Of a stretch of DNA of 64,000 nucleotides, positions 1-64,000 are shown piece by piece (position 1 is the stretch's first letter; the number at the start of each line of letters is the position of its first letter). The notes beneath the pieces are model-generated. The model did not search any database and was not told the DNA's origin. It worked only from the letters and a program-made list of their open reading frames with translations. Origin of the DNA: Zhongshania aquimaris (GTDB lineage: Bacteria > Pseudomonadota > Gammaproteobacteria > Pseudomonadales > Spongiibacteraceae); contig NZ_JAHWDQ010000001.1 in assembly GCF_019312595.1 (NCBI RefSeq), positions 186,001 to 250,000 of the forward strand, read 5' to 3'. A program made the position numbers and the translations under genes.

Positions 1-1
1 G

Positions 2-1465
2 GTTGGTCGCGCTTGCGGTCTGCCTGAAGGCGAAGGTATTCGTCCAGGCACGTACTGCGAACCGAAAATGACCACCGTGGGTTCACAGGACACCACTGGC
101 CCAATGACCCGTGACGAGTTGAAAGATCTGGCCTGCCTTGGCTTTTCTGCCGATCTGACCATGCAGTCTTTCTGCCACACCGCGGCCTACCCCAAGCCAA
201 TCGATATCGACACCCAGCATAATCTGCCTGACTTCATCATGACCCGTGGCGGTGTATCGCTGCGCCCAGGCGACGGCATCATCCACAGCTGGCTGAACCG
301 TATGCTGCTGCCTGACACGGTCGGTACCGGTGGCGACTCACACACTCGCTTCCCCATGGGTATCTCTTTCCCGGCGGGTTCTGGTCTGGTTGCCTTCGCT
401 GCAGCTACCGGCGTTATGCCACTGGATATGCCTGAATCTGTATTGGTTCGCTTTAAAGGCAAAATGCAGCCCGGTATTACCCTGCGCGATCTGGTTCACG
501 CCATTCCTTACCAAGCCATTAAAGAAGGTCATCTGACCGTTGAGAAAAAGGGCAAGAAGAACATCTTCTCTGGCCGTATTCTCGAAATCGAAGGTTTGGC
601 CGGTCTGACCGTTGAGCAGGCATTTGAATTGTCTGACGCCTCTGCAGAGCGCTCTGCAGCCGGCTGTACTATCAAACAAGGCATTCCAGAAATTTCTGAA
701 TACCTACGCTCGAACATCACCCTGCTTCGCTGGATGGTAAGCGAAGGCTACGGCGACAAGCGTACCTTGGAGCGTCGCGCTGCCAATATGGAAGCGTGGC
801 TGGCCAACCCGAGCCTGCTTGAAGGCGATGCCGACGCCGAGTACGCCGCGGTTATTGAAATCGATCTAGACCAGCTAAAAGAGCCCGTTGTGTGCTGCCC
901 TAACGACCCAGATGATGCGAAATTATTGTCTGAAGTTGCCGGCGACAAAGTCGACGAAGTTTTCATCGGTAGCTGCATGACCAACATCGGTCATTTCCGC
1001 GCCGCCGGTAAACTGCTAGACGCTAACAAAGGCAGCTTGTCCACCCGTTTGTGGTTATCACCACCAACTAAAATGGACCAGCACACTCTAATGGAAGAAG
1101 GTTATTACAATATCTTCGGCGCATCTGGTGCTCGTATGGAAATGCCTGGTTGCTCATTGTGCATGGGTAACCAGGCACGTGTGGCCGACGGCTCAACCGT
1201 ACTTTCTACGTCTACGCGTAACTTCCCCAACCGTCTCGGTAACGGCGCCAATGTCTACCTAACCTCTGCTGAATTGGCATCAGTTGGCGCAATCTTGGGC
1301 CGCCTGCCAACACCGGCTGAGTATATGGAATACTGCAAAGATCTGGATGCGATGTCTGGCGAAATTTATCGCTACATGAACTTCGATCAAATTGCGTCTT
1401 TCCAGAAAGGTGCGGAAGAAGGCAAGCGTATTGCATCGGTAGAAATTACTGAAGTAACTATGTGA
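2..1465 (+). CDS. acnB: Aconitate hydratase B, 3' part (cut by window edge)
   Basis: TCA-cycle enzyme that interconverts citrate and isocitrate through cis-aconitate; a cytoplasmic [4Fe-4S] protein. The frame is already open at base 2, and the residues read there (VGRACG, then GTYCEPKM) belong to the conserved AcnB core, so the ATG at 68 is internal. About 487 C-terminal residues are visible of the roughly 860 usual for AcnB. The cluster ligands are recognisable as the Cys of [10 protein letters not shown] and the two Cys of PGCSLCMGN. The C-terminus is complete, ending at a TGA, and a strong hairpin terminator follows about 36 bp later, so it ends its transcription unit. Identification is from direct recognition of family motifs. 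Confidence 0.97.
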
Positions 1466-1501
1466 GTGCGATGCAAGTCTTTGACTTAACTCGTTAAAAG
1501 G

Positions 1502-1526
1502 AAGCCGCCTTCGGGCGGCTTTTTAA
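1502..1526 (+). terminator. Rho-independent terminator of acnB
   Basis: AAGCCGCC, a TTCG tetraloop, then GGCGGCTT running into a T-tract. The perfect 8-bp stem sits directly downstream of the acnB stop codon on the plus strand. The next 170 bp before yibL are AT-rich and hold nothing else I can name. Confidence 0.9.
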
Positions 1527-1695
1527 CGTCTGCGATTTATATAAACTCAAACAACTAAAAAAATGATGTCTTTCTAAAGGATTGAACGATAAACACGCCA
1601 GCTAAACTTCATGTGTTTTTTTAAAAATCCTTCTAAACAAGCATAAAACACAGCCCTAAAAAATACTCAAAACGTCATTATTATCTTGGCAATTG

Positions 1696-2052
1696 TTAGA
1701 ATGACTTAGGTGCGTAACCGGTAACTTCCGTTATGCCCATCTCCTTACCTAATGCCGTCAAAGGATGAACAACGATAAGGCCGCGTATAGACTTTTTAAA
1801 CTTGCCCATATCGGCCTGCTCGACTTTAGTAAGCACTCGATTAAAAGCCAGCGCCTTCAAAGCTTCAACCTGAGCAGAATTATTACGACTCTGCATACCT
1901 TTAATACTGGCGATCTTCTTGTTCACTGTTGCCAGCTCACGCTTAAACTGAAGAACCAGAGGCTGATTATCCTTGGCCTTCGCGTCATCTAATTTCCGTC
2001 GAAGAAGGTCTAATTTATTGTTTAACTGCTGGATATCTTTGTTTAAATTCAT
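1696..2052 (-). CDS. yibL: YibL-family ribosome-associated protein (DUF2810)
   Basis: Small basic protein of 118 residues. Residues 1-65 look like a charged coiled coil. The C-terminal half carries the YibL signature: TKVEQADMGKFKKSIRGL, then VVHPLTALGKEMG, closely matching what I remember of E. coli YibL. E. coli YibL co-purifies with ribosomes; its exact role is unknown. Start is the ATG at 2052 with GAGAG upstream. It is a single gene between acnB (convergent) and the end of the efflux operon. Length equals the family norm (about 120). Confidence 0.85.
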   Translation of the reverse strand: MNLNKDIQQLNNKLDLLRRKLDDAKAKDNQPLVLQFKRELATVNKKIASIKGMQSRNNSAQVEALKALAFNRVLTKVEQADMGKFKKSIRGLIVVHPLTALGKEMGITEVTGYAPKSF

Positions 2053-2263
2053 TGTCCGCTCTCATTAAATTTTTACATGACACAGTGAACGCACTTTCGA
2101 CATGTATCACTAATGGCGGCAGTATAACAATATCCAGGAAACAAACCGCGATAAAGCACCGAGGTTATCGTAACGTTCGCCCATGTCGCTAAGGAGCCTA
2201 GCCGAAAAAGTTCGATATCGGTGCTAGAAATGCAAACCAGTACTTACACGCTTGAGAAGCAAA

Positions 2264-5200
2264 CTAACTGGCATCGGCACCCGATCTTTGCGGCAAGTAC
2301 TTCAGCACGTAAGGCTTTCGCAGCACCAAAAACGCGGCGGGCACAAAGAACAACGACAAAATGGTGGTTAACACCGTACCGCCTGCGAGTACCACGGCAA
2401 ACGGTGGCCAAAAACCGCCGCCTGACAAAATCAAAGGAATCAGTCCCGCAACGGTGGTAATTGTTGTCGAACTAATGTGCTTCGTGCACACCGACACAAT
2501 ATCTACAATCTCAGCCTTATCGCCAGCCATAGCCAAAGGCGACGCTTTGAGCTCGGTCAAGATCACAATGGCAGCGTTCACTGCCAGCCCCATCAAACCC
2601 ATCAAACCGATAATTGCTGTAAAGCCAAAAGGATACTGGCCAATCCACAAACTTAGCATCCCCATTCCCGCCGACTGAAACGCGACCGCGAACACCAAGG
2701 CCGATAATCGGAAGGAGTCAAACGCCATCACCACGGTAACTATGAGCAGAACAAAAATGATACCAACGCTGCCCATGAGGTTACCAACTGCCTCATTACG
2801 GCTTTCCGATTCACCACCAATTTCGAGTGTGTAGCCCGTTGGTACTTCAAAATTTTCCACCGCTAATCGCGCTTTTATGCGATCCAGAACCTCTGAGGGG
2901 AGTACATCATCTCGAATAAATATCCCCACCATATTTACCCGCCGGCCATCGCGTCGAGATATTTTAGCCTGCGCGGGCCGCAACTCCACATTGGCCAGCG
3001 CTGATAACGGCCTTGGACCCGTTGGCAGTGCCAGTGGAAAGGTCATCAATCTATCGATACTGGTGGCTTTCACACCAGCACCGGATACACGTACCGGTAA
3101 CTGCTGAGTACCGTCCAACATACTACTGCTCACCACGCCGTCAATACTCGCTGCGAGTAATGATGACACATCTTTCAGCCCAACTTGGCTACGCTGAGCT
3201 TCACTCTCGTCAATATCCAACCACACTTTCGGCACTACTTGGCCAAGTGTGTCCTGCACGTGAACAACACCTTCGGTCTCCTGTGCGATTAGGCGTAGCT
3301 CATCACCCAGGGACTTTAAACGCGGTAAACTGCTGCCATACAAACGGAGCTCGACCGGGGCATTGGCCGGCGGGCCTTGAGAAAGACGCTGCACGATAAT
3401 TTGATAGTCGGGAAAGGCCTCATCCAGCTCCCCCTGCAATACGGCGATTAGGCGGTTGGCCTGTGCAAAGTCCACCATCGTCATCATGCTCTGCGCATAG
3501 CTAGATTCGCCGTCTTTGGTATTGGTTAAATTGTAATAAAACGACAATGCACTGCGGCCGATAAACCAATGCAAGGAAGTCACTTCCGGGTGGCGATTTA
3601 TCACTTCAGCCACTTGCTCTGTCGCCCGCCGCGTATGCTCAATACTACTGCCAGCTGGCAGGTAAATTTCGAGGTTTATCATGTCGCGGTCCGACGGCGG
3701 AAAAAACTGTTCTGGCAGAGTTTGAATGGTAATAAAGCCCAGCACAGGTAATATGCAAGCCACGATCATCATCCGTCGAGGCCGGAGTAACACCCACGAC
3801 AATAAGCGACGGAACCAAGTATTTAAGCGCGGAGCAGCTATTCCGCTGGCCTGATTATTTGATAGCCATTTTCCTGCCACGGGCGCGATAATGAAGAGGG
3901 AAATTACCCAGGAACCAAGCAGTGAAAATATAACCGCGCGAGCTAATGGCCCGATAAATTCACCTGCCGGTCCCGGCATCAGGACCACCGGCATAAAGGT
4001 TAATATCGTTGTTAACGTTGACCCAAGTAAAGGAACCCATAGATGACGGAGCGCTTTTGTGGCTGCTGCTGCAGCGGAATAACCATCGCGGCGATAACGC
4101 ATTACGGTATCAGCTACGACAATCGCATTGTCGACCATGATCCCCAAAGCCACTATCAGACCTGTCACCGACATCTGATGGATAGGGAGGTCAGTCATCC
4201 TCATACAAGCCAGAGAAAACAGCATCGTCAATGGTAGAGACAGGGCGACAATCACAGCTGATCGCCAACCTAGGGTGACAAGCAGGATAGCGAAAATGAA
4301 CACAAAACCGAGCAAGATATTATTTATTAAATCGCCCAAACGCACATAGTTATAGCGCTCTTGAACAAAAAGCTCTTTTAGTTTGACCTCATCCGGCAAT
4401 GTTGTCGCAAAATTATCGACCTCTGCTTGCAGCGCGGCGGTCCAGCGATCACCCCGCATATCAGGCAGCATCCGAGACCCAATTGCGATGGCACGCTCGC
4501 CACTCACTATTGCCATATTCCTCGGGACGTCTGGCTGCCCATGGTAAACCTGGGCAATATCCTGCAGCTGGAGGGATCCGCCACCAGGAAAGGTCAATAT
4601 TGGGGTGCGCTTAATGCGCTCAACGGCATCAAACCCGCCAATTAACTCAATAGAGATACGCTGCTGGTCATTGGTCAGCTCGCCGGCCGCCGTTTTCGCG
4701 TCACTGTCACGCAGTATTGCTGCGATTCTGGGTACATCCAAGCCAACCGCCGCCGCCTTAACAACATCTACCTTGACTTGTACTTCTTCTGCCGGGGCAC
4801 CAACAATCTCCACAATGTCTGTACCGGTCAAGTTTCTCAACCTGCTCGCCAACTCATCGGAGTAGCGGCCCAAGCGTAATAAATCTGCCGGCCCGCTTCC
4901 CTCCCACATTAACGCGCCAATCCACGTAAACGCCGAGTGGCGGTCGGTGTCTAAATACGGCTCGCCCGCGCCATCAGGGAGTCGACGTGCAGTCTGTTGA
5001 ATTTTGTCTCTTAACTCCGCCCAGAGTTGATCTCCATCCTCCTGCATTACAGCATCTTCTAGCTGCACAACAATCACAGACACACCGCCACTAGAATGGG
5101 CGGTGATATGACGCACCTCAGGCACCGTACGAATAGCATTTTCAAGTGGTTCAGCAATCAGACTTTCCACGCGCTCTGCGCTGGCGCCGGGAAAGGGTGT

Positions 5201-5338
5201 CACTAGTATTGCGTGACGATTTACAAGATGGGGATCCTCAAGTCGCGGCAAACTGGCCACAGCAGCAAGGCCAGCCACCAGAATCAAGGCGATCAGAAGC
5301 GCAACCATGCGAGGATTAGTCAGCATTTTAGAGATCAT
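2264..5338 (-). CDS. RND efflux transporter, inner-membrane permease
   Basis: Proton-driven pump subunit of a tripartite drug/solvent efflux system (AcrB/HAE1 superfamily). 1024 residues, the normal RND length. An N-terminal helix (about 10-30) precedes a large periplasmic domain with the porter motif TPFPGASAERVE. Helices 2-6 lie around residues 335-500. A second periplasmic loop follows, then the last helices (about 855-1005). The proton-relay helix reads GIMVDNAIVVAD, so the first Asp is kept and the second position is Asn, as in many non-AcrB subfamilies. It lies 6 bp downstream of the membrane-fusion gene, so they are co-transcribed. No outer-membrane channel gene is present, so it presumably uses a TolC-type protein encoded elsewhere. 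Substrate cannot be told. Confidence 0.93.
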   Translation of the reverse strand: MISKMLTNPRMVALLIALILVAGLAAVASLPRLEDPHLVNRHAILVTPFPGASAERVESLIAEPLENAIRTVPEVRHITAHSSGGVSVIVVQLEDAVMQEDGDQLWAELRDKIQQTARRLPDGAGEPYLDTDRHSAFTWIGALMWEGSGPADLLRLGRYSDELASRLRNLTGTDIVEIVGAPAEEVQVKVDVVKAAAVGLDVPRIAAILRDSDAKTAAGELTNDQQRISIELIGGFDAVERIKRTPILTFPGGGSLQLQDIAQVYHGQPDVPRNMAIVSGERAIAIGSRMLPDMRGDRWTAALQAEVDNFATTLPDEVKLKELFVQERYNYVRLGDLINNILLGFVFIFAILLVTLGWRSAVIVALSLPLTMLFSLACMRMTDLPIHQMSVTGLIVALGIMVDNAIVVADTVMRYRRDGYSAAAAATKALRHLWVPLLGSTLTTILTFMPVVLMPGPAGEFIGPLARAVIFSLLGSWVISLFIIAPVAGKWLSNNQASGIAAPRLNTWFRRLLSWVLLRPRRMMIVACILPVLGFITIQTLPEQFFPPSDRDMINLEIYLPAGSSIEHTRRATEQVAEVINRHPEVTSLHWFIGRSALSFYYNLTNTKDGESSYAQSMMTMVDFAQANRLIAVLQGELDEAFPDYQIIVQRLSQGPPANAPVELRLYGSSLPRLKSLGDELRLIAQETEGVVHVQDTLGQVVPKVWLDIDESEAQRSQVGLKDVSSLLAASIDGVVSSSMLDGTQQLPVRVSGAGVKATSIDRLMTFPLALPTGPRPLSALANVELRPAQAKISRRDGRRVNMVGIFIRDDVLPSEVLDRIKARLAVENFEVPTGYTLEIGGESESRNEAVGNLMGSVGIIFVLLIVTVVMAFDSFRLSALVFAVAFQSAGMGMLSLWIGQYPFGFTAIIGLMGLMGLAVNAAIVILTELKASPLAMAGDKAEIVDIVSVCTKHISSTTITTVAGLIPLILSGGGFWPPFAVVLAGGTVLTTILSLFFVPAAFLVLRKPYVLKYLPQRSGADAS

Positions 5339-5344
5339 ATCGAA

Positions 5345-6418
5345 TTACTCAGCCGCTAAACTGACATGCAGCCCCGGCGAAAGGCCGTGTAGACCTGCCG
5401 TAACCACCCTATCGCCGGTCTGTAACTCACCATCGACGTAGACCCGACCTTGGTATTGAAAGACCGGCTGCACCGAACGCTTTCTTAATTGATACAAACC
5501 GTCATCTGCGGGAGCGAGAAAATAGACGGCCCAGGTTCCCCGGACGTCTTCTAACAGAGCCGACAATGGCAGCCAAAATCCAGCAACCTGCCTCTTTTCA
5601 GGGAAATGCAAATAGGTAGTATTGCCATCAACCGCTGACGTCTCGGGCGGTAATTGAACCCGCACGGTACGTGTCTGAGTTCGCCAGTCTAAATTTTGAG
5701 CTACGGAAATGACTGATACCGGCCACCGGCCAAAGTCACCAGAAATCACTAACTGTTGACCATAGGTAAGGTTTCGACCTAAACGATCTGAGATACCAAA
5801 CACCGCCTCGGTACTACCAGTAACAACTACCTGCATCAAGGGCTGTCCGGCGCTGACCAACACACCCTCGTCTAAATTCTGAGTAGATACCTCGCCGCTA
5901 AAGGGTGCCGTCATGCGAGACTTTTTCATTCGCAAGGCCACACCTCTTAGACGCGCATCAACCTGTGACAACTGAGCCTCGGTCGCACTGCGCCTAGAAG
6001 TTAACTCATCAAGCTGGCCTGCCGATACGTAGCCACTCTCACGCAAATTACGAAACCGAGTAACGTCTTTATCTAATTGTTCTAATCTCGCGCTAACTTC
6101 TCGTTGCGCGGCAAGCAATTCTGACTTTTCTATTTCTAGAGATCGAGTATCAAGGCGCGCAAGGACATCCCCTGCCTTTACTTGTTGGCCGTCTTCCACC
6201 AAGACCTCGGCAACTTTCCCGTCGAGCTCAAAGCCAATATCAGCCCGCTGACTGCCCACTACTCTGCCTGCAAATAAGCGCTGTGCCTCGTACGCCGGTA
6301 GCCGCTCTATTACTTCGCTACTAACACGATGAACGGTGATTTCAGCGAGTGCGCCGGGTGGCGTGAGCCAAGCTGTCGCGAAAAAACACGCCAACATAAT
6401 AAAACGCTGCATAAACAA
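5345..6418 (-). CDS. RND efflux periplasmic adaptor (membrane fusion protein)
   Basis: Adaptor linking the RND permease at 2264-5338 to an outer-membrane channel. 357 residues: signal peptide/anchor at 1-25, then a lipoyl-like half (DIGFELDGKVAEVLVEDG, about 55-75), a helical hairpin (about 100-155), the second lipoyl half (MTAPFSGEVS) and a beta-barrel domain. This is the HlyD/AcrA order and usual length. It is the first gene of the efflux operon, divergent from the TetR gene across 133 bp that hold a palindromic operator. Repression by that TetR protein is therefore likely (inference). Confidence 0.92.
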   Translation of the reverse strand: MFMQRFIMLACFFATAWLTPPGALAEITVHRVSSEVIERLPAYEAQRLFAGRVVGSQRADIGFELDGKVAEVLVEDGQQVKAGDVLARLDTRSLEIEKSELLAAQREVSARLEQLDKDVTRFRNLRESGYVSAGQLDELTSRRSATEAQLSQVDARLRGVALRMKKSRMTAPFSGEVSTQNLDEGVLVSAGQPLMQVVVTGSTEAVFGISDRLGRNLTYGQQLVISGDFGRWPVSVISVAQNLDWRTQTRTVRVQLPPETSAVDGNTTYLHFPEKRQVAGFWLPLSALLEDVRGTWAVYFLAPADDGLYQLRKRSVQPVFQYQGRVYVDGELQTGDRVVTAGLHGLSPGLHVSLAAE

Positions 6419-6461
6419 AACTCGATATAGTGTGAACCGCTCGAATATAAATAAACCATAC

Positions 6462-6477
6462 TGGACTGTCTAGTCTA
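6462..6477. promoter_or_regulatory. Putative TetR operator between efflux operon and its regulator
   Basis: TGGACTGTCTAGTCTA is a 16-bp imperfect palindrome; five of six outer positions in each arm match, with core GACT-N4-AGTC. It lies in the divergent intergenic region, 44 bp from the adaptor start and 75 bp from the tetR start, where one dimer could cover both promoters. That it is the binding site is inferred from position and symmetry. Confidence 0.5.
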
Positions 6478-6551
6478 TTTTAGATAAATTAGTATTACAG
6501 TTCAGCAACATCCGTCGTCGCGCAACATATTGAAAGAAGGCAAACAACACC

Positions 6552-7163
6552 GTGCAAGAAAAACGCGTTAGACTAAAAAGCGAAGAAAAGCGTAATCAGA
6601 TTATTGACGCTGCAGGAGCGCTATTCATCGTGAATGGCTTTGAAAAAGTAAGCATGGAGGAAATCGCCAAATCAGCGGGCGTATCAAAGCAAACGGTGTA
6701 CAGCCATTTTGGAAATAAACAGCAATTGTTTACCGCCGCCATTGACTGTAAATGTGAAGAATACGACCTTGCGCCCAACAAAATACCAAGCGCAATGCAC
6801 TGCGAAGAATACTTGCGTTTTTTTTGCACTCACCTCGCCGCCCTACTCATAAGTGACGATGCAATCGGTATGTTTAGGGTTTGTGTCGCCGAGGCCGGAC
6901 GTTCAGAAGTGAGCGACTTATATTGGCAGGCAGGACCTCAAAAAATAAGAAGCCAGCTCAGCGCCTATTTAGCGGAGCAAAACAAATTATCAACTTTAAA
7001 AATCGACGATATTGACACGGCGGCAAGCCAACTTATCGCCATGGTGGTATGTGAGTCTCAATTTCGCAGTCTACTTGGCTTAGAAAGGCTAAATTCAGAT
7101 TCCGACCTACATCACTACGCGGAAAAGTGCGCAGATATGTTTTACAAATCCTACCGAGCATAG
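6552..7163 (+). CDS. TetR/AcrR-family transcriptional regulator
   Basis: 203 residues. The N-terminal TetR helix-turn-helix spans about 13-60 (RNQIIDAAGALFIVNG, then VSKQTVYSHFGNKQQLF), followed by an all-helical ligand-binding domain of the AefR-like type. Start is a GTG at 6552 preceded by AGAAGG. It is divergent from the RND adaptor gene, the classic layout for a local repressor released by a pump substrate. The ligand is unknown. Confidence 0.92.
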   Translation: MQEKRVRLKSEEKRNQIIDAAGALFIVNGFEKVSMEEIAKSAGVSKQTVYSHFGNKQQLFTAAIDCKCEEYDLAPNKIPSAMHCEEYLRFFCTHLAALLISDDAIGMFRVCVAEAGRSEVSDLYWQAGPQKIRSQLSAYLAEQNKLSTLKIDDIDTAASQLIAMVVCESQFRSLLGLERLNSDSDLHHYAEKCADMFYKSYRA

Positions 7164-7242
7164 CAAGCACAAGTGAGGTTATCAGAGTGGCCACCACAGC
7201 ATTACTCGGGACTCATAGCGAGTATCAATAAGCCGTTAATGA

Positions 7243-7779
7243 TTAACACTTATCTTCGCTGAAAGCTTCAACCTCAGTACTTTTAGAACCGTTTAGCTGA
7301 ATCACAGCCTTTTGTAGAATAATACTATTTGGATAGGTTACTGTGCTGCCGTCATCTCGGCGAATCAGCACATGAAACAGCGCTATTTCCACAATTTTGC
7401 CGCTAATATCATCATCCTTGTCGACAACTTTGATTCGATCGCCGATACGATAAGGGAAGGCAAAAAAGATAATCACACCTGCCGTAATATTGCTGAGAAT
7501 CGACCATTGCGCTACGAGAGCAATACCCAACACAGCCAAAAAAGACGACATAAATATAAAAACTTGTTGATAGCCCAAGCCAAAAAGAAAACAAGTGAAA
7601 ATAAAGCCCATCAGTAAAAAACCGATGTTCACCGCTTTTCTCACATAGCCCAAACGCAGTGCAGATATTCGATTTTTATTTGCAAACTGCAGCAGTATAC
7701 CGGTCACAATTCGATTTAAATAAATCATCAGCGCAACAACGACGATAACAAGTACTACTTTGGTAATCACTTCACTCAC
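7243..7779 (-). CDS. Short MscS-like mechanosensitive channel protein
   Basis: 178 residues. Two predicted membrane helices (about 5-28 and 48-70) precede a pore-helix-like segment (FLAVLGIALVAQWSILSN, then TAGVIIFFAFPYRIGD), which matches MscS TM3 plus the start of the beta domain. After a short beta domain the protein stops near residue 178, so the large C-terminal alpha/beta vestibule of MscS (286 residues in E. coli) is missing. Its start overlaps the 3' end of tgpA by 8 bp, so translation is probably coupled. It may be a minimal small-conductance channel that adjusts turgor; whether it gates is unknown. Confidence 0.8.
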   Translation of the reverse strand: MSEVITKVVLVIVVVALMIYLNRIVTGILLQFANKNRISALRLGYVRKAVNIGFLLMGFIFTCFLFGLGYQQVFIFMSSFLAVLGIALVAQWSILSNITAGVIIFFAFPYRIGDRIKVVDKDDDISGKIVEIALFHVLIRRDDGSTVTYPNSIILQKAVIQLNGSKSTEVEAFSEDKC

Positions 7780-9763
7780 CCTCTAATGCTTTAATAGCTG
7801 ACTTGTCCAACCATTTTCGCGGACGTCGATATGTTTTCAACTTTCGCAAACTCCGCTGATAATTTTCACCACCAGCTAAAGAATAACTACACTCACTAAA
7901 TAAACGTGTTTGCACCGCCAGCCATTCATACCAAACGGGATGTTCAAGCATCACTCTGCGCAAAAAATCCTCGGGGGTTTCGCCAGCCAATCTTGGAACA
8001 CCACGTCTCGCCAAGGCCCTGCAGCTCGCCAAGTAATATCGCGCAGCCAAATCCTCACTCTGCCTCGTAGGTAGGCGCAAACTGAAAAAGGCGACAATCG
8101 CTAACGGTAAACCACCCACTAGCATAACCGCAATCAACATACGCTGGGGACTAATTTCCCCAAGCACTCCCCGCAAAAAATTGTTTTGGATATTGCTGTC
8201 AAAATTCAACACCCATCGGGCCCAAGCATAATTCATATTATCGACAAAATAACGCAGGCGAGTGGCCCACTCAAACCGTCTTAGCGACAACGGTGAGTCT
8301 TGTAAATAGCCGCTCTGTCTACTCAATAGTGCTTCGGCACCGAGGCGTATTCGAGAAGGGGCAACTGTCGCCGTAGGGTCAACTCTCACCCACCCTTCGT
8401 CCTCGTACCAAACCTCAGCCCATGCATGAGCGTCAGATTGATGCACCAGTAAATAGCCATCGCGCTTATTGAACTCACCGCCGTGATAACCAACTACAAT
8501 CCGTGCAGGCACACCCGCAGCTCGCATTAAATAGACAAAGCTGCCAGCAAAATGCTCGCAATAGCCCTGCTGAGTATTGAACAAAAACTCATCAACGTTA
8601 TTTTGCCCCAACAACGGCGGAGTCAGAGTATACACAAAGGGAGTTGCTTTATAGAACGCAATCGCGGCACTCACTCTACCCCTTGGGTCGGAAAATTCTT
8701 CTTGCCATTGCGCAGCTAAAGCACGCGCTTGAGAATTGTCTGAACGGCTGCCCAGCTGTAAATTTTGACGCTGACCGCCCGAGTCATCCATAAGCGGCTG
8801 ATCAAAATTACTCTTAGCAGAATATTCTACGCGACCGTTAATAGGCTTTTTACTTAGCCACTGATGCTGAGCTGAATAGTACACGTCGTCGCGATCAATC
8901 TTGCCTAATGGTAAGACGTAAAACCACTGGTGCAAGGCAGATTCCAGGGTCACTGTGTAAGATACAAAAGATTCTGAGAGAGCAGCTTGCGACATTTTAT
9001 TTCGGGCTGACCATGTATTTCGGCTCCAGCGTCGACCATCAAACTCATCAAGAACCAATCCACGCCAATACAGCGATGCTAAATCCGGCAGCTCTCCGTC
9101 AAAACGAACTCGAAAAGCCAACTCGCCAGACTGACTTAATTTTGCGATGTCACCAAATTCTAAGGAGTCTGACATACCGACTTTGCCCTGCCCTCCGGGC
9201 AATGGCATTGTCCAGAGCGGCCCGATGCGCGGAAAAATCACAAATAGGAGTAACATCAACGGCAGAGATTGCAGCGCCATCAGCCCTACCGATCGCAACA
9301 TCGTAGTGACTGCTGTTTTATCTCGATTCATAGTTTGCTGAGCAACGAGTAAGGCCGCGACCTGTAGCAAACTGAGTAAGACATCAATTATTTGCTGGGA
9401 AAATAGCAAATTGCAGGCAACTACAAAATAACTGAGCATAAGCACTAGCCAGTGATCTCGCTCGGTTTTGAGTTCCAGCAACTTTAAAATGACAGCGAGG
9501 ACAAGTATTGCCACCATCGCCTCAATGGCAAAAAGCGACGCAAACGAAAAATAAACACCGGCGATGGCTGCGAGAGCCAACAAGCCTTTCACTGCCCCTA
9601 TGGGGAACGACCACCCCGCCGAAATTATCCGCCAATACCACCACGCTGACGCCACCCACACGGCAATAATCCACAGCGGCAGTACCGCGACTAAAGGAAG
9701 TATCGCCAATAATTGTGCGAGCAATAACCAGACAACAGCATGACGATTTTCAGCTGCGTTCAT
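7772..9763 (-). CDS. tgpA: TgpA-type membrane transglutaminase-like protein (DUF3488)
   Basis: 663 residues. At least five membrane helices fill the first 185 residues (DUF3488), then a periplasmic transglutaminase-like core. A full papain-like triad is visible: Cys402 in GYCEHFAG, His446 in DAHAWAEVW and Asp462 in VRVDPT. Another helix near 540-560 is followed by a cytoplasmic DUF4129-like tail. P. aeruginosa TgpA has this plan and was reported as essential; its substrate is not settled. It is downstream of moxR and the DUF58 gene, and that trio recurs across gammaproteobacteria. Confidence 0.9.
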   Translation of the reverse strand: MNAAENRHAVVWLLLAQLLAILPLVAVLPLWIIAVWVASAWWYWRIISAGWSFPIGAVKGLLALAAIAGVYFSFASLFAIEAMVAILVLAVILKLLELKTERDHWLVLMLSYFVVACNLLFSQQIIDVLLSLLQVAALLVAQQTMNRDKTAVTTMLRSVGLMALQSLPLMLLLFVIFPRIGPLWTMPLPGGQGKVGMSDSLEFGDIAKLSQSGELAFRVRFDGELPDLASLYWRGLVLDEFDGRRWSRNTWSARNKMSQAALSESFVSYTVTLESALHQWFYVLPLGKIDRDDVYYSAQHQWLSKKPINGRVEYSAKSNFDQPLMDDSGGQRQNLQLGSRSDNSQARALAAQWQEEFSDPRGRVSAAIAFYKATPFVYTLTPPLLGQNNVDEFLFNTQQGYCEHFAGSFVYLMRAAGVPARIVVGYHGGEFNKRDGYLLVHQSDAHAWAEVWYEDEGWVRVDPTATVAPSRIRLGAEALLSRQSGYLQDSPLSLRRFEWATRLRYFVDNMNYAWARWVLNFDSNIQNNFLRGVLGEISPQRMLIAVMLVGGLPLAIVAFFSLRLPTRQSEDLAARYYLASCRALARRGVPRLAGETPEDFLRRVMLEHPVWYEWLAVQTRLFSECSYSLAGGENYQRSLRKLKTYRRPRKWLDKSAIKALEGE

Positions 9764-9796
9764 GGTCTTTGCCTCGTTCCAGTTAAGGTATTCACG

Positions 9797-10750
9797 CTAG
9801 TACAAAGCCAATGCACGTAAAACACGGGTCAACTGGTCGCCGCCACTTGCTGCCGAGATCTTTACTCCAGGCATTTGCAGGCCGAACGATAGCCCTCGGG
9901 TATTACAATCCAGAGCCCACGCACACAAGGTACTCAATCGCTCCTCTACCCCAAGGCCGTCAAGCTCATTCCAATCCAGTATTAATTCATCAGATTGCGA
10001 TTGTTCAAACTGCTTGGTCTGCAAAACCTGGCCTTTGGCATAAGCCTTCCAAAAAATTCGGCGGGGTGGCTGACCGGGCTGATAAAGCTGGAAGCCAGTA
10101 AATTCATCTCCGTCTCGGCTAATATCGGGAATACTGCCCTCACCTTCTGTAGCGCTATTCACTAAAGGCCGCAACAGCCGCGCCTGGGGATAAACAAGAC
10201 AATGCCAGTCAAGTTTAGGCGCACTCCAGCAGCGCAATATACCTAAAGGATAACGGGTGGTAATAGTCATACGACTCGGCCGCATGGCACCGCGTTTAAG
10301 CGCTGGGTACTTTAAAATTACACTGCTCCCCCCTTTTTTGGCATCGAGGCTACACGTCACCGCTGCCTGCTCGGTAAACCCCAAATGTAATCGATGCCTA
10401 TCCCGCCCGCCCGCCTCCAGATGTAAGTGAAACGAAGCTAATTGACCGGCAAACACCGGCTCCGCTGCTCCGGCGCGCAGGGTTATCCCAGATAGATTCG
10501 CAAAGGTGTGAAGAATCGCGACCAGAAGAAGACTGAAGAGCCAGAAGGTCAGCGCAAAAATCAGATTATTTTGGTAGTTGATAGCCAGTATAAGGAGGCA
10601 GAGAAGCATAAGCAGGTAGGCAGCGCCGCCGCGGGAGGGAATAATAAAAATTCGGCGTTGATTGAGCTCTACGTGACTACAAGGTGGGCTGCGCTTTTCT
10701 AACCAAGCGTCAAAGCGGCGACGAACAAACGCTGTCATTTTGCCCGCCAT
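9797..10750 (-). CDS. DUF58 domain protein
   Basis: 317 residues with two adjacent membrane helices (about 38-82). A C-terminal DUF58 core carries DEFTGFQLYQPGQPPRRIFWK, close to the usual R-x-Y-x-P-G-D-x-x-R-x-I-x-W motif. DUF58 proteins accompany MoxR AAA+ ATPases and often have a von Willebrand A-like fold; the biochemical role is not established. It starts 2 bp after the moxR stop, so the two are co-transcribed and probably act together. Confidence 0.88.
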   Translation of the reverse strand: MAGKMTAFVRRRFDAWLEKRSPPCSHVELNQRRIFIIPSRGGAAYLLMLLCLLILAINYQNNLIFALTFWLFSLLLVAILHTFANLSGITLRAGAAEPVFAGQLASFHLHLEAGGRDRHRLHLGFTEQAAVTCSLDAKKGGSSVILKYPALKRGAMRPSRMTITTRYPLGILRCWSAPKLDWHCLVYPQARLLRPLVNSATEGEGSIPDISRDGDEFTGFQLYQPGQPPRRIFWKAYAKGQVLQTKQFEQSQSDELILDWNELDGLGVEERLSTLCAWALDCNTRGLSFGLQMPGVKISAASGGDQLTRVLRALALY

Positions 10751-10752
10751 AA

Positions 10753-11667
10753 TTACACCACTACCGGCACCTGTGACAACAAACGCCGTATTAAATCAGG
10801 GCCATCATTTTGATTGTCCGCCGCTGGTTTTAAACGGTGAGCGGCGACCGGTTCCAATAAAAATTGAATATCATCCGGCAAAACGTATTCGCGCCCCTCT
10901 AACATTGCCCACGCTTTTGCCGCTTGTATCAATGCCAGTGCGGCGCGAGTAGAAAGCCCGAAAGCATAATGGGAATCTTGCCGAGTGAACGCGATTAGCC
11001 TCTGTACATAGGATATAACACTATCGCGAATCTCAACTTTATCGACCATCGCCTGTAGGGTAATAATTTTTTCTGCGCTGAGTAAGGCCCGCAATTGGCC
11101 AATAATGGCACGGGGGTCACCACCTGCAAGTAACTGTCGCTCTGACAATTCATCCGGGTAACCCAGCGAGATGCGCATTAAAAAACGATCTAGCTGAGAT
11201 TCCGGCAATGGAAATGTACCCGATTGAAACCACGGATTTTGCGTTGCCATAACGAAAAATGGGGCAGGTAAAATTCGCGTCTCGCCTTCAATGGTAACCT
11301 GCTTCTCAGCCATTGCTTCTAGCAGAGCACTTTGGGTTTTCGGGCTTGCGCGGTTTATCTCATCGACTAATAGAAATTGGGTAAAAACCGGGCCTGCATG
11401 AAAGTGAAAGGCGTTGCTGTTTCGATCAAAAATAGACACCCCAAGAATATCAGAGGGCAATAGATCACTGGTAAATTGCATACGCTGATAATCTAGCCCC
11501 GTCACTTTAGCGAAAGCTTGCGACAAGGTTGTCTTACCTACACCAGGCACATCTTCTATCAGTAAGTGCCCTCTCGCCAGCAGACAGCAAAGTGCCTGGC
11601 GCACCTGCCTATCTTTGCCCAGCACAACTTTAGATATCTCTTGGATAACCTGCGCAAAGATATCCAT
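10753..11667 (-). CDS. MoxR-family AAA+ ATPase
   Basis: 304 residues. Walker A is GVGKTT (about residues 41-46) in the context EDVPGVGKTTLSQAFA. Walker B is FLLVDEINRASPKTQ, and sensor 1 lies in MATQNPWFQSGTFPLPESQLDRF. MoxR ATPases act as chaperones that assemble or insert metal into partner complexes. This one heads a moxR-DUF58-tgpA-mscS-like set read leftwards. metZ lies only 3 bp upstream, so readthrough from the metZ side is possible. Confidence 0.93.
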   Translation of the reverse strand: MDIFAQVIQEISKVVLGKDRQVRQALCCLLARGHLLIEDVPGVGKTTLSQAFAKVTGLDYQRMQFTSDLLPSDILGVSIFDRNSNAFHFHAGPVFTQFLLVDEINRASPKTQSALLEAMAEKQVTIEGETRILPAPFFVMATQNPWFQSGTFPLPESQLDRFLMRISLGYPDELSERQLLAGGDPRAIIGQLRALLSAEKIITLQAMVDKVEIRDSVISYVQRLIAFTRQDSHYAFGLSTRAALALIQAAKAWAMLEGREYVLPDDIQFLLEPVAAHRLKPAADNQNDGPDLIRRLLSQVPVVV

Positions 11668-11670
11668 GTA

Positions 11671-12882
11671 TTACAGCGCGCCCAAACCGCGCTGCATATC
11701 TTTTCGCAAATCGTCAATATCTTCCAAACCGACGGACACTCGAATCAAATTATCAGCAATGCCAGCCTGCTGACGCTGCTCGGGACTAAGGCGCCCGTGA
11801 GTGGTTGTTGCCGGATGAACAATAGTGGTCTTCGCATCCCCCAAATTAGCCGTTATAGAAACTAAACGGGTCGCATCTATAAATCGCCAAGCGGCATCTT
11901 TGTCACTGCCAACTTCAAAGGACAGCACACCGCCAAACGCCTTTTGCTGCGATGCCGCAAGCGCATGTTGAGGATGATCGGGCAGTCCGGAGTAATACAC
12001 TTTTTTGACACCAGCTTGCTCTTGCAACCACGTCGCCAATGCAAGTGCACTAGCGCTGTGTGCCGTCATTCGCAAGCGCAAGGTCTCTAGACCTTTTAAG
12101 AAAACCCATGCATTGAATGGGCTCATACTAGGACCGGCTGTACGAATAAAACCAAGCACTTCATTCATCTGTTCTCGGCGACCGACGACCGCACCACCCA
12201 CAGCGCGCCCCTGCCCATCGAGATACTTGGTCGCAGAATGCACAACGATATCAGCACCCAGTGCCAAGGGTTGTTGCAGTGCCGGAGTACAAAAACAATT
12301 ATCAACGACTAGCCACGCGTTGTGTTGATGAGCTACGTCCGCCAAGGCGCGGATATCAGCAATCTCAGACAGCGGGTTGGAAGGCGTTTCCAACAGTAAT
12401 ATTTTAGTGTTCGGGCGTATCGCATCGCGCCATTGCTGCACATCAATCGGCGACACAAAGCTCGCGTCAATACCTAACTTAGCAAGATACTTTGTCAGTA
12501 AAACGGTGGTCGTACCAAATACGCTGCGCGAACACACTATATGATCGCCTGACTGAAGCAAGGCCATGCAGGTACTTAGTATTGCGGCCATACCCGAGGC
12601 AGTGGCGACGCCCATTTCCGCGCCTTCCAAAGCGGCTATGCGCTCTTCAAACGTCCGCACGGTAGGATTGGTATAACGCGAGTAGACGTTGCCGGCTTGT
12701 TCGCCAGAGAATCGTGCGGCCGCCTCAGCTGCTGATGCGAACACATAGCTTGAGGTCATAAAAATAGGCTCAGCGTGTTCGCCCTCGGCGGTGCGTACCT
12801 GACCTGCGCGCACCGCGCGCGTGTCAAGCTCAGCCTCTGCCAATACCGCTTGGCGCTGCGCCAGATAGTCTTGCTCGGTCAT
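11671..12882 (-). CDS. metZ: O-succinylhomoserine sulfhydrylase
   Basis: PLP enzyme making homocysteine directly from O-succinylhomoserine and sulfide. 403 residues from the ATG at 12882. The longer frame from a GTG at 12903 is rejected because that GTG lies within the run GTGGCGGAGAGAG, which supplies the ribosome-binding site for the ATG. Seen: SRYTNPTVRTFEERIAALEG, the PLP lysine in HSATKYLDGQGR, and the C-terminal GRLSPEQR block. It has the same place downstream of purF as in Pseudomonas. Confidence 0.95.
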   Translation of the reverse strand: MTEQDYLAQRQAVLAEAELDTRAVRAGQVRTAEGEHAEPIFMTSSYVFASAAEAAARFSGEQAGNVYSRYTNPTVRTFEERIAALEGAEMGVATASGMAAILSTCMALLQSGDHIVCSRSVFGTTTVLLTKYLAKLGIDASFVSPIDVQQWRDAIRPNTKILLLETPSNPLSEIADIRALADVAHQHNAWLVVDNCFCTPALQQPLALGADIVVHSATKYLDGQGRAVGGAVVGRREQMNEVLGFIRTAGPSMSPFNAWVFLKGLETLRLRMTAHSASALALATWLQEQAGVKKVYYSGLPDHPQHALAASQQKAFGGVLSFEVGSDKDAAWRFIDATRLVSITANLGDAKTTIVHPATTTHGRLSPEQRQQAGIADNLIRVSVGLEDIDDLRKDMQRGLGAL

Positions 12883-12928
12883 TATTGTTGCTCTCTCCGC
12901 CACTCAGCTCGCAATATTACGTCGTCTC

Positions 12929-14449
12929 TTATGATACGTCGTTGTGCAGGCCAATCAAGGCGCCTTCACCGATAACCGCATTTCGCTCACTTTGAGAGTC
13001 GTCATTGCGATCTGCTGCAAGCTTATCCAAATAGGCCTGATCAACATCACCGGTGACGTAATTGCCGTCAAATACCGAACACTCGAAATGCGTAATTTTG
13101 GGATTACCTTCCGAGGAACAACTCACCAAATCATCAAGGTCCTGATAGAGCAGCCAGTCGGCGCCAATTTCCGTCTGCACCTCTTCTGGCGTGCGGCCGT
13201 GTGCAATGAGCTCCTCAGCTGAGGGCATATCAATACCGTAAACATTGGGGTAACGCACCGGCGGCGCGGCGGAAGCAAAATACACTTTGCGTGCGCCCGC
13301 ATCGCGTGCCATTTCTATAATTTGCTGGCAAGTCGTGCCGCGGACGATAGAATCATCTACCAACATGACGTTCTTGTCTTTAAACTCCAAACCAATGGCG
13401 TTCAATTTTTGTTTGACTGATTTTTTGCGTGCACTTTGGCCTGGCATGATAAACGTGCGACCAATGTAGCGATTTTTCACCAGACCTTCGCGGAATTTAA
13501 CACCTAACTTTGCCGCCATAGACTGAGCAGCGATACGACTGGAATCTGGAATCGGCACGATAACATCGATGTCATGATCCGGATATTCGCGCAAAATCTT
13601 CTCTGCTAAACGCTCGCCCTGACGTAAGCGAGACTTATAAACGGAGATGCCATCCATGATCGAGTCTGGTCTTGCGAAGTAGACGTGTTCAAAAATACAG
13701 GGGCGGTAATCGCTAATTTCTGCGCAACGGCGAACATGAATTTCCCCATTGGTTTCGATATAGACCGCCTCGCCGGGTGCAACATCGCCAATTAATTTAT
13801 AACCTAGACCATCGAGAGCCACACTCTCAGACGCCAGCATATACTCTTTACCTAGCGCAGATTCGCGCACTCCATAAACCAAGGGGCGAATACCATTGGG
13901 GTCCCTAAAGCCAATAATGCCGTAGTTTGCGATCATCGCGACAACCGCATAACCACCTTTACACCGATAATGCACACCACTAACCGCAGCAAACACATCG
14001 TCAGCAGTCGGCACTAACTTACCCAATTTTTGCAGCTCATGAGCGAACACGTTCAGCAATACTTCAGAGTCAGACTCGGTATTCAAGTGGCGCAAATCAG
14101 ATTGGAATAATTCTTTTGACAGCTCAGCGGCATTGGTTAAATTGCCGTTGTGGGCAAGGCTGATTCCATATGGCGAGTTAACGTAAAAAGGCTGCGCCAA
14201 GGCGGGACTTGAACTACCCGCAGTTGGATAACGCACATGGCCAATACCGATATTGCCCAATAGACGCTGCATATGCCGCGTGTGAAAAACATCTTTAACT
14301 AAACCATTGCCTTTGCGTTGATTTAATTTCCCATGCTCAAAAGTCACGATGCCAGCAGCATCTTGACCACGGTGCTGCAGCACCGTTAATGCATCGTACA
14401 AATCCTGGTTTACATTAGTCTTAGCGACTATACCCGCGATGCCACACAT
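12929..14449 (-). CDS. purF: Amidophosphoribosyltransferase
   Basis: First committed step of purine synthesis: PRPP plus glutamine to phosphoribosylamine. 506 residues. The N-terminal MCGIAGIVA puts Cys2 in place as the glutaminase nucleophile once Met is removed. The PRPP loop is [13 protein letters not shown] (about 370). The ATG at 14449 has GAGGT upstream. It follows cvpA with a 36-bp gap, the cvpA-purF pairing known from E. coli and Pseudomonas. Confidence 0.97.
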
Positions 14450-14485
14450 GCAGTACTACCTCATTAGGACGAAGATCAAACGCGA

Positions 14486-15010
14486 TTAATTACTCTGACT
14501 GGCCAGTAATGACGAGCCCCAGTTAACCACATCATTGAAGCTCTGCTCTGACCAGTCCTTCATCAACAGAAACTCGGGGACCAGCTGAGACTCCTTCCAC
14601 CACTGATCATTTTCAACACCCGTCAACAGCGACGGTAATAAAACCAAGACTGCCAACACCACAATTAAACCTCGGGCGGTACCAAAGATCATGCCGAGCA
14701 AGCGATCGGTACCACTTAAACCCGTGCGTTTCACCATGACAGCAATTATATGAGTGATTAAACTGCCCACCACTAAGGTGGTAATAAAGACGAGAATATA
14801 GGCGAGTATTTCGCGCATATATATTTTGTCGATTAAGGGCTCGAGCAAAGCAACTGCTTGAGGATGAAAGGCAACAGCGACAAAAAATGCGATAGCCCAG
14901 GTCAACAAAGACAGCGCTTCTTTTACAAAACCACGTATCAAACTGATAAGTGCCGAGGCTGTCACAATGCCAAGAATGGCCCAGTCAGCCCAGTTAAACG
15001 TGCTTAGCAC
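14486..15010 (-). CDS. cvpA: CvpA membrane protein (colicin V production)
   Basis: Small inner-membrane protein with four predicted helices. Motifs LISLIRGFVKEALSLLTW near the start and GLSGTDRLLG in the middle define the family. Reading could begin at a TTG at 15028, but the GTG at 15010 has GGGAG nine bases upstream and gives the usual CvpA start, so 174 residues are chosen. CvpA is tied to colicin V export and to envelope stress/bile tolerance; no mechanism is known. It is co-directional with dedD and purF. Confidence 0.92.
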   Translation of the reverse strand: MLSTFNWADWAILGIVTASALISLIRGFVKEALSLLTWAIAFFVAVAFHPQAVALLEPLIDKIYMREILAYILVFITTLVVGSLITHIIAVMVKRTGLSGTDRLLGMIFGTARGLIVVLAVLVLLPSLLTGVENDQWWKESQLVPEFLLMKDWSEQSFNDVVNWGSSLLASQSN

Positions 15011-15096
15011 TGTAAGCGGCTCCCGCAAGAATTCGAGACGCGAATTCTAACAAGCCCAGCGCCGCATCCCAAGTAAGATTTTGCTTTAAGTACCAA

Positions 15097-15732
15097 CTAA
15101 GGCTCAAAACGGTTAACAATTGACTTAACATTAAAGCGCTTATTGATAGCAGCTTGCTGCGATACAGCTTTCTCGTTGCTAATTACCGGCCCCACTAACA
15201 CACGATAGAGCGGCTTTGAATTTCGCTGAATTTTATCAATAAATGCCTTGTAGCCTGCGCCCTGCAGGGATTTCAGTAACGCTTCTGCATTCGACTCGCT
15301 GCCAAAAACCCCAACCTGCACGACCCATGCCGGTGGCAAGCCATTAGCGTCTAACTTTTCCTTGCCAAGCGGCGTAGGCGCTGACTTTTTCACCGCAACA
15401 GGTTTCGGCTTAGCAACCACAGCTGGTGATGCCGTATCGCTAGCACTAGGTTCAGGAACATTCGCCGCTTCCGCCCGCACTGCAGCCCCCTTTTCGGAGT
15501 CTTCATCGGCAATAGGCATATTTGGCTGTTCCGGCACCAGCTGAGTATCTGCCGGCATAACGCCGTCGGGTTTCTGCGGCGGCGTATCGATTACCGGGTC
15601 AACCAAGGGTGCGTCTGGAATCTGCGTATCTCTGTCTAATTTGTACGCTGCAGGGCCTGTAAATAACAGTGACCAAAGTATCACCCCGCCACATAGCAAA
15701 ACGAGTGCACCGACCAAGCGTTGTCTCATCAT
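15097..15732 (-). CDS. SPOR-domain cell-division protein (DedD type)
   Basis: 211 residues: a signal anchor at about 7-27, a long Pro/Ala-rich periplasmic linker, and a C-terminal SPOR domain (about 135-208) starting WVVQVGVFGSESNAEALLKS. SPOR domains bind septal peptidoglycan lacking stem peptides. Its place between folC and cvpA matches dedD of E. coli and Pseudomonas, so a role at the division septum is likely. It begins 17 bp after folC. Confidence 0.88.
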   Translation of the reverse strand: MMRQRLVGALVLLCGGVILWSLLFTGPAAYKLDRDTQIPDAPLVDPVIDTPPQKPDGVMPADTQLVPEQPNMPIADEDSEKGAAVRAEAANVPEPSASDTASPAVVAKPKPVAVKKSAPTPLGKEKLDANGLPPAWVVQVGVFGSESNAEALLKSLQGAGYKAFIDKIQRNSKPLYRVLVGPVISNEKAVSQQAAINKRFNVKSIVNRFEP

Positions 15733-15749
15733 GTCGTATCCCCTACTAC

Positions 15750-17030
15750 TTATTCTGCGCTGAGCCGGTCAGCGAATTCTGCCATGGCAGCGGCCACAGT
15801 GAAAAATGAACCAAAAACCACTAAGCGATCACCTGCCGACAGACTCGACAAAGCGCTATCCAAGTTTTCGCCAAACGAATCGCCAACTGACACCTGAGCA
15901 ACCCCCTGCGCTTGCAGCGCCACTTTTACTTCTTCAGCTGTTGCCGCTCGATCATTCCCTAGCAGCGGCACCAAAGTCCAGTGTGCAAAACAGGGTTTGA
16001 CTATGGCTATAATCTGGTCAATCGCCTTGTCTGCCATCACGGCAAACAAACACGTCGTCCGACCGCCAATAGGATTGGCAACCAAGTGATCGTAAAGTAT
16101 TTGCACCGATGCGGGATTGTGCGCCACATCCAACACAACATCGATACCGCGATAATTGATATGCTCGCAGCGGCCGGAAATGTTAACCGTGCTCAACCCC
16201 TGCCGTATGGCTTCTTCAGATAGGGGTAAGTCAATATATTGCAAGGCCTGCAACACGGTCGCAGCGTTGTCTATGAGCAAGGTCGAACGAGGTAAGTCCT
16301 TATATTCACAGCGCTCACCATTTTTTGCTAGGCCTTGCCACGACCAGGTGGAGCCAGTCTGCTCTGTAATGCTAAAATCGTCGTCGCGACAAACGAGCGT
16401 TGCCCCCAGCTGCAAGCCATAATCTAAAAGGGCCCGCGGAGGCTGAGGATCACCAATAATTGCCGGCCGGCCAGATCTAAAGATCCCCGCCTTTTCACGG
16501 CCAATCATTTCTCGATCAGAGCCCAACCAAGCTTCGTGATCGATGGCAATAGAGCTGACTATGGCAACATCAGCGTCAACTATATTCACGGCATCTAAAC
16601 GACCGCCCAAACCAACCTCAAGCACCGCAACGTCCACAGCCTGCTGCTCAAAAATGAGCAGCGCAGCCAAGGTGCCGAACTCAAAGTACGTCAGCGAGAT
16701 CTCGCCTCGGGCTTCATCTATCGCAGCAAACGCACTGCACAGGGTCTCGTCGTCGACATTGTTACCTGCGACAACAATGCGCTCTTGATAATGAATGATA
16801 TGGGGGGAAGTATAAGCGCCGACTCGATAGCCCTGCTGACCAAGTATCGACGACAGCAGAGCCACACAGGAACCTTTGCCATTAGTACCGGCAACGGTAA
16901 TTACCGGCATATTAAGCGTGATATTAAGTTGCTGTGCGACTCGCGCGATGCGCTCAAGACCGAGATCGATATCGCGGGGATGCTGAGTTTCCATCCACCG
17001 CAACCAATCGCCGACCTGTGTGTACCTCAT
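15750..17030 (-). CDS. folC: Bifunctional folylpolyglutamate/dihydrofolate synthase
   Basis: Adds glutamate to dihydropteroate and extends the folate gamma-glutamyl tail. 426 residues, a normal length. The Mur-ligase ATP loop is VAGTNGKGSCVALLSS near residue 45; SIDHEAWLGSDREMIGREKAGIF and VLDVAHNPASV are further FolC blocks. Its start lies 9 bp after the accD stop, so the two are probably co-transcribed. Confidence 0.96.
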   Translation of the reverse strand: MRYTQVGDWLRWMETQHPRDIDLGLERIARVAQQLNITLNMPVITVAGTNGKGSCVALLSSILGQQGYRVGAYTSPHIIHYQERIVVAGNNVDDETLCSAFAAIDEARGEISLTYFEFGTLAALLIFEQQAVDVAVLEVGLGGRLDAVNIVDADVAIVSSIAIDHEAWLGSDREMIGREKAGIFRSGRPAIIGDPQPPRALLDYGLQLGATLVCRDDDFSITEQTGSTWSWQGLAKNGERCEYKDLPRSTLLIDNAATVLQALQYIDLPLSEEAIRQGLSTVNISGRCEHINYRGIDVVLDVAHNPASVQILYDHLVANPIGGRTTCLFAVMADKAIDQIIAIVKPCFAHWTLVPLLGNDRAATAEEVKVALQAQGVAQVSVGDSFGENLDSALSSLSAGDRLVVFGSFFTVAAAMAEFADRLSAE

Positions 17031-17039
17031 ATAGTGTAA

Positions 17040-17912
17040 TTAGCGCTGATAGTGCATCAAGCCGCCCAGCACCCGACCGAGGGTGTCACGCATATCCGCG
17101 CGACGAACAATCATATCGATAGCGCCATGTGCCAGCAAAAACTCGCTGCGCTGGAATCCCGGCGGCAATTTTTGACGGATCGTTTGCTCGATAATATTAG
17201 GACCAGCAAAGCCCGCACGCGCACCAGGCTCCGCAACATTTATGTCGCCCAGCAAGGCCAGACTCGCGGAAACCCCACCGTAAATTGGGTCGGTCATAAC
17301 CGATATATAGGGAACACTATTTTGCTTCAACCGCTCCAGTACCGCGCTGGTTTTAGCCATCTGCATAAGAGAGATAAGCGCTTCCTGCATACGAGCACCA
17401 CCCGACGCAGAAAAACAAATCAGCGGGCAGCGTTCCTTAAGCGCAACATTTGCCGCTTGCGTGAATTTCTCGCCCACCGCAGACCCCATCGAGCCGCCGT
17501 GAAAATTAAACTCAAAGGCAACAACCACTACCGGTAAATCTTTTACCTTACCTTTAAAAGCAATTAGGGCGTCTTTCTCGCCTGTCGCTTTTTGCGCCGC
17601 GGTTAAACGATCGCGATACTTCTTTTTGTCTTTGAATTTGAGTCGGTCTACGGGTTCGATATGGCTAAGAATTTCTTCGCGGCCCGTCTCGTCTAAAAAC
17701 AACGCAATTCGACGTCGCGCGCCAATACGCATGTGATGATCACATTTAGGGCAAACGTCTTGGTTACTTTCTAGTTCGGGACGATAAAGTACCGCTTCAC
17801 ACTTAACGCATTTCTTCCAAAGCCCTTCGGGTACAACACCTTTTGCACCTCGACGCTCATCCGAATCAACACGTCGCACTCCCGAGGGAAGAATCTTATC
17901 AACCCAACTCAT
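17040..17912 (-). CDS. accD: Acetyl-CoA carboxylase carboxyltransferase subunit beta
   Basis: With AccA it forms the carboxyltransferase that makes malonyl-CoA for fatty acid synthesis. 290 residues. The N-terminal zinc ribbon has Cys35, Cys38, Cys54 and Cys57. The crotonase-fold core includes [14 protein letters not shown] and [10 protein letters not shown] (acyl-CoA oxyanion region). A 113-bp gap separates it from trpA, so it may have its own promoter. The accD-folC-dedD-cvpA-purF order is conserved with Pseudomonas. Confidence 0.97.
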
Positions 17913-18025
17913 AATCCATTCCTGTAGTCATTTTTAATCTGTTTATAAAATGCACGCAGGCATTAGCTGTGCATTACTTTACCCTATAAACCCTGCCAAC
18001 ATACAATAGGCTAAGGCGATAATTC

Positions 18026-18835
18026 TCAGGCATCGATTGCTGAGCGAATCTCGGCGATCAATGCAGCAGCCAATGCTGCTCGCTGCTCTACTGTCTTGTC
18101 GGCATCCGTCGCAACCAACCGCTCGATTAGCGCGCTTCCGACAACCACACCTTCACATAACGGCGCTAAGGCGGCCGCAGACACGCCGTCTTTAATACCA
18201 AAGCCCACTGTTATTGGCAGGTCTGTGAAGCGTTTAATACTCGCTAACTTTTCAGAGACGGCCTTGATATCCAAATTCCCGGCGCCGGTTACCCCGTTCA
18301 AGGACACGCAGTACAAATAGCCGCTTGCCAAGGACACGATTTTCTTAATTCTGTCTTCACTGCTTGTCGGTGCAAGCAGAAAAATATTATCGATGCCGGC
18401 GGCGCGCAGAATCCGGGTCGGCTGCTCTGCTTCTTCTGGCGGCATATCAACGGTCAACAAGCCATCTACACCGGCTGACGCAGCTCGGTCAGCAAATACT
18501 TGATAACCCATGCGCTCAATCGGGTTGGCATACCCCATCAACACCAATGGCGTGTCTTGGTCGGACTTGCGAAACTCGGTAACCAGCTCAAGCACCATCG
18601 TCAAGGTAACCTTATTCGCTAAAGCGCGCTCATGCGCAAGCTGAATTACCGGACCTTCGGCCATGGGATCTGAAAAAGGCACGCCGATTTCTAAAATATC
18701 AGCACCTTGTCGCACTAATTCGTGCATTAGCGGCACAGTCAGTGCGGGCGAAGGATCGCCCGCAACGATATACGGTACCAATGCCTTGCGGCCGTTTTTT
18801 TCTAATTTTGCAAATACTGCAGCTAAACGACTCAA
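18026..18835 (-). CDS. trpA: Tryptophan synthase alpha subunit
   Basis: Cleaves indole-3-glycerol phosphate to indole plus glyceraldehyde 3-phosphate and passes indole to TrpB. 269 residues of TIM barrel. The catalytic Glu49 is present (DILEIGVPFSDP). The second catalytic position, Asp60 in E. coli, is Glu60 here (MAEGP, codon GAA). I recall the same Glu in some other gammaproteobacterial TrpA proteins, so it is probably active. Phosphate-loop glycine motifs are intact (VGFGIKDGVS, VVVGSAL). It starts 12 bp after trpB. Confidence 0.96.
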   Translation of the reverse strand: MSRLAAVFAKLEKNGRKALVPYIVAGDPSPALTVPLMHELVRQGADILEIGVPFSDPMAEGPVIQLAHERALANKVTLTMVLELVTEFRKSDQDTPLVLMGYANPIERMGYQVFADRAASAGVDGLLTVDMPPEEAEQPTRILRAAGIDNIFLLAPTSSEDRIKKIVSLASGYLYCVSLNGVTGAGNLDIKAVSEKLASIKRFTDLPITVGFGIKDGVSAAALAPLCEGVVVGSALIERLVATDADKTVEQRAALAAALIAEIRSAIDA

Positions 18836-18847
18836 AGTACTTCCCCG

Positions 18848-20071
18848 TTATTCAATGCCAATACCGTCAATAGTCGCGACGGTATGAATATCTTTGTCAC
18901 CACGACCAGACAAGTTGACAACGATGCTTTGCTCTGGACTCATGGTTTTGGCCAGCTTCTCTGCATAGGCCACCGCATGGGCTGACTCTAAGGCAGGCAT
19001 GATGCCCTCCACAAGCGTTAGCTTACGAAACGCTGCCAGCGCCTCATCGTCGTTAATGGCGACGTAGTTCACGCGCCCCAAGTCCTTGAGCCATGAATGT
19101 TCTGGACCGACGCCGGGATAATCCAAGCCGGCGGAGACCGAGTGCGTCTCGATAATCTGACCGCCTTCATCCTGCATTAAATAAGTGCGGTTGCCATGCA
19201 ATATGCCAGGAATGCCGTCATTTAACGGGGCGGCATGACGGCCTGTGTCAACGCCGTCGCCACCCGCCTCGACACCGTACATCGCGACGTCTTCATCGTC
19301 TAAGAAAGGATGGAAAAGACCAATAGCATTTGAGCCGCCACCAACACAGGCAACCAGCGCGTCGGGCAGACGTCCATTTTGAGTCAAACATTGTTCCCGC
19401 GCTTCGCGGCCTATCACTGATTGAAAATCTCTCACCAACATCGGATAGGGATGCGGGCCAGCGGCGGTGCCAATGATATAAAACGTATCTTCAACATTTG
19501 TAACCCAGTAGCGCATCGCCTCATTCATAGCGTCTTTCAAGGTTTTAGAGCCCGATTTAACTGAGATCACCTCAGCGCCGAGCAACTTCATACGATATAC
19601 ATTCAAAGCTTGGCGATGAATATCATCCTCACCCATAAATACTTTGCAGCTCATCCCTAAACGAGCCGCAACCGTCGCAGATGCGACACCGTGCTGCCCC
19701 GCACCGGTCTCCGCAATCACGTGCTTTTTACCCATGTATTTCGCGAGCAGCGCCTGCCCGACGGTGTTGTTAACCTTGTGCGCGCCAGTGTGATTCAAGT
19801 CTTCGCGCTTGAGGTAAATCTGAGCGCCACCCACTTCCGTGGACCAGCGCTTGGCGTGATACAGCGGTGAAGGACGACCCACGTAATGCGCCAAGTCATG
19901 ATCAAACTCGGCTTGAAAGTCCGGGTCTTTGCGAAGCCGCTGATAGGCTGCCTCCAATTCATCCAGGGCGAACACCAAGGTTTCCGAAACAAAGCGACCA
20001 CCGTAGATACCAAAATGCCCGGAGGCATCTGGAAACTGGCTAAAATCAGCTTTAGCTACTTTACTACTCAC
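18848..20071 (-). CDS. trpB: Tryptophan synthase beta subunit
   Basis: PLP enzyme that condenses indole with serine. 407 residues. The PLP lysine is in [10 protein letters not shown] (about 98), the phosphate loop is GGGSNAIG, and [10 protein letters not shown] is intact. Start is a GTG immediately after the trpF stop (TGA followed by GTG), with GGGAGG five bases upstream; the two genes are therefore translationally linked. Confidence 0.97.
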
Positions 20072-20707
20072 TCAATCCTCCCGTCGATCAGCACGGCTGA
20101 CCGCCTTAATAAATTCTGTCATTTTTTGCGTACATTTTTTGCCGGGCGCCTTCTCCACCCCGCCACTCACATCCATGGCAAAAGGATGGCAGGCCGCTAT
20201 CGCTGCACCGGCATTGCTCGGGGTTAGTCCACCCGCTAGCACAATCGGGAGCGCCAATTCACGGGGTACTCTATCCCAATCAAAAGATTCACCAGTCCCA
20301 CCGGGAATACCTGGCTTATAGCTGTCCAACAATAGCGCGCTTGCTGAAGAATAAGCCTGCGCAGCCGCAGCCACATCCAGACCATCTCGCATACGTAGCG
20401 CTTTCATATAAGGCACGGAAAACAAGTTGCAAAAATCAGGGGTCTCATCGCCGTGAAATTGAATGAGATCAAGCGAACAGCTCGTTAGTACATTCTGAAT
20501 TTCCGCCTCACTAGCATCCACAAACAAGCCTACTTTGCTTACAAATGGCGGTAACAACGACATGATACTAGCTGCTAGTTCAACACTGACCGCACGCGGA
20601 CTGCGCGGGTAAAATACAAACCCCAAAGCATCAGCACCGGCATCAATTGCTGCAAGCGCATCTTCAGCTTGAGTGATACCACAAATTTTTACGCGAGTAC
20701 GAAACAC
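20072..20707 (-). CDS. trpF: Phosphoribosylanthranilate isomerase
   Basis: Amadori rearrangement step of tryptophan synthesis. 211 residues, (beta/alpha)8 barrel. The general base Cys is in VKICGITQAEDA (about residue 9) and the acid Asp is in MDVSGGVEKAPGKK. GADALGFVFYPRSPR follows the first motif as usual. It is the first gene of trpF-trpB-trpA, separated from truA by 75 bp. trpE, trpG, trpD and trpC are not in the window, matching the split trp genes of pseudomonads. Confidence 0.96.
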   Translation of the reverse strand: MFRTRVKICGITQAEDALAAIDAGADALGFVFYPRSPRAVSVELAASIMSLLPPFVSKVGLFVDASEAEIQNVLTSCSLDLIQFHGDETPDFCNLFSVPYMKALRMRDGLDVAAAAQAYSSASALLLDSYKPGIPGGTGESFDWDRVPRELALPIVLAGGLTPSNAGAAIAACHPFAMDVSGGVEKAPGKKCTQKMTEFIKAVSRADRRED

Positions 20708-20782
20708 TTGGATGTACAGCCAGACAATTAACCGGAACGAATACTAACAAATAACTGCATTATTTGTCTGTAGATGTGGTCG

Positions 20783-21631
20783 CTAACCGGGAACAAAATC
20801 AGGGCCGACGCGCGATTCCGGCAATTCGAAGTGCGCGGGATAGCTTACATCGACCAAATACAAGCCGTGTGGTTTAGCCGTCACCCCACCTTGATTGCGA
20901 TCACGGCTATTCAAAACTTGCTGGGTCCACCCCACCGGCATCTGCCCACTTCCCACCGCGATAAGAACCCCGGCAATATTTCGGACCATATGATGCAAGA
21001 ATGCATTGCCCGCAATATCCAGCACAATATAGCGACCGTAGCGACTCACATTGGCATGGTGGATATTGCGCATAGCGGTCTTTGACTGACAAGAAGCCGC
21101 GCGAAACGCGCTAAAATCTTGCTCACCGAGTAATACCTGAGCCTCTTGATGCATTAAGCCTGCATCGAGAGGCTGGTCAATCAAGGTCACGCCCTTAGCT
21201 AAATGCGCGGAACGACGCGCCTGGTTCAAAATAATATAGCGATAACGCCGTGCCGTAGCGGAAAACCGAGCATGAAAATCATTACTGACAGGCTTAGCCC
21301 ACTGCACAGCAATGTCTTCTGGAAGCTTGGCGTTTACACCTGCAACCCAGGCCTTTAATGAACGGGAAACGGTGGCGTCAAAATGGACTATTTGATGGGT
21401 GGCGTGCACACCGGCGTCAGTGCGACCAGCACAAATTACCGTCACTGTCGTCGCGGCAATAGAAGAAATAGCGGCTTGGAGTGAATCCTGAACGGTGGCG
21501 ACACGCGGTTTATCTTGGCTTTGCCAGCCTCGGTAAGCGCTGCCCTGATATTCCACCGCCATCGCAATACGGCAACCGACCGGCAAGGGCTTGTCCTCAA
21601 ACCGGTCGAAACAATCTACATCTGCAGTCAC
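20783..21631 (-). CDS. truA: tRNA pseudouridine(38-40) synthase
   Basis: Isomerises uridines 38-40 in the tRNA anticodon stem-loop. 282 residues; catalytic Asp72 sits in GRTDAGVHA. The family blocks AFLHHMVRNIAGVL and RYIILN are present. About 20 residues precede the usual start, but the only nearby internal Met (24) would cut into the first beta strand, so the long start is kept. It lies 18 bp downstream of fimV, as in Pseudomonas. Confidence 0.95.
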   Translation of the reverse strand: MTADVDCFDRFEDKPLPVGCRIAMAVEYQGSAYRGWQSQDKPRVATVQDSLQAAISSIAATTVTVICAGRTDAGVHATHQIVHFDATVSRSLKAWVAGVNAKLPEDIAVQWAKPVSNDFHARFSATARRYRYIILNQARRSAHLAKGVTLIDQPLDAGLMHQEAQVLLGEQDFSAFRAASCQSKTAMRNIHHANVSRYGRYIVLDIAGNAFLHHMVRNIAGVLIAVGSGQMPVGWTQQVLNSRDRNQGGVTAKPHGLYLVDVSYPAHFELPESRVGPDFVPG

Positions 21632-21649
21632 AGGAATTTACAGCCAGTA

Positions 21650-24600
21650 TTATCCGATATTGTTTAAAAGTGTCTGTGCATCGCTTTGCTGCTGAATGTC
21701 GCCCTCTTGAAGGACTTCTTCCAACATTTCGCGAGCACCTTCACTATCACCCATATCGATGTAGGCGCGGGCCAAGTCCAGCTTGGTCGCAACTGACTCA
21801 GCATCTACCAGCGCGTCAAACCCTTCGGCTTCTTCCTCACCAGCATCAAACTCGTCAAACACGAGATCCTCAACAGAGATTGCTTCGTCAACAGGTGACG
21901 CCTCTTCGGACGATGTTGACGATGACTCTGCCGGCGCATCACTTTCTTGAGCAGGCGTTTCAGCAAACTCTAAGCTAGCGTCTGAATTCGCGTCATCTTC
22001 GGTAAAGAAGGTCTCATCAATGTCGAGCTCATCATCAACAGAGGAAACCGGCTCTGTGCTTGCAACTTCTTCAAGCGGCATATCAAAGTCAGAAAGCTCG
22101 AGATCGATCTCATCTTCATCATCTTGTAAATCTGACAACGAAGGAGTCTGCGCTGGCTCCGCCAAATCCATATCCAGGTCAGAAAGGTCCAAATCAACGC
22201 TTTCTTCTTCAGCCAGTGGCTCTAGCACCTGCTCTGGCTGCCCTTCAAGACCTGCGCTTAATTCATCGCTAGATGCCTTTACGTCAGCGAGTTCGGAATC
22301 ACCTAAGCCAGAGGCACCGATATCAAATTCCAGCGTGTCTTCGTCGCCAGACTTTGGCTCGCTGGAGGCGAGATCATCCAATTCAAAACTGCTAAGTTCG
22401 TCTTCGTCGAAAGAAATAACATCATCGTCTTCGGCATCGACTGTTTCGGCAACAGGAGCATCGTCCTCTAAAGCAAGCGGATTTGGCGTGGAAACGTCCT
22501 CAACAACCTCTTCGCTCACACCGGAGGCGCCACCGAAATCGCCGTCAAAATCAAAATCTAAATCCGCTAGATCAACATCTAAGGATTCCAAGGTGTCAGA
22601 GTCAGCGCCCGACTCGATATCATCAATTGTGCCTGATTCATTGATATTGCTGATCGGACTTGGCTCAAGCAGAGAAGCATTAGCCTCCGGCTCATCTAGC
22701 TCAAAATCAATATCATTGTCACTGAGACTGCGAATTTCTTCCTCTGCATCACCACCGATATCAAAATCCAAGTCATCCGCCGCGTCGACTGCAACACTCG
22801 CTCGGCTTACATCAACCGTATTATCTGACGCCTGAGATTCGTCACCCAGCCAGTGGCTAACACCCTCAATAGCTGACATCGACTCTTTAACACGGGCAAC
22901 TGCCGAATCGTTATTCAAGCTAAGCAGGTCTTGGTAGGCCAGCTCAAAATTATCTTGATCACGGGTGTCTAGATAAATATCGATTAGCTTTAAACGGAGT
23001 TCGGCATTTTCTGGATCCTGAGAAATGGCCGTTTTAAGTAAACTCGCGGCTTGGTCATAGCGGCCATAGGCCACATAAATTTCTGCTTCAGCAACGACAT
23101 CACCGGTTTGTGGTATTACCGCATCTGCAGCTGTTACCGCGCCTTCCGATTCATCCTGACCGTCCAAATCAGCGTCATCAGCCAACATCACTTCATCGGA
23201 ATCAGTCGATTCCGCATTCGACAGTGCATCGCCCCCTAAATCATCAAAATTAAAGTCGTCGGAGCTGAATACCGCCTCAGGGTCGTCGTCGGCCTCTACT
23301 GCACCAAATGCCTTCGACGAATCGCGATCAAACTCACCGCCGCTAGCAAACAATACCGGAGACTCGATTGAATCCCTATCGCTTAAATCGTCATCAAATG
23401 CCGCCAAATCTGCATCATCCTCAGCCGAATTACGGCGTCGAATGAATAAAACTAACAGCGCCAATAAGCCAAGTACAAAGCCGAGAACCAACATGAGGTT
23501 TTCGCTTAACCAATTTTGGGCCTGGGCGACTGGTGTTTTCGCGGCAGCAGGCTTGTTAGCAGCTGGCTTTTCCGTTGCCGGCTTGGCGTCGGCCTCGACT
23601 TTGGGGACGGCGACAGCGACATCCGTCGCAGAATCAGTTTCGGCGCTGGCGTCACTAGCCACAGCGGGAGCCATTGCCTCAGCTTCCGCCTCATCGCTAA
23701 TCGCTGAAGAATCTGGCACTTGCTGCCCATTTTGCAAGGCAGCCAACTGGCTATTCTTGAGCTCAATTAAGCTCTGCAGTGTCTGAATCTGCTTTTCCAT
23801 TTCTACAACACGATTTTGCATCGCACTGTTTTCAAGCTGGGTTTTTTCTAAATTTTCTTTCTCTACACGAATTTGATCACGCATGGCATCAAGTTCGTCT
23901 CCGCTGTCGGTGCTACCAGCACTGCCCAGGGAGAATTTAACCGCCGTATCTGTATCTGACGTCGGTTCGCTAGGGGATTTTGCGGTTGCGTCAATTTGCG
24001 GCGCCATTGGCGTCGCCGACGACGATGGAGCTGTCTCAGCCGAAGCGGTTTTAGGTGTCGTGGATCTGGCGACTCTCTCGCCGCGCCACTCCTTTGCTTG
24101 TAACTGTATTTCCTCCACAGCTTCTTGGTGATCAACTTGGCGAACTTCGTCTTCAGTTGGCAGGCGTAAAACATAGCCCGACTTAATCTGATTCACATTG
24201 CCATTCACAAAAGCTTGCGGGTTCTTTTTAACTAAAGCCAGCATAGTTTGCTGAGTTGTCACATACGAACTTGGACGCAATTTGCCCGCTATTCGCCACA
24301 TCGTATCGTGGTGTTGAACTCGGTATTCAGTGGCGGGGCTATCTGCGGGAGGCAACTCTTGTAGACGATCAACACTGCGCGCTGTTGGCGGAGCACGATC
24401 CACCGCGCCAATGGCGCCGCCTAACTCACGCGCCGGTGCCTGGCTTTGCACTGGTGTACTAAGCAAAGATTTCGGCGCTGATGCTGCAACGCTTGGATTC
24501 ACTGCTCGCGCGGGACTATCATCAGCATAGACCGGTAAATCCAGCAACACCGTGTATTCGCGTATCATTTTGCCATTGGGCCATCTCGCTTCAACAATGA

Positions 24601-24925
24601 AATCAAGATAGGGTTCAACGACCGCTTTTTCTGTGGTGACAATAATACGGCCGCTTCCACTCCCGATTACTTCAATCTGAAACTGCAAGCTAGATAGAAA
24701 TTGACTCCTATCAACCCCCGCATTTTCAAACGCACTGGCATCAGCCAGCTGCACTTTTATCTGTGCTACGTCTAACTCACCAATATCTCGGAGTGGGATT
24801 TCAGCGCGAAAAGGCTGGTTCAGAGTAGAATCCAGTGTTAACTCACCAAGGCCGAGTGCACTGACTAAACCGCTGTGCAGGGCACCAACTGTCAGTACCG
24901 CTTTTGCCAGCCTATTCCGCATCAT
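21650..24925 (-). CDS. fimV: FimV/HubP-type polar peptidoglycan-binding protein
   Basis: Large polar landmark protein (1091 residues). A signal peptide covers about 1-23, followed by the conserved FimV N-domain (LGELTLDSTLNQPFRAEI). A periplasmic LysM motif runs from about 199 to 255, a coiled coil near 350-395, and one transmembrane helix near 476-498. The cytoplasmic half is extremely acidic (Asp/Glu/Ser-rich) and ends in the FimV C-terminal TPR-like motif (DLARAYIDMGDSEGAREML). In Pseudomonas it organises type IV pili and polar cAMP signalling; in Vibrio HubP anchors chromosome and flagellar/chemotaxis proteins at the pole. A polar hub here is relevant to the flagellar-switch-like locus at 54-61 kb (inference only). 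Confidence 0.94.
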   Translation of the reverse strand: MMRNRLAKAVLTVGALHSGLVSALGLGELTLDSTLNQPFRAEIPLRDIGELDVAQIKVQLADASAFENAGVDRSQFLSSLQFQIEVIGSGSGRIIVTTEKAVVEPYLDFIVEARWPNGKMIREYTVLLDLPVYADDSPARAVNPSVAASAPKSLLSTPVQSQAPARELGGAIGAVDRAPPTARSVDRLQELPPADSPATEYRVQHHDTMWRIAGKLRPSSYVTTQQTMLALVKKNPQAFVNGNVNQIKSGYVLRLPTEDEVRQVDHQEAVEEIQLQAKEWRGERVARSTTPKTASAETAPSSSATPMAPQIDATAKSPSEPTSDTDTAVKFSLGSAGSTDSGDELDAMRDQIRVEKENLEKTQLENSAMQNRVVEMEKQIQTLQSLIELKNSQLAALQNGQQVPDSSAISDEAEAEAMAPAVASDASAETDSATDVAVAVPKVEADAKPATEKPAANKPAAAKTPVAQAQNWLSENLMLVLGFVLGLLALLVLFIRRRNSAEDDADLAAFDDDLSDRDSIESPVLFASGGEFDRDSSKAFGAVEADDDPEAVFSSDDFNFDDLGGDALSNAESTDSDEVMLADDADLDGQDESEGAVTAADAVIPQTGDVVAEAEIYVAYGRYDQAASLLKTAISQDPENAELRLKLIDIYLDTRDQDNFELAYQDLLSLNNDSAVARVKESMSAIEGVSHWLGDESQASDNTVDVSRASVAVDAADDLDFDIGGDAEEEIRSLSDNDIDFELDEPEANASLLEPSPISNINESGTIDDIESGADSDTLESLDVDLADLDFDFDGDFGGASGVSEEVVEDVSTPNPLALEDDAPVAETVDAEDDDVISFDEDELSSFELDDLASSEPKSGDEDTLEFDIGASGLGDSELADVKASSDELSAGLEGQPEQVLEPLAEEESVDLDLSDLDMDLAEPAQTPSLSDLQDDEDEIDLELSDFDMPLEEVASTEPVSSVDDELDIDETFFTEDDANSDASLEFAETPAQESDAPAESSSTSSEEASPVDEAISVEDLVFDEFDAGEEEAEGFDALVDAESVATKLDLARAYIDMGDSEGAREMLEEVLQEGDIQQQSDAQTLLNNIG

Positions 24926-25001
24926 AATGTCACCGTTTGTGTATTACCGCGCCTATTTGGTATTGGCCAAACGGGCTGCGCTTTTATAAAGAATCTCCGC
25001 A

Positions 25002-25016
25002 GGGCAGATACTGCCC
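25002..25016. other. Small perfect hairpin between usg and fimV
   Basis: GGGCAG-ATA-CTGCCC is a 6-bp GC-rich stem in the 137-bp gap between the usg end and the fimV start. No T-tract follows on the minus strand, so it is a weak candidate for a terminator; it could be a processing or attenuating hairpin ahead of fimV. Confidence 0.35.
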
Positions 25017-25062
25017 ATGACGATGTATCGCCATTTCTCTAAACAACATGCGTAGATATAAG

Positions 25063-26034
25063 CTAGATATTGATTTTTATCAAGATTTTAAGCAGAGCAA
25101 TTATGTTAATCACCGCACCATTACGAAGATTATCACCGACAACAGTACAACGAAAGACCGTTTCATCCTGCCTATCAACACTTAGTGCCGAAATATCAAT
25201 CGTATCGCTACCTTGTAAATTAACTGGCGTCGCTTCTGAGGTATCGTCTGATGGAAACAGCCTGAAGAGCTCACTTTCCGCCAATTGCCGCTTTACTTTC
25301 GCAAGTTCAACTTTGTCGACACAGCTGACTCGCAGCATCGCAGTGTGACCGTAAAAGACAGGAACCAACATCTCGCTAGCGGAAACAGCAACAGGGCTAC
25401 CGCCCAAATCTAACAAACTGGCCAAGCTGTGCTCCAATGCGGCACTGTGCTCTTGGCGTGCAAGCACGTTGAACGCCAATTGCTGACCAAACGAGGACTC
25501 TTCAGGAACTTGGCCATTCAGTAAACGTGCCGTTTCTGCCGCCAGAGTCTCAACGCCTGAACGGCCCCACACTGAAACTGGCTGGGCAACAGCGACGTTA
25601 ACCGAGCGAATACTCGCCTGCGGCAACAAGCGTAGCACCGCCGCGACATGGCTACTGACTGCGTCGGCGATCGCGAACAATCGACCACCTTCAATATCTG
25701 CAAAACTGTTGCAGTAAATGGCCACATCACCACGCTGGGCCAATGTATCGGTACAGTCGAGAACGACAACACCGGCATCTTCCGCCAAGTCGATCAAGCT
25801 AAGGTCGCTAAAACCTTCTGTTAACATAATAGCGACATCAACACCGTTAAAATCCGCCGCGCTTGAATCGTGAACGGCGACGGGTCTGCCGCGATACATC
25901 ACGGTTTCCCCTTCGCCGTCATCGGCATAGGCTTTGATACTGTCAACGCCAAGTTCAGCATCGGCCAGTGCTGTTAGCAGCAACTCGCCTTCGAGACCGC
26001 AGGCACCGAATACTGCAACACACTTATATGCCAT
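25063..26034 (-). CDS. usg: Usg-like aspartate-semialdehyde dehydrogenase paralogue
   Basis: 323 residues with the Asd fold. A Rossmann start VAVFGACGLEGELLLTAL and the later SASEMLVPVFYGHTAMLRV are recognisable. The catalytic Cys motif of Asd (GNCT) is absent from the equivalent region, so it should not be a functional semialdehyde dehydrogenase. Usg proteins of unknown role sit beside asd and truA in E. coli and Pseudomonas. Start and asd stop overlap by one base (TAATG), so expression is coupled. The hydrophobic C-terminal tail (IIALLKILIKINI) is odd for the family. Confidence 0.85.
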   Translation of the reverse strand: MAYKCVAVFGACGLEGELLLTALADAELGVDSIKAYADDGEGETVMYRGRPVAVHDSSAADFNGVDVAIMLTEGFSDLSLIDLAEDAGVVVLDCTDTLAQRGDVAIYCNSFADIEGGRLFAIADAVSSHVAAVLRLLPQASIRSVNVAVAQPVSVWGRSGVETLAAETARLLNGQVPEESSFGQQLAFNVLARQEHSAALEHSLASLLDLGGSPVAVSASEMLVPVFYGHTAMLRVSCVDKVELAKVKRQLAESELFRLFPSDDTSEATPVNLQGSDTIDISALSVDRQDETVFRCTVVGDNLRNGAVINIIALLKILIKINI

Positions 26035-27152
26035 TACTTAATATCACCAAGTAGGATTCGCAGCATGCGGCGCAGCGGTTCTGCCGCGCCCCATAATAGT
26101 TGGTCGCCCACGGTAAACGCAGACAAGTATTGCTCACCCATATTTAATTTACGCAAACGCCCTACGGGTACATGCAACTTGCCTGTCACTGCCGTTGGCG
26201 TTAATTTCGCCAGCGTTTCTGCACGATCATTTGGCACCACTTGCACCCAATCGTTGGCAGAGGCAAGAATGCCTTCAATCTCAGCAACTGCGACATTTTT
26301 AGTCAGCTTGATGGTCATCGCTTGGCTGTGGCAGCGCATAGCGCCAATACGCACACAGTTACCGTCGATAGCGATAGGCGAATCTGCGCGACCTAGAATC
26401 TTATTGGTCTCAGCCTGGCCCTTCCACTCCTCTCGGCTTTGGCCATTTTCCAATTGAGTGTCAATCCACGGCAGCAAGCTACCGGCCAGTGCGTGACCAA
26501 AATTATCTTTCGGGAAGCTGTCGCTACGCATTGCTTCTGCCACTTTGCGATCGATGTCTAAAATATTAGATCGGGGATCGGCGAGTTCGGTGGCAACACA
26601 ATCGCGCACCGACCCCATTTGATTAATCAGCTCACGCATATTCTGCGCGCCAGCGCCACTCGCCGCTTGATAGGTTTGAGCGCTCACCCACTCCACCAAG
26701 CCTTCGCGGAATAGCCCGCCAATCGCCATCAACATCAAACTCACGGTGCAATTACCGCCGATGAAGTTTTTAACACCGCGGCTCAAACCTTCTTTAATCA
26801 CATCGAGATTAACCGGATCGAGAATAATAATGGCATCATCATCCATCCGCAGCGATGAAGCGGCATCTATCCAATAGCCATCCCAACCACTGCTGCGCAG
26901 GGCTGGGAAAACCGATTTCGTGTAATCGCCGCCCTGACAGGAGATAATAATATCCATCGCCGCTAGCTCAGCAATATCACTAGCGTCTTTCAATGTGTCG
27001 ATATCGCGACCAATCGCCGGGCCCTGCCCACCTACATTCGAGGTGGTAAAAAATACTGGCTCAATACCATCAAAGTCTTTTTCTTCTAACATGCGGCCCA
27101 TCAATACTGAACCGACCATACCGCGCCAACCGACAAAACCTACCTTTTTCAT
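26034..27152 (-). CDS. asd: Aspartate-semialdehyde dehydrogenase
   Basis: NADPH-dependent step to aspartate semialdehyde, feeding lysine/diaminopimelate, methionine and threonine synthesis. 372 residues, like E. coli Asd. NADP loop [14 protein letters not shown]; catalytic Cys in [13 protein letters not shown] (about residue 136); the active-site His lies in the C-terminal part. It is 29 bp downstream of leuB and overlaps usg by one base, so it probably belongs to a leuC-leuD-leuB-asd-usg unit. Confidence 0.97.
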
Positions 27153-27181
27153 AATATCTCCTGAATTCTGTTGTGCTGAAT

Positions 27182-28279
27182 TTACGCTGATGCCAGGGCG
27201 GCGATAACCGCATCGCCCATTTCAACGGTGCCGACCAAATTATTGCCTTCTGAGAAAATATCGGCCGTGCGAAAACCCTGATCTAAAACCGTACTCACTG
27301 CATCTTCAATACGCTGCGCCGCCGCAGGCTCATTAAGCGAATAACGCAGCATCATCGCCACTGACAAGATAGTCGCCAGCGGGTTGGCCTTATTTTGGCC
27401 AGCAATATCTGGTGCAGAACCATGACACGGCTCGTACATACCGCGGCCATTCACATCCAATGATGCTGACGGCAACATGCCAATAGAGCCGGTTAACATA
27501 GCTGCGGCGTCGGACAAAATATCGCCAAACATATTGCCAGTGACCACTACGTCAAACTGCTTTGGCGCGCGAATAAGCTGCATCGCCGCATTATCGACAT
27601 ACATATGACTTAGCTCGACGTCAGGATAGTCTTTCGCCATCTCGTCCATCACTTCACGCCATAACATAGTCACTTCTAAGACATTCGCCTTATCAACTGA
27701 ACATAAACGTCCACCGCGCTTTTGCGCCAACTCAAATGCTACTTTGCCGATCCGACGAATTTGCGATTCGTTATACACGTATGTGTTGTAACCCTCGCGC
27801 TCACCATTTTCTAATTCACGAATACCACGCGGCTGACCAAAGTAAATTCCACCCGTCAATTCGCGGACAATAAGAATATCTAAACCTGATACAAGCTCCG
27901 GTTTCAGCGAAGAAGCACCAGCGAGCTGCGGATATAAAATAGCGGGACGCAAGTTACCAAATAGATCCAAACGTTTTCGAATTTCAAGGAGGCCACCTTT
28001 CTCTGGACGATCTGCTGGCGGCAATTTATCCCACTTTGGGCCACCCACTGCACCAAGCAATATCGCGTCAGCCTTTTCGCAAATAGCGAAGGTTTCCGCA
28101 GGCAAGGCACTTCCGTGGGCGTCTATTGCAGCTCCGCCCACTAGCGCATGCTGTAGGACCAGCCCAAGGCCTTCGGACTCATTAACCCACTCCAATACCT
28201 TTGCTGCCTCTGCCATGATTTCATGGCCGATGCCGTCACCGGGTAATATGGCAATATTTCTTTGCTGACGTTCTGTCAC
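27182..28279 (-). CDS. leuB: 3-isopropylmalate dehydrogenase
   Basis: Third leucine step, NAD-dependent oxidative decarboxylation of 3-isopropylmalate. 365 residues. [15 protein letters not shown] at the N-terminus; substrate and metal blocks [27 protein letters not shown] and [18 protein letters not shown] are all intact. Start is a GTG at 28279 with GGAAGGA about seven bases upstream. Confidence 0.97.
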
Positions 28280-28330
28280 GTTAAATTCCTTCCAAAAAAT
28301 AATATGGTTTCGGGCCCGTTGGACGGCGCG

Positions 28331-28981
28331 TTAAACACCGTGCTCGCGGAATAACCAAGGGGATTTTTGCTGCCACTTAGATTCAAAAATCCGAATATCG
28401 TCGGCGTCTTCCAAGGTTAAACCAATGTCGTCTAGGCCATTCAGCAAGCAGTGTTTGCGGAAGCTATCTACGTCGAAACTAATTGCCTCACCCGCAGGCG
28501 TAACAATTTGCTGGGCGGCCAAATCAATCTTTAATGTAAACCCTTCATCGGCGTACATCGCTTTAAACAGCTCGTTCACCTTGTCTGCCGCGAGAACAAT
28601 CGGTAATACGCCATTTTTAAAGCAGTTATTAAAGAAAATATCGGCAAAGCTCGGCGCAATCACGCAGCGAAACCCATAGTCTTCTAGCGCCCACGGCGCG
28701 TGCTCGCGACTGGAACCGCAGCCAAAATTTTCGCGCGCGATTAGAATAGACGCATTGCTGTAGCGCGGAAAATTAAGCGGAAAATCAGGGTTTAAAGGCC
28801 GCACAGAATTATCTTGGCCGGGCTGCCCCTCATCTAAATAACGCAGCTCATCAAACAGATTGGGGCCAAAACCACTGCGCTTTATTGACTTCAAAAACTG
28901 CTTGGGAATAATCATATCGGTATCGACATTGGCGCGATCCATCGGTGCTACGATACCGTCAAGAACTGTAAATGCTTTCAT
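28331..28981 (-). CDS. leuD: 3-isopropylmalate dehydratase small subunit
   Basis: Partner of LeuC in isomerising 2- to 3-isopropylmalate. 216 residues beginning [36 protein letters not shown] is the swivel-domain substrate loop. The frame can be extended to 29029 but runs into leuC. The chosen ATG (second of a tandem ATGATG) is six bases after AAGGAG, and that AAGGAG begins within the leuC stop codon, so the two genes are tightly coupled. Confidence 0.95.
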
Positions 28982-28991
28982 CATAAACTCC

Positions 28992-30413
28992 TTAGATCCA
29001 ATCCCGCACGTCGACAAAATGGCCCGCAATCGCCGCGGCTGCCGCCATCGCCGGACTCACCAAGTGGGTGCGCCCACCAAAGCCCTGACGACCTTCAAAA
29101 TTGCGGTTAGATGTTGACGCGCAGTGTTCGCCTGCGCCAAGTTTATCGGCGTTCATTGCCAAACACATTGAGCAGCCAGGTTCACGCCACAGCAAACCCG
29201 CGTCCAAAAATATTTTATCTAATCCTTCCGCTTCCGCCTGTTTTTTAACCAAACCAGACCCAGGCACAACCATGGCTTCTTTCACATTGGCCGCCACTGT
29301 TTTACCGCGAACTACCGCCGCCGCTTCGCGCAGATCCTCGATACGCGAATTTGTGCAAGAACCGATAAACACCCGATCAAGCTTAATATCGGTAATCGCT
29401 TGACCGGCGGTCAGCCCCATATATTGCAAGGCGCGCTCGCAGCCACTGCGCTGTGCGGGATCGGTGTAATCATTGGGGCTGGGCACAATACCACTCACCG
29501 GCAATACCATCTCGGGGCTGGTGCCCCACGTTACTTGCGGCAAAATATCTGCGCCGTTAAGTACAACGGTTTTATCGAAAACAGCATCGTCATCGCTATG
29601 CAGAGTATTCCAATATTCCAGCGCCAGCTGCCACTCGCCGTCATTCGGCGCGAACGGGCGACCTTTAACGTAGTCGATAGTGACGTCATCAACCGCCACC
29701 ATCCCAACCCGGGCACCACCTTCGATGGCCATATTACAAATGGTCATACGACCTTCCATCGACAGCTTGCGGATAACCTCACCGCCAAATTCAATGGCGT
29801 AACCAGTGCCACCGGCGGTGCCGATTTTACCGATAATGGCCAACACCACATCCTTTGCCGTAATACCCGCACCGAGTTCACCGTCCACTCGCACCAGCAT
29901 GTTTTTACTTTTCTTTTGTATCAAACACTGCGTAGCAAGCACATGCTCTACTTCAGAGGTGCCAATACCGTGCGCCAAAGCCCCTAATGCGCCGTGGGTT
30001 GCAGTATGAGAATCGCCACACACCACCGTCATACCTGGTAGCGTTGCGCCCTGCTCAGGGCCAACCACGTGCACAATTCCTTGGCGCACATCATTGATTG
30101 AAAATTCGGTGATACCAAACTCATCGCAGTTTTCATCTAAGGTGCGCACTTGTATCCGCGACACTTCGTCTGCAATGGCCTCTACGCCGCCGCTGCGCTC
30201 AACTAGCTCAGTCGGCACATTATGGTCAGGCGTTGCGATATTCGCGCCGATGCGCCATGGTTTACGGCCAGCTAAACGAAGACCTTCAAAAGCCTGCGGC
30301 GAAGTTACTTCATGCACCAAATGACGGTCGATATAAAGCAACGCCGTGCCATCATCGCGCTCCTTTACCAGATGCGCATTCCACAGTTTGTCGTAAAGCG
30401 TTTGTCCAGCCAT
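28992..30413 (-). CDS. leuC: 3-isopropylmalate dehydratase large subunit
   Basis: [4Fe-4S] subunit of the isomerase of leucine synthesis. 473 residues from the ATG at 30413 ([11 protein letters not shown], the family start; an upstream ATG at 30428 would add five residues). Cluster cysteines lie in [13 protein letters not shown] and [22 protein letters not shown] is intact. It is first in the leftward leuC-leuD-leuB-asd-usg set and divergent from a LysR gene, which probably regulates it. Confidence 0.96.
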
Positions 30414-30561
30414 AATCCCCTGCCCCATCTCATCGCACGCTTTGTGAATTAAGCGTATTTACCCAGTCTGCGATAGCCAAACTACTGGTGTAGTCAGTTA
30501 TCAGAACCGCAATACTACGCAGCACAATCAAATAACACAAATTCATATTTTTCATTATTTG

Positions 30562-30578
30562 CATTCCAACATGGAATG
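30562..30578. promoter_or_regulatory. LysR-type operator (T-N11-A box)
   Basis: CATTCCA-ACA-TGGAATG is a perfect 7-bp inverted repeat that contains the LysR consensus T-N11-A in its centre. It sits 18 bp upstream of the lysR ATG, over the likely promoter (TGATAATAT follows directly), and in the 182-bp gap shared with leuC. Autorepression and leuC control are inferred from this position. Confidence 0.7.
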
Positions 30579-30595
30579 ATAATATCCTAACACCC

Positions 30596-31492
30596 ATGGA
30601 TACCGACTCTTTAAAAGCTTTTCTCGCCGTTGCCGAGCAGCAGTCATTTTCACTTGCCGCAGAACAGCTATACATCACCCAACCCGCGGTGAGTAAACGC
30701 ATTGCCGCCTTGGAATCTCAGCTGAACTGCAAATTATTTGACCGCATTGGTCGCAAGGTGCACCTGACCGAAGCCGGCCAAGCACTGCTTCCGCAAAGCC
30801 GGCGGATATTGCAAGACATCAAAGAAGCCGTTCGGAGTATTCATGATCTGCGCGGCCAAGTTAGCGGCCGCTTGTCGATGGGAATAAGTCATCATATTGG
30901 TCTTCACCGCCTACCCCCGATACTGCGAAAATACAGCCAGCTATACCCGGCGGTTAAACTCGATATCGACTTTATGGATTCGGAGCAGGCACATCAGCTT
31001 ATTTTGCACGGCGAAATGGATTTAGCCGTCATCACACTGTCACCTACCGGTGAACAGCAATTGCAATCTATGCCGGTGTGGGAAGATCCACTGGCGGTCA
31101 CCGTTGCGCATAACCACCCCTTAGCACAGCACAGCAGCGTTAATGCCGAAATGCTTAGTCAGCACACAGCCCTTCCACCTGGTCTAAATACCTACACCGG
31201 GCAAATCATCAAGGATTTGTTTGATCAGCGCGGACTCAATATGAATATTGGTATGTCGACCAACTACCTTGAAACCATTAAGGTCATGGTTAGTATTGGA
31301 CTAGGCTGGAGCATTTTACCGTTAACGCTTTTGGACGACAGCGTGGTTGCGCTGAACTGGGAAGGACAAACCCTGAGTAGAACACTCGGCTGCGTTCATC
31401 ACCGCAACCGCAGCCTCTCCAATGCGGCAGAAGCCTTTATCGATTTATTAAGTGCCGCCAGCGACAAAAATAAGATGGGGAGTAAATCTTAA
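30596..31492 (+). CDS. LysR-family regulator divergent from leuC
   Basis: 298 residues. An N-terminal winged HTH spans about 1-60 (DTDSLKAFLAVAEQQSFSLA, then ITQPAVSKRIAALESQL), followed by a periplasmic-binding-protein-like effector domain (about 90-290). P. aeruginosa also has a LysR gene divergent from leuC, so this is probably the conserved local regulator, with a leucine-pathway intermediate as plausible effector (inference). Its 3' end overlaps the convergent nucleotidyltransferase gene by 4 bp. Confidence 0.93.
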   Translation: MDTDSLKAFLAVAEQQSFSLAAEQLYITQPAVSKRIAALESQLNCKLFDRIGRKVHLTEAGQALLPQSRRILQDIKEAVRSIHDLRGQVSGRLSMGISHHIGLHRLPPILRKYSQLYPAVKLDIDFMDSEQAHQLILHGEMDLAVITLSPTGEQQLQSMPVWEDPLAVTVAHNHPLAQHSSVNAEMLSQHTALPPGLNTYTGQIIKDLFDQRGLNMNIGMSTNYLETIKVMVSIGLGWSILPLTLLDDSVVALNWEGQTLSRTLGCVHHRNRSLSNAAEAFIDLLSAASDKNKMGSKS

Positions 31493-32100
31493 CGCAGCAC
31501 CGGGCGAAGCTTTAATAGCAAAGCAGACATCTGCTCTGGGGTATCAGCATCGAGACAAATGCCCTCGTCATTCAACTCAATAATATCAACAAATTCGCTC
31601 CGTGCTGACGCAATAACACTACGTCCGCCTTCATCGCCACTCAACTTACTCAAAGCCGGCCAATATTCCCGCCCGAAAGCAATCGGATGACCACGCTTAG
31701 CCTCAAAAGTAGGAATGACGATACGCTGTACGGCCGTACGCTCGGCAACTCGGCGTAGTGATTCTACCCGCAGCAGGGGCAAATCCGCCGGCATAATCAA
31801 AAGCGCCTCTGCGTCAGAACGCTCCGCAAAAATGCCAACAGCATCGGCAATGCTCGCACCCATCCCGACACCGGCATTCGGCGCAAAAATACAGGGCGCA
31901 TCTATCTGCGCCGAAACATCATCCGCGGGATCAAGCACCACATACACGTCCAATCCCGCTTTTCGCCCGCGACGCACTAACGCGTTAATTAACTCACCGC
32001 CATGAGGCAATGCGGTAAAACGTTTGTCCTCGCTGCCAAACCGCCTACTTTTACCGGCGGCTAATATCAGTAACGGTAAAGCTAGGGTTTGCTCAGCCAC
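31489..32100 (-). CDS. MobA/MocA-like nucleotidyltransferase
   Basis: 203 residues. The NTP-binding start LILAAGKSRRFG, IMPADLPLL (metal-binding Asp) and GHPIAFGREYWPAL are of the MocA/MobA family, which attaches CMP or GMP to molybdopterin. It starts with a GTG that overlaps the XdhC-like gene by 8 bp, so the two act together. By analogy it makes molybdopterin cytosine dinucleotide for a xanthine dehydrogenase/CO dehydrogenase-type enzyme. No such enzyme is in the window. Confidence 0.82.
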   Translation of the reverse strand: MAEQTLALPLLILAAGKSRRFGSEDKRFTALPHGGELINALVRRGRKAGLDVYVVLDPADDVSAQIDAPCIFAPNAGVGMGASIADAVGIFAERSDAEALLIMPADLPLLRVESLRRVAERTAVQRIVIPTFEAKRGHPIAFGREYWPALSKLSGDEGGRSVIASARSEFVDIIELNDEGICLDADTPEQMSALLLKLRPVLR

Positions 32101-33064
32101 CGCGAACCACCTTCATGGACGAGGAACGCAGCTGAGTTAACTGCGCCATAATTGCCAATGCAATTTCCATCGCCGACTTGCTGCCAATCGCCAAACCCAC
32201 TGGCGCGTAAAGGCGATCAATTTGTTCGTCGCTAATATCTAATTGTTTGAGACGTTCGCGGCGCTTCGCCGACGTCCTGACAGAGCCCAAAGCACCCACA
32301 TAAAACAGCGGTTCTATCAGCGCTTGCATCAACGCCATGTCATCGATCCTAGGATCGTGGGTTAAGGTAATCACGGCGGTATACGGGTCAGCAAATTCAC
32401 TGACCGCCTCATCGGGCATAAAGGCACTTAACTCAGCACCGACGACAGTCCACTGCTCACGCCTATCCTCGCGGGGATCACACACAATCACGCGGTAATC
32501 CATGGCCAAGGCAATTTCAGATATACACCGCGCCAGCTCGTTTGCGCCGATTAACAGTAAACGATATCGCGGGCCGAAATCTTGAACCAAGGTTTCGTCG
32601 ACAATTGCCAGCGGCTCGGCGCTGATCACGGTTTCTAACTGCCACTGACCAGTTATTAAGTTCACCCGCCTGCGCATTGCACGCCGACTGCCAATAGCGT
32701 CACTCAGATTCGTGAGCATGTTACAAAAATCGATAGACGCAGACATAGGCTCCACTAAAATCTGCATACGACCACCGCACGGTAAGCCAAAACGTTCATT
32801 CTCTTCAGGACTGACACCGTACTCGTATATCTCCGGCCGATCGCTAGCCAAAGCGCCACGCTGCAGTTTCTCCAGCAGCTCATCCTCTATACAGCCGCCT
32901 GACAACGATCCAAAGACCTGCCCCTGAGCATCCATAAACAGTAAAGAGCCCAGGGGGCGCGGCGAAGCGCCAAAGGTTTTAACGACGGTGCACAACCAGC
33001 CGCTATCACCCTTCGCTAATATTTCAAGTGCTGCGCCAAGGACAATTTGTTCGATGCTCTTCAC
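32093..33064 (-). CDS. XdhC/CoxI-family maturation protein
   Basis: 323 residues. The N-terminal XdhC/CoxI domain has SLSGGCIEDELLEKL (the conserved Gly-Gly-Cys-hydrophobic-Glu motif, Cys near residue 57). The C-terminal half is a Rossmann domain (LLLIGANELARCISEIAL, about 170). XdhC inserts the sulfurated molybdenum cofactor into xanthine dehydrogenase-like enzymes. It overlaps the MocA-like gene downstream. A terminator of the neighbouring receptor gene lies just upstream, so it has its own promoter. Confidence 0.88.
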   Translation of the reverse strand: MKSIEQIVLGAALEILAKGDSGWLCTVVKTFGASPRPLGSLLFMDAQGQVFGSLSGGCIEDELLEKLQRGALASDRPEIYEYGVSPEENERFGLPCGGRMQILVEPMSASIDFCNMLTNLSDAIGSRRAMRRRVNLITGQWQLETVISAEPLAIVDETLVQDFGPRYRLLLIGANELARCISEIALAMDYRVIVCDPREDRREQWTVVGAELSAFMPDEAVSEFADPYTAVITLTHDPRIDDMALMQALIEPLFYVGALGSVRTSAKRRERLKQLDISDEQIDRLYAPVGLAIGSKSAMEIALAIMAQLTQLRSSSMKVVRGG

Positions 33065-33096
33065 AGTGTTATTTCTCTATTAAATAAAACCAAAAG

Positions 33097-33124
33097 ACAA
33101 AAAAAACGCCGCTTGCGCGGCGTT
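33097..33124 (-). terminator. Rho-independent terminator of the first TonB receptor gene
   Basis: AACGCCGC-TTGC-GCGGCGTT, a perfect 8-bp stem at 33105-33124, followed on the minus strand by an 8-T tract. It lies 24 bp beyond the stop of the receptor at 33149 and isolates it from the XdhC-like gene. Confidence 0.92.
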
Positions 33125-33148
33125 ATTAAATTACCCTAAAGGGCAATC

Positions 33149-35638
33149 TTAATACCAGCGATATGTTACTTGTAGAGCCGTAGTTCTTGGCGGATCAATA
33201 AAACCATAGTGACCGATCGAGCCAAAAGTACTGTTAGATAAAGGCGTGTCATTTGAATAAGAAATGGTGGTTTCATCCGTCAAATTCTTAACCAAAATCG
33301 CGGCATCCCAACCAGCAGCAACATCAGCTAAAGAGAGGCGCAAATTAGCTTTAATGTAAGCATCCTGTTCTTGGCTTGGGTCTAAGTTTTGTGAAGAGTT
33401 ATAAGCGCCGGTAAACACAAAGTCGGCACCGCCACGGAACTCAATATCCTTAGTTACCATGGTGGTGTAAACAAATGTTAGGTTACCCGAGTAATCGGCG
33501 ACATACTGATTGGTTTTTCCTTTGTAGTCACAGAAAGGATTGCCATTAACCACAAAGTCCACTGGCTGGCCCTGGTAACACTGGCCATTAGCGAACTCTG
33601 TAAACTCAAAGTCCAAGAAGGCTAATGCGCCGGTCATCATAAGATTCTCGGTCAACGCCATACGACCATCTAGCTCTAAGCCCATTGTGGTCGCTGCACC
33701 GGCGTTACCCACGTTGAAACCCAGCGTCCCATCAAAAATACTTACCTGAAGGTCGTCATATTGGGTATAGAACGCAGCGACGTTGAGCTCTGCTGCACCA
33801 CCTAGCAATGTTGATTTAGCGCCAAGTTCAAAACTGGTCGCCTGCTCATCATCGTATTCAAAGCTACCGTCAATTTCTGGGGCTGCCGGACGCAATTTAC
33901 CGCCACCGGGTGACGCGTTTGAACGCGCATCAAATCCGCCAGATTTATAACCAATACTTGCCGTGGCATACAACATGATATCGTCATTCCAATCATGTTG
34001 AATATTCAGCGATGGGGCCAAATTACCACCCGTGCGCTTGCCACTCAAATCATGACGCTCAGCTGAAAAGTTTTTTGCCACAACCGTATCGACCTCACCA
34101 ATAGCGCGACTTTCACCGGTTGTAAGATCGGTTAGATCAAGACTACGGCTGCCCTCTTTCTCCTCATAAGAATAGCGTAAGCCCAGCGTTGCACGAGTAT
34201 AATCGGTCGCATTCCAAGTGGCTTGAATAAAGCCGGAAATTAACTTGGTATCTGACGAAAAATTACGTGGAGTACCCAAGTTAATTATTTCAGTACCGGC
34301 ATCGCCAATACCAGACACAGGTAAACCGAGTGGACCACCCAATATGTCACCATCAGCAGGAGTCTCGCCACGCGCGCCGCCCTCTAAGACATCAGCACCG
34401 TTCAATAAGATGGGTAAGAGATCACTGTCTACCCGGATACTGTCAAAGAAATCTAACTCGCTTTGCTGATAGAAGGCGCCCGCGATAAATTCAAAGGTCT
34501 CACCTACTGGCGACACCCAGCGGATTTCCTGACTGAACTGAGAGTACTCCTCTTCCGCCGCTACGCTGAAGACTTGCGCACCGGTAAAGTCGCAGTCGCA
34601 CAGCTCAGATGTTTCATAACCTAAAAGACCGGTGATAAAGGTAAATGTGTGGTCGCCCCACGCGTAATCAACATTTAGCGTCGCGTTCTGGGTATCGTTG
34701 TAGCTGAAGTCGCCATTTGAAGATCGCTTGAAATCTTGACGGTTATTAAGTACTGAGGGATCAGAGCTAACCGTGCCTAAAAGCCCACCAGGCCCAACCT
34801 CAAAATTATTGAGGACTTGAGCATAGGTCCTACCTTCGAATGTCGAATCCGTAGAGGGGTTATCGTTGATAATCTCAATCTGACGACCGTTGACATCAAA
34901 CTGACCAACTTCAAGCTTCAAAGCGGCAGTCAAATTCGCGGTGGCATCCCATTCAAAAATAGCGCGTATGGTTTGTTCGTCACGCTCTGGCTCATCGCGA
35001 TTAAGCGTGAGGTTTTCAATATAGCCGTCAGTTAATCGCTTGCGAATCGCGAGACGAGCACCAACGGTATCAGTCAAGGCACCAGACAAAACCAAATCCA
35101 GTATCTGCTCATTGGTTTCTTCTTCATAAGTACCTGATACCATGCCCTCAAACTCTTGACCTGGCCGAGCAGAGATAAGGCTTAACGCACCTGCAATACT
35201 GTTTTTTCCGAACAAAATGTTCTGCGGACCACGCAACACTTCGACTCGCGCTAAGTCGAGGAACGGTGCCCGTGACAACTGGGCACGACCGTAGCTAACA
35301 CCATCAAAATACATACCCACTGACTGCTCAAAGCCTGGGTTAATCCCGGAACCGATACCGCGGATATAAATATTGGTACCGATGCCGGTTTCAGACATCG
35401 TCAAATTAGGCACATAGGCCTGCAAATCTTCTACTTTACCAATGCCGGCTTCCATCATTTTCTCGCCGGATACAGCATTTACAGAAACGGGGACGTCTTG
35501 CAGACTTTCCGCCCTAATGGTGGCAGTAACAATCACCTCTTCGAGAACAGGAGCCGCCACGGAATAGGACGAACATAATAAAATAGCGCTTGCTAGGGTA
35601 GAACGACGGAAAACAGATACAGGACTTATTAAGGTCAT
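33149..35638 (-). CDS. TonB-dependent receptor, copy 1
   Basis: Outer-membrane active transporter of 829 residues. Signal peptide about 1-29 (cleavage after YSVAA), TonB-box-like EEVIVTA immediately after it, plug domain about 45-160 (ESLQDVPVSVNA, IYIRGIGSGINPGFEQSVGM, RVEVLRGPQNILFGKNSIAG), then a 22-strand type barrel ending in an aromatic residue (YRWY) as outer-membrane proteins do. Strong GGAGG ribosome-binding site. It is a close paralogue of the next gene; the loops differ most around residues 250-300 and 380-450. Substrate unknown; no siderophore, vitamin or polysaccharide genes lie beside it. Confidence 0.93.
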   Translation of the reverse strand: MTLISPVSVFRRSTLASAILLCSSYSVAAPVLEEVIVTATIRAESLQDVPVSVNAVSGEKMMEAGIGKVEDLQAYVPNLTMSETGIGTNIYIRGIGSGINPGFEQSVGMYFDGVSYGRAQLSRAPFLDLARVEVLRGPQNILFGKNSIAGALSLISARPGQEFEGMVSGTYEEETNEQILDLVLSGALTDTVGARLAIRKRLTDGYIENLTLNRDEPERDEQTIRAIFEWDATANLTAALKLEVGQFDVNGRQIEIINDNPSTDSTFEGRTYAQVLNNFEVGPGGLLGTVSSDPSVLNNRQDFKRSSNGDFSYNDTQNATLNVDYAWGDHTFTFITGLLGYETSELCDCDFTGAQVFSVAAEEEYSQFSQEIRWVSPVGETFEFIAGAFYQQSELDFFDSIRVDSDLLPILLNGADVLEGGARGETPADGDILGGPLGLPVSGIGDAGTEIINLGTPRNFSSDTKLISGFIQATWNATDYTRATLGLRYSYEEKEGSRSLDLTDLTTGESRAIGEVDTVVAKNFSAERHDLSGKRTGGNLAPSLNIQHDWNDDIMLYATASIGYKSGGFDARSNASPGGGKLRPAAPEIDGSFEYDDEQATSFELGAKSTLLGGAAELNVAAFYTQYDDLQVSIFDGTLGFNVGNAGAATTMGLELDGRMALTENLMMTGALAFLDFEFTEFANGQCYQGQPVDFVVNGNPFCDYKGKTNQYVADYSGNLTFVYTTMVTKDIEFRGGADFVFTGAYNSSQNLDPSQEQDAYIKANLRLSLADVAAGWDAAILVKNLTDETTISYSNDTPLSNSTFGSIGHYGFIDPPRTTALQVTYRWY

Positions 35639-35843
35639 GAGACCTCCAGGTGCGATAGTTTTATATTTATAGTGCCGCCAAATACATCACGTGTTATTGA
35701 CGACCTAAACTCAAGGTAGCTCATATTATACATATACGCCAAAATGTGTGCATTGAAAACATATCTTAATATCGAAAATAGTTCAATGACTTAGCATTGA
35801 TCTCATCCATATCAAGTATAAAAAGTCTTAGCCGAAATGCAAA

Positions 35844-35870
35844 AAAGCGCGACCGTTAAGATCGCGCTTT
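35844..35870 (-). terminator. Rho-independent terminator of the second TonB receptor gene
   Basis: AAAGCGCGA, a 9-nt loop, then TCGCGCTTT: a perfect 9-bp stem followed by a T run on the minus strand, 40 bp past the receptor stop. The 205 bp between it and the downstream receptor start are AT-rich and should hold that gene's own promoter. Confidence 0.88.
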
Positions 35871-35909
35871 CTCGTTAAGCCTTCCTATAATTAGTTTATG
35901 AAAACCAGC

Positions 35910-38330
35910 TTACCAGCGATAAGCCACCTGCACAGCAACACTGCGAGGACGCTCAATAAAGGCGTAATGGCCAATGCTACCGAAGCTGCTATTAGCTAAA
36001 GGTACGTCATTCGAATAAGAAACAACGTCTTCATCAGTTAAGTTTTTACCTACGATTGCCACTTCCCAGCCCGATTTCACATCGGCCACAGCCAAACGCA
36101 TATTTACTTCAACATAGCCATCTTGTTCCTGGCTAGGATCAAGGTTTTGCGACGAGTTGTAGTCATCGGTAAAGGTAAAGTCGGTTGCTGCACGAAACTC
36201 CATGGCGTCACCGAACTCCTGGGTGTAAACAAAGCCCACATTGCCGGAGTAGTCAGCTACGTACTGGTTTGTTTTACCTTTGTAGTCACAGAAATTAGCG
36301 GTCGGCGTGACTTGATCAGGTGTTTGCCCCTGATAACACTGGCCTTTTTCAAAGTCAGTAAACTCAAAGTCTAGAAACGCTAATGCCGCTGTCATTAACA
36401 AATTATCCGTTAATGCAAAACGACCGTCCAACTCGATACCTTTGGTTTCAGCTGCACCGGCATTACCTACGTTGAAACCAAGAGTACCGTCAAAAATACT
36501 CACTTGTAGGTCATCGTATTTGGTGAAGAAAGCCGCTACATTTAACTCACCTCGACCATCCAAGAAACTGGTCTTAGCACCCACTTCAAAGCTGGTCGCC
36601 TTTTCTTCATCGTACTCAAAAGAGCCATCAATTGTACCGCCTGGGGAGGCATTGGAACGGGCGTCAAAACCACCAGATTTATTACCCACGCTGACAGTCG
36701 CATAAGCCATTACGTCGTCATTGACGTCAAACTGAACATTCAGAGACGGTGCTAAATTTCCGCCTTTTTGCGTACCCTCAAGATCATGTCTCTCAACTTT
36801 GAATACCGCCGCTAAGAGAAAATCAATGCCAGTAAAGGTGGTTCCATCCAACGGATTCGAAACACCATTTAAATCAGCAGAGTCCAAGTTTCGCGTCCCC
36901 TCCTTCTCTTCGTACGAGTACCGCAAACCCAATGTCGCTCGCAAGCGATCACTCGCATTCCAAGTAGTCTGCCAAAATACTGAGTACAATTCTGCGTCGC
37001 TCGTAAAATAACGCGGAGTTGTCGTGTTGGAAATTGCAGCACTCGCCGCAGCTGCAGCCCCAGCCGCTTGCGCTGGCGATAGTCCCGCAGCAAGTGCCGC
37101 CGAGTTAATTCGGGAACCTACCGCCCCTGGAATTATTCCACTGTCTATTACTATGGAATCAAAGAAATCGAGCTCACTCTTTTGAAAGTAAGCACCACCA
37201 ATGTGTTCAAAGGTACCACCAGCAGCAGAGACCCAACGAATTTCTTGGCTGTATTGATCGTATTCTTCTTCAAATGGCACACTGAACACCGGCGCGCCGG
37301 TAAAATCACAGTCGCAAAGCTCATCAAACTCGTAGTGCAAAATGCCAGTAATGAACGTTAAGGTACTTTCGCCCAGCGCGTAATCAACATTTAAAGTTAC
37401 ATTGCGGGTTCGGTTATTACTGTAATCGCCGTTTGACGTGCGCTTATAATCCTGCGAGGTGTTCAATATCGAGGGATCTGCGCCAAAATTACCCACTAAA
37501 GCTTGGGCATAGGTCGGACGAAACGCAGGGCTACCTAGTGTTGTCGACGGTTGATCATTCACAATCTCAACCTGCCGACCCAACACATCGAACTTGCCTA
37601 ACTCGAACTTCAGCATCGCCGTTAAATCAGGCGTTGCGTCCCAATCCAAAATTGCCCGAATTGTCGATTCATCGCGCTGCGGCTCATCGCGGTTTAATGT
37701 TAAATTCTCGATATACCCGCCAAACTCACGCTTGCGAATGGCAACACGCCCACCCAAGGTGTCGGTGATTGGCCCCGAAATCATAAAATCGACGACTTTT
37801 TCGTCGTGATCTGGCTCATACAAACCGGAGATCATGCCCTCTTGTTCTTGGCCTGGCCGCGCAGAAACCAAACTCAAGGCACCTGCAATACTGTTTTTAC
37901 CATAGAGGATATTCTGCGGCCCCCGCAGTACTTCCACGCGAGCCAAGTCTAAAAATGGTGCCCGCGTTAATTGCGCACGGCTATAAGACACGCCGTCAAA
38001 GTACATACCTACCGACTGCTCAAAGCCGGGGTTAATGCCTGAGCCGATACCACGAATATATATATTGGTACCTATACCGGTCTCAGACATCGACAAATTG
38101 GGGACATAGGCCTGAAGGTCTTCTATTTTATCAATACCCGCTTCCTGCATCTTCTCGCCGGCCATCGCGTTGACCGACACGGGAACATCTTGCAGGCTTT
38201 CGGTTCTCAGCGTAGCCGTAACCAACACCTCTTCTAGTGCCGGCGCAGCATACAAAGCCGGATTTGCACACAAGCCAACTGCCAGCACCATAGGCGCGAC
38301 ACGACGATTTACTATGCGCTTTCTTGTCAT
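35910..38330 (-). CDS. TonB-dependent receptor, copy 2
   Basis: 806 residues, same architecture as copy 1: signal peptide about 1-28 (ends LYAAPALEE), EEVLVTA TonB box, plug with IYIRGIGSGINPGFEQSVGM and RGPQNILYGKNSIAG, then barrel ending RW. Large stretches are identical to copy 1, including SIFDGTLGFNVGNAGA and NQYVADYSGN, while the region around residues 395-430 has a unique Ala-rich insert (AAGLSPAQAAGAAAAA). The tandem pair therefore arose by duplication and has diverged in surface loops, suggesting related but different ligands. GGGAGA precedes the ATG. Confidence 0.93.
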   Translation of the reverse strand: MTRKRIVNRRVAPMVLAVGLCANPALYAAPALEEVLVTATLRTESLQDVPVSVNAMAGEKMQEAGIDKIEDLQAYVPNLSMSETGIGTNIYIRGIGSGINPGFEQSVGMYFDGVSYSRAQLTRAPFLDLARVEVLRGPQNILYGKNSIAGALSLVSARPGQEQEGMISGLYEPDHDEKVVDFMISGPITDTLGGRVAIRKREFGGYIENLTLNRDEPQRDESTIRAILDWDATPDLTAMLKFELGKFDVLGRQVEIVNDQPSTTLGSPAFRPTYAQALVGNFGADPSILNTSQDYKRTSNGDYSNNRTRNVTLNVDYALGESTLTFITGILHYEFDELCDCDFTGAPVFSVPFEEEYDQYSQEIRWVSAAGGTFEHIGGAYFQKSELDFFDSIVIDSGIIPGAVGSRINSAALAAGLSPAQAAGAAAAASAAISNTTTPRYFTSDAELYSVFWQTTWNASDRLRATLGLRYSYEEKEGTRNLDSADLNGVSNPLDGTTFTGIDFLLAAVFKVERHDLEGTQKGGNLAPSLNVQFDVNDDVMAYATVSVGNKSGGFDARSNASPGGTIDGSFEYDEEKATSFEVGAKTSFLDGRGELNVAAFFTKYDDLQVSIFDGTLGFNVGNAGAAETKGIELDGRFALTDNLLMTAALAFLDFEFTDFEKGQCYQGQTPDQVTPTANFCDYKGKTNQYVADYSGNVGFVYTQEFGDAMEFRAATDFTFTDDYNSSQNLDPSQEQDGYVEVNMRLAVADVKSGWEVAIVGKNLTDEDVVSYSNDVPLANSSFGSIGHYAFIERPRSVAVQVAYRW

Positions 38331-38564
38331 TAAAGACTCTCCCGATAAAATTTATTTTAATTATTCGCCCCCGCGGGTCTCGCAACTAACAAGCGGCACA
38401 CCATAGGGGTTGGTAGTGAGTTTAGTCGGTATTTCACAGAAGTAAAATGTGGTTTACCGCTATGCTCGCACATGAATAGTGCCACAAGTGCTACGAATAG
38501 TAGTTCGCTTTAGATCAATGCGAACAATCAGAAGTCACAAAACCTGCTGCAAACCAAATTCGGG

Positions 38565-39038
38565 CTAAAAAACGCCCATACTGAGCCCAGCCGCAAAGGC
38601 AGCGCCCAGCTCCTCAGCCTTGTTAATGTGTTCAGAATTGGGGGCTCCAGTCGTAATTAACGGTTCGCTCACGCAACGCCATGAATAGCCTTTAGCTATG
38701 CGCTCCAAGTGCCGCAAGGCGTTACTGCCATCATTGCCCGTGCAAATCAAAACACCGAAGGGGCGAACAATTTGTCGATCTATGACCGGATAGAATGTGC
38801 GATCAAAGAAATCCTTCATACCGCCAGCAATAACACCGAAATTTTCGGGGAAGATTAGCAGCAAGCCATCACTCCAGGCGATGTCCCTCGTGCCCGCTTC
38901 GGCCGCTCGCAGCAGCCGCACTTCTACTTCCGATTCAGCTTCCCGTGCTGCTCGGCATGCAGCGTAAGCTAAACTTTCATTTCTGCCCGACTGGCTGTGA
39001 TATACAATCAGCAAATGTTTTTGTTTAGTCTCAGACAC
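38565..39038 (-). CDS. Flavodoxin-like NAD(P)H-dependent oxidoreductase
   Basis: Small FMN-binding fold: HLLIVYHSQSGRNESLA (phosphate loop), LLLIFPENFGVIAGGMKDFFDRTF (the second flavin loop, WrbA/flavodoxin type) and LICTGNDGS. Redox role; partner unknown. Start uncertain: the GTG at 39038 begins just before the first beta strand and gives 157 residues; a TTG at 39083 would add 15 residues with no visible function. Neither has a strong ribosome-binding site. It is a single gene, divergent from gloA. Confidence 0.78.
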   Translation of the reverse strand: MSETKQKHLLIVYHSQSGRNESLAYAACRAAREAESEVEVRLLRAAEAGTRDIAWSDGLLLIFPENFGVIAGGMKDFFDRTFYPVIDRQIVRPFGVLICTGNDGSNALRHLERIAKGYSWRCVSEPLITTGAPNSEHINKAEELGAAFAAGLSMGVF

Positions 39039-39174
39039 AAATAGCCGCTCGCTGTTATCAAAAACATGAATTAAAACATTCAATCAAAACCCGCAACTAC
39101 CACCATAGAAGCACAGCCCTGCTCCTATGCAAAGCGCAGCGTAAGATTTTCCCCCAAGGAGTAAAGGCACGATT

Positions 39175-39615
39175 ATGAAATATCTTCACACCATGATTCG
39201 CGTTAAAGACTTAGATGCGTCCATGCATTTTTATTGCGAGCTATTAGGACTGAAAGAAGTAAAACGCTACGACAGCGAAAAAGGCCGTTTCAGCCTGATA
39301 TACCTAGCCGCACCGGATGACTATGACGCGGCAAAAATCAGCCAAACGCCGACTATTGAGCTGACCTATAACTGGGACAGCGAAAATTATGGCGGCGGTC
39401 GAAATTTTGGCCACCTGGCATTTGCCGTAGATGATATTTATGCAAGCTGCCAAAAACTTATGGATGCAGGCATAACAATTAGCAGGCCGCCCCGTGACGG
39501 CCACATGGCTTTTGTGCGCTCTCCGGACTTAATATCCATTGAATTGTTGCAGCGCGGCGACGCCCTTCCACCACAAGAACCCTGGTTGTCGATGGCAAAT
39601 ACCGGGGAATGGTAG
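39175..39615 (+). CDS. gloA: Lactoylglutathione lyase (glyoxalase I)
   Basis: Converts the hemithioacetal of methylglyoxal and glutathione to S-lactoylglutathione. 146 residues, VOC fold. The four metal ligands of GlxI are visible: His5, Glu62, His80 and Glu123, closely matching His5/Glu56/His74/Glu122 of E. coli. AAGGAG lies upstream of the ATG. It is a single plus-strand gene, tail to tail with the lipoprotein gene (12-bp gap). Confidence 0.9.
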
Positions 39616-39627
39616 TTGGCCACCTGC

Positions 39628-42257
<2,630 letters not shown>

Positions 42258-42287
42258 TCAAAACGCCGTTATTATCATGCACCGCGA

Positions 42288-43310
42288 TTACATCAGGGTT
42301 AGCTGACGACGCTCAAAATCCCGGATGCGTTGTTTATAATGTTCAAGGGTTTGCTTGGTCGCTACGCTGTGAGTCTGATCGCGCAGCTCACCCTCAAGAT
42401 TTTTTACTAGACAACGCGCGGTTTCAACCATCGCTTCGTAGGCTTTGATGCTTTCTTTAGGACCCGGCAGGTGCATAAAGAATACAACACCTGGGGTGGT
42501 AAATTCATCGATTTCATCAAGATTGAAATTTCCAGGCTCGACCAAATTAGCCACGCTGAATTGAATTTCGCCAGTACCATCCGTTTTTTCATAACGGTGG
42601 AAAATATTCATTTTTCCGTAGCGAACATCGCAGGCCATCAAAATTTGCAATAGGTCGTTGCCTTTGAATGGCTTCCCTTCAGGCGCCATGGCATTAATGA
42701 CAAGCAGCTCGTGATGTTCTGTCGGAGCGCTATCGTCCTTAGTCGGAGGGCCTTTATCAGCATCCCCAGCAACGATATGTTCGGGTGCATCGTCTGCTTG
42801 CGCCCGCAACGGCTCATCATCATAATCATCGCCGGAATGGGAAGACCAACCCGCTACGATTTCGTCTTCGTCGTCATCCTCTTCGGGAGTTTTAGAGCGA
42901 TACTCGTCAGCCGGATCAGTAAACAAGATATTGTCGTCGAGCGCCTTGATTGCGTCATGACCATCATCATCGTACGCATTGTCTGCAAAACTATCTTCGT
43001 CATAACTATCATTTTTATCGTCATCGACTTCGACGTCCTCTACTGCGAATTCAGGTTCGCGACGTTGCTTTGGTGCTGGCGTATGGGCGCGCTTTACGTG
43101 CAAGCTCGGCGTTTCCCTCACCGCCACCACACGAGCTGTACCCGATGGTAATTCAGGATTAGACAGGTCGACTTCGTCCTGTCGATTTCTAGACCGTAAT
43201 CGAATAGTATCCTGGCGGTCTTTGCGCATGCGCCGAAAGCCGTCAAGTAGCACCGCCGTCGCCAGCAAAGCGCCAATAATAATTAACCAATCTCTCACAT
43301 TGAGATCCAT
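42288..43310 (-). CDS. zipA: Cell division protein ZipA
   Basis: Tethers FtsZ to the inner membrane. 340 residues: an N-terminal anchor at about 7-25 (WLIIIGALLATAVLLDG), then a basic stretch. A long acidic linker (Asp/Glu-rich, about 95-195) leads into a C-terminal FtsZ-binding domain (about 200-330, including FMHLPGPKESIKAYEAMVE). The smc-zipA-ligA order is as in Pseudomonas. Confidence 0.93.
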   Translation of the reverse strand: MDLNVRDWLIIIGALLATAVLLDGFRRMRKDRQDTIRLRSRNRQDEVDLSNPELPSGTARVVAVRETPSLHVKRAHTPAPKQRREPEFAVEDVEVDDDKNDSYDEDSFADNAYDDDGHDAIKALDDNILFTDPADEYRSKTPEEDDDEDEIVAGWSSHSGDDYDDEPLRAQADDAPEHIVAGDADKGPPTKDDSAPTEHHELLVINAMAPEGKPFKGNDLLQILMACDVRYGKMNIFHRYEKTDGTGEIQFSVANLVEPGNFNLDEIDEFTTPGVVFFMHLPGPKESIKAYEAMVETARCLVKNLEGELRDQTHSVATKQTLEHYKQRIRDFERRQLTLM

Positions 43311-43437
43311 TACCTAGCCCTTAAATTAGCCGCAGTGGCCGTGTCCTCGAAAATTTGCTGTGGCGTTGGATAAAGTTCTGTCGCCATTGTTCCACGCGAT
43401 TTAGGAAATATCCAGATTTTAGCCCGTTTACGCTATT

Positions 43438-46400
43438 TTACATCGCTGCCATTTCTGCCGCTTTTTCAAGATCTACCGAAACAAGGCGTGAAACCCCCGG
43501 CTCGTGCATAGTCACACCCATAAGCTGGTGCGCCATTTCCATCGCTATTTTGTTGTGGCTAATATAAATAAATTGCACTTCGGAAGACATCTCCTTCACC
43601 AGACGAGCGTAACGTCCGACATTGGCATCATCTAGCGGTGCATCAACTTCATCGAGCATACAAAATGGCGCGGGATTAAGTCGGAAAATCGAGAATACCA
43701 GCGCAATAGCCGTTAATGCTTTTTCGCCGCCCGACAGCAAATGAATTGTGCTATTACGCTTGCCCGGTGGCCGCGCCATTATCGAAATACCGGTATTCAA
43801 CAAGTCGTCGCCGGTCATTTCAAGTGAGGCGCTCCCGCCACCAAACACTTTCGGAAACAGATCCTGCAAACCGCCGTTTACCTTATCAAAGGTTTCCTTG
43901 AAACGGTTGCGAGTTTCTTTGTCGATCCGACGAATAGCGCCCTCTAAGGTTTCTAGGGCCTCGACCAGATCGCTGTTCTGCGAATCCAGGTAATTTTTGC
44001 GCTCAGATTGCTGCTTATACTCTTCAATCGCCGCTAGGTTTATGGGGCCGAGCCGAGCAATACGTCTGCCCGCTTGCTCTAAGGACTCTAGCCACTCAGC
44101 TTCATTGGCATTTTCAGGCAGGCTTTCGAGCACTGACTGAAGATCAAACTGCGCTTCTTGCAGCTGATCCTGTAAACCCTTGCGCCTAACTTGCAGCCCC
44201 TGATTTTCTACCCTAGCCTGCTCCAAGCTATTGCGCACAGCTTGCAAACGTAAATCAATACCGTGACGCTTTTGCTCGTTCTCTCTAAGTTGGTGGTCGA
44301 CCACTTCAAGCGCGCGGCGGGATTCAGCCAATTCCTCTTCAACCGCTAAGCGCTGTTCGAGACGGGCTTCTAATTCTATTTTTAAATCATCTATCGGCGC
44401 GTCGTTTTCATCCAAGCTCGCCGCTAGTTGCTCGCGACGCTCCTGCAATTGAGCCAATTGCTCTTCGGTACGGCCAATATTCTGTAATACGGAATCGCGT
44501 TGGGTGCGCAGTGACTGATGGCGCATCGCGAGTTGGTGAGCGTGATCCTTGCTCTGCCTAGCCGTTTGCCGAGCCGCATCGAGAATAGTGCGATTGTTAT
44601 CGCGCTCGCTAAGCAGAGCTTCGCGTTTACCCGAGTCTTGCTCCATAGATTCAATCGCTTCTTGCAAGGTCATTCTCGCTTCGGCAACAGACTCTTGTTC
44701 TAACTGGAACTGATTGCGCAGCTCTTTGCCGTCGCCGTCCAATTGCTGACGGCGAGCCAAGACTTGTTCAACGCGCGCCTGCTGGGCACTTAGCTTGGCT
44801 TTCAGCTCACTGTATTGGCGATTAAATTGCTGCACTTCGCGGTTGAGGTTTTCCCGATCTTGCTCCTGTGTCTTTAGCAAGCCGCGATCGGCATCTAAGC
44901 CATCAACAATAGTTTGAATACGCAACTCAGCAGCGTCTATTGCTTCACGCAATTCCTGCAGGTCCTGCTGACGCTGCAATACGCCACCCTGCTCGGTGTT
45001 GCCGCGGCTAACACGCAGCCAATTTGCACCTAGCCATAAGCCCTCGGGGGTAATCACCGACTCGTGCGCTGCCAGTCCAGAGCGCATTGCCAGAGCTGCA
45101 ACTAAATCATCTGCAACACGAACACTGCTGAGAACGCCAAGCAACGCTGCATTACCGCTAACCTTGTCAGCTAGAGTGACAGTAGAGGAAGTGGAGCTTG
45201 CCGCGCCTTCAACAAAGCAAACACTACCTTCTTTGAGTCCGTCTAAAATCCCACAAACACCGTCCAACGAATCGACGCACAGGGCTTGTAATTGATCACC
45301 TAGTACGGTCTCAACCGCCTGCTGCCAGCCATCGGCAACGTTGAGCTGCTCCGCCAAGCGCGGCGTGTTCGCCAGCCCCTGCTCCTCAAGCCACTTCGCG
45401 GTAGTTTTGTCACCCTGACCCAGCGCGGCCTGTTGCAAGGCTTCCAGTGATGCCATGCGACCACGCATACGCTGCAACTCACTGCGGCAACTGTCTAGCT
45501 CGTCGCTCGCAAGTTTAATCCGTTCCCGGCACTCGCTAATCTGCGGAATAATCTGCTCGTGACGCTCCTGCGCAGATGACGCCTCTAACTCAACCTCTGC
45601 CGTTTCCTGTTGAAGTAACTCGATATCATCGTCGCTTTCGTCGAGATTCAGGCCACGACGCTCTTGGTCCAGCTTTTCAATGCGCTCTTGCAAACGCTGC
45701 AAACTCAGCTCCAAATGCTGAATTCGAGATTGTTCGACTTCTGCGCGCTGACGAGGGCCGGCCGCCAATTGGTTAAACTCGTCCCAACGCTGCTGCCAAG
45801 ACTGCATGGCATCTTCTGCATTAGCCAAGGCATCGGCCGCACTTTCTTCAGCGGCGTCGGTGATTTCCAACTCCGGCTCTATCTCGGTAATTTCCTCTTC
45901 CCAGAGGGCAATCTTTTCACGATCACTTTCCAAATGCCGCGTGGTTTCAAGCATGTTCACACTGAGCTGTTGCAGGTCTGCATCTAACTGCTGACGGCGT
46001 TGCTGCTGATGCTGAATACCCTGTTCTGCCCGCGCGATTTCTGCGCCAATACTGTAAAACCGGCCCTGCACTTCGTTAAACGCGTCATTCAACTGGCTGT
46101 GCTGGTCTCGCGCCTGCTCGATCCCGGTATTTAAGCCGACCTGCTCTGTAACAATCGCTTCACGTTCCAGCTCTAAGGCATTGATTTCCCTTTCTTTTAA
46201 ACCAGCCTTATCGTCCAGCGCCTTCCACTGTAAAACCTGTAGCTGGGCTTTTAGTAAACGCTCTTCTTTCTTGTATTCTGTGTATTTTTCCGCCGCTGCC
46301 GCCTGTCTCTGCAAATGCTGCAACTGCCGTTCGAGTTCGTCGCGAAGGTCGGTCAAACGCTCCAAATTCTCTTGGGTTCGACGCATGCGGTTTTCAGTTT

Positions 46401-46935
46401 CGCGACGACGTTCCTTATACTTCGATATGCCCGCCGCTTCCTCAATAAATACCCGCAACTCCTCCGGCTTTGATTCAATCAAGCGCGAAATCATGCCCTG
46501 CTCGATAATGGCATAACTGCGAGGCCCTAGACCGGTGCCTAGAAATATATCGGTGATATCGCGACGACGGCATTTGGTGCCATTAAGATAGTATTCGGAG
46601 AGACCTTCACGGGTCACTTTGCGGCGGATAGCTATTTCGTCGTAAGCCGCGTATTCGCCGCCCAGCTTCTTATCGGTATTATCAAACACCAACTCAATAC
46701 TGGCTTGACCAACAGGCTTGCGATTGACCGAGCCATTGAATATGACGTCTGTCATTGACTCGCCACGCAGGTTTTTAGCCGAGCTCTCCCCCATTACCCA
46801 ACGCACGGCGTCGATAATATTTGATTTGCCGCAGCCATTCGGGCCAACCACCGCCGACAAATTTGTTGGGAAATGAGCTGTCGTCGGATCTACAAACGAT
46901 TTAAAACCCGCTAATTTGATACTTTTAAGACGCAT
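43438..46935 (-). CDS. smc: Chromosome segregation protein SMC
   Basis: Chromosome condensation ATPase, 1165 residues. N-terminal Walker A VVGPNGCGKSNIIDAVRW (about 30-47), coiled coil 170-500, hinge about 520-640 (ADGWQQAVETVLGDQLQAL), returning coiled coil, then the ABC signature HLLSGGEKALTAIAL and Walker B FCMLDEVDAPLDD. Complete. The 156 bp upstream should contain the promoter for smc-zipA-ligA-lipoprotein. Confidence 0.97.
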   Translation of the reverse strand: MRLKSIKLAGFKSFVDPTTAHFPTNLSAVVGPNGCGKSNIIDAVRWVMGESSAKNLRGESMTDVIFNGSVNRKPVGQASIELVFDNTDKKLGGEYAAYDEIAIRRKVTREGLSEYYLNGTKCRRRDITDIFLGTGLGPRSYAIIEQGMISRLIESKPEELRVFIEEAAGISKYKERRRETENRMRRTQENLERLTDLRDELERQLQHLQRQAAAAEKYTEYKKEERLLKAQLQVLQWKALDDKAGLKEREINALELEREAIVTEQVGLNTGIEQARDQHSQLNDAFNEVQGRFYSIGAEIARAEQGIQHQQQRRQQLDADLQQLSVNMLETTRHLESDREKIALWEEEITEIEPELEITDAAEESAADALANAEDAMQSWQQRWDEFNQLAAGPRQRAEVEQSRIQHLELSLQRLQERIEKLDQERRGLNLDESDDDIELLQQETAEVELEASSAQERHEQIIPQISECRERIKLASDELDSCRSELQRMRGRMASLEALQQAALGQGDKTTAKWLEEQGLANTPRLAEQLNVADGWQQAVETVLGDQLQALCVDSLDGVCGILDGLKEGSVCFVEGAASSTSSTVTLADKVSGNAALLGVLSSVRVADDLVAALAMRSGLAAHESVITPEGLWLGANWLRVSRGNTEQGGVLQRQQDLQELREAIDAAELRIQTIVDGLDADRGLLKTQEQDRENLNREVQQFNRQYSELKAKLSAQQARVEQVLARRQQLDGDGKELRNQFQLEQESVAEARMTLQEAIESMEQDSGKREALLSERDNNRTILDAARQTARQSKDHAHQLAMRHQSLRTQRDSVLQNIGRTEEQLAQLQERREQLAASLDENDAPIDDLKIELEARLEQRLAVEEELAESRRALEVVDHQLRENEQKRHGIDLRLQAVRNSLEQARVENQGLQVRRKGLQDQLQEAQFDLQSVLESLPENANEAEWLESLEQAGRRIARLGPINLAAIEEYKQQSERKNYLDSQNSDLVEALETLEGAIRRIDKETRNRFKETFDKVNGGLQDLFPKVFGGGSASLEMTGDDLLNTGISIMARPPGKRNSTIHLLSGGEKALTAIALVFSIFRLNPAPFCMLDEVDAPLDDANVGRYARLVKEMSSEVQFIYISHNKIAMEMAHQLMGVTMHEPGVSRLVSVDLEKAAEMAAM

Positions 46936-47091
46936 AAACCAATAACCAACACTTTATTGTGTCGCCACGCTGAGTTTTATTGTGTTCTCGAGGCAACAAC
47001 AGGAAAAATTTGTGCAATGCGCGATTATAGCGATAGCAGCAAGGACTGACAGCAGAATTTGAGAATTTGTGAACAGAGAGCGCGTCTCACA

Positions 47092-48300
47092 CTATTTTCC
47101 CTGCACTGCCGTAATCGACAAGGTCAATGGATCGGCCACGTTACTCACATCAACCTGAATTGACTCGCCAACCCAATCACCATCACGACGGATGGCTGTC
47201 CCTGACCTACTAATATGTGCCGACAGCGTAAGCTCTGAGAAATCGGCTAGCTGCTTACCCTGCCTAATCACGTCCGCATCTGTTAGCAGAAGATTAATCG
47301 GCCATTCCTGCTGGGTCAATAAAGGGACGCGCAAGGCAGCCACCGGCATCGGATTGCCGTCGCTACTTTTAGCGACAACAAACAAAACGCCCTCTGGCGA
47401 TGCGCCTAGCTCAGCCGCCACACTCACATTCACTTGCAGCGTTTGCATATTACCCGCAGCGGTGGCTAGTCGCTTAGCTTCGGCAATACCGCCACTAATG
47501 ACGCCTATCTCTGCTGAACCAGCTGGCAATTGCATCAGTAGTTTCTGCCAATACGATATCGCATCTACATACTGCTTATTAGCAAAGGAATCGATACCCA
47601 AAACGCCCAAGGCGGTTCCCTGTGTAGGATTAATCGCCAACGCCCTTTCGAGCAAGCTTCGGGTCTCTTGATCAACTTGTCGACCACCAACTAAATAACG
47701 TGCCTGTGCCAATTGCGCCAGGACATTAGGATCTTCAGGAAACAACAGCGCCAAACGCTGGTAATAAGGCAAGGCACCAGCAAAATCATTCTGCTGACGA
47801 AACAGCGTCGCCATCATCACCAAGTGCTCACCACTATCTGGCCGCAGCACCAGAATAGCGTCCACAATATCTTGATAGCGCTGCCAACGCTCGTCACTGA
47901 AGCCCTCGCTTAAAATTTCGGACTGCAACTCCCGCAACTGTAAATCTTGTCGATAGCCGAAATGCTCATACAGTGTTATCGCAAGGAGTGGGATGGATAT
48001 CAATACTGCTAGAATATAGCCGCGCTTAGCACTTGAAGAAGTTGTGGTGCTATCGCCGCTGGACTCGGCGACTAACTGCCTATCCAATTCCCGCTCAAGC
48101 TCAGCAAGTTGCGCTTGATCAATTAAGCCTGACGCGAGATCGCTCGCTAATTCATTTTGACGCTGACGATAAAAATCACGCTGTGCCCGGCGATGTAGTT
48201 CCTGATCATTCTGAGATGGGCCGCGGTTACGCATTGATAACAGCACAAATATTGCGGCTATCAACAGCAAACAGCCAAAGCCAGTGTATAAACTTATCAT
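47092..48300 (-). CDS. ccmI: Cytochrome c maturation protein CcmI
   Basis: Holds apocytochrome c for heme attachment. 402 residues: an N-terminal helix (about 5-20), a cytoplasmic loop with QAQLAELERELDRQL, a second helix (about 93-112), then periplasmic TPR repeats (about 130-280) and a C-terminal beta domain. It starts with a 4-bp overlap with ccmH and is the last gene of the ccm operon. Confidence 0.92.
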   Translation of the reverse strand: MISLYTGFGCLLLIAAIFVLLSMRNRGPSQNDQELHRRAQRDFYRQRQNELASDLASGLIDQAQLAELERELDRQLVAESSGDSTTTSSSAKRGYILAVLISIPLLAITLYEHFGYRQDLQLRELQSEILSEGFSDERWQRYQDIVDAILVLRPDSGEHLVMMATLFRQQNDFAGALPYYQRLALLFPEDPNVLAQLAQARYLVGGRQVDQETRSLLERALAINPTQGTALGVLGIDSFANKQYVDAISYWQKLLMQLPAGSAEIGVISGGIAEAKRLATAAGNMQTLQVNVSVAAELGASPEGVLFVVAKSSDGNPMPVAALRVPLLTQQEWPINLLLTDADVIRQGKQLADFSELTLSAHISRSGTAIRRDGDWVGESIQVDVSNVADPLTLSITAVQGK

Positions 48301-48788
48301 CGCCGGTCCCCCGACTTTTCGCCGCTGGCATCATCACCCAGCAATTCATTTAGGCGCTGTTGCTCCGCCACTGACAGCGAAGAATCCACAGTCGATTTAC
48401 TGCGCTTCCGACCGCTTGCCATACGCCACCAAACCAATAAGCCAAGTAATAGTAAGGCGATTGGGCTAAGCCACAACACCGCTGTTTGGCCATTAAACTG
48501 GGGGCGATATAAAATAAAATCGCCGTAGCGAGCGACCATATAATTAGTTATTTCTATATCTGATTTATCATCCATGATCATATGATGAATCTGACGACGT
48601 AAGTCTTTCGAAATTGCCGAATCCGAGCCCGAAAGATTTTGATTCTGGCACTTGGGACAGCGCAGTTCTTCGATAAAAGCCTGATAGCGCTGCTGTTGCA
48701 GTGGTGTGTCAAATTGGTAGGTTTCAATAACCGCCGACGCGACCGCACTGTATAGCATCAACACTATACATAGTATTAATCCCCTCAT
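48297..48788 (-). CDS. ccmH: Cytochrome c maturation thiol-reductase CcmH
   Basis: 163 residues. Signal peptide about 1-18, the redox motif RCPKCQNQNLSGSDS (Cys-Pro-Lys-Cys), a TM helix around 104-123, and a short cytoplasmic tail. Reduces the heme-binding cysteines of apocytochrome c together with CcmG. Overlaps ccmG and ccmI by 4 bp at each end. Confidence 0.94.
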   Translation of the reverse strand: MRGLILCIVLMLYSAVASAVIETYQFDTPLQQQRYQAFIEELRCPKCQNQNLSGSDSAISKDLRRQIHHMIMDDKSDIEITNYMVARYGDFILYRPQFNGQTAVLWLSPIALLLLGLLVWWRMASGRKRSKSTVDSSLSVAEQQRLNELLGDDASGEKSGDRR

Positions 48789-49354
48789 TGCACAGCGCCC
48801 CGAACGTTCAGTTCGGCAATTCGATGAGCAAACTCACGATCCCACACAGTTTGATCAAGTGCACCCTGATAGCGAAACCGGACAATGCCTTCAGCGTCAA
48901 CCAAATAGGTTTCCGGCGCCCCAGTCACGCCAAGATCTAAACCGAGAGAGCCATCTTCATCGAACAAAGTTACTGTGTAAGGATCACCTTTCTCAGCCAA
49001 CCAGCGTCGTCCGGCCTCGGCGTCATCCTTGTAATCTATACTGACAATTTTAACGCCCTGCGCGGCAAGCTTGACGAGAAATGGATGCTCATAATGGCAG
49101 GTCGGGCACCAGGTAGCCCAAACGTTAAGCAAGAAAACCTCGCCTATAATATGCGACTTATTGACTATGCGGCCGTCATCAAGAGCTGGTTCAGAAAACT
49201 CAGGCAGTGGCTTGTTTACTAGCGCCGACGGCAAATCAGTAGGCACATAGTCGCCGGTCAGTACACGACGTTCTACGCCGAAGAAAATAGCCGCCAAAAT
49301 AGCAAAAATAATTAAGGGCAAAAATAATTTAAACCGTTGCACTGCGATCTCCAT
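48785..49354 (-). CDS. ccmG: Thiol:disulfide interchange protein CcmG/DsbE
   Basis: Membrane-anchored periplasmic thioredoxin, 189 residues. Anchor about 8-25; active site ATWCPTCHYEHPF (Cys-Pro-Thr-Cys), cis-Pro region GAPETYLVD. Supplies reductant to CcmH/apocytochrome. Its start lies 26 bp inside ccmF, a longer overlap than at the other ccm junctions; a GTG at 49342 would shorten it. Confidence 0.94.
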   Translation of the reverse strand: MEIAVQRFKLFLPLIIFAILAAIFFGVERRVLTGDYVPTDLPSALVNKPLPEFSEPALDDGRIVNKSHIIGEVFLLNVWATWCPTCHYEHPFLVKLAAQGVKIVSIDYKDDAEAGRRWLAEKGDPYTVTLFDEDGSLGLDLGVTGAPETYLVDAEGIVRFRYQGALDQTVWDREFAHRIAELNVRGAVQ

Positions 49355-51311
49355 TCCCGTCGACTATCGCTCTTGGTTTTGGCCGGTAACGCTTGTCACA
49401 GATTGCAAGCAATCCGCCAAGCGCCATTAACAAAGCGCCTAACCAAATCCACCGAATAAAGGGTTTGACGTGAACTCTAACGGCCCAGGCATCTTTACCA
49501 ACAGGCTCGCCCAGGGCAATAAAGACGTCGCGCATTAAACCCGCATCAATTGCCGCCTCAGTCATGACCTGACTACTTCTGGCGTGGTAGCGGCGCTTTT
49601 CAGGATGCATCTCAGCTATAAACTCGCCGTCCTTCCACAGCGAAAAAGTGCCGCGCTGCCCCTGATAATTTGGACCGGATATCGCTTGAATTGAGTCAAA
49701 ACTTACCGAGTAAGAGAATGCACTCTCCGTGCGCTCCCCCACTGTCATACGAATATCTTGTTCGTGATTGAAACTAGTGACCATCGCCACGCCTAACACG
49801 CTACAGGCAAAACCAATATGCGCTGTTAACATGCCGTAATAAGAGGGCGTAAGTCGGCGCAACCCCTGCACAAGTGTTGCTGCATTGCGAACCTTGTCCC
49901 GTAGATTCACGACACTGCTCAACACAATCCACGCCGCCAGTAACACCCCGATAATCGCCCCGATGTGCAAGCCATCACCAAAGGTTTGCGGCAGTAGCAA
50001 ACCCAAAATCACGCTGCTTACAAAGGCAATCAACACCGGTTTGAACCAAGACTCCGGCTTACTTCGCTTCCACTGTGATAGCGGACCAATACCAACCACC
50101 AAAGCCAGTAAACACATCAAGGGCACAAATATGGCGTTAAAATACGGGGGCCCCACCGAGTATTTACCTAAGCCGGCGAAATCCATTATCAGCGGGAATA
50201 ATGTGCCGATCAAAACGGTCATTGCCGCGACCAGCAGCAAAATATTATTGACGAGTAACAAGGCCTCGCGAGATAGCCACGTGAATGAGGGTGCCGTCTG
50301 TGACGTTGGTGCGCGAAAAGCGTAAAGCGTTAGCGAGCCCCCCACCACCACGACCAAAAAGCCAAGAATAAACATCCCCCTGGTTGGGTCTGCGGCAAAC
50401 GCGTGGACTGAGGTTAAAACCCCCGACCTGACCAAAAAGGTACCGAGCAAGCTCAGTGAGAATGCAAAAATTGCCAGCAGCAAGGTCCAGCTCTTAAATA
50501 CGCCCCGCTTTTCAGTGACAGCCAGTGAATGAATTAAGGCGGTGCCAACTAGCCAAGGCATGAAAGACGCGTTTTCAACCGGATCCCAAAACCACCAGCC
50601 GCCCCAACCCAGTTCGTAATAGGCCCACCAGCTGCCCAAGGCGATACCTACGGTCAAAAACAGCCAGGCAATGTTAGTCCAGGGCCGCGACCACCGCGCC
50701 CAGCTTGCGTCCATTCGGCCACTCATTAACGCCGCTATCGCAAAGGCAAAAGCCACCGAAAATCCCACGTAGCCGACATACAGCATGGGCGGATGAATCA
50801 CCATACCCGGGTCTTGTAGCAAGGGATTCAAATCTTGACCGTCAGCTGGTGTATTCAATAAATGACGGGTGAAGGGGTTGGATGTGAAGAGCGAAAAGCC
50901 GAAGAAGCCCACCGCAATCATCCCCATTACAGATAACACACGGGCTAGAATATCGAGGGGTAACTGCTTTGAAAAAATCGCGACAGCAACCGTCCAAAGC
51001 GCGAGTATTTCCAGCCACAGTAATAGCGAACCTTCGTGACCACCCCACAAGGCACTGAATTTATAGGCCGTTGGTAACAGGGTATTCGATTGAGCGGCAA
51101 CAATATCGACGGAGAAATCATCGCTTAAGAAAGCATAAAACAAGCTGGCAATGGCGACTGTCGTGAACAGGAATTGCGCAAAACTTAAATAGCGACTCGC
51201 GCGCATAGCCAAATGATCGCCGCGAAACACGCCCCACAATGGCAGGATCGCCAGCGAAAGGGCAAAACAAAAGCCTAGTATTAAAGCAAAATGGCCAATT
51301 TCAACTATCAC
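49329..51311 (-). CDS. ccmF: Cytochrome c heme lyase CcmF
   Basis: 660 residues, about 15 membrane helices. The tryptophan-rich heme-handling segment [19 protein letters not shown] is intact, and the conserved [11 protein letters not shown] block precedes it. Joins heme from holo-CcmE to apocytochrome c in the CcmFHI complex. Overlaps ccmE by 4 bp. Confidence 0.96.
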
Positions 51312-51775
51312 TGGCTACCCTTCTCTTGTTGCGCAGCTCGACTAGCAGCAGACTTTTCCAAAGCATCGCTAACCTCGGGAGGCATATAGGTTTCATCGTG
51401 CTTTGCCAGCACTTCGCTGGCATAAAAAATGCCGTCCTCGCCTAACTTACCCGACGCGACAACTCCTTCCCCCTCGGCGAATAAATCCGGCAGAATGCCC
51501 TCGTACTCCACCGTCACTACCGCACTAAAATCGGTGACCACAAACCGAACCTTTAAGCTGTCGCTGGCCCGCTCTACGCTTCCTTCCTGCACCATCCCGC
51601 CCGCTCGCATAAACTTGCCCACCGGCGCTTTACCAGAGGCAATTTCCGCCGGGGGATAAAACAAGTTAATATTTTCTTTTAGGGCGTAACCCAACAACCC
51701 AGCGGCAAGCCCCGCGACCAGCAAAATAAATACAACAATCAATAAGCGCTGTTTGCGCTGTGGATGCATCGCCAT
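51308..51775 (-). CDS. ccmE: Heme chaperone CcmE
   Basis: 155 residues. N-terminal anchor (about 9-30), periplasmic OB-fold, and the covalent heme-binding His in [15 protein letters not shown]. Carries heme from CcmC to CcmF. ATG at 51775 after AAGAGAG; a second ATG two codons in is an alternative. A 54-bp gap separates it from ccmD. Confidence 0.95.
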
Positions 51776-51829
51776 AACACTCTCTTAAACAGTACCGCTA
51801 GCGCTGAGCACAAACGGAGAAATTTTCAA

Positions 51830-52015
51830 TCAATTTGATGTCGTCGCGTCTTTGCGTCTAACTAGAGCGCGAATATGTTGTTCAGCCGCGGCACGTCTAC
51901 GCCGTGCAATAATGACTAAAGTCGCTAAAACCAAAGCCGACACGCCGTAACTAAACCAAACATAGCTACCGTGACCACTCATAGAGAACAATTCGCTAAC
52001 GCTATTGAAATACAT
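51830..52015 (-). CDS. ccmD: Heme exporter accessory protein CcmD
   Basis: 61 residues, one TM helix (about 19-38, VWFSYGVSALVLATLVII) with a basic cytoplasmic end (RRRR), the standard CcmD plan. Aids release of holo-CcmE from CcmABC. It begins at the base after ccmC. Confidence 0.88.
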   Translation of the reverse strand: MYFNSVSELFSMSGHGSYVWFSYGVSALVLATLVIIARRRRAAAEQHIRALVRRKDATTSN

Positions 52016-52765
52016 TTAGCGTGACTCCCCGCAAATAAGATCTTGTACCCAGCGCGTGTTTTTTTCTCGTTCTAAAATTTCGATTCGGGTATACAGCAAA
52101 AGCAACCATCCGAAAAACAGATACATACCGCATAGCGTTGCCATGAGGGGGCGAAGCATACTCGGGTGAATTGTCGACTCGCCAGTAAAACTAATACTCG
52201 CTGGTTGATGCAGGCTGTACCACCACTCTACTGACCAATAAATAATGGGTATGTTCACTGCACCGACAATTGCCAAAACCGCGCAGGCTTTCGCCGCCGC
52301 GTCTCGATTTTCAAAGGCTTGATGCAGGGCAATCACACCGAGATATAAAAAGAATAAAATTAAAACCGACGTGATACGCGCATCCCACACCCACCATGTG
52401 CCCCAGGTCGGTTTACCCCACACCGCGCCTGTGAGTAGCGACAGGAACGTTAGGGAAGCGCCGATGGGTGCGATGGCTTTCATCACCATGGCCGCCAACT
52501 TCATCCGCCAAATCAAATGGATTGCGCCGGCAGTCGCCATCGTCATGTAAGCGCCCATCGCCACCGCAGCCGCGGGCACGTGAATATACATAATGCGAAA
52601 ACTATTACCCTGCTTGTAATCAGCCGGCACAAAGGCCAAGCCCCAAACGGCACCGCCCACCAACAACAATAGCGATAAGATCGCCAGCCACGGTAGTAAA
52701 CGACCGCTAAACTGGTAAAACCAGCGCGGAGAGCCCCATTTATGAAAGGTTGAGCTAATCGACAA
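52016..52765 (-). CDS. ccmC: Heme exporter protein CcmC
   Basis: 249 residues, six helices. Tryptophan motif WGTWWVWDARITSVLI is intact and flanked by conserved His residues (YIHVPAAAVAMG). Loads heme on CcmE. A 105-bp gap separates it from ccmB, the longest within the operon and without visible terminator. Confidence 0.95.
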   Translation of the reverse strand: MSISSTFHKWGSPRWFYQFSGRLLPWLAILSLLLLVGGAVWGLAFVPADYKQGNSFRIMYIHVPAAAVAMGAYMTMATAGAIHLIWRMKLAAMVMKAIAPIGASLTFLSLLTGAVWGKPTWGTWWVWDARITSVLILFFLYLGVIALHQAFENRDAAAKACAVLAIVGAVNIPIIYWSVEWWYSLHQPASISFTGESTIHPSMLRPLMATLCGMYLFFGWLLLLYTRIEILEREKNTRWVQDLICGESR

Positions 52766-52870
52766 AGCAATAATCTCTTTTAAAATTCAATTCAAACGCC
52801 AATCTGCTCAACGTAAAAGTCGAGCAGTATACCGCAGCCTCGCGGCAAGTTATAAAGCATTGGCACACGG

Positions 52871-53557
52871 CTATTGATCAACACTAATTCGCAGCGCTCC
52901 GCATATCGCTAAAGGCGCAAACGCCAAGGCCCCGAGAAAAAACACGCCCAACATAGCGAGCTGCGGTAAATAGGCGGCACCTTCTATTGCCGCTTTCACC
53001 GCGCTGCTGCCAAAAATAAGCACGGGAATATATAGCGGCAATACGATTAGCGACAAAAGCAGGCCGCCTTTGCGCAGGCCCACCGTTAATGCCGCACCAA
53101 TAGCACCGATAAAACTGAGCACACTTGTGCCCAGTACCAAACTCAACATCAACGGCACCGTCCCCTCACCGGGCAAATGTAATAGCAAGCCCAACATTGG
53201 CGACAGCAGGCTCAGGGGCAAACCTGTCACTAGCCAGTGCGCCAGTGTTTTAGCTAGTACTTGCGGATAAAGGGACTGATGAGTTAACAGCATTTGCTCT
53301 AGGGTAGCATCGTCAAAATCCCCACGGAACAAACTGTCTGTGGCAAGCAGGGAGGCCAGTAACGCCACCACCCACAAAATACCGGGTGCCAAGTCGGCGA
53401 GGCGGTCTGGCTGCGGGCCAATACCGAGGGGGAACAAGGCGCACACCATGACAAAAAATACCAGTGGATTCGACCACTCGCTACCACGTCGCAGTGAAGC
53501 GACAATGTCGCGATGCAAGACGGCTATGACTAGCTTTAGCAGTTTGGGCTCAGACAT
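52871..53557 (-). CDS. ccmB: Heme exporter protein CcmB
   Basis: 228 residues, six predicted membrane helices. Start set at the ATG at 53557 (MSEPKLLKLV), preceded by GGGGG and overlapping ccmA by 8 bp. The frame is open to 53599, but that would add an unusual 14-residue head. Permease of the CcmAB ABC transporter. Confidence 0.93.
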   Translation of the reverse strand: MSEPKLLKLVIAVLHRDIVASLRRGSEWSNPLVFFVMVCALFPLGIGPQPDRLADLAPGILWVVALLASLLATDSLFRGDFDDATLEQMLLTHQSLYPQVLAKTLAHWLVTGLPLSLLSPMLGLLLHLPGEGTVPLMLSLVLGTSVLSFIGAIGAALTVGLRKGGLLLSLIVLPLYIPVLIFGSSAVKAAIEGAAYLPQLAMLGVFFLGALAFAPLAICGALRISVDQ

Positions 53558-54185
53558 TGCTGGCCCCCAGCGCAATAACACTAAAATCTTGAGAGACACT
53601 AAGTTTGTGATGCGTGGTTAGCAACACTGAACCGCCGCCACTCACAAATTCGCTAAGCCACTGTTCTATCTCGCACACACCACCTTGATCTATCGCGGTA
53701 AAGGGTTCATCGAGAATCCAAAGCTGCGCCGGAATACAGAATAAACGCGCCAAATTTACTCGGCGCTGCTGCCCCGCCGATAGTGAGAAACACGGCTGTT
53801 CTTCAAAGCCACGCAGACCAACTTTATTTAAAGCGTCAAGAAGCACGACATCGCTATTTTCCGCACCGCGCAGGGCACATGACCATCGCAAATTTTCAAG
53901 TGGGCTAAGTACTGCTTTGATACCAGCGCCGTGACCGATATAAAGCAATTGCTGTAAATAGTCATGACGGTTCTTTTGTAGGGATTTTCCCTGCCATAAA
54001 ACCTCACCACTGTAGCGGCTCGATAAGCCAGCCAAAATACGCAATAAACTGGTTTTACCGCTGCCGTTGGGACCGGCAATTTGTAACAGCTGGCCTGCAT
54101 TGAGCTGAAAGCTCAAATCGGAAAACAGCACCCGATCATCACGATCAGTGTATAGCTGTTTAACTTCCAAGCCCGAATTTAGCAA
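53550..54185 (-). CDS. ccmA: Cytochrome c biogenesis ATP-binding protein CcmA
   Basis: 211 residues, ABC ATPase. Walker A GPNGSGKTSLLRILAG (about 38-53), signature FSLSAGQQRRVNLARL, Walker B LWILDEPFTAID. Powers release of holo-CcmE from CcmC. First gene of the operon ccmABCDEFGHI. Confidence 0.96.
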   Translation of the reverse strand: MLNSGLEVKQLYTDRDDRVLFSDLSFQLNAGQLLQIAGPNGSGKTSLLRILAGLSSRYSGEVLWQGKSLQKNRHDYLQQLLYIGHGAGIKAVLSPLENLRWSCALRGAENSDVVLLDALNKVGLRGFEEQPCFSLSAGQQRRVNLARLFCIPAQLWILDEPFTAIDQGGVCEIEQWLSEFVSGGGSVLLTTHHKLSVSQDFSVIALGASNV

Positions 54186-54213
54186 AATCGCTCCCGTCTA
54201 TTCACCCGCCAGC

Positions 54214-54230
54214 ACGCATATGACATGCGT
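54214..54230. promoter_or_regulatory. Inverted repeat upstream of ccmA
   Basis: ACGCAT-ATGAC-ATGCGT, a perfect 6-bp dyad with 5-bp spacer, 29 bp upstream of the ccmA start. Placement fits an operator for the ccm operon, but no regulator is recognised. The rest of the 286-bp gap to the CheA-P1-like gene shows nothing further that I can name. Confidence 0.3.
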
Positions 54231-54471
54231 AAAAATGGCGCTAAGTATATACGAAACAGAAGAAATTAAGTGCGAAAAACGCGCGGTCGTACGCTAAGCA
54301 CAAGCTCAATAGCGTTGCTTAGGTCCGGCTTAAACGAGCGCAAAAGCAGGGTTAACGGCAGTAAATACGCCATTTTCGACGTTAACGCTGACGTGGTAAG
54401 CATAATTGTTACGCTGAACCCCTAGACCAAGGTAGCAGCATTTAGGTACCTAGGGACAATAGGTGGCGGGA

Positions 54472-55368
54472 TCAATTCGGTTTGGTATCGCCGTCACTGC
54501 TTCGATCATGCGCCCAAGCTTCAAAGTCCTGAGTCACCAAATCGAGATACGTCAGCGCTTTGTCTAGCTCTTCAGAATATCCCTTGGCATGAAACTTCAT
54601 TAACCGCTGCCTCACCCAACTCAACTCGCGCACTAAATTAAGGGCATCGCCCTCTGCCGTTCCGGGCGTATCGCTGAGCCCGCTCAAGGTAGCCAAGGAC
54701 TCACGGGTAAGCGTAGCGACCGCACTATCTATCGACTCGAATCCTTTCGGTGAGTCCAGCGGAAAGTTATCCGCAGTGCCTTGCTCAAACTGCCGGGTTG
54801 CAAGCACATCAGTGCCTTGCTTTGCTTGCAGGGGTTCAAAACGCGTCTTTTCATAATGTAAAACTGAGGGGGCTATGCTCGCGAGCTGATTGTCGCGAGG
54901 CTGTAAACGACCATCAAAAAAGACACCCATGGTATCAAGTGATGATTCCACTGGGTTATTAGCCGCTGCTTCATTATTGTTGCGCTCCGCTGCTCGCAAT
55001 AAACGCGCTTTTAATTCTTTATCGACTGGCCGCGGCGGCTGATGGTTTATACGACGCGCCAACATCAATTCCAGGCTACCAATTGCCGCCACTAATAATG
55101 ACACTAAACTCGGTGTTATTGACACACGGCGAGTCCGCACTCGCTCCATTACTCGTTCCGTCAACTGAGCGCATTCAGCCAATTCGGGCATATTCAACAC
55201 GGTTGCACCACCGTGCAGAGTATGAAATCCACGATGAATATCATCGAGTATGCGCTGACCGTCGTAACCGTAATGCAATTCCGCCAACTGTTCCGACAGG
55301 CGTTGAACAATCTCCTCCGCTTCCGCAAGGAAAATCGCCAAAATACCTTCGTGTTCGTGCTCGTTCAC
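54472..55368 (-). CDS. CheA P1 (Hpt) domain protein without kinase
   Basis: 298 residues. Residues 1-120 match the phosphotransfer domain of Pseudomonas-type CheA: FLAEAEEIVQRLSEQLAEL, then IHRGFHTLHGGATVLNM with His49 in the phospho-acceptor position (His-Thr-Leu-His-Gly-Gly, where CheA usually has Lys-Gly-Gly), and ELAECAQLTERV. The dimerisation, ATPase and CheW domains of CheA (normally 600-750 residues) are absent. Residues 130-235 look disordered; a helical C-terminus (LVRELSWVRQRLMKFHAKGY) follows. It sits between a CheY-like gene and ccmA, where cheA lies in Pseudomonas. The 238 bp upstream hold a GTATTAATAC palindrome and possibly a separate promoter. It cannot autophosphorylate, so it needs another phosphodonor or acts unphosphorylated. 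Confidence 0.8.
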   Translation of the reverse strand: MNEHEHEGILAIFLAEAEEIVQRLSEQLAELHYGYDGQRILDDIHRGFHTLHGGATVLNMPELAECAQLTERVMERVRTRRVSITPSLVSLLVAAIGSLELMLARRINHQPPRPVDKELKARLLRAAERNNNEAAANNPVESSLDTMGVFFDGRLQPRDNQLASIAPSVLHYEKTRFEPLQAKQGTDVLATRQFEQGTADNFPLDSPKGFESIDSAVATLTRESLATLSGLSDTPGTAEGDALNLVRELSWVRQRLMKFHAKGYSEELDKALTYLDLVTQDFEAWAHDRSSDGDTKPN

Positions 55369-55606
55369 ACAGGGGCCTATTTAAAATGGTGTCGCCGAAA
55401 ATCCGAGTTGGCGATGTCAGACATCAATGTCACTCAGGGTAGGTACGCCCTTCGTCCAATCGGTATTAATACTAATTATCCACATTTAATTGGCGCTAGG
55501 CTGCAAGGTCGGTCACATTCCAGCATTTTCGGCCAGACAATTTGAGCTAGGAGTCATGTTTCTAGATAGAAGCTTGCTTATTGCTTGGAAAAGGCACTGC
55601 CAAGAC

Positions 55607-56077
55607 TTACGCTTGCCGATCAATAATCGAAAGTATTTTGCTTTCCAACGTCGCGGCAGTAAAAGGTTTCACCATATAAGCGTTCACACCAGCTAGCGCA
55701 GCTTCAATAATTTGTTCGCGCTTGGCATCGGCGGTGATCATCAACACGGGGATATGACTTAAGTTTGCATCGGCCCGAATCGCTCGCAGCAAATCTAATC
55801 CAGACATTCTTGGCATGATTAAATCGGTAATCACAAAGTCAAAACGCTGATTATGAAGCATAGGTAGTGCCGACAGGCCGTCCTCTGCCTCGCTAATATA
55901 GCGATAGCCTAGGTCGGTAAGTAAGTTGCAAATAATACGTCGCATAGTCGAGAAGCTCTCCACCACCAAGATACGCATCTCAGCCGGTGAGGAAAACACC
56001 GAATTAATTGGATCACTCTCGTCACTACCTATGCCAAATGGATTCGGCGATAAGTTGTCTAGATCTTCATCGCTCAT
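55607..56077 (-). CDS. CheY-like receiver with altered acidic pocket
   Basis: 156 residues. Acidic N-terminal extension of 33 residues, then a single receiver domain very like CheY (MRRIICNLLTDLGY, EAEDGLSALPML, MITADAKREQI, VKPFTAATLE). The phospho-acceptor Asp85, Thr115 and Lys137 (CheY Asp57, Thr87, Lys109) are kept, but the Mg-binding acidic pair Asp12-Asp13 of CheY is Glu40-Ser41 here. Phosphorylation may therefore be weak or absent. The start overlaps the ATPase stop by 4 bp (ATGA), which supports the long start. It occupies the cheY position of a pseudomonad flagellar cluster. Confidence 0.88.
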   Translation of the reverse strand: MSDEDLDNLSPNPFGIGSDESDPINSVFSSPAEMRILVVESFSTMRRIICNLLTDLGYRYISEAEDGLSALPMLHNQRFDFVITDLIMPRMSGLDLLRAIRADANLSHIPVLMITADAKREQIIEAALAGVNAYMVKPFTAATLESKILSIIDRQA

Positions 56078-56916
56078 TTGCTATTTGCCAACGCGCCACC
56101 GGAACGCGAGCTTGCCGCTAGCAGTTGCTCAACAAAAAACACCAAATGACCTTCCGCCTTGGCAGGTAGCGGCCACCGCTTAGCCTGCTTTGCAAAATCG
56201 CGCAGCGCTCTCGCCGAAATACTACTTGGCGCAGCCAGAACAACCGCCGTCTGCTGGCGCACCGAGTCTCGCAATTTAGTATCGAAGGGTACGGCGCCAG
56301 CGTAGATCAAACCCACATCCAGAAACTGGCCGCAAACCTGATTTAAACTGTCAAAAAGTTGCCGACCTTCTTGTTCGTCTGCAACCATATTTGCCAAAAT
56401 TCGGAATCGGCTGCGGCCAAAGTCGCGGCTAAGCAGCTTAATCAGTGCATAGGCGTCAGTAATGGAACTCGGCTCATTGCAAACCACCATGACCACTTCG
56501 TGTGCAGCGCTGAGAAAATTCACTACCGAATCTGAGATTCCTGCGGCGGTATCAATTACCAGCACATCTAATTGATTGGCGATATCGCTAAAGGCGCGAA
56601 TCAATCCAGCGTGCTCAAGCGAACTCAGCATACTTAAACGCCTTGTACCCGACGATGCTGGAATAATTTTGATGCCCGCGGGGCCATCTAACAATACTTC
56701 TTCGAGTGTGCACTGGCCATCAAGCACCTGCTCAATAGTATTGCTCGCCTTTAAACCAAGTAAGACATCCACATTAGCCAAGCCAAAGTCGGCATCCAAT
56801 AACACCACGCGCGCGCCACCTTCAGCCAGCGCGACGCTAAGATTTATAGCGACATTGCTTTTACCAACGCCGCCTTTGCCACCACTTACCGCTATGACTT
56901 GGATTTGGCGTGTCAT
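56074..56916 (-). CDS. flhG: FlhG/FleN-type MinD-like ATPase
   Basis: 280 residues. Deviant Walker A KGGVGKS (14-20), LDADFGLANVDVLLG (about 40-54, FleN-type switch I), and VIDTAAGISDSVVNFL. This matches FleN/FlhG, which sets polar flagellar number, binds FliM and restrains FleQ/FlrA. The N-terminal DQAxxLR motif that stimulates FlhF in Bacillus is absent, and no flhF gene is present. Overlaps both neighbours by 4 bp, so it is translated with the switch-protein genes. In the absence of a flagellum in this locus it may place or load the FliM/FliN ring (inference). Confidence 0.88.
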   Translation of the reverse strand: MTRQIQVIAVSGGKGGVGKSNVAINLSVALAEGGARVVLLDADFGLANVDVLLGLKASNTIEQVLDGQCTLEEVLLDGPAGIKIIPASSGTRRLSMLSSLEHAGLIRAFSDIANQLDVLVIDTAAGISDSVVNFLSAAHEVVMVVCNEPSSITDAYALIKLLSRDFGRSRFRILANMVADEQEGRQLFDSLNQVCGQFLDVGLIYAGAVPFDTKLRDSVRQQTAVVLAAPSSISARALRDFAKQAKRWPLPAKAEGHLVFFVEQLLAASSRSGGALANSK

Positions 56917-57479
56917 GAGGGCTCCGCAGTAGATTTAGGTTTGCTGTAAATATTTTCTCGCCAGGGAAAACCCCACATCCTGTGAGTGTGCTCGCCAATT
57001 TGCTCCACTTTACACATCGCCATAATCTTCTTTAACAGACGCTGATCTACTTCTTGAACATCAATTAAAAGCACGAACAAATTATTTTCTGCATATGGCC
57101 GGTAGTCATCTAGCGCTGAATTTTCTTGCATTAACCCTAACAAGCCCCCCTCCCACGCACCAAAAAACAGTAGGGTCAGGGGTAGCGAATACAGAACAAT
57201 ATCGCGAGCTATGCCTGCATCAATTTGAAACAGCGCAAACGAAATCACCACCAGCAGCCACCCTAAACAAAGCCCCCAAAAGCCACCACGCCATGCGCCA
57301 CCAAGCATATTGGTCAACAGAAGCGGGCTTGCCAATGGCAGCCCGAGACGCTGAACCTCTGCCCTTGCTTCAGTAAATATTCGCCACCGCCAACCCTGTA
57401 AATGGGGTTGATTTAACATTTCCACAATCTCGCAGAGATTTGCTGTATCACGACTCAAAAACACCAGCCTACGCCTCAT
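56913..57479 (-). CDS. Membrane protein of unknown function in the switch-like operon
   Basis: 188 residues from the ATG at 57479 (GGGAG ten bases upstream; ATG at 57506 or GTG at 57524 are alternatives). A short soluble N-terminal part (RRRLVFLSRDTANLCEIVEM) resembles the ferredoxin-like start of DUF1269-type proteins. A Gly-rich membrane region with two or three helices follows (about 55-115, TNMLGGAWRGGFWGLCLGW), then a second ferredoxin-like strand-helix (NLFVLLIDVQEVDQRLLKKI). I do not recognise a function. It replaces, in position, the export genes fliO to flhF of a flagellar cluster, and its stop overlaps the FlhG-like start. Confidence 0.7.
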   Translation of the reverse strand: MRRRLVFLSRDTANLCEIVEMLNQPHLQGWRWRIFTEARAEVQRLGLPLASPLLLTNMLGGAWRGGFWGLCLGWLLVVISFALFQIDAGIARDIVLYSLPLTLLFFGAWEGGLLGLMQENSALDDYRPYAENNLFVLLIDVQEVDQRLLKKIMAMCKVEQIGEHTHRMWGFPWRENIYSKPKSTAEPS

Positions 57480-57546
57480 TATTTTTGTTCTCCCACCTAT
57501 GGCCATTTGGTATTCGCCACCCACATCTAACTATGCGGACATATCA

Positions 57547-57966
57547 TCATCGCAAGGATTGTAAACGCTCCGCTTGACTGACCACCTCTGTAAGCCGAAT
57601 GCCCAATTTATCTTCAATCACTACCACTTCTCCGCGAGCGATAAGCGTGCCATTTGCCATCACATCCAAAGGCTCGCCCGCCATACGATCAAGCTCCACA
57701 ATAGCGCCTTGATGCAGCTGCAGTAGATCTCGAATCGGCATATCACTCCCCCCTACCTCCAAGGTAAGTCTCACGGGAATATCCATCACCATTGATAAAT
57801 CTGGACCGGGCGAATTTCGATCGCGAAGTCTCGCTGCGGGGCCGTCGACCTCCACCTGCCTCTTACGCCCAGCCTCGCCTGCGTGTTGAATACCGGCTCG
57901 GTCGGCCGCTTCCATTTCCTCTTTCAAATTTTGTCGCTGACGACGAAGCTCGTCTTGCTTATCCAT
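57547..57966 (-). CDS. fliN: FliN-like flagellar switch protein
   Basis: 139 residues. A charged helical N-terminus (1-50) leads into a SpoA/FliN domain (about 57-139) with almost textbook sequence: MVMDIPVRLTLEVG, IRDLLQLHQGAIVELDRMAG, then NGTLIARGEVVVIEDKLGIRL. Length equals E. coli FliN (137). In flagella FliN forms the base of the C-ring with FliM and docks the export ATPase complex via FliH; no fliH or fliI occurs here. It lies 93 bp downstream of the FliM-like gene in the same direction. Confidence 0.93.
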   Translation of the reverse strand: MDKQDELRRQRQNLKEEMEAADRAGIQHAGEAGRKRQVEVDGPAARLRDRNSPGPDLSMVMDIPVRLTLEVGGSDMPIRDLLQLHQGAIVELDRMAGEPLDVMANGTLIARGEVVVIEDKLGIRLTEVVSQAERLQSLR

Positions 57967-58059
57967 AATATTTCAATCTCTTGGTAACCATTTAACAATC
58001 AAGGTCCGGATCACTATACAACCGTTTTACGTATACTTAGGCAGTACATACAAGGCAAC

Positions 58060-59016
58060 TTACTCAGCAATTTTGAGGGCTAAAAAACCATTTACCACGC
58101 CCAGCTGTGCCCGTGCCATTGGCACCCCAGACACTTTTATCACCGATAATTCACGACTACTAAAGGGGATCACATCGCCAACCTGCAGGGCAGCTATCTG
58201 CCCTAAACTCATCACTGGCTCCGCCAATGTGCAGCGGGTAGGCACACTCATATCCATCACAGATTGGCTCAAGTTGGTATGCCACAGCGAGTTGCCACCG
58301 AGCTGCTCAGCAGATTCAGTCTTACTTAATGATTCCAACACAGGTTCTAGCATCGCCAACGGCAGGGCAATATTAAATTCACCGCCACCGCCACTATCCA
58401 GCTCAATCTGAAAACGGCTAACAACGACAATTTCAGACTGACCAGCAATTGACGCCATGGCCGGATTCACCTCCATTGCCAGCGACTCGCAGCTGATCGC
58501 ACTCACCAAGCGCCAAGCGCGGTCATAGTCTTGATGGGCGCGGTCGATTAACCTGCTAATAACTCGACGTTCTACCTTACTAAAATCCCTGCCGTCAGCA
58601 TGACCCTGAGTACCGTTGCCGCCGAAAAACATATCCACCAAACGAAATACCAAGCGCGCGTCAAAAACCACCATCGCCGTCCCGTTTAAAGGATGTAAAC
58701 GCATGAGGTTTAGCGATGTGGGAACATACAATGAATGCAGGTATTCGCTGTAGGGTAAAAACTGAAGGTCAATAGCGGCGACATCTAGGCTTTGCCCTAA
58801 AACTTCGGAAATACTATCGCGGAAATATTCTGAAAATCTTTTATTGATGTGCTCTAAGCCCGGTAAGCGGCGTTTTTTCAAGCGTCGCCGGCTAGCTAAA
58901 TCAAAAGAGCGGGCATCGACAGAGGATAAAGTACTAGCCTCGGCTCGCGGCGTTTGCGCCTGCACATTCGCCAACAACGCATCGATTTCTGCTTGGGAGA
59001 GTAAATCCTTCACCAT
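58060..59016 (-). CDS. fliM: FliM-like flagellar switch protein
   Basis: 318 residues from the ATG at 59016, giving the FliM-typical N-terminus with LSQAEIDALL at 6-15; this segment binds CheY-P and, in Shewanella, FlhG. The CheC-like middle domain has MFFGGNGTQG, DFSKVERRVISRLI and GEFNIALPLAMLEP. The C-terminal SpoA domain (SLGQIAALQVGDVIPF, GVPMARAQLGVVNG) is complete, but the last 15-20 residues of E. coli FliM are missing. A TTG at 59061 would prepend 15 unrelated residues and is rejected. All ring-forming domains look intact. Confidence 0.92.
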   Translation of the reverse strand: MVKDLLSQAEIDALLANVQAQTPRAEASTLSSVDARSFDLASRRRLKKRRLPGLEHINKRFSEYFRDSISEVLGQSLDVAAIDLQFLPYSEYLHSLYVPTSLNLMRLHPLNGTAMVVFDARLVFRLVDMFFGGNGTQGHADGRDFSKVERRVISRLIDRAHQDYDRAWRLVSAISCESLAMEVNPAMASIAGQSEIVVVSRFQIELDSGGGGEFNIALPLAMLEPVLESLSKTESAEQLGGNSLWHTNLSQSVMDMSVPTRCTLAEPVMSLGQIAALQVGDVIPFSSRELSVIKVSGVPMARAQLGVVNGFLALKIAE

Positions 59017-59132
59017 TACGCCTATACCGCACTTTCTAGGAGAGTACAGCGTATTTAGCAAGACTCACGCCAATTATTTATTATGTAAATCAATGACTTA
59101 AAAAATCGGAATGCGTCAAAAAATTGACTCTC

Positions 59133-59477
59133 CTATTTGACGCCCTCTAACCAGCGGCGAATTGAGAGCATCGCTTCCGCAAAGCTACGCTGGGTATTAC
59201 TGAAATCCTGCTGAATATCACAAAAGCTCGCATCTCGGCCACGCAACTCCAATCCACGGAAATGTTGAGATAGATTTTCTGCGCCCAAGGACGCGGCACC
59301 GCCTTTCATGGTATGTGCCATTGTTCGCAGCGTCTCTGCATCTTGATCTTGAATTGCTTTCTCGACCAGGCTTAAGCGCTCTTGAGTATCAATTTCAAAC
59401 TCATCAATGAGGGTAAAAACATCTTCTTCCATAAAATCACGGAGCTCTTCGAGTACCGCAAAATTCAAAGTAGGCAT
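59133..59477 (-). CDS. Single-domain Hpt phosphotransfer protein
   Basis: 114 residues, four-helix Hpt fold. His55 in MAHTMKGGAASLGA is the phospho-acceptor, with the Lys-Gly-Gly that usually follows. No kinase or receiver is fused. It lies between the FliG- and FliM-like genes. In P. putida, as I recall, an Hpt gene also sits between fliJ and fliK, so this may be the same ancestral gene with its neighbours deleted. Candidate partner: the CheY-like receiver at 55607-56077. Confidence 0.88.
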   Translation of the reverse strand: MPTLNFAVLEELRDFMEEDVFTLIDEFEIDTQERLSLVEKAIQDQDAETLRTMAHTMKGGAASLGAENLSQHFRGLELRGRDASFCDIQQDFSNTQRSFAEAMLSIRRWLEGVK

Positions 59478-59620
59478 ATGCTTAAACGTCCTTGTTTAAC
59501 TCTGTTTATTTAAAATATTAATAGGTGTTACAAAAAGCGTTATTGTGGAGGAAAATTCTGTATTTTAGTATTCAAAACTAACCTCTCATGACATTTCGTC
59601 AATACAATCCGATAGCGAGA

Positions 59621-60616
59621 CTAAAACACATCTATTTTACGTGCGTCTAGAATGATTTCCCCCACCGCGGCCATTTGTCTCGCCACACTGACAACCTCCG
59701 CTTGCGCAGCATGAGCTTCTGCCTGTGTAAATCGACGAGACAAGGCCATGATTTCATGTTTTTTATCGTCACTTACCGCACTTAAAAATCGACGGCGGAG
59801 CAGCGCGCCGGCTTCTGCTAAGGCTGGCGCCATTATCTCTGGGGCAAGCTGCTTTGCGAGAATCACGATATCCTGCTCTGCCATATTCGCAATTTGGGCA
59901 AAGCCGAACATTAACTCTTCGACTCTCGCAGCCTGCTCAGGCTGGCTCGCTCGCAAACCATTGAGCAAATTACTTTCCGCACCAACGTCCATTTCATTGA
60001 GGAGAGCCGCCGCCAAAGAGTCGCCTGTCATTGCCCGACCAAGTGGCCTACCCACATCACTAAAATAGTGCTCCAACAACCAATCCAACTCTTCAAGTGC
60101 AGCCGGAGTTAAATTTCTTAAACTTGATAAGCGACCCAGCAAGTCTAAGCGTCGCGACTCCTCGAAAGCGAGCAACACCTCGCTGCCCTGCCTCGGCGCC
60201 AAACAGGCGATCACAACCGCCTGAATTTGTGGATGCTCGCGACGAATGATATCCACAATGGTATTGGGTTCTAACCATTTTAGTTTTGTGATCTGCCGAG
60301 ACTGGCTGTGCAAAGCCAAGCGATCTCCCAGCAGAGCTGCCCGCTCCTCGCCCAATGCTTCCTCTAACAAGCTAAGCACCGCATCACTGGCACTGGGTTT
60401 TACGCCGGAAAAGCTTTTAACATCAAGATGAAAACGAGCAAGAACCTGCTTAAACTCACCACTACTGGGCGCATCCATGCCACTCATTGCTGCCGCGATA
60501 CGATGGACATCGGCGGGTGGTAAAGCCCGCATGATTGAAGCGGCATGGCTTTTATCTAGCGACATAATTAACGCTGCCACTTGTTCAACATCAGATAGGT
60601 GAGTAGACGTGGTCAT
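59621..60616 (-). CDS. fliG: FliG-like switch protein lacking the torque residues
   Basis: 331 residues, same as E. coli FliG. N-domain (VAALIMSLDKSHAASIMRAL, about 13-32), middle domain with the diagnostic EHPQ at 127-130, C-domain with MFGF at 236-239 (MFVF motif) and VARQMAAVGEIIL near the end. By ungapped hand alignment to E. coli FliG (offset +3), the charged residues that meet the stator are all changed: Lys264 to Ala267, Arg281 to Asp284, Asp288 to Ala291, Asp289 to Leu292, Arg297 to Glu300. The fold and ring contacts look preserved while stator coupling is lost. Start ATGA overlaps the FliF-like stop. Confidence 0.88.
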   Translation of the reverse strand: MTTSTHLSDVEQVAALIMSLDKSHAASIMRALPPADVHRIAAAMSGMDAPSSGEFKQVLARFHLDVKSFSGVKPSASDAVLSLLEEALGEERAALLGDRLALHSQSRQITKLKWLEPNTIVDIIRREHPQIQAVVIACLAPRQGSEVLLAFEESRRLDLLGRLSSLRNLTPAALEELDWLLEHYFSDVGRPLGRAMTGDSLAAALLNEMDVGAESNLLNGLRASQPEQAARVEELMFGFAQIANMAEQDIVILAKQLAPEIMAPALAEAGALLRRRFLSAVSDDKKHEIMALSRRFTQAEAHAAQAEVVSVARQMAAVGEIILDARKIDVF

Positions 60617-61305
60617 TTAAGCGGAGTCCCATTCAGCCACCCGCTCAATACACTCGCAACACGCGCGGGCTCTTCTTGGGCTATCGACTTAAATCGCAGC
60701 AACTGATCTCGATAATCGTTTTCTAATTGCAAGGTTTTTGCCCTGATCTTACGGTAATGGTGGAAAAGCAAAACCGAACCGATTAGGCCAAGTAAAGAGA
60801 TACCAACGCCGAGTAACATCCGTTGTGACGTGCTAAGTCCAAACTTTTCATAGGCTGCGTCATTGATGCTGGGAAAGGGATGAAACCGCACCACTAATTG
60901 GTCCCCGCGGGCTGAATTCATCGCCAAACCCGCACTTACCAAGCTTGAAAGTGGCTCTTCAATGCGATTATCTGGCTGCGCGCGGTCAATGATTAACAAT
61001 ACGGATTTGAGCTCCGCTGCTTGGTCAATCGCGCTGGCACTTTCAACCTGAACTGATACCTTAATATCAGTTGCGGGCAGCAGTGAGGTCGCCAAAGCAA
61101 GTACTTTGCGCTCAAGACTCGCTTCACGCTGGCTGCGCGGATCATTTGCGATAAGCTCATCTCCAGTACTCCCGTTAAAGCGCCATTGCTGCAAAGCCGC
61201 TTCAAATAACACACTGCCGCCAAGAGCTAAGCACAGCGTGACCGACACCAAGGCGCACAGTGTTGCCGCAGAAAATGACCTCAGCCCTACCTCTTCTTCG
61301 TCCAC
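60613..61305 (-). CDS. Miniature FliF-like membrane ring protein
   Basis: 230 residues against about 560 for FliF. TM1 about 11-34; a periplasmic part (62-144) that matches only the core of ring-building motif 3 (LERKVLALATSLLPATDIKV; then SVLLIIDRAQ, SAGLAMNSARGDQLVVRFHPF); TM2 about 162-181; a cytoplasmic tail whose end (FKSIAQEEPARVASVLSGWL, 206-225) looks like the FliG-binding tail. RBM1, RBM2 and the beta-collar of FliF are missing, so it cannot form the normal MS-ring housing of the export gate. GTG start with GAGGG upstream. It is the first gene of the operon and overlaps FliG by 4 bp. Confidence 0.8.
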   Translation of the reverse strand: MDEEEVGLRSFSAATLCALVSVTLCLALGGSVLFEAALQQWRFNGSTGDELIANDPRSQREASLERKVLALATSLLPATDIKVSVQVESASAIDQAAELKSVLLIIDRAQPDNRIEEPLSSLVSAGLAMNSARGDQLVVRFHPFPSINDAAYEKFGLSTSQRMLLGVGISLLGLIGSVLLFHHYRKIRAKTLQLENDYRDQLLRFKSIAQEEPARVASVLSGWLNGTPLK

Positions 61306-61418
61306 CTGCTTCCCTCTTGATGCGCGATGTCATCAGCACTCTATTCAAGTCACTACACAACCACACTTACTGAGTTACATCGCCGTTAACTATTCAGACA
61401 GGCATCGGTTTTATTGCG

Positions 61419-61435
61419 AGCGAAGCCCAGCCCAA
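61419..61435 (-). promoter_or_regulatory. Weak sigma-54-type promoter candidate
   Basis: On the minus strand, TTGGGCTGGGCTTCGCT has GG and GC separated by exactly ten bases (GG at 61433-61432, GC at 61421-61420), as in -24/-12 promoters, but the other consensus positions match poorly. It lies just downstream of the FleQ-like boxes; FleQ is a sigma-54 activator. A TATGAT at 61466-61461 is a sigma-70 alternative, with a TTGACA only 14 bp upstream. Confidence 0.25.
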
Positions 61436-61452
61436 TGTCAAAATATTGACAG
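61436..61452. promoter_or_regulatory. FleQ-like operator, site 1
   Basis: TGTCAAAATATTGACAG contains GTCAAAATATTGAC, matching 12 of 14 positions of the FleQ consensus I remember from P. aeruginosa (GTCAATAAATTGAC). It is itself a near palindrome (TGTCAA-N4-TTGACA). It lies 131 bp upstream of the FliF-like start. Binding by FleQ/FlrA is inferred. Confidence 0.6.
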
Positions 61453-61479
61453 ATATTTAAATCATACCCACCGCAACAC

Positions 61480-61496
61480 CTGTCAATATTTTGACA
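61480..61496. promoter_or_regulatory. FleQ-like operator, site 2 (exact inverse of site 1)
   Basis: CTGTCAATATTTTGACA is the exact reverse complement of the 17 bases at 61436-61452; centres are 44 bp apart, about four helical turns. Two oriented dimer sites on one face of the DNA fit a looped or cooperative regulator complex such as FleQ with FleN. Confidence 0.6.
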
Positions 61497-61715
61497 TAAA
61501 GAACCCGAAGCCCAGACAAACTACCGTAACCATCACCAGTAAATTGTTAATCTGTATGGATAAAGCAGTAATTGGGCCACTATTGGCAACGCGGAAGAAG
61601 GGTCAACAAAACAAGTGGAGATAAGGACAGGGGCAGCCGCGGGCAAGCTATGCAGGAATGGCAGAATTACGCAAAATAATAGCGGTTACAGAAACCCCGA
61701 AACCGCCCAAGATAT

Positions 61716-62624
61716 TTATCTCAATTCAGTCAGCTCTATGAAATTACTGCGCTCGGCGGGCTGAGATGACGACGGCAGACCACCCGCATCAATCGTTTGA
61801 GTGGAGTCGAACTCATACTCTTTGCGCTCACCTGTGCGATCTATCGTCAGCGAGGCAAAATCAAACAAATTGGAATCAGCCATCTGCGAAGGAGCGATAT
61901 TTTGCATGGAAGAAAAGATCTTCTCTATGCGGCTGCCATCCATCCTCTCCCAGTCCATCAACATTTTGCGAATATTCTGACGCTGGAGATTTTCCTGAGA
62001 ACCACAGAGATTGCAGGGAATAATCGGAAACTCCTTGTGCGCGGCAAATGCCTCGATATCGGTTTCTCGACAATACGCCAGCGGTCGAATAACAATATTG
62101 CGCTTGTCATCAGAGAGGAGTTTTGGCGGCATTCCCGACAAGCGTGAACCGTAGAACATATTTAAAAATAGGGTCTGCACGATATCGTCTTTGTGATGAC
62201 CCAGAGCTATTTTTGTGGCGCCAATTTCTTCCGCAAAGGCGTATAGCGTGCCGCGGCGAAGACGTGAACACAGTCCGCAAGTTGTCTTACCCTCTGGGAT
62301 TTTCTGCTTAACTATAGAGTAGGTGTCTTTGTTAACGATGTAGTATTCAATACCCAAGGCATCTAAATAATCTGGCAGCACGTGCTCCGGGTATCCCGGC
62401 TGCTTCTGATCCATATTGACCGCAATCAGCTCGAATTTTACCGGCGCGCTTTTTTGCAAGTTCATCAGAATATCGAGCATGGTATAGCTGTCTTTGCCAC
62501 CAGACAGGCAGACCATCACGCGGTCGCCCTCTTCGATCATTTTATAATCTTCAATCGCCTGCCCGGTATGGCGGCGTAAACGCTTTTGAAGTTTATTGAA
62601 TTCAAGTTTTGGCAAACTAGACAT
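61716..62624 (-). CDS. ttcA: tRNA 2-thiocytidine(32) synthetase
   Basis: Thiolates C32 of certain tRNAs with ATP and a [4Fe-4S] cluster. 302 residues. PP-loop [13 protein letters not shown] (about 35-47) and two Cys pairs, [11 protein letters not shown] and [28 protein letters not shown] follows as usual. ATG at 62624. Monocistronic, divergent from mdh, with no evident link to the switch-like operon. Confidence 0.95.
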
Positions 62625-62920
62625 AGCGGAAAATCAAATAGAGAGTTGGGTCGCGCATTATATAGAAACGTGTACGCAGCGGCCACAATCACGCGCTCAG
62701 CGGCGCTAACAACCGCCTCCTGAGTCCGGTATTTGGCCTTATCGGCCTCAAGCGCTGGCAATCCGCGACGGAGATGACTATCATTAGCCCGCCAAAATCT
62801 GCTGGCATGAGGTGTCTTGTACACGGCCAGACCCCGGCACGGGTGCATGTCGGACTGTGTAATCCACGTCCGATCGCACCCGCTCAAAAATCAGACCACC
62901 ACCAGAAAGGGAATCGCCCA
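62625..62920. other. Divergent ttcA/mdh intergenic region
   Basis: 296 bp carrying the promoters of ttcA (leftward) and mdh (rightward). An in-frame extension of mdh to an ATG at 62774 exists but encodes a Pro/His-rich head unlike malate dehydrogenase. No repeat or operator is visible to me. Confidence 0.6.
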
Positions 62921-63901
62921 ATGAAACAACCAGTTCGCGTCACCGTTACCGGTGCAGCCGGCCAAATTGGCTACGCACTTCTTTTCCGTATCGCATCCGG
63001 CGCTATGCTGGGCGACGATCAGCCCGTTATTCTGCACCTGTTAGACATCACCCCAGCAATGGATGCCCTGCAAGGCGTTCGCATGGAGCTTGAAGACTGC
63101 GCATTCCCATTATTGGCTGGCGTAGTGTGCACCGACGATCCTAATGTCGGCTTTAAAGACGCTGATTACGCACTGCTTGTTGGCGCACGTCCACGTGGCC
63201 CAGGCATGGAGCGTAAAGATCTACTGGAAGCAAACGCTGCCATTTTCTCTGTTCAAGGCAAAGCTATTGACCAGAATGCCAGCAAAAACATTAAAGTGTT
63301 GGTTGTCGGCAACCCAGCCAATACTAACGCCCTGATCACTCAACGCAATGCGCCGTCAATTCCTGCGCGCAACTTCACGGCGATGACCCGTTTGGATCAC
63401 AACCGCGCCATGACTCAAATTGCTATCAAAACTGGCAAGACAGTCAACGACGTGACCAATATGACAATCTGGGGCAACCACTCAGCAACTCAATACCCTG
63501 ATCTGTTCAACGCCAAAGTATCTGGCCAAAACGCCAGTGGCCTCGTTGATCAAGCGTGGCTCGAAGGCGACTTCATCCCAACCGTTCAACAACGCGGCGC
63601 AGCCATTATTAAAGCGCGCGGCGCATCTTCTGCAGCCTCTGCAGCAAACGCCGCTAGCGGTCATATGCGCAGCTGGGCATTAGGCACTGCTGGCGACGAC
63701 TGGGTTTCTATGGGTGTTTACAGCGACGGTAGCTACGGCATTCAAGAAGGTCTGATCTACTCTTTCCCTTGCCGCTGTAAAGATGGCGAGTGGGAAATTG
63801 TTCAAGGCCTTGAAATCAATGATTTTAGCCGTGGCAAAATGCAAGCCACTGAGCAAGAACTTGCCGAAGAGCGCGATGGTGTAAAACACTTACTGCCATA
63901 A
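62921..63901 (+). CDS. mdh: Malate dehydrogenase
   Basis: Oxidises malate to oxaloacetate with NAD. 326 residues starting [17 protein letters not shown], with AAAGGGA about eight bases before the ATG. NAD loop [10 protein letters not shown], mobile-loop [14 protein letters not shown] (substrate Arg), catalytic His in [13 protein letters not shown]. It is of the 326-329 residue type found in Burkholderia, Acinetobacter and many marine gammaproteobacteria, not the 312-residue E. coli type. Terminator follows. Confidence 0.96.
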
Positions 63902-63924
63902 TATCTTCGCCTTTTGCACTAAAT

Positions 63925-63951
63925 AAAAAAGCGGCCCTCGGCCGCTTTTTT
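63925..63951 (+). terminator. Rho-independent terminator of mdh
   Basis: AAAAAAGCGGCC-CTC-GGCCGCTTTTTT, a perfect 12-bp stem including the A/T flanks, 24 bp past the mdh stop. The symmetric A- and T-tracts would let it act in both directions. The remaining 49 bases of the window show nothing identifiable. Confidence 0.93.
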
Positions 63952-64000
63952 ATTGCCCGCCAAAAACGTCTGCGCGCGCCAAATAGATAGCTTTTACCAC

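Follow-up and report, generated by a model that had tools for sequence, protein, structure and literature searches.

What a flagellar switch complex does when the genes for the rest of a flagellum do not accompany it is the question raised by a block of genes in a 64,000-nucleotide stretch of Zhongshania aquimaris DNA (the window). The block occupies positions 54472 to 61305 of the minus strand and consists of nine intact open frames with three 4-bp start/stop overlaps (fliF'/fliG, P6/flhG and flhG/cheY), as had been claimed in the original prediction. Read in the direction of transcription, the genes are fliF' (60613..61305), which encodes the C-terminal third of FliF behind an N-terminal hydrophobic stretch; fliG' (59621..60616); an hptB-like gene for a histidine phosphotransfer protein (Hpt1; 59133..59477), to which we presume the name HptB applies; fliM' (58060..59016); fliN' (57547..57966); P6 (56913..57482), with two hydrophobic stretches recognised by eye; the flhG'/fleN' ATPase gene (56074..56916); a cheY-like receiver gene (55607..56077); and a gene whose product has a long tail and, of CheA, the P1 (Hpt) domain only (Hpt2; 54472..55368). 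On the same strand, ccmA (53550..54185) adjoins the downstream end and ttcA (61716..62624) forms the other flank. Judged by alignments, FliM probably starts at the GTG at 59016, further in than the listed frame, which opens at 59061, and P6 probably starts at the ATG at 57482 and not where its listed frame opens (57524).

Pfam cut-offs were passed by FliG (FliG_N, FliG_M and FliG_C), FliM, FliN, the CheY-like receiver, the two Hpt domains and the MinD/ParA-type ATPase. With NCBIfam, FliM passed as an equivalog (253 bits; cut-off 219.6), FliN passed for its domain, and FliG scored 135 bits, under its equivalog cut-off of 226.7; gene 1 (fliF') matched no Pfam or NCBIfam family, and gene 6 (P6) no Pfam family. 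The switch proteins are thus recognisable, as predicted, for FliG, FliM and FliN at the Pfam cut-offs; the claim did not hold for FliG as an NCBIfam equivalog, and FliF is represented by its C-terminal third only. Forty-five flagellar and chemotaxis proteins were compared by tblastn (1e-5) with the window and 19 related loci. No export, rod, hook, filament, stator or kinase-core gene was matched beside the block, in agreement with the prediction; the matches were to FliG, FliM, FliN, FlhG, CheY and CheA (Hpt part), or to look-alikes (receiver and ParA paralogues). Nothing of CheA beyond P1/Hpt, that is, P2 to P5 with the kinase domain, was matched with Pfam or NCBIfam. Judged by its gene content, the block is a switch-complex operon without motor, export or rod genes.

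The same genome carries an ordinary flagellar cluster. Contig C6 encodes FliF, FliG, FliM, FliN, FlhA, FliI, FlgE, FlgI and flagellin at 171-215 kb, and CheA/CheW/CheB/receiver genes at 470-482 kb. Further flagellar genes in the C6 cluster were named from sequence. The description "without a flagellum" was therefore abandoned, since this cluster has its own FliF, FliG, FliM and FliN. For the same reason, an ordinary flagellum lacking its own ring, the arrangement that had been named as contrary evidence, was rejected. Module proteins (those of the block and its relatives) are 23% (FliG), 26% (FliM) and 46% (FlhG) identical to the working ones, and FliN is 58% identical over 92 residues. By its sequences, the genome encodes two switch complexes, and the one in the block has no motor.

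The block is syntenic in 20 of the 21 genomes of the family. Besides the window, 19 loci in 19 genomes have it between ttcA and ccmA on one strand, ttcA being present in all 20 module loci; 18 loci belong to genus 1 and two to genus 2, which has lost the module FlhG and Hpt1. The frames for FliG, FliM, FliN and CheY are open in 19/19 relatives. The module genes are under purifying selection: dN/dS, calculated from three closely related pairs, was 0.04-0.10 for FliG, 0.03 for FliM, 0.05-0.06 for FliN (two pairs), 0.03-0.04 for FlhG, 0.02-0.12 for CheY and 0.01-0.19 for Hpt1, values that resemble those of the ccm flanks, and fliF' evolves fastest (0.20 and 0.33). Neither the frameshifts nor the dN/dS near 1 that the original prediction had regarded as fatal were found (open frames in 19/19; dN/dS 0.01-0.19), and synteny, open frames and dN/dS rule out chance or pseudogenes. 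Modules may also occur outside the family, as a few genomes of the class gave two FliG or FliM matches. In the class sample, two FliG matches were seen in G072, G242 and G295, and two FliM matches in several more.

The fliF' product retains the end of RBM3, the next hydrophobic stretch and the FliG-binding tail (EEPARVASVLSGWLN). When 12 fliF' relatives were compared with FliF profile to profile, positions 420-577 were matched (probability 97, E 1e-10, in a one-target search); these were the only FliF positions matched, and RBM1, RBM2 and the collar are missing. A fused relative (L087) gave a sub-threshold Pfam FliF_C match (E 0.0085), and the AF2 model of fliF' from the single sequence was of low confidence (pLDDT 59.5). 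FliF' shrinks stepwise among the module loci. FliF and FliG are fused in 8/20 loci, seven of which have natural fusions of 426-564 aa and one further locus a tail-only fusion of 382 aa. In G014 no membrane part of FliF' is left, so membrane anchoring is dispensable there.

In FliG, the positions that we take to carry the torque charges (K264, R281, D288 and D289, E. coli numbers) are not retained in any of the 20 module copies. Position 264 is K in none and R in three, 281 is never R, and 288 and 289 are never acidic; position 297 is R in 1/20. The charges are kept in 13/13 control FliGs (two from working clusters and 11 others), bar conservative changes (one K>R; E for D288 in three). The FliM-binding EHPQ motif is kept in 20/20 module copies, as is the FliM N-terminal motif [LM]SQxE[IV]DALL (LSQAEIDALL in the window).

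A role for the module proteins as accessory rotor subunits, joining or exchanging with the working C-ring to tune switching or assembly, is unlikely, though it is the rival function that survives best. An ordinary FliG was found in 20/20 module genomes, so that in this survey the module is inseparable from flagellation; the identities of FliN and FlhG to their working counterparts and the flagellar-type sigma-54 site before the operon in genus 1 (see below) also favour it. Against it stand the low identities of FliG and FliM to the working proteins and the loss of the stator-facing charges in every module FliG, by which insertion of module FliG should harm torque. Moreover, a FliF tail belongs to the module itself, and in eight loci it is joined to FliG.

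The phospho-acceptor histidine of Hpt1 is present in 18/18 copies, as is HxxKG, and that of Hpt2 in 19/20; Walker A of FlhG' is intact in 18/18. The window CheY has E, S, D, T and K at positions D12, D13, D57, T87 and K109. Among 20 module CheYs, D13 is Asp in 10, D57 is kept in 18, and T87 and K109 in 17 each; the acidic pocket is eroded in several species. Because D13 is not Asp in 10/20 and D57 is lost in two, phosphorylation of CheY is not needed everywhere. P6 is the sole part of the block without a flagellar counterpart, and it has a distant paralogue (19-21% identity) at 1325.8 kb of contig C1. P6 as a pseudogene was considered and rejected: the in-frame stops in five relatives fall in the upstream extension of the listed frame, and the frames from the inner start are open. 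The same extension of the window's listed frame explains the short P6 frame at L074.

Sister families have a single long flagellar-chemotaxis cluster heading towards ccmABC, and it is with this cluster that the block agrees in site and order, fliF(C-terminal third)-fliG-hptB-fliM-fliN-flhG-cheY-cheA(P1 only), the remainder being deleted and one membrane-protein gene being extra. In 8/8 sister clusters the genes seen run fliM fliN flhA flhG cheY cheA on one strand (the stretches fetched reached the fliG end in 3/8 and the fliF end in 1/8), with ccmABC/ccmA at the downstream end in 6/8. A native flhG was matched in 7/8, and a native hptB counterpart upstream of fliM in 4/8 by tblastn (29-36%) and in one more (L239) by blastp. 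In the FlhG tree the module FlhG groups with those of the order (split 100/99) and the FlhG of the working cluster with other gammaproteobacteria; the working FlhG as native was not rejected by an AU test (p 0.418). The order appears to be that of Pseudomonas, as its rows fall among named Pseudomonas in the FliM and FlhG trees. Working FlhA also groups with other gammaproteobacteria (100/99 with two long rows omitted). Placing it inside the order was rejected (p 0.0205, for a group named after the first tree was seen). In the FliM tree the module forms one clade (99), the placement of which is weak because of long branches. Median identity to named gammaproteobacterial FliMs is 42% for the window (80 loci) and 25% for the working cluster (79 loci); for FliG the comparison with named loci runs in the opposite direction (31.5% and 44%). 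No donor of the working flagellum emerged when working FliM was compared with 369 genomes of the class, identities outside the family being 20-29% among the matches listed.

We give about an even chance to the view that the operon is the remaining framework of the polar flagellar-chemotaxis cluster native to the lineage, kept as a torque-free signalling platform tied in genus 1 to FleQ and FlhG. An ancestor would have come to depend on a different set of genes, complete for both flagellum and chemotaxis. Its native cluster would then have lost the genes for export, rod, hook, filament, stator and kinase core, and the rotor/switch proteins, HptB, FlhG, CheY and CheA P1 would have been retained in place and in order. 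The succession of these events we infer from sequence. Duplication of a whole cluster, under which the module would be a decayed copy, akin to the working cluster, and not a native remnant, appears improbable. The AU test on FlhG leaves room for it, as module and working FlhG as sisters were not rejected (p 0.158), but the ccm-linked site and order shared with the sister families, the rejection of working FlhA from the order and the FliM identities all argue against it.

Upstream of fliF', a sigma-54 promoter-like site, TGGCCCAATTACTGCT, lies at 61564..61579 on the minus strand, with a site in a like place in 18/18 genus-1 loci. There are also two FleQ-box-like palindromes, TGTCAATATTTTGACA (61481..61496) and TGTCAAAATATTGACA (61436..61451), both given as read on the plus strand. 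Two such palindromes (<=2 mismatches) are present in 17/18 genus-1 loci and one in the remaining locus; these promoter-like sites are conserved in genus 1 and the surrounding spacer is not. The exact palindrome occurs twice in the window (0.02 expected) and at six places genome-wide; matches to the sigma-54 core by itself are common, with 13 within the window. Before the working flagellar operons one palindrome had a single mismatch (fliF) and a few had two, which does not establish shared control of the module and these operons. Among 16 clusters with enough DNA before fliF, most of them from other orders, a FleQ box was found in two and a sigma-54 core in 13. FleQ works with RpoN at fliEFG (PMC6120874); the same source gives proposed FleQ boxes (GTCaNTAAAtTGAC / GTCAaAAAAtTGAC) and calls the proposed box unreliable in P. 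fluorescens. A candidate regulator, the second FleQ (FleQ-a), is encoded at 296.5 kb of contig C6, outside the working flagellar cluster; its best solved relative is P. aeruginosa FleQ. The Pfam FleQ domain search gave weak matches only and missed FleQ-a. Orthologues of FleQ-a are present in 18/18 genus-1 genomes, where the predicted sites, conserved in all 18 loci, may belong to a FleQ/sigma-54 regulon. FleQ-a was not seen in genus 2, nor were the module FlhG, the sigma-54 site or the boxes at its two module loci.

With slightly better than even confidence, we regard the module as a stand-alone intracellular switch that produces no torque. It would consist of a mini FliF or a FliF-FliG fusion together with FliG, FliM and FliN; a CheY-like receiver and phosphotransfer proteins would read it, as would FlhG in one genus, and it is kept family-wide alongside a complete but unrelated set of flagellar genes. 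FliF', or its tail fused to FliG, would hold FliG, and FliG would bind FliM/FliN through EHPQ to form a putative ring or part-ring; the FliG-binding tail and EHPQ are both kept. The CheY-like receiver would bind to the FliM N-terminus, as would FlhG in genus 1, and the two Hpt proteins would supply phosphoryl groups. FlhG binds the FliM N-terminus and FlrA/FleQ (PMC12826062), and in V. cholerae and P. aeruginosa flagellar kinase activity depends on FliF and FliG (PMC7064773). In genus 1, the sigma-54 promoter with FleQ-type boxes would drive the operon. FlhG (FleN) could bind either FliM or FleQ, and the amount of FlhG remaining to hold FleQ back would depend on the mini-ring, whether by its assembly or by its signalling state. 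Such feedback is not the function common to the family, because the genus-2 module is without FlhG, HptB, FleQ-a and promoter sites. The static ring sensing a phosphorelay and FlhG that was originally proposed would be consistent with the missing torque charges, the retained FliM N-terminal motif and Hpt histidines, and the promoter.

A polar landmark or division-site regulator, in which the switch complex and FlhG would mark the poles or block FtsZ there, is about as improbable as the duplication. In C. jejuni, FlhG and proteins of the motor and switch act together to inhibit division at the pole (PMC3228812), and no MinC was found in 4/21 family genomes; three of the four (G014, G001 and G002) have the module. 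MinC and the module nevertheless occur together in the window's genome and 16 others, and both genus-2 genomes among the MinC-less carriers are without module FlhG; the module as a Min replacement was rejected, MinC being present in 17/21 genomes. A relic in slow decay without selected function is very improbable: the stepwise reduction of FliF', the erosion of the CheY pocket and the losses from genus 2 would suit it, but the open frames in every relative, dN/dS far below 1 and comparable to the ccm flanks, and the conservation of the genus-1 promoter-like sites within a spacer that is not conserved speak against it.

No described system of this composition was found in the literature searched. 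The block resembles the gammaproteobacterial polar flagellar-chemotaxis cluster of the Pseudomonas type, which ends at ccm, in gene order, ccm-adjacent site, type of FliM, FlhG and CheY and the sigma-54 site before the fliF gene; unlike that cluster, it has no export, rod, hook, filament, stator or kinase-core genes, one third of FliF and a FliG without torque charges. The block shares with a flagellar C-ring all three of FliG, FliM and FliN, each with its domains, as well as EHPQ and the N-terminal motif of FliM, whereas the torque charges, stator or export partners in the operon and the MS-ring periplasmic domains beyond the last are absent. The FlhG/FleN of the operon, the FleQ-type boxes with the sigma-54 site and a FleQ outside the working cluster would fit a FleQ-FleN (FlrA-FlhG) circuit, yet the operon encodes no flagellum and genus 2 is without FleQ-a, module FlhG and promoter sites. 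The C. jejuni switch complex likewise has switch proteins and FlhG in a non-swimming role (PMC3228812), here proposed from genes; that complex is a working rotor too, whereas the module forms a set of its own, and the window's genome has MinC. In the survey of PMC12199754, 11% of non-motile species have rotor genes and no filament, and its authors consider that rotor parts may serve some other purpose. The block, like those cases, has rotor genes without the remainder; unlike them as described there, it forms a single conserved operon in a genome that also has a complete flagellar set. FliF-FliG fusions reported in PMC6079021 and PMC11481574 were made in the laboratory; those of the module are natural.

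The loss of the torque residues from genes that are intact family-wide suggests that the switch is now a signalling device. Deletion here did part of an experiment, in that it shows which parts survive and in what order: torque residues were dropped, and the FliG-FliM contact, the FliM N-terminus and the phospho-acceptor histidines were kept. The module loci also present FliF reductions and FliF-FliG fusions as a natural series, and, since the working flagellum relies on rotor genes of its own, this family would allow switch functions to be examined separately from rotation.

Nine minus-strand frames sit between ttcA and ccmA (54472..61305), in the order fliF', fliG, an Hpt gene (Hpt1), fliM, fliN, P6, flhG, cheY and, last, another Hpt gene (Hpt2). 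Pfam profiles supported seven of the nine products (a FliG with all three domains, FliM, FliN, the two Hpt proteins, the receiver and the ATPase); for genes 1 and 6 there was no Pfam match. P6, the product of gene 6, is a protein with two hydrophobic stretches. A profile of gene 1 with 11 relatives matched FliF only from position 420 to its end, a part made up of the second membrane stretch, with the RGDxLxVxFHxF strand before it and the FliG-binding tail after it; a single-sequence AF2 model of FliF' was too uncertain to add support to this assignment. The surroundings of the block in the window and in 19 related loci were searched with 45 flagellar and chemotaxis proteins and yielded no further matches bar paralogous domains, as expected from the original prediction of a switch operon with no other flagellar genes alongside. 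Both the existence of a real, conserved, motor-less switch operon and the identity of its parts are well supported.

The same prediction described this operon as standing without a flagellum, which proved wrong. In this genome, 100% complete at 4.25 Mb in 12 contigs, contig 6 encodes another FliG, which lies within a flagellar cluster (C6:171-215 kb; gene names assigned from sequence). Ten C6 proteins were compared with NCBIfam: FlhA, FlgE, FliI, FlgI, FliF, FliG and the FliN domain passed the curated cut-offs, and flagellin, FliM and CheA matched their own families but below the cut-offs. CheA, CheW, CheB and a receiver are encoded at C6:470-482 kb. A second chemotaxis cluster, on contig 5, includes a 1817-residue CheW-bearing frame and looks Chp-like. 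Given the separate flagellar and chemotaxis clusters on contig 6, the genome carries a complete flagellar set in addition to the module, and the block amounts to a partial set beside it. The working FliM (C6:180819-181766), which misses its cut-off whereas the working FliG passes, is an orphan, with less than 30% identity to the matches listed outside the family (369-genome class sample). The sigma-54 activator adjoining the working fliF (C6:190346-191344) is FlrC/FlbD-like and, at 332 aa, too short for a receiver domain.

Two FliGs were found in 20 of 21 family genomes; the remaining genome, without any FliG, is 70% complete. In all 19 neighbourhoods of the second FliG the block lies on one strand between ttcA and ccmA. 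Across 194 genomes of the order, FliM was present in two copies in the 8 own-family genomes sampled, in one copy in 129 others, and was absent from 57. Two FliG or FliM matches occur in a few class genomes outside the family; two FliG matches each in G072, G242 and G295 (other families, class sample) are possible further second sets. Hpt1 and FlhG were not found in either of the two loci of genus 2, and tblastn detected no P6 in G014, G001 or G002 (G001 has a doubtful 21% frame). MinC is present in 17 relatives and was not found in G014, G001, G002 and G003, two of which are nearly complete. A stretch of 6.1-6.7 kb adjoining the module (L083:13789-20000, L088:605-6816 and L090:2624-8732) has 98% DNA identity among three genomes of the family, of which one belongs to the other genus; besides a pair of cytochrome P450 genes and one for an AraC-type regulator it covers the greater part of ttcA, and it may reflect recent exchange or an assembly mix-up.

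FliG, FliM, FliN and CheY frames were open in 19/19 fetched loci. In three close pairs dN/dS was 0.02-0.12, not near 1, for FliG, FliM, FliN, FlhG and CheY. Values were 0.01-0.19 for Hpt1, 0.06-0.29 for P6 and 0.12-0.28 for Hpt2, whereas FliF', compared in two pairs, had 0.20-0.33 and the flanking CcmA 0.05-0.21; three further pairs, with many saturated dS values, were excluded. All 20 module FliGs have lost the stator-facing charges and retain EHPQ (controls: 2 working-cluster FliGs and 11 others, of 13 requested). The FliM N-terminal motif is kept in 20/20 copies, 19 by strict pattern, the remaining one reading MSQAEIDALL. In module CheY, Asp is found at D13 in 10/20, and D57, T87 and K109 are kept in 18/20, 17/20 and 17/20, respectively; both genus-2 copies are intact at these residues. 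In Hpt2, the CheA-P1 protein (54472-55368), the lysine of HxxK is present only in the two genus-2 copies; at this position the window has His and most relatives have Tyr.

FliF shrinks stepwise across the module loci, with hydrophobic stretches judged by eye. It is a separate protein in the window and 11 other loci. In L087, L089 and L090 it is joined to FliG and has a longer N-terminal part, in the fusions of L081-L084 it is reduced to two hydrophobic stretches and the tail, and in L088 it persists as a fused tail only. The natural in-frame fusions of L081-L084, L087, L089 and L090 measure 426-564 aa.

For the origin of the module, eight flagellar-chemotaxis clusters from sister families were read as frames and by tblastn, and a composite order was pieced together: fliF fliG fliH fliI fliJ ... 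hptB fliK fliL fliM fliN fliO-R flhB flhA flhF flhG fliA cheY cheZ cheA cheB motCD ... ccmA ccmB ccmC. FliM, fliN, cheY and cheA were seen in 8/8, flhG in 7/8, ccm in 6/8 and hptB in 5/8; fliG (3/8) and fliF (1/8) mostly lie beyond the fetched stretch. Eight genes of this composite remain in the module, in the same order and at the ccm end. In the FlhG tree the module protein falls with the order and the C6 protein outside, though AU tests leave other placements open. C6 FlhA groups with other gammaproteobacteria, and its placement inside the order was rejected (p 0.0205; two long rows left out, tested group named after the first tree). FliM identity to named gammaproteobacterial loci (42% for the module, 25% for the working copy) agrees with a native origin of the module; FliG identity (31.5% against 44%) disagrees, because module FliG changed fast. 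The simplest history, fairly well supported, is a native cluster whittled down after gain of another flagellum.

Upstream of fliF' in the window lies a sigma-54-like site, TGGCCCAATTACTGCT (61579-61564), with a counterpart in 18/18 genus-1 loci (TGGT in one); the core by itself is not rare (13 matches within the window). Downstream of it, TGTCAN6TGACA palindromes (up to 2 mismatches) occur in all 18 loci, two or more in 17 and one in L080, in a spacer otherwise poorly conserved in an alignment of seven near relatives. Exact palindromes are found twice in the window, where 0.02 would be expected, and at 6 places genome-wide, compared with 2 for the reversed control pattern. They fit the proposed FleQ boxes of P. 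aeruginosa and P. putida that PMC6120874 quotes, a paper that also reports such boxes as poor predictors. Of the genome's two FleQ-type activators, one lies inside the C6 cluster and the other (FleQ-a) outside it; FleQ-a has orthologues in 18/18 genus-1 genomes, and its best matches are weaker in the 3 genus-2 genomes, of which two are incomplete. FlhG and the promoter-like sites were not found in the two genus-2 modules, and the difference between the genera in FleQ-a, FlhG and these sites is one evolutionary contrast, not many.

In other bacteria, FlhG binds the FliM N-terminus and also restrains FlrA/FleQ (PMC12826062), V. cholerae and P. aeruginosa need FliF and FliG for flagellar kinase activity (PMC7064773), and the C. 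jejuni switch complex acts with FlhG on division (PMC3228812). From these roles and the kept residues we infer a signalling model in which the module proteins would form a mini-ring whose state may be changed by the CheY-like and Hpt proteins. FliF-FliG, FliM, FliN, CheY and the P1 protein are common to both genera. In genus 1 the state of the ring could be read out via FlhG and FleQ, with P6 a candidate for output.
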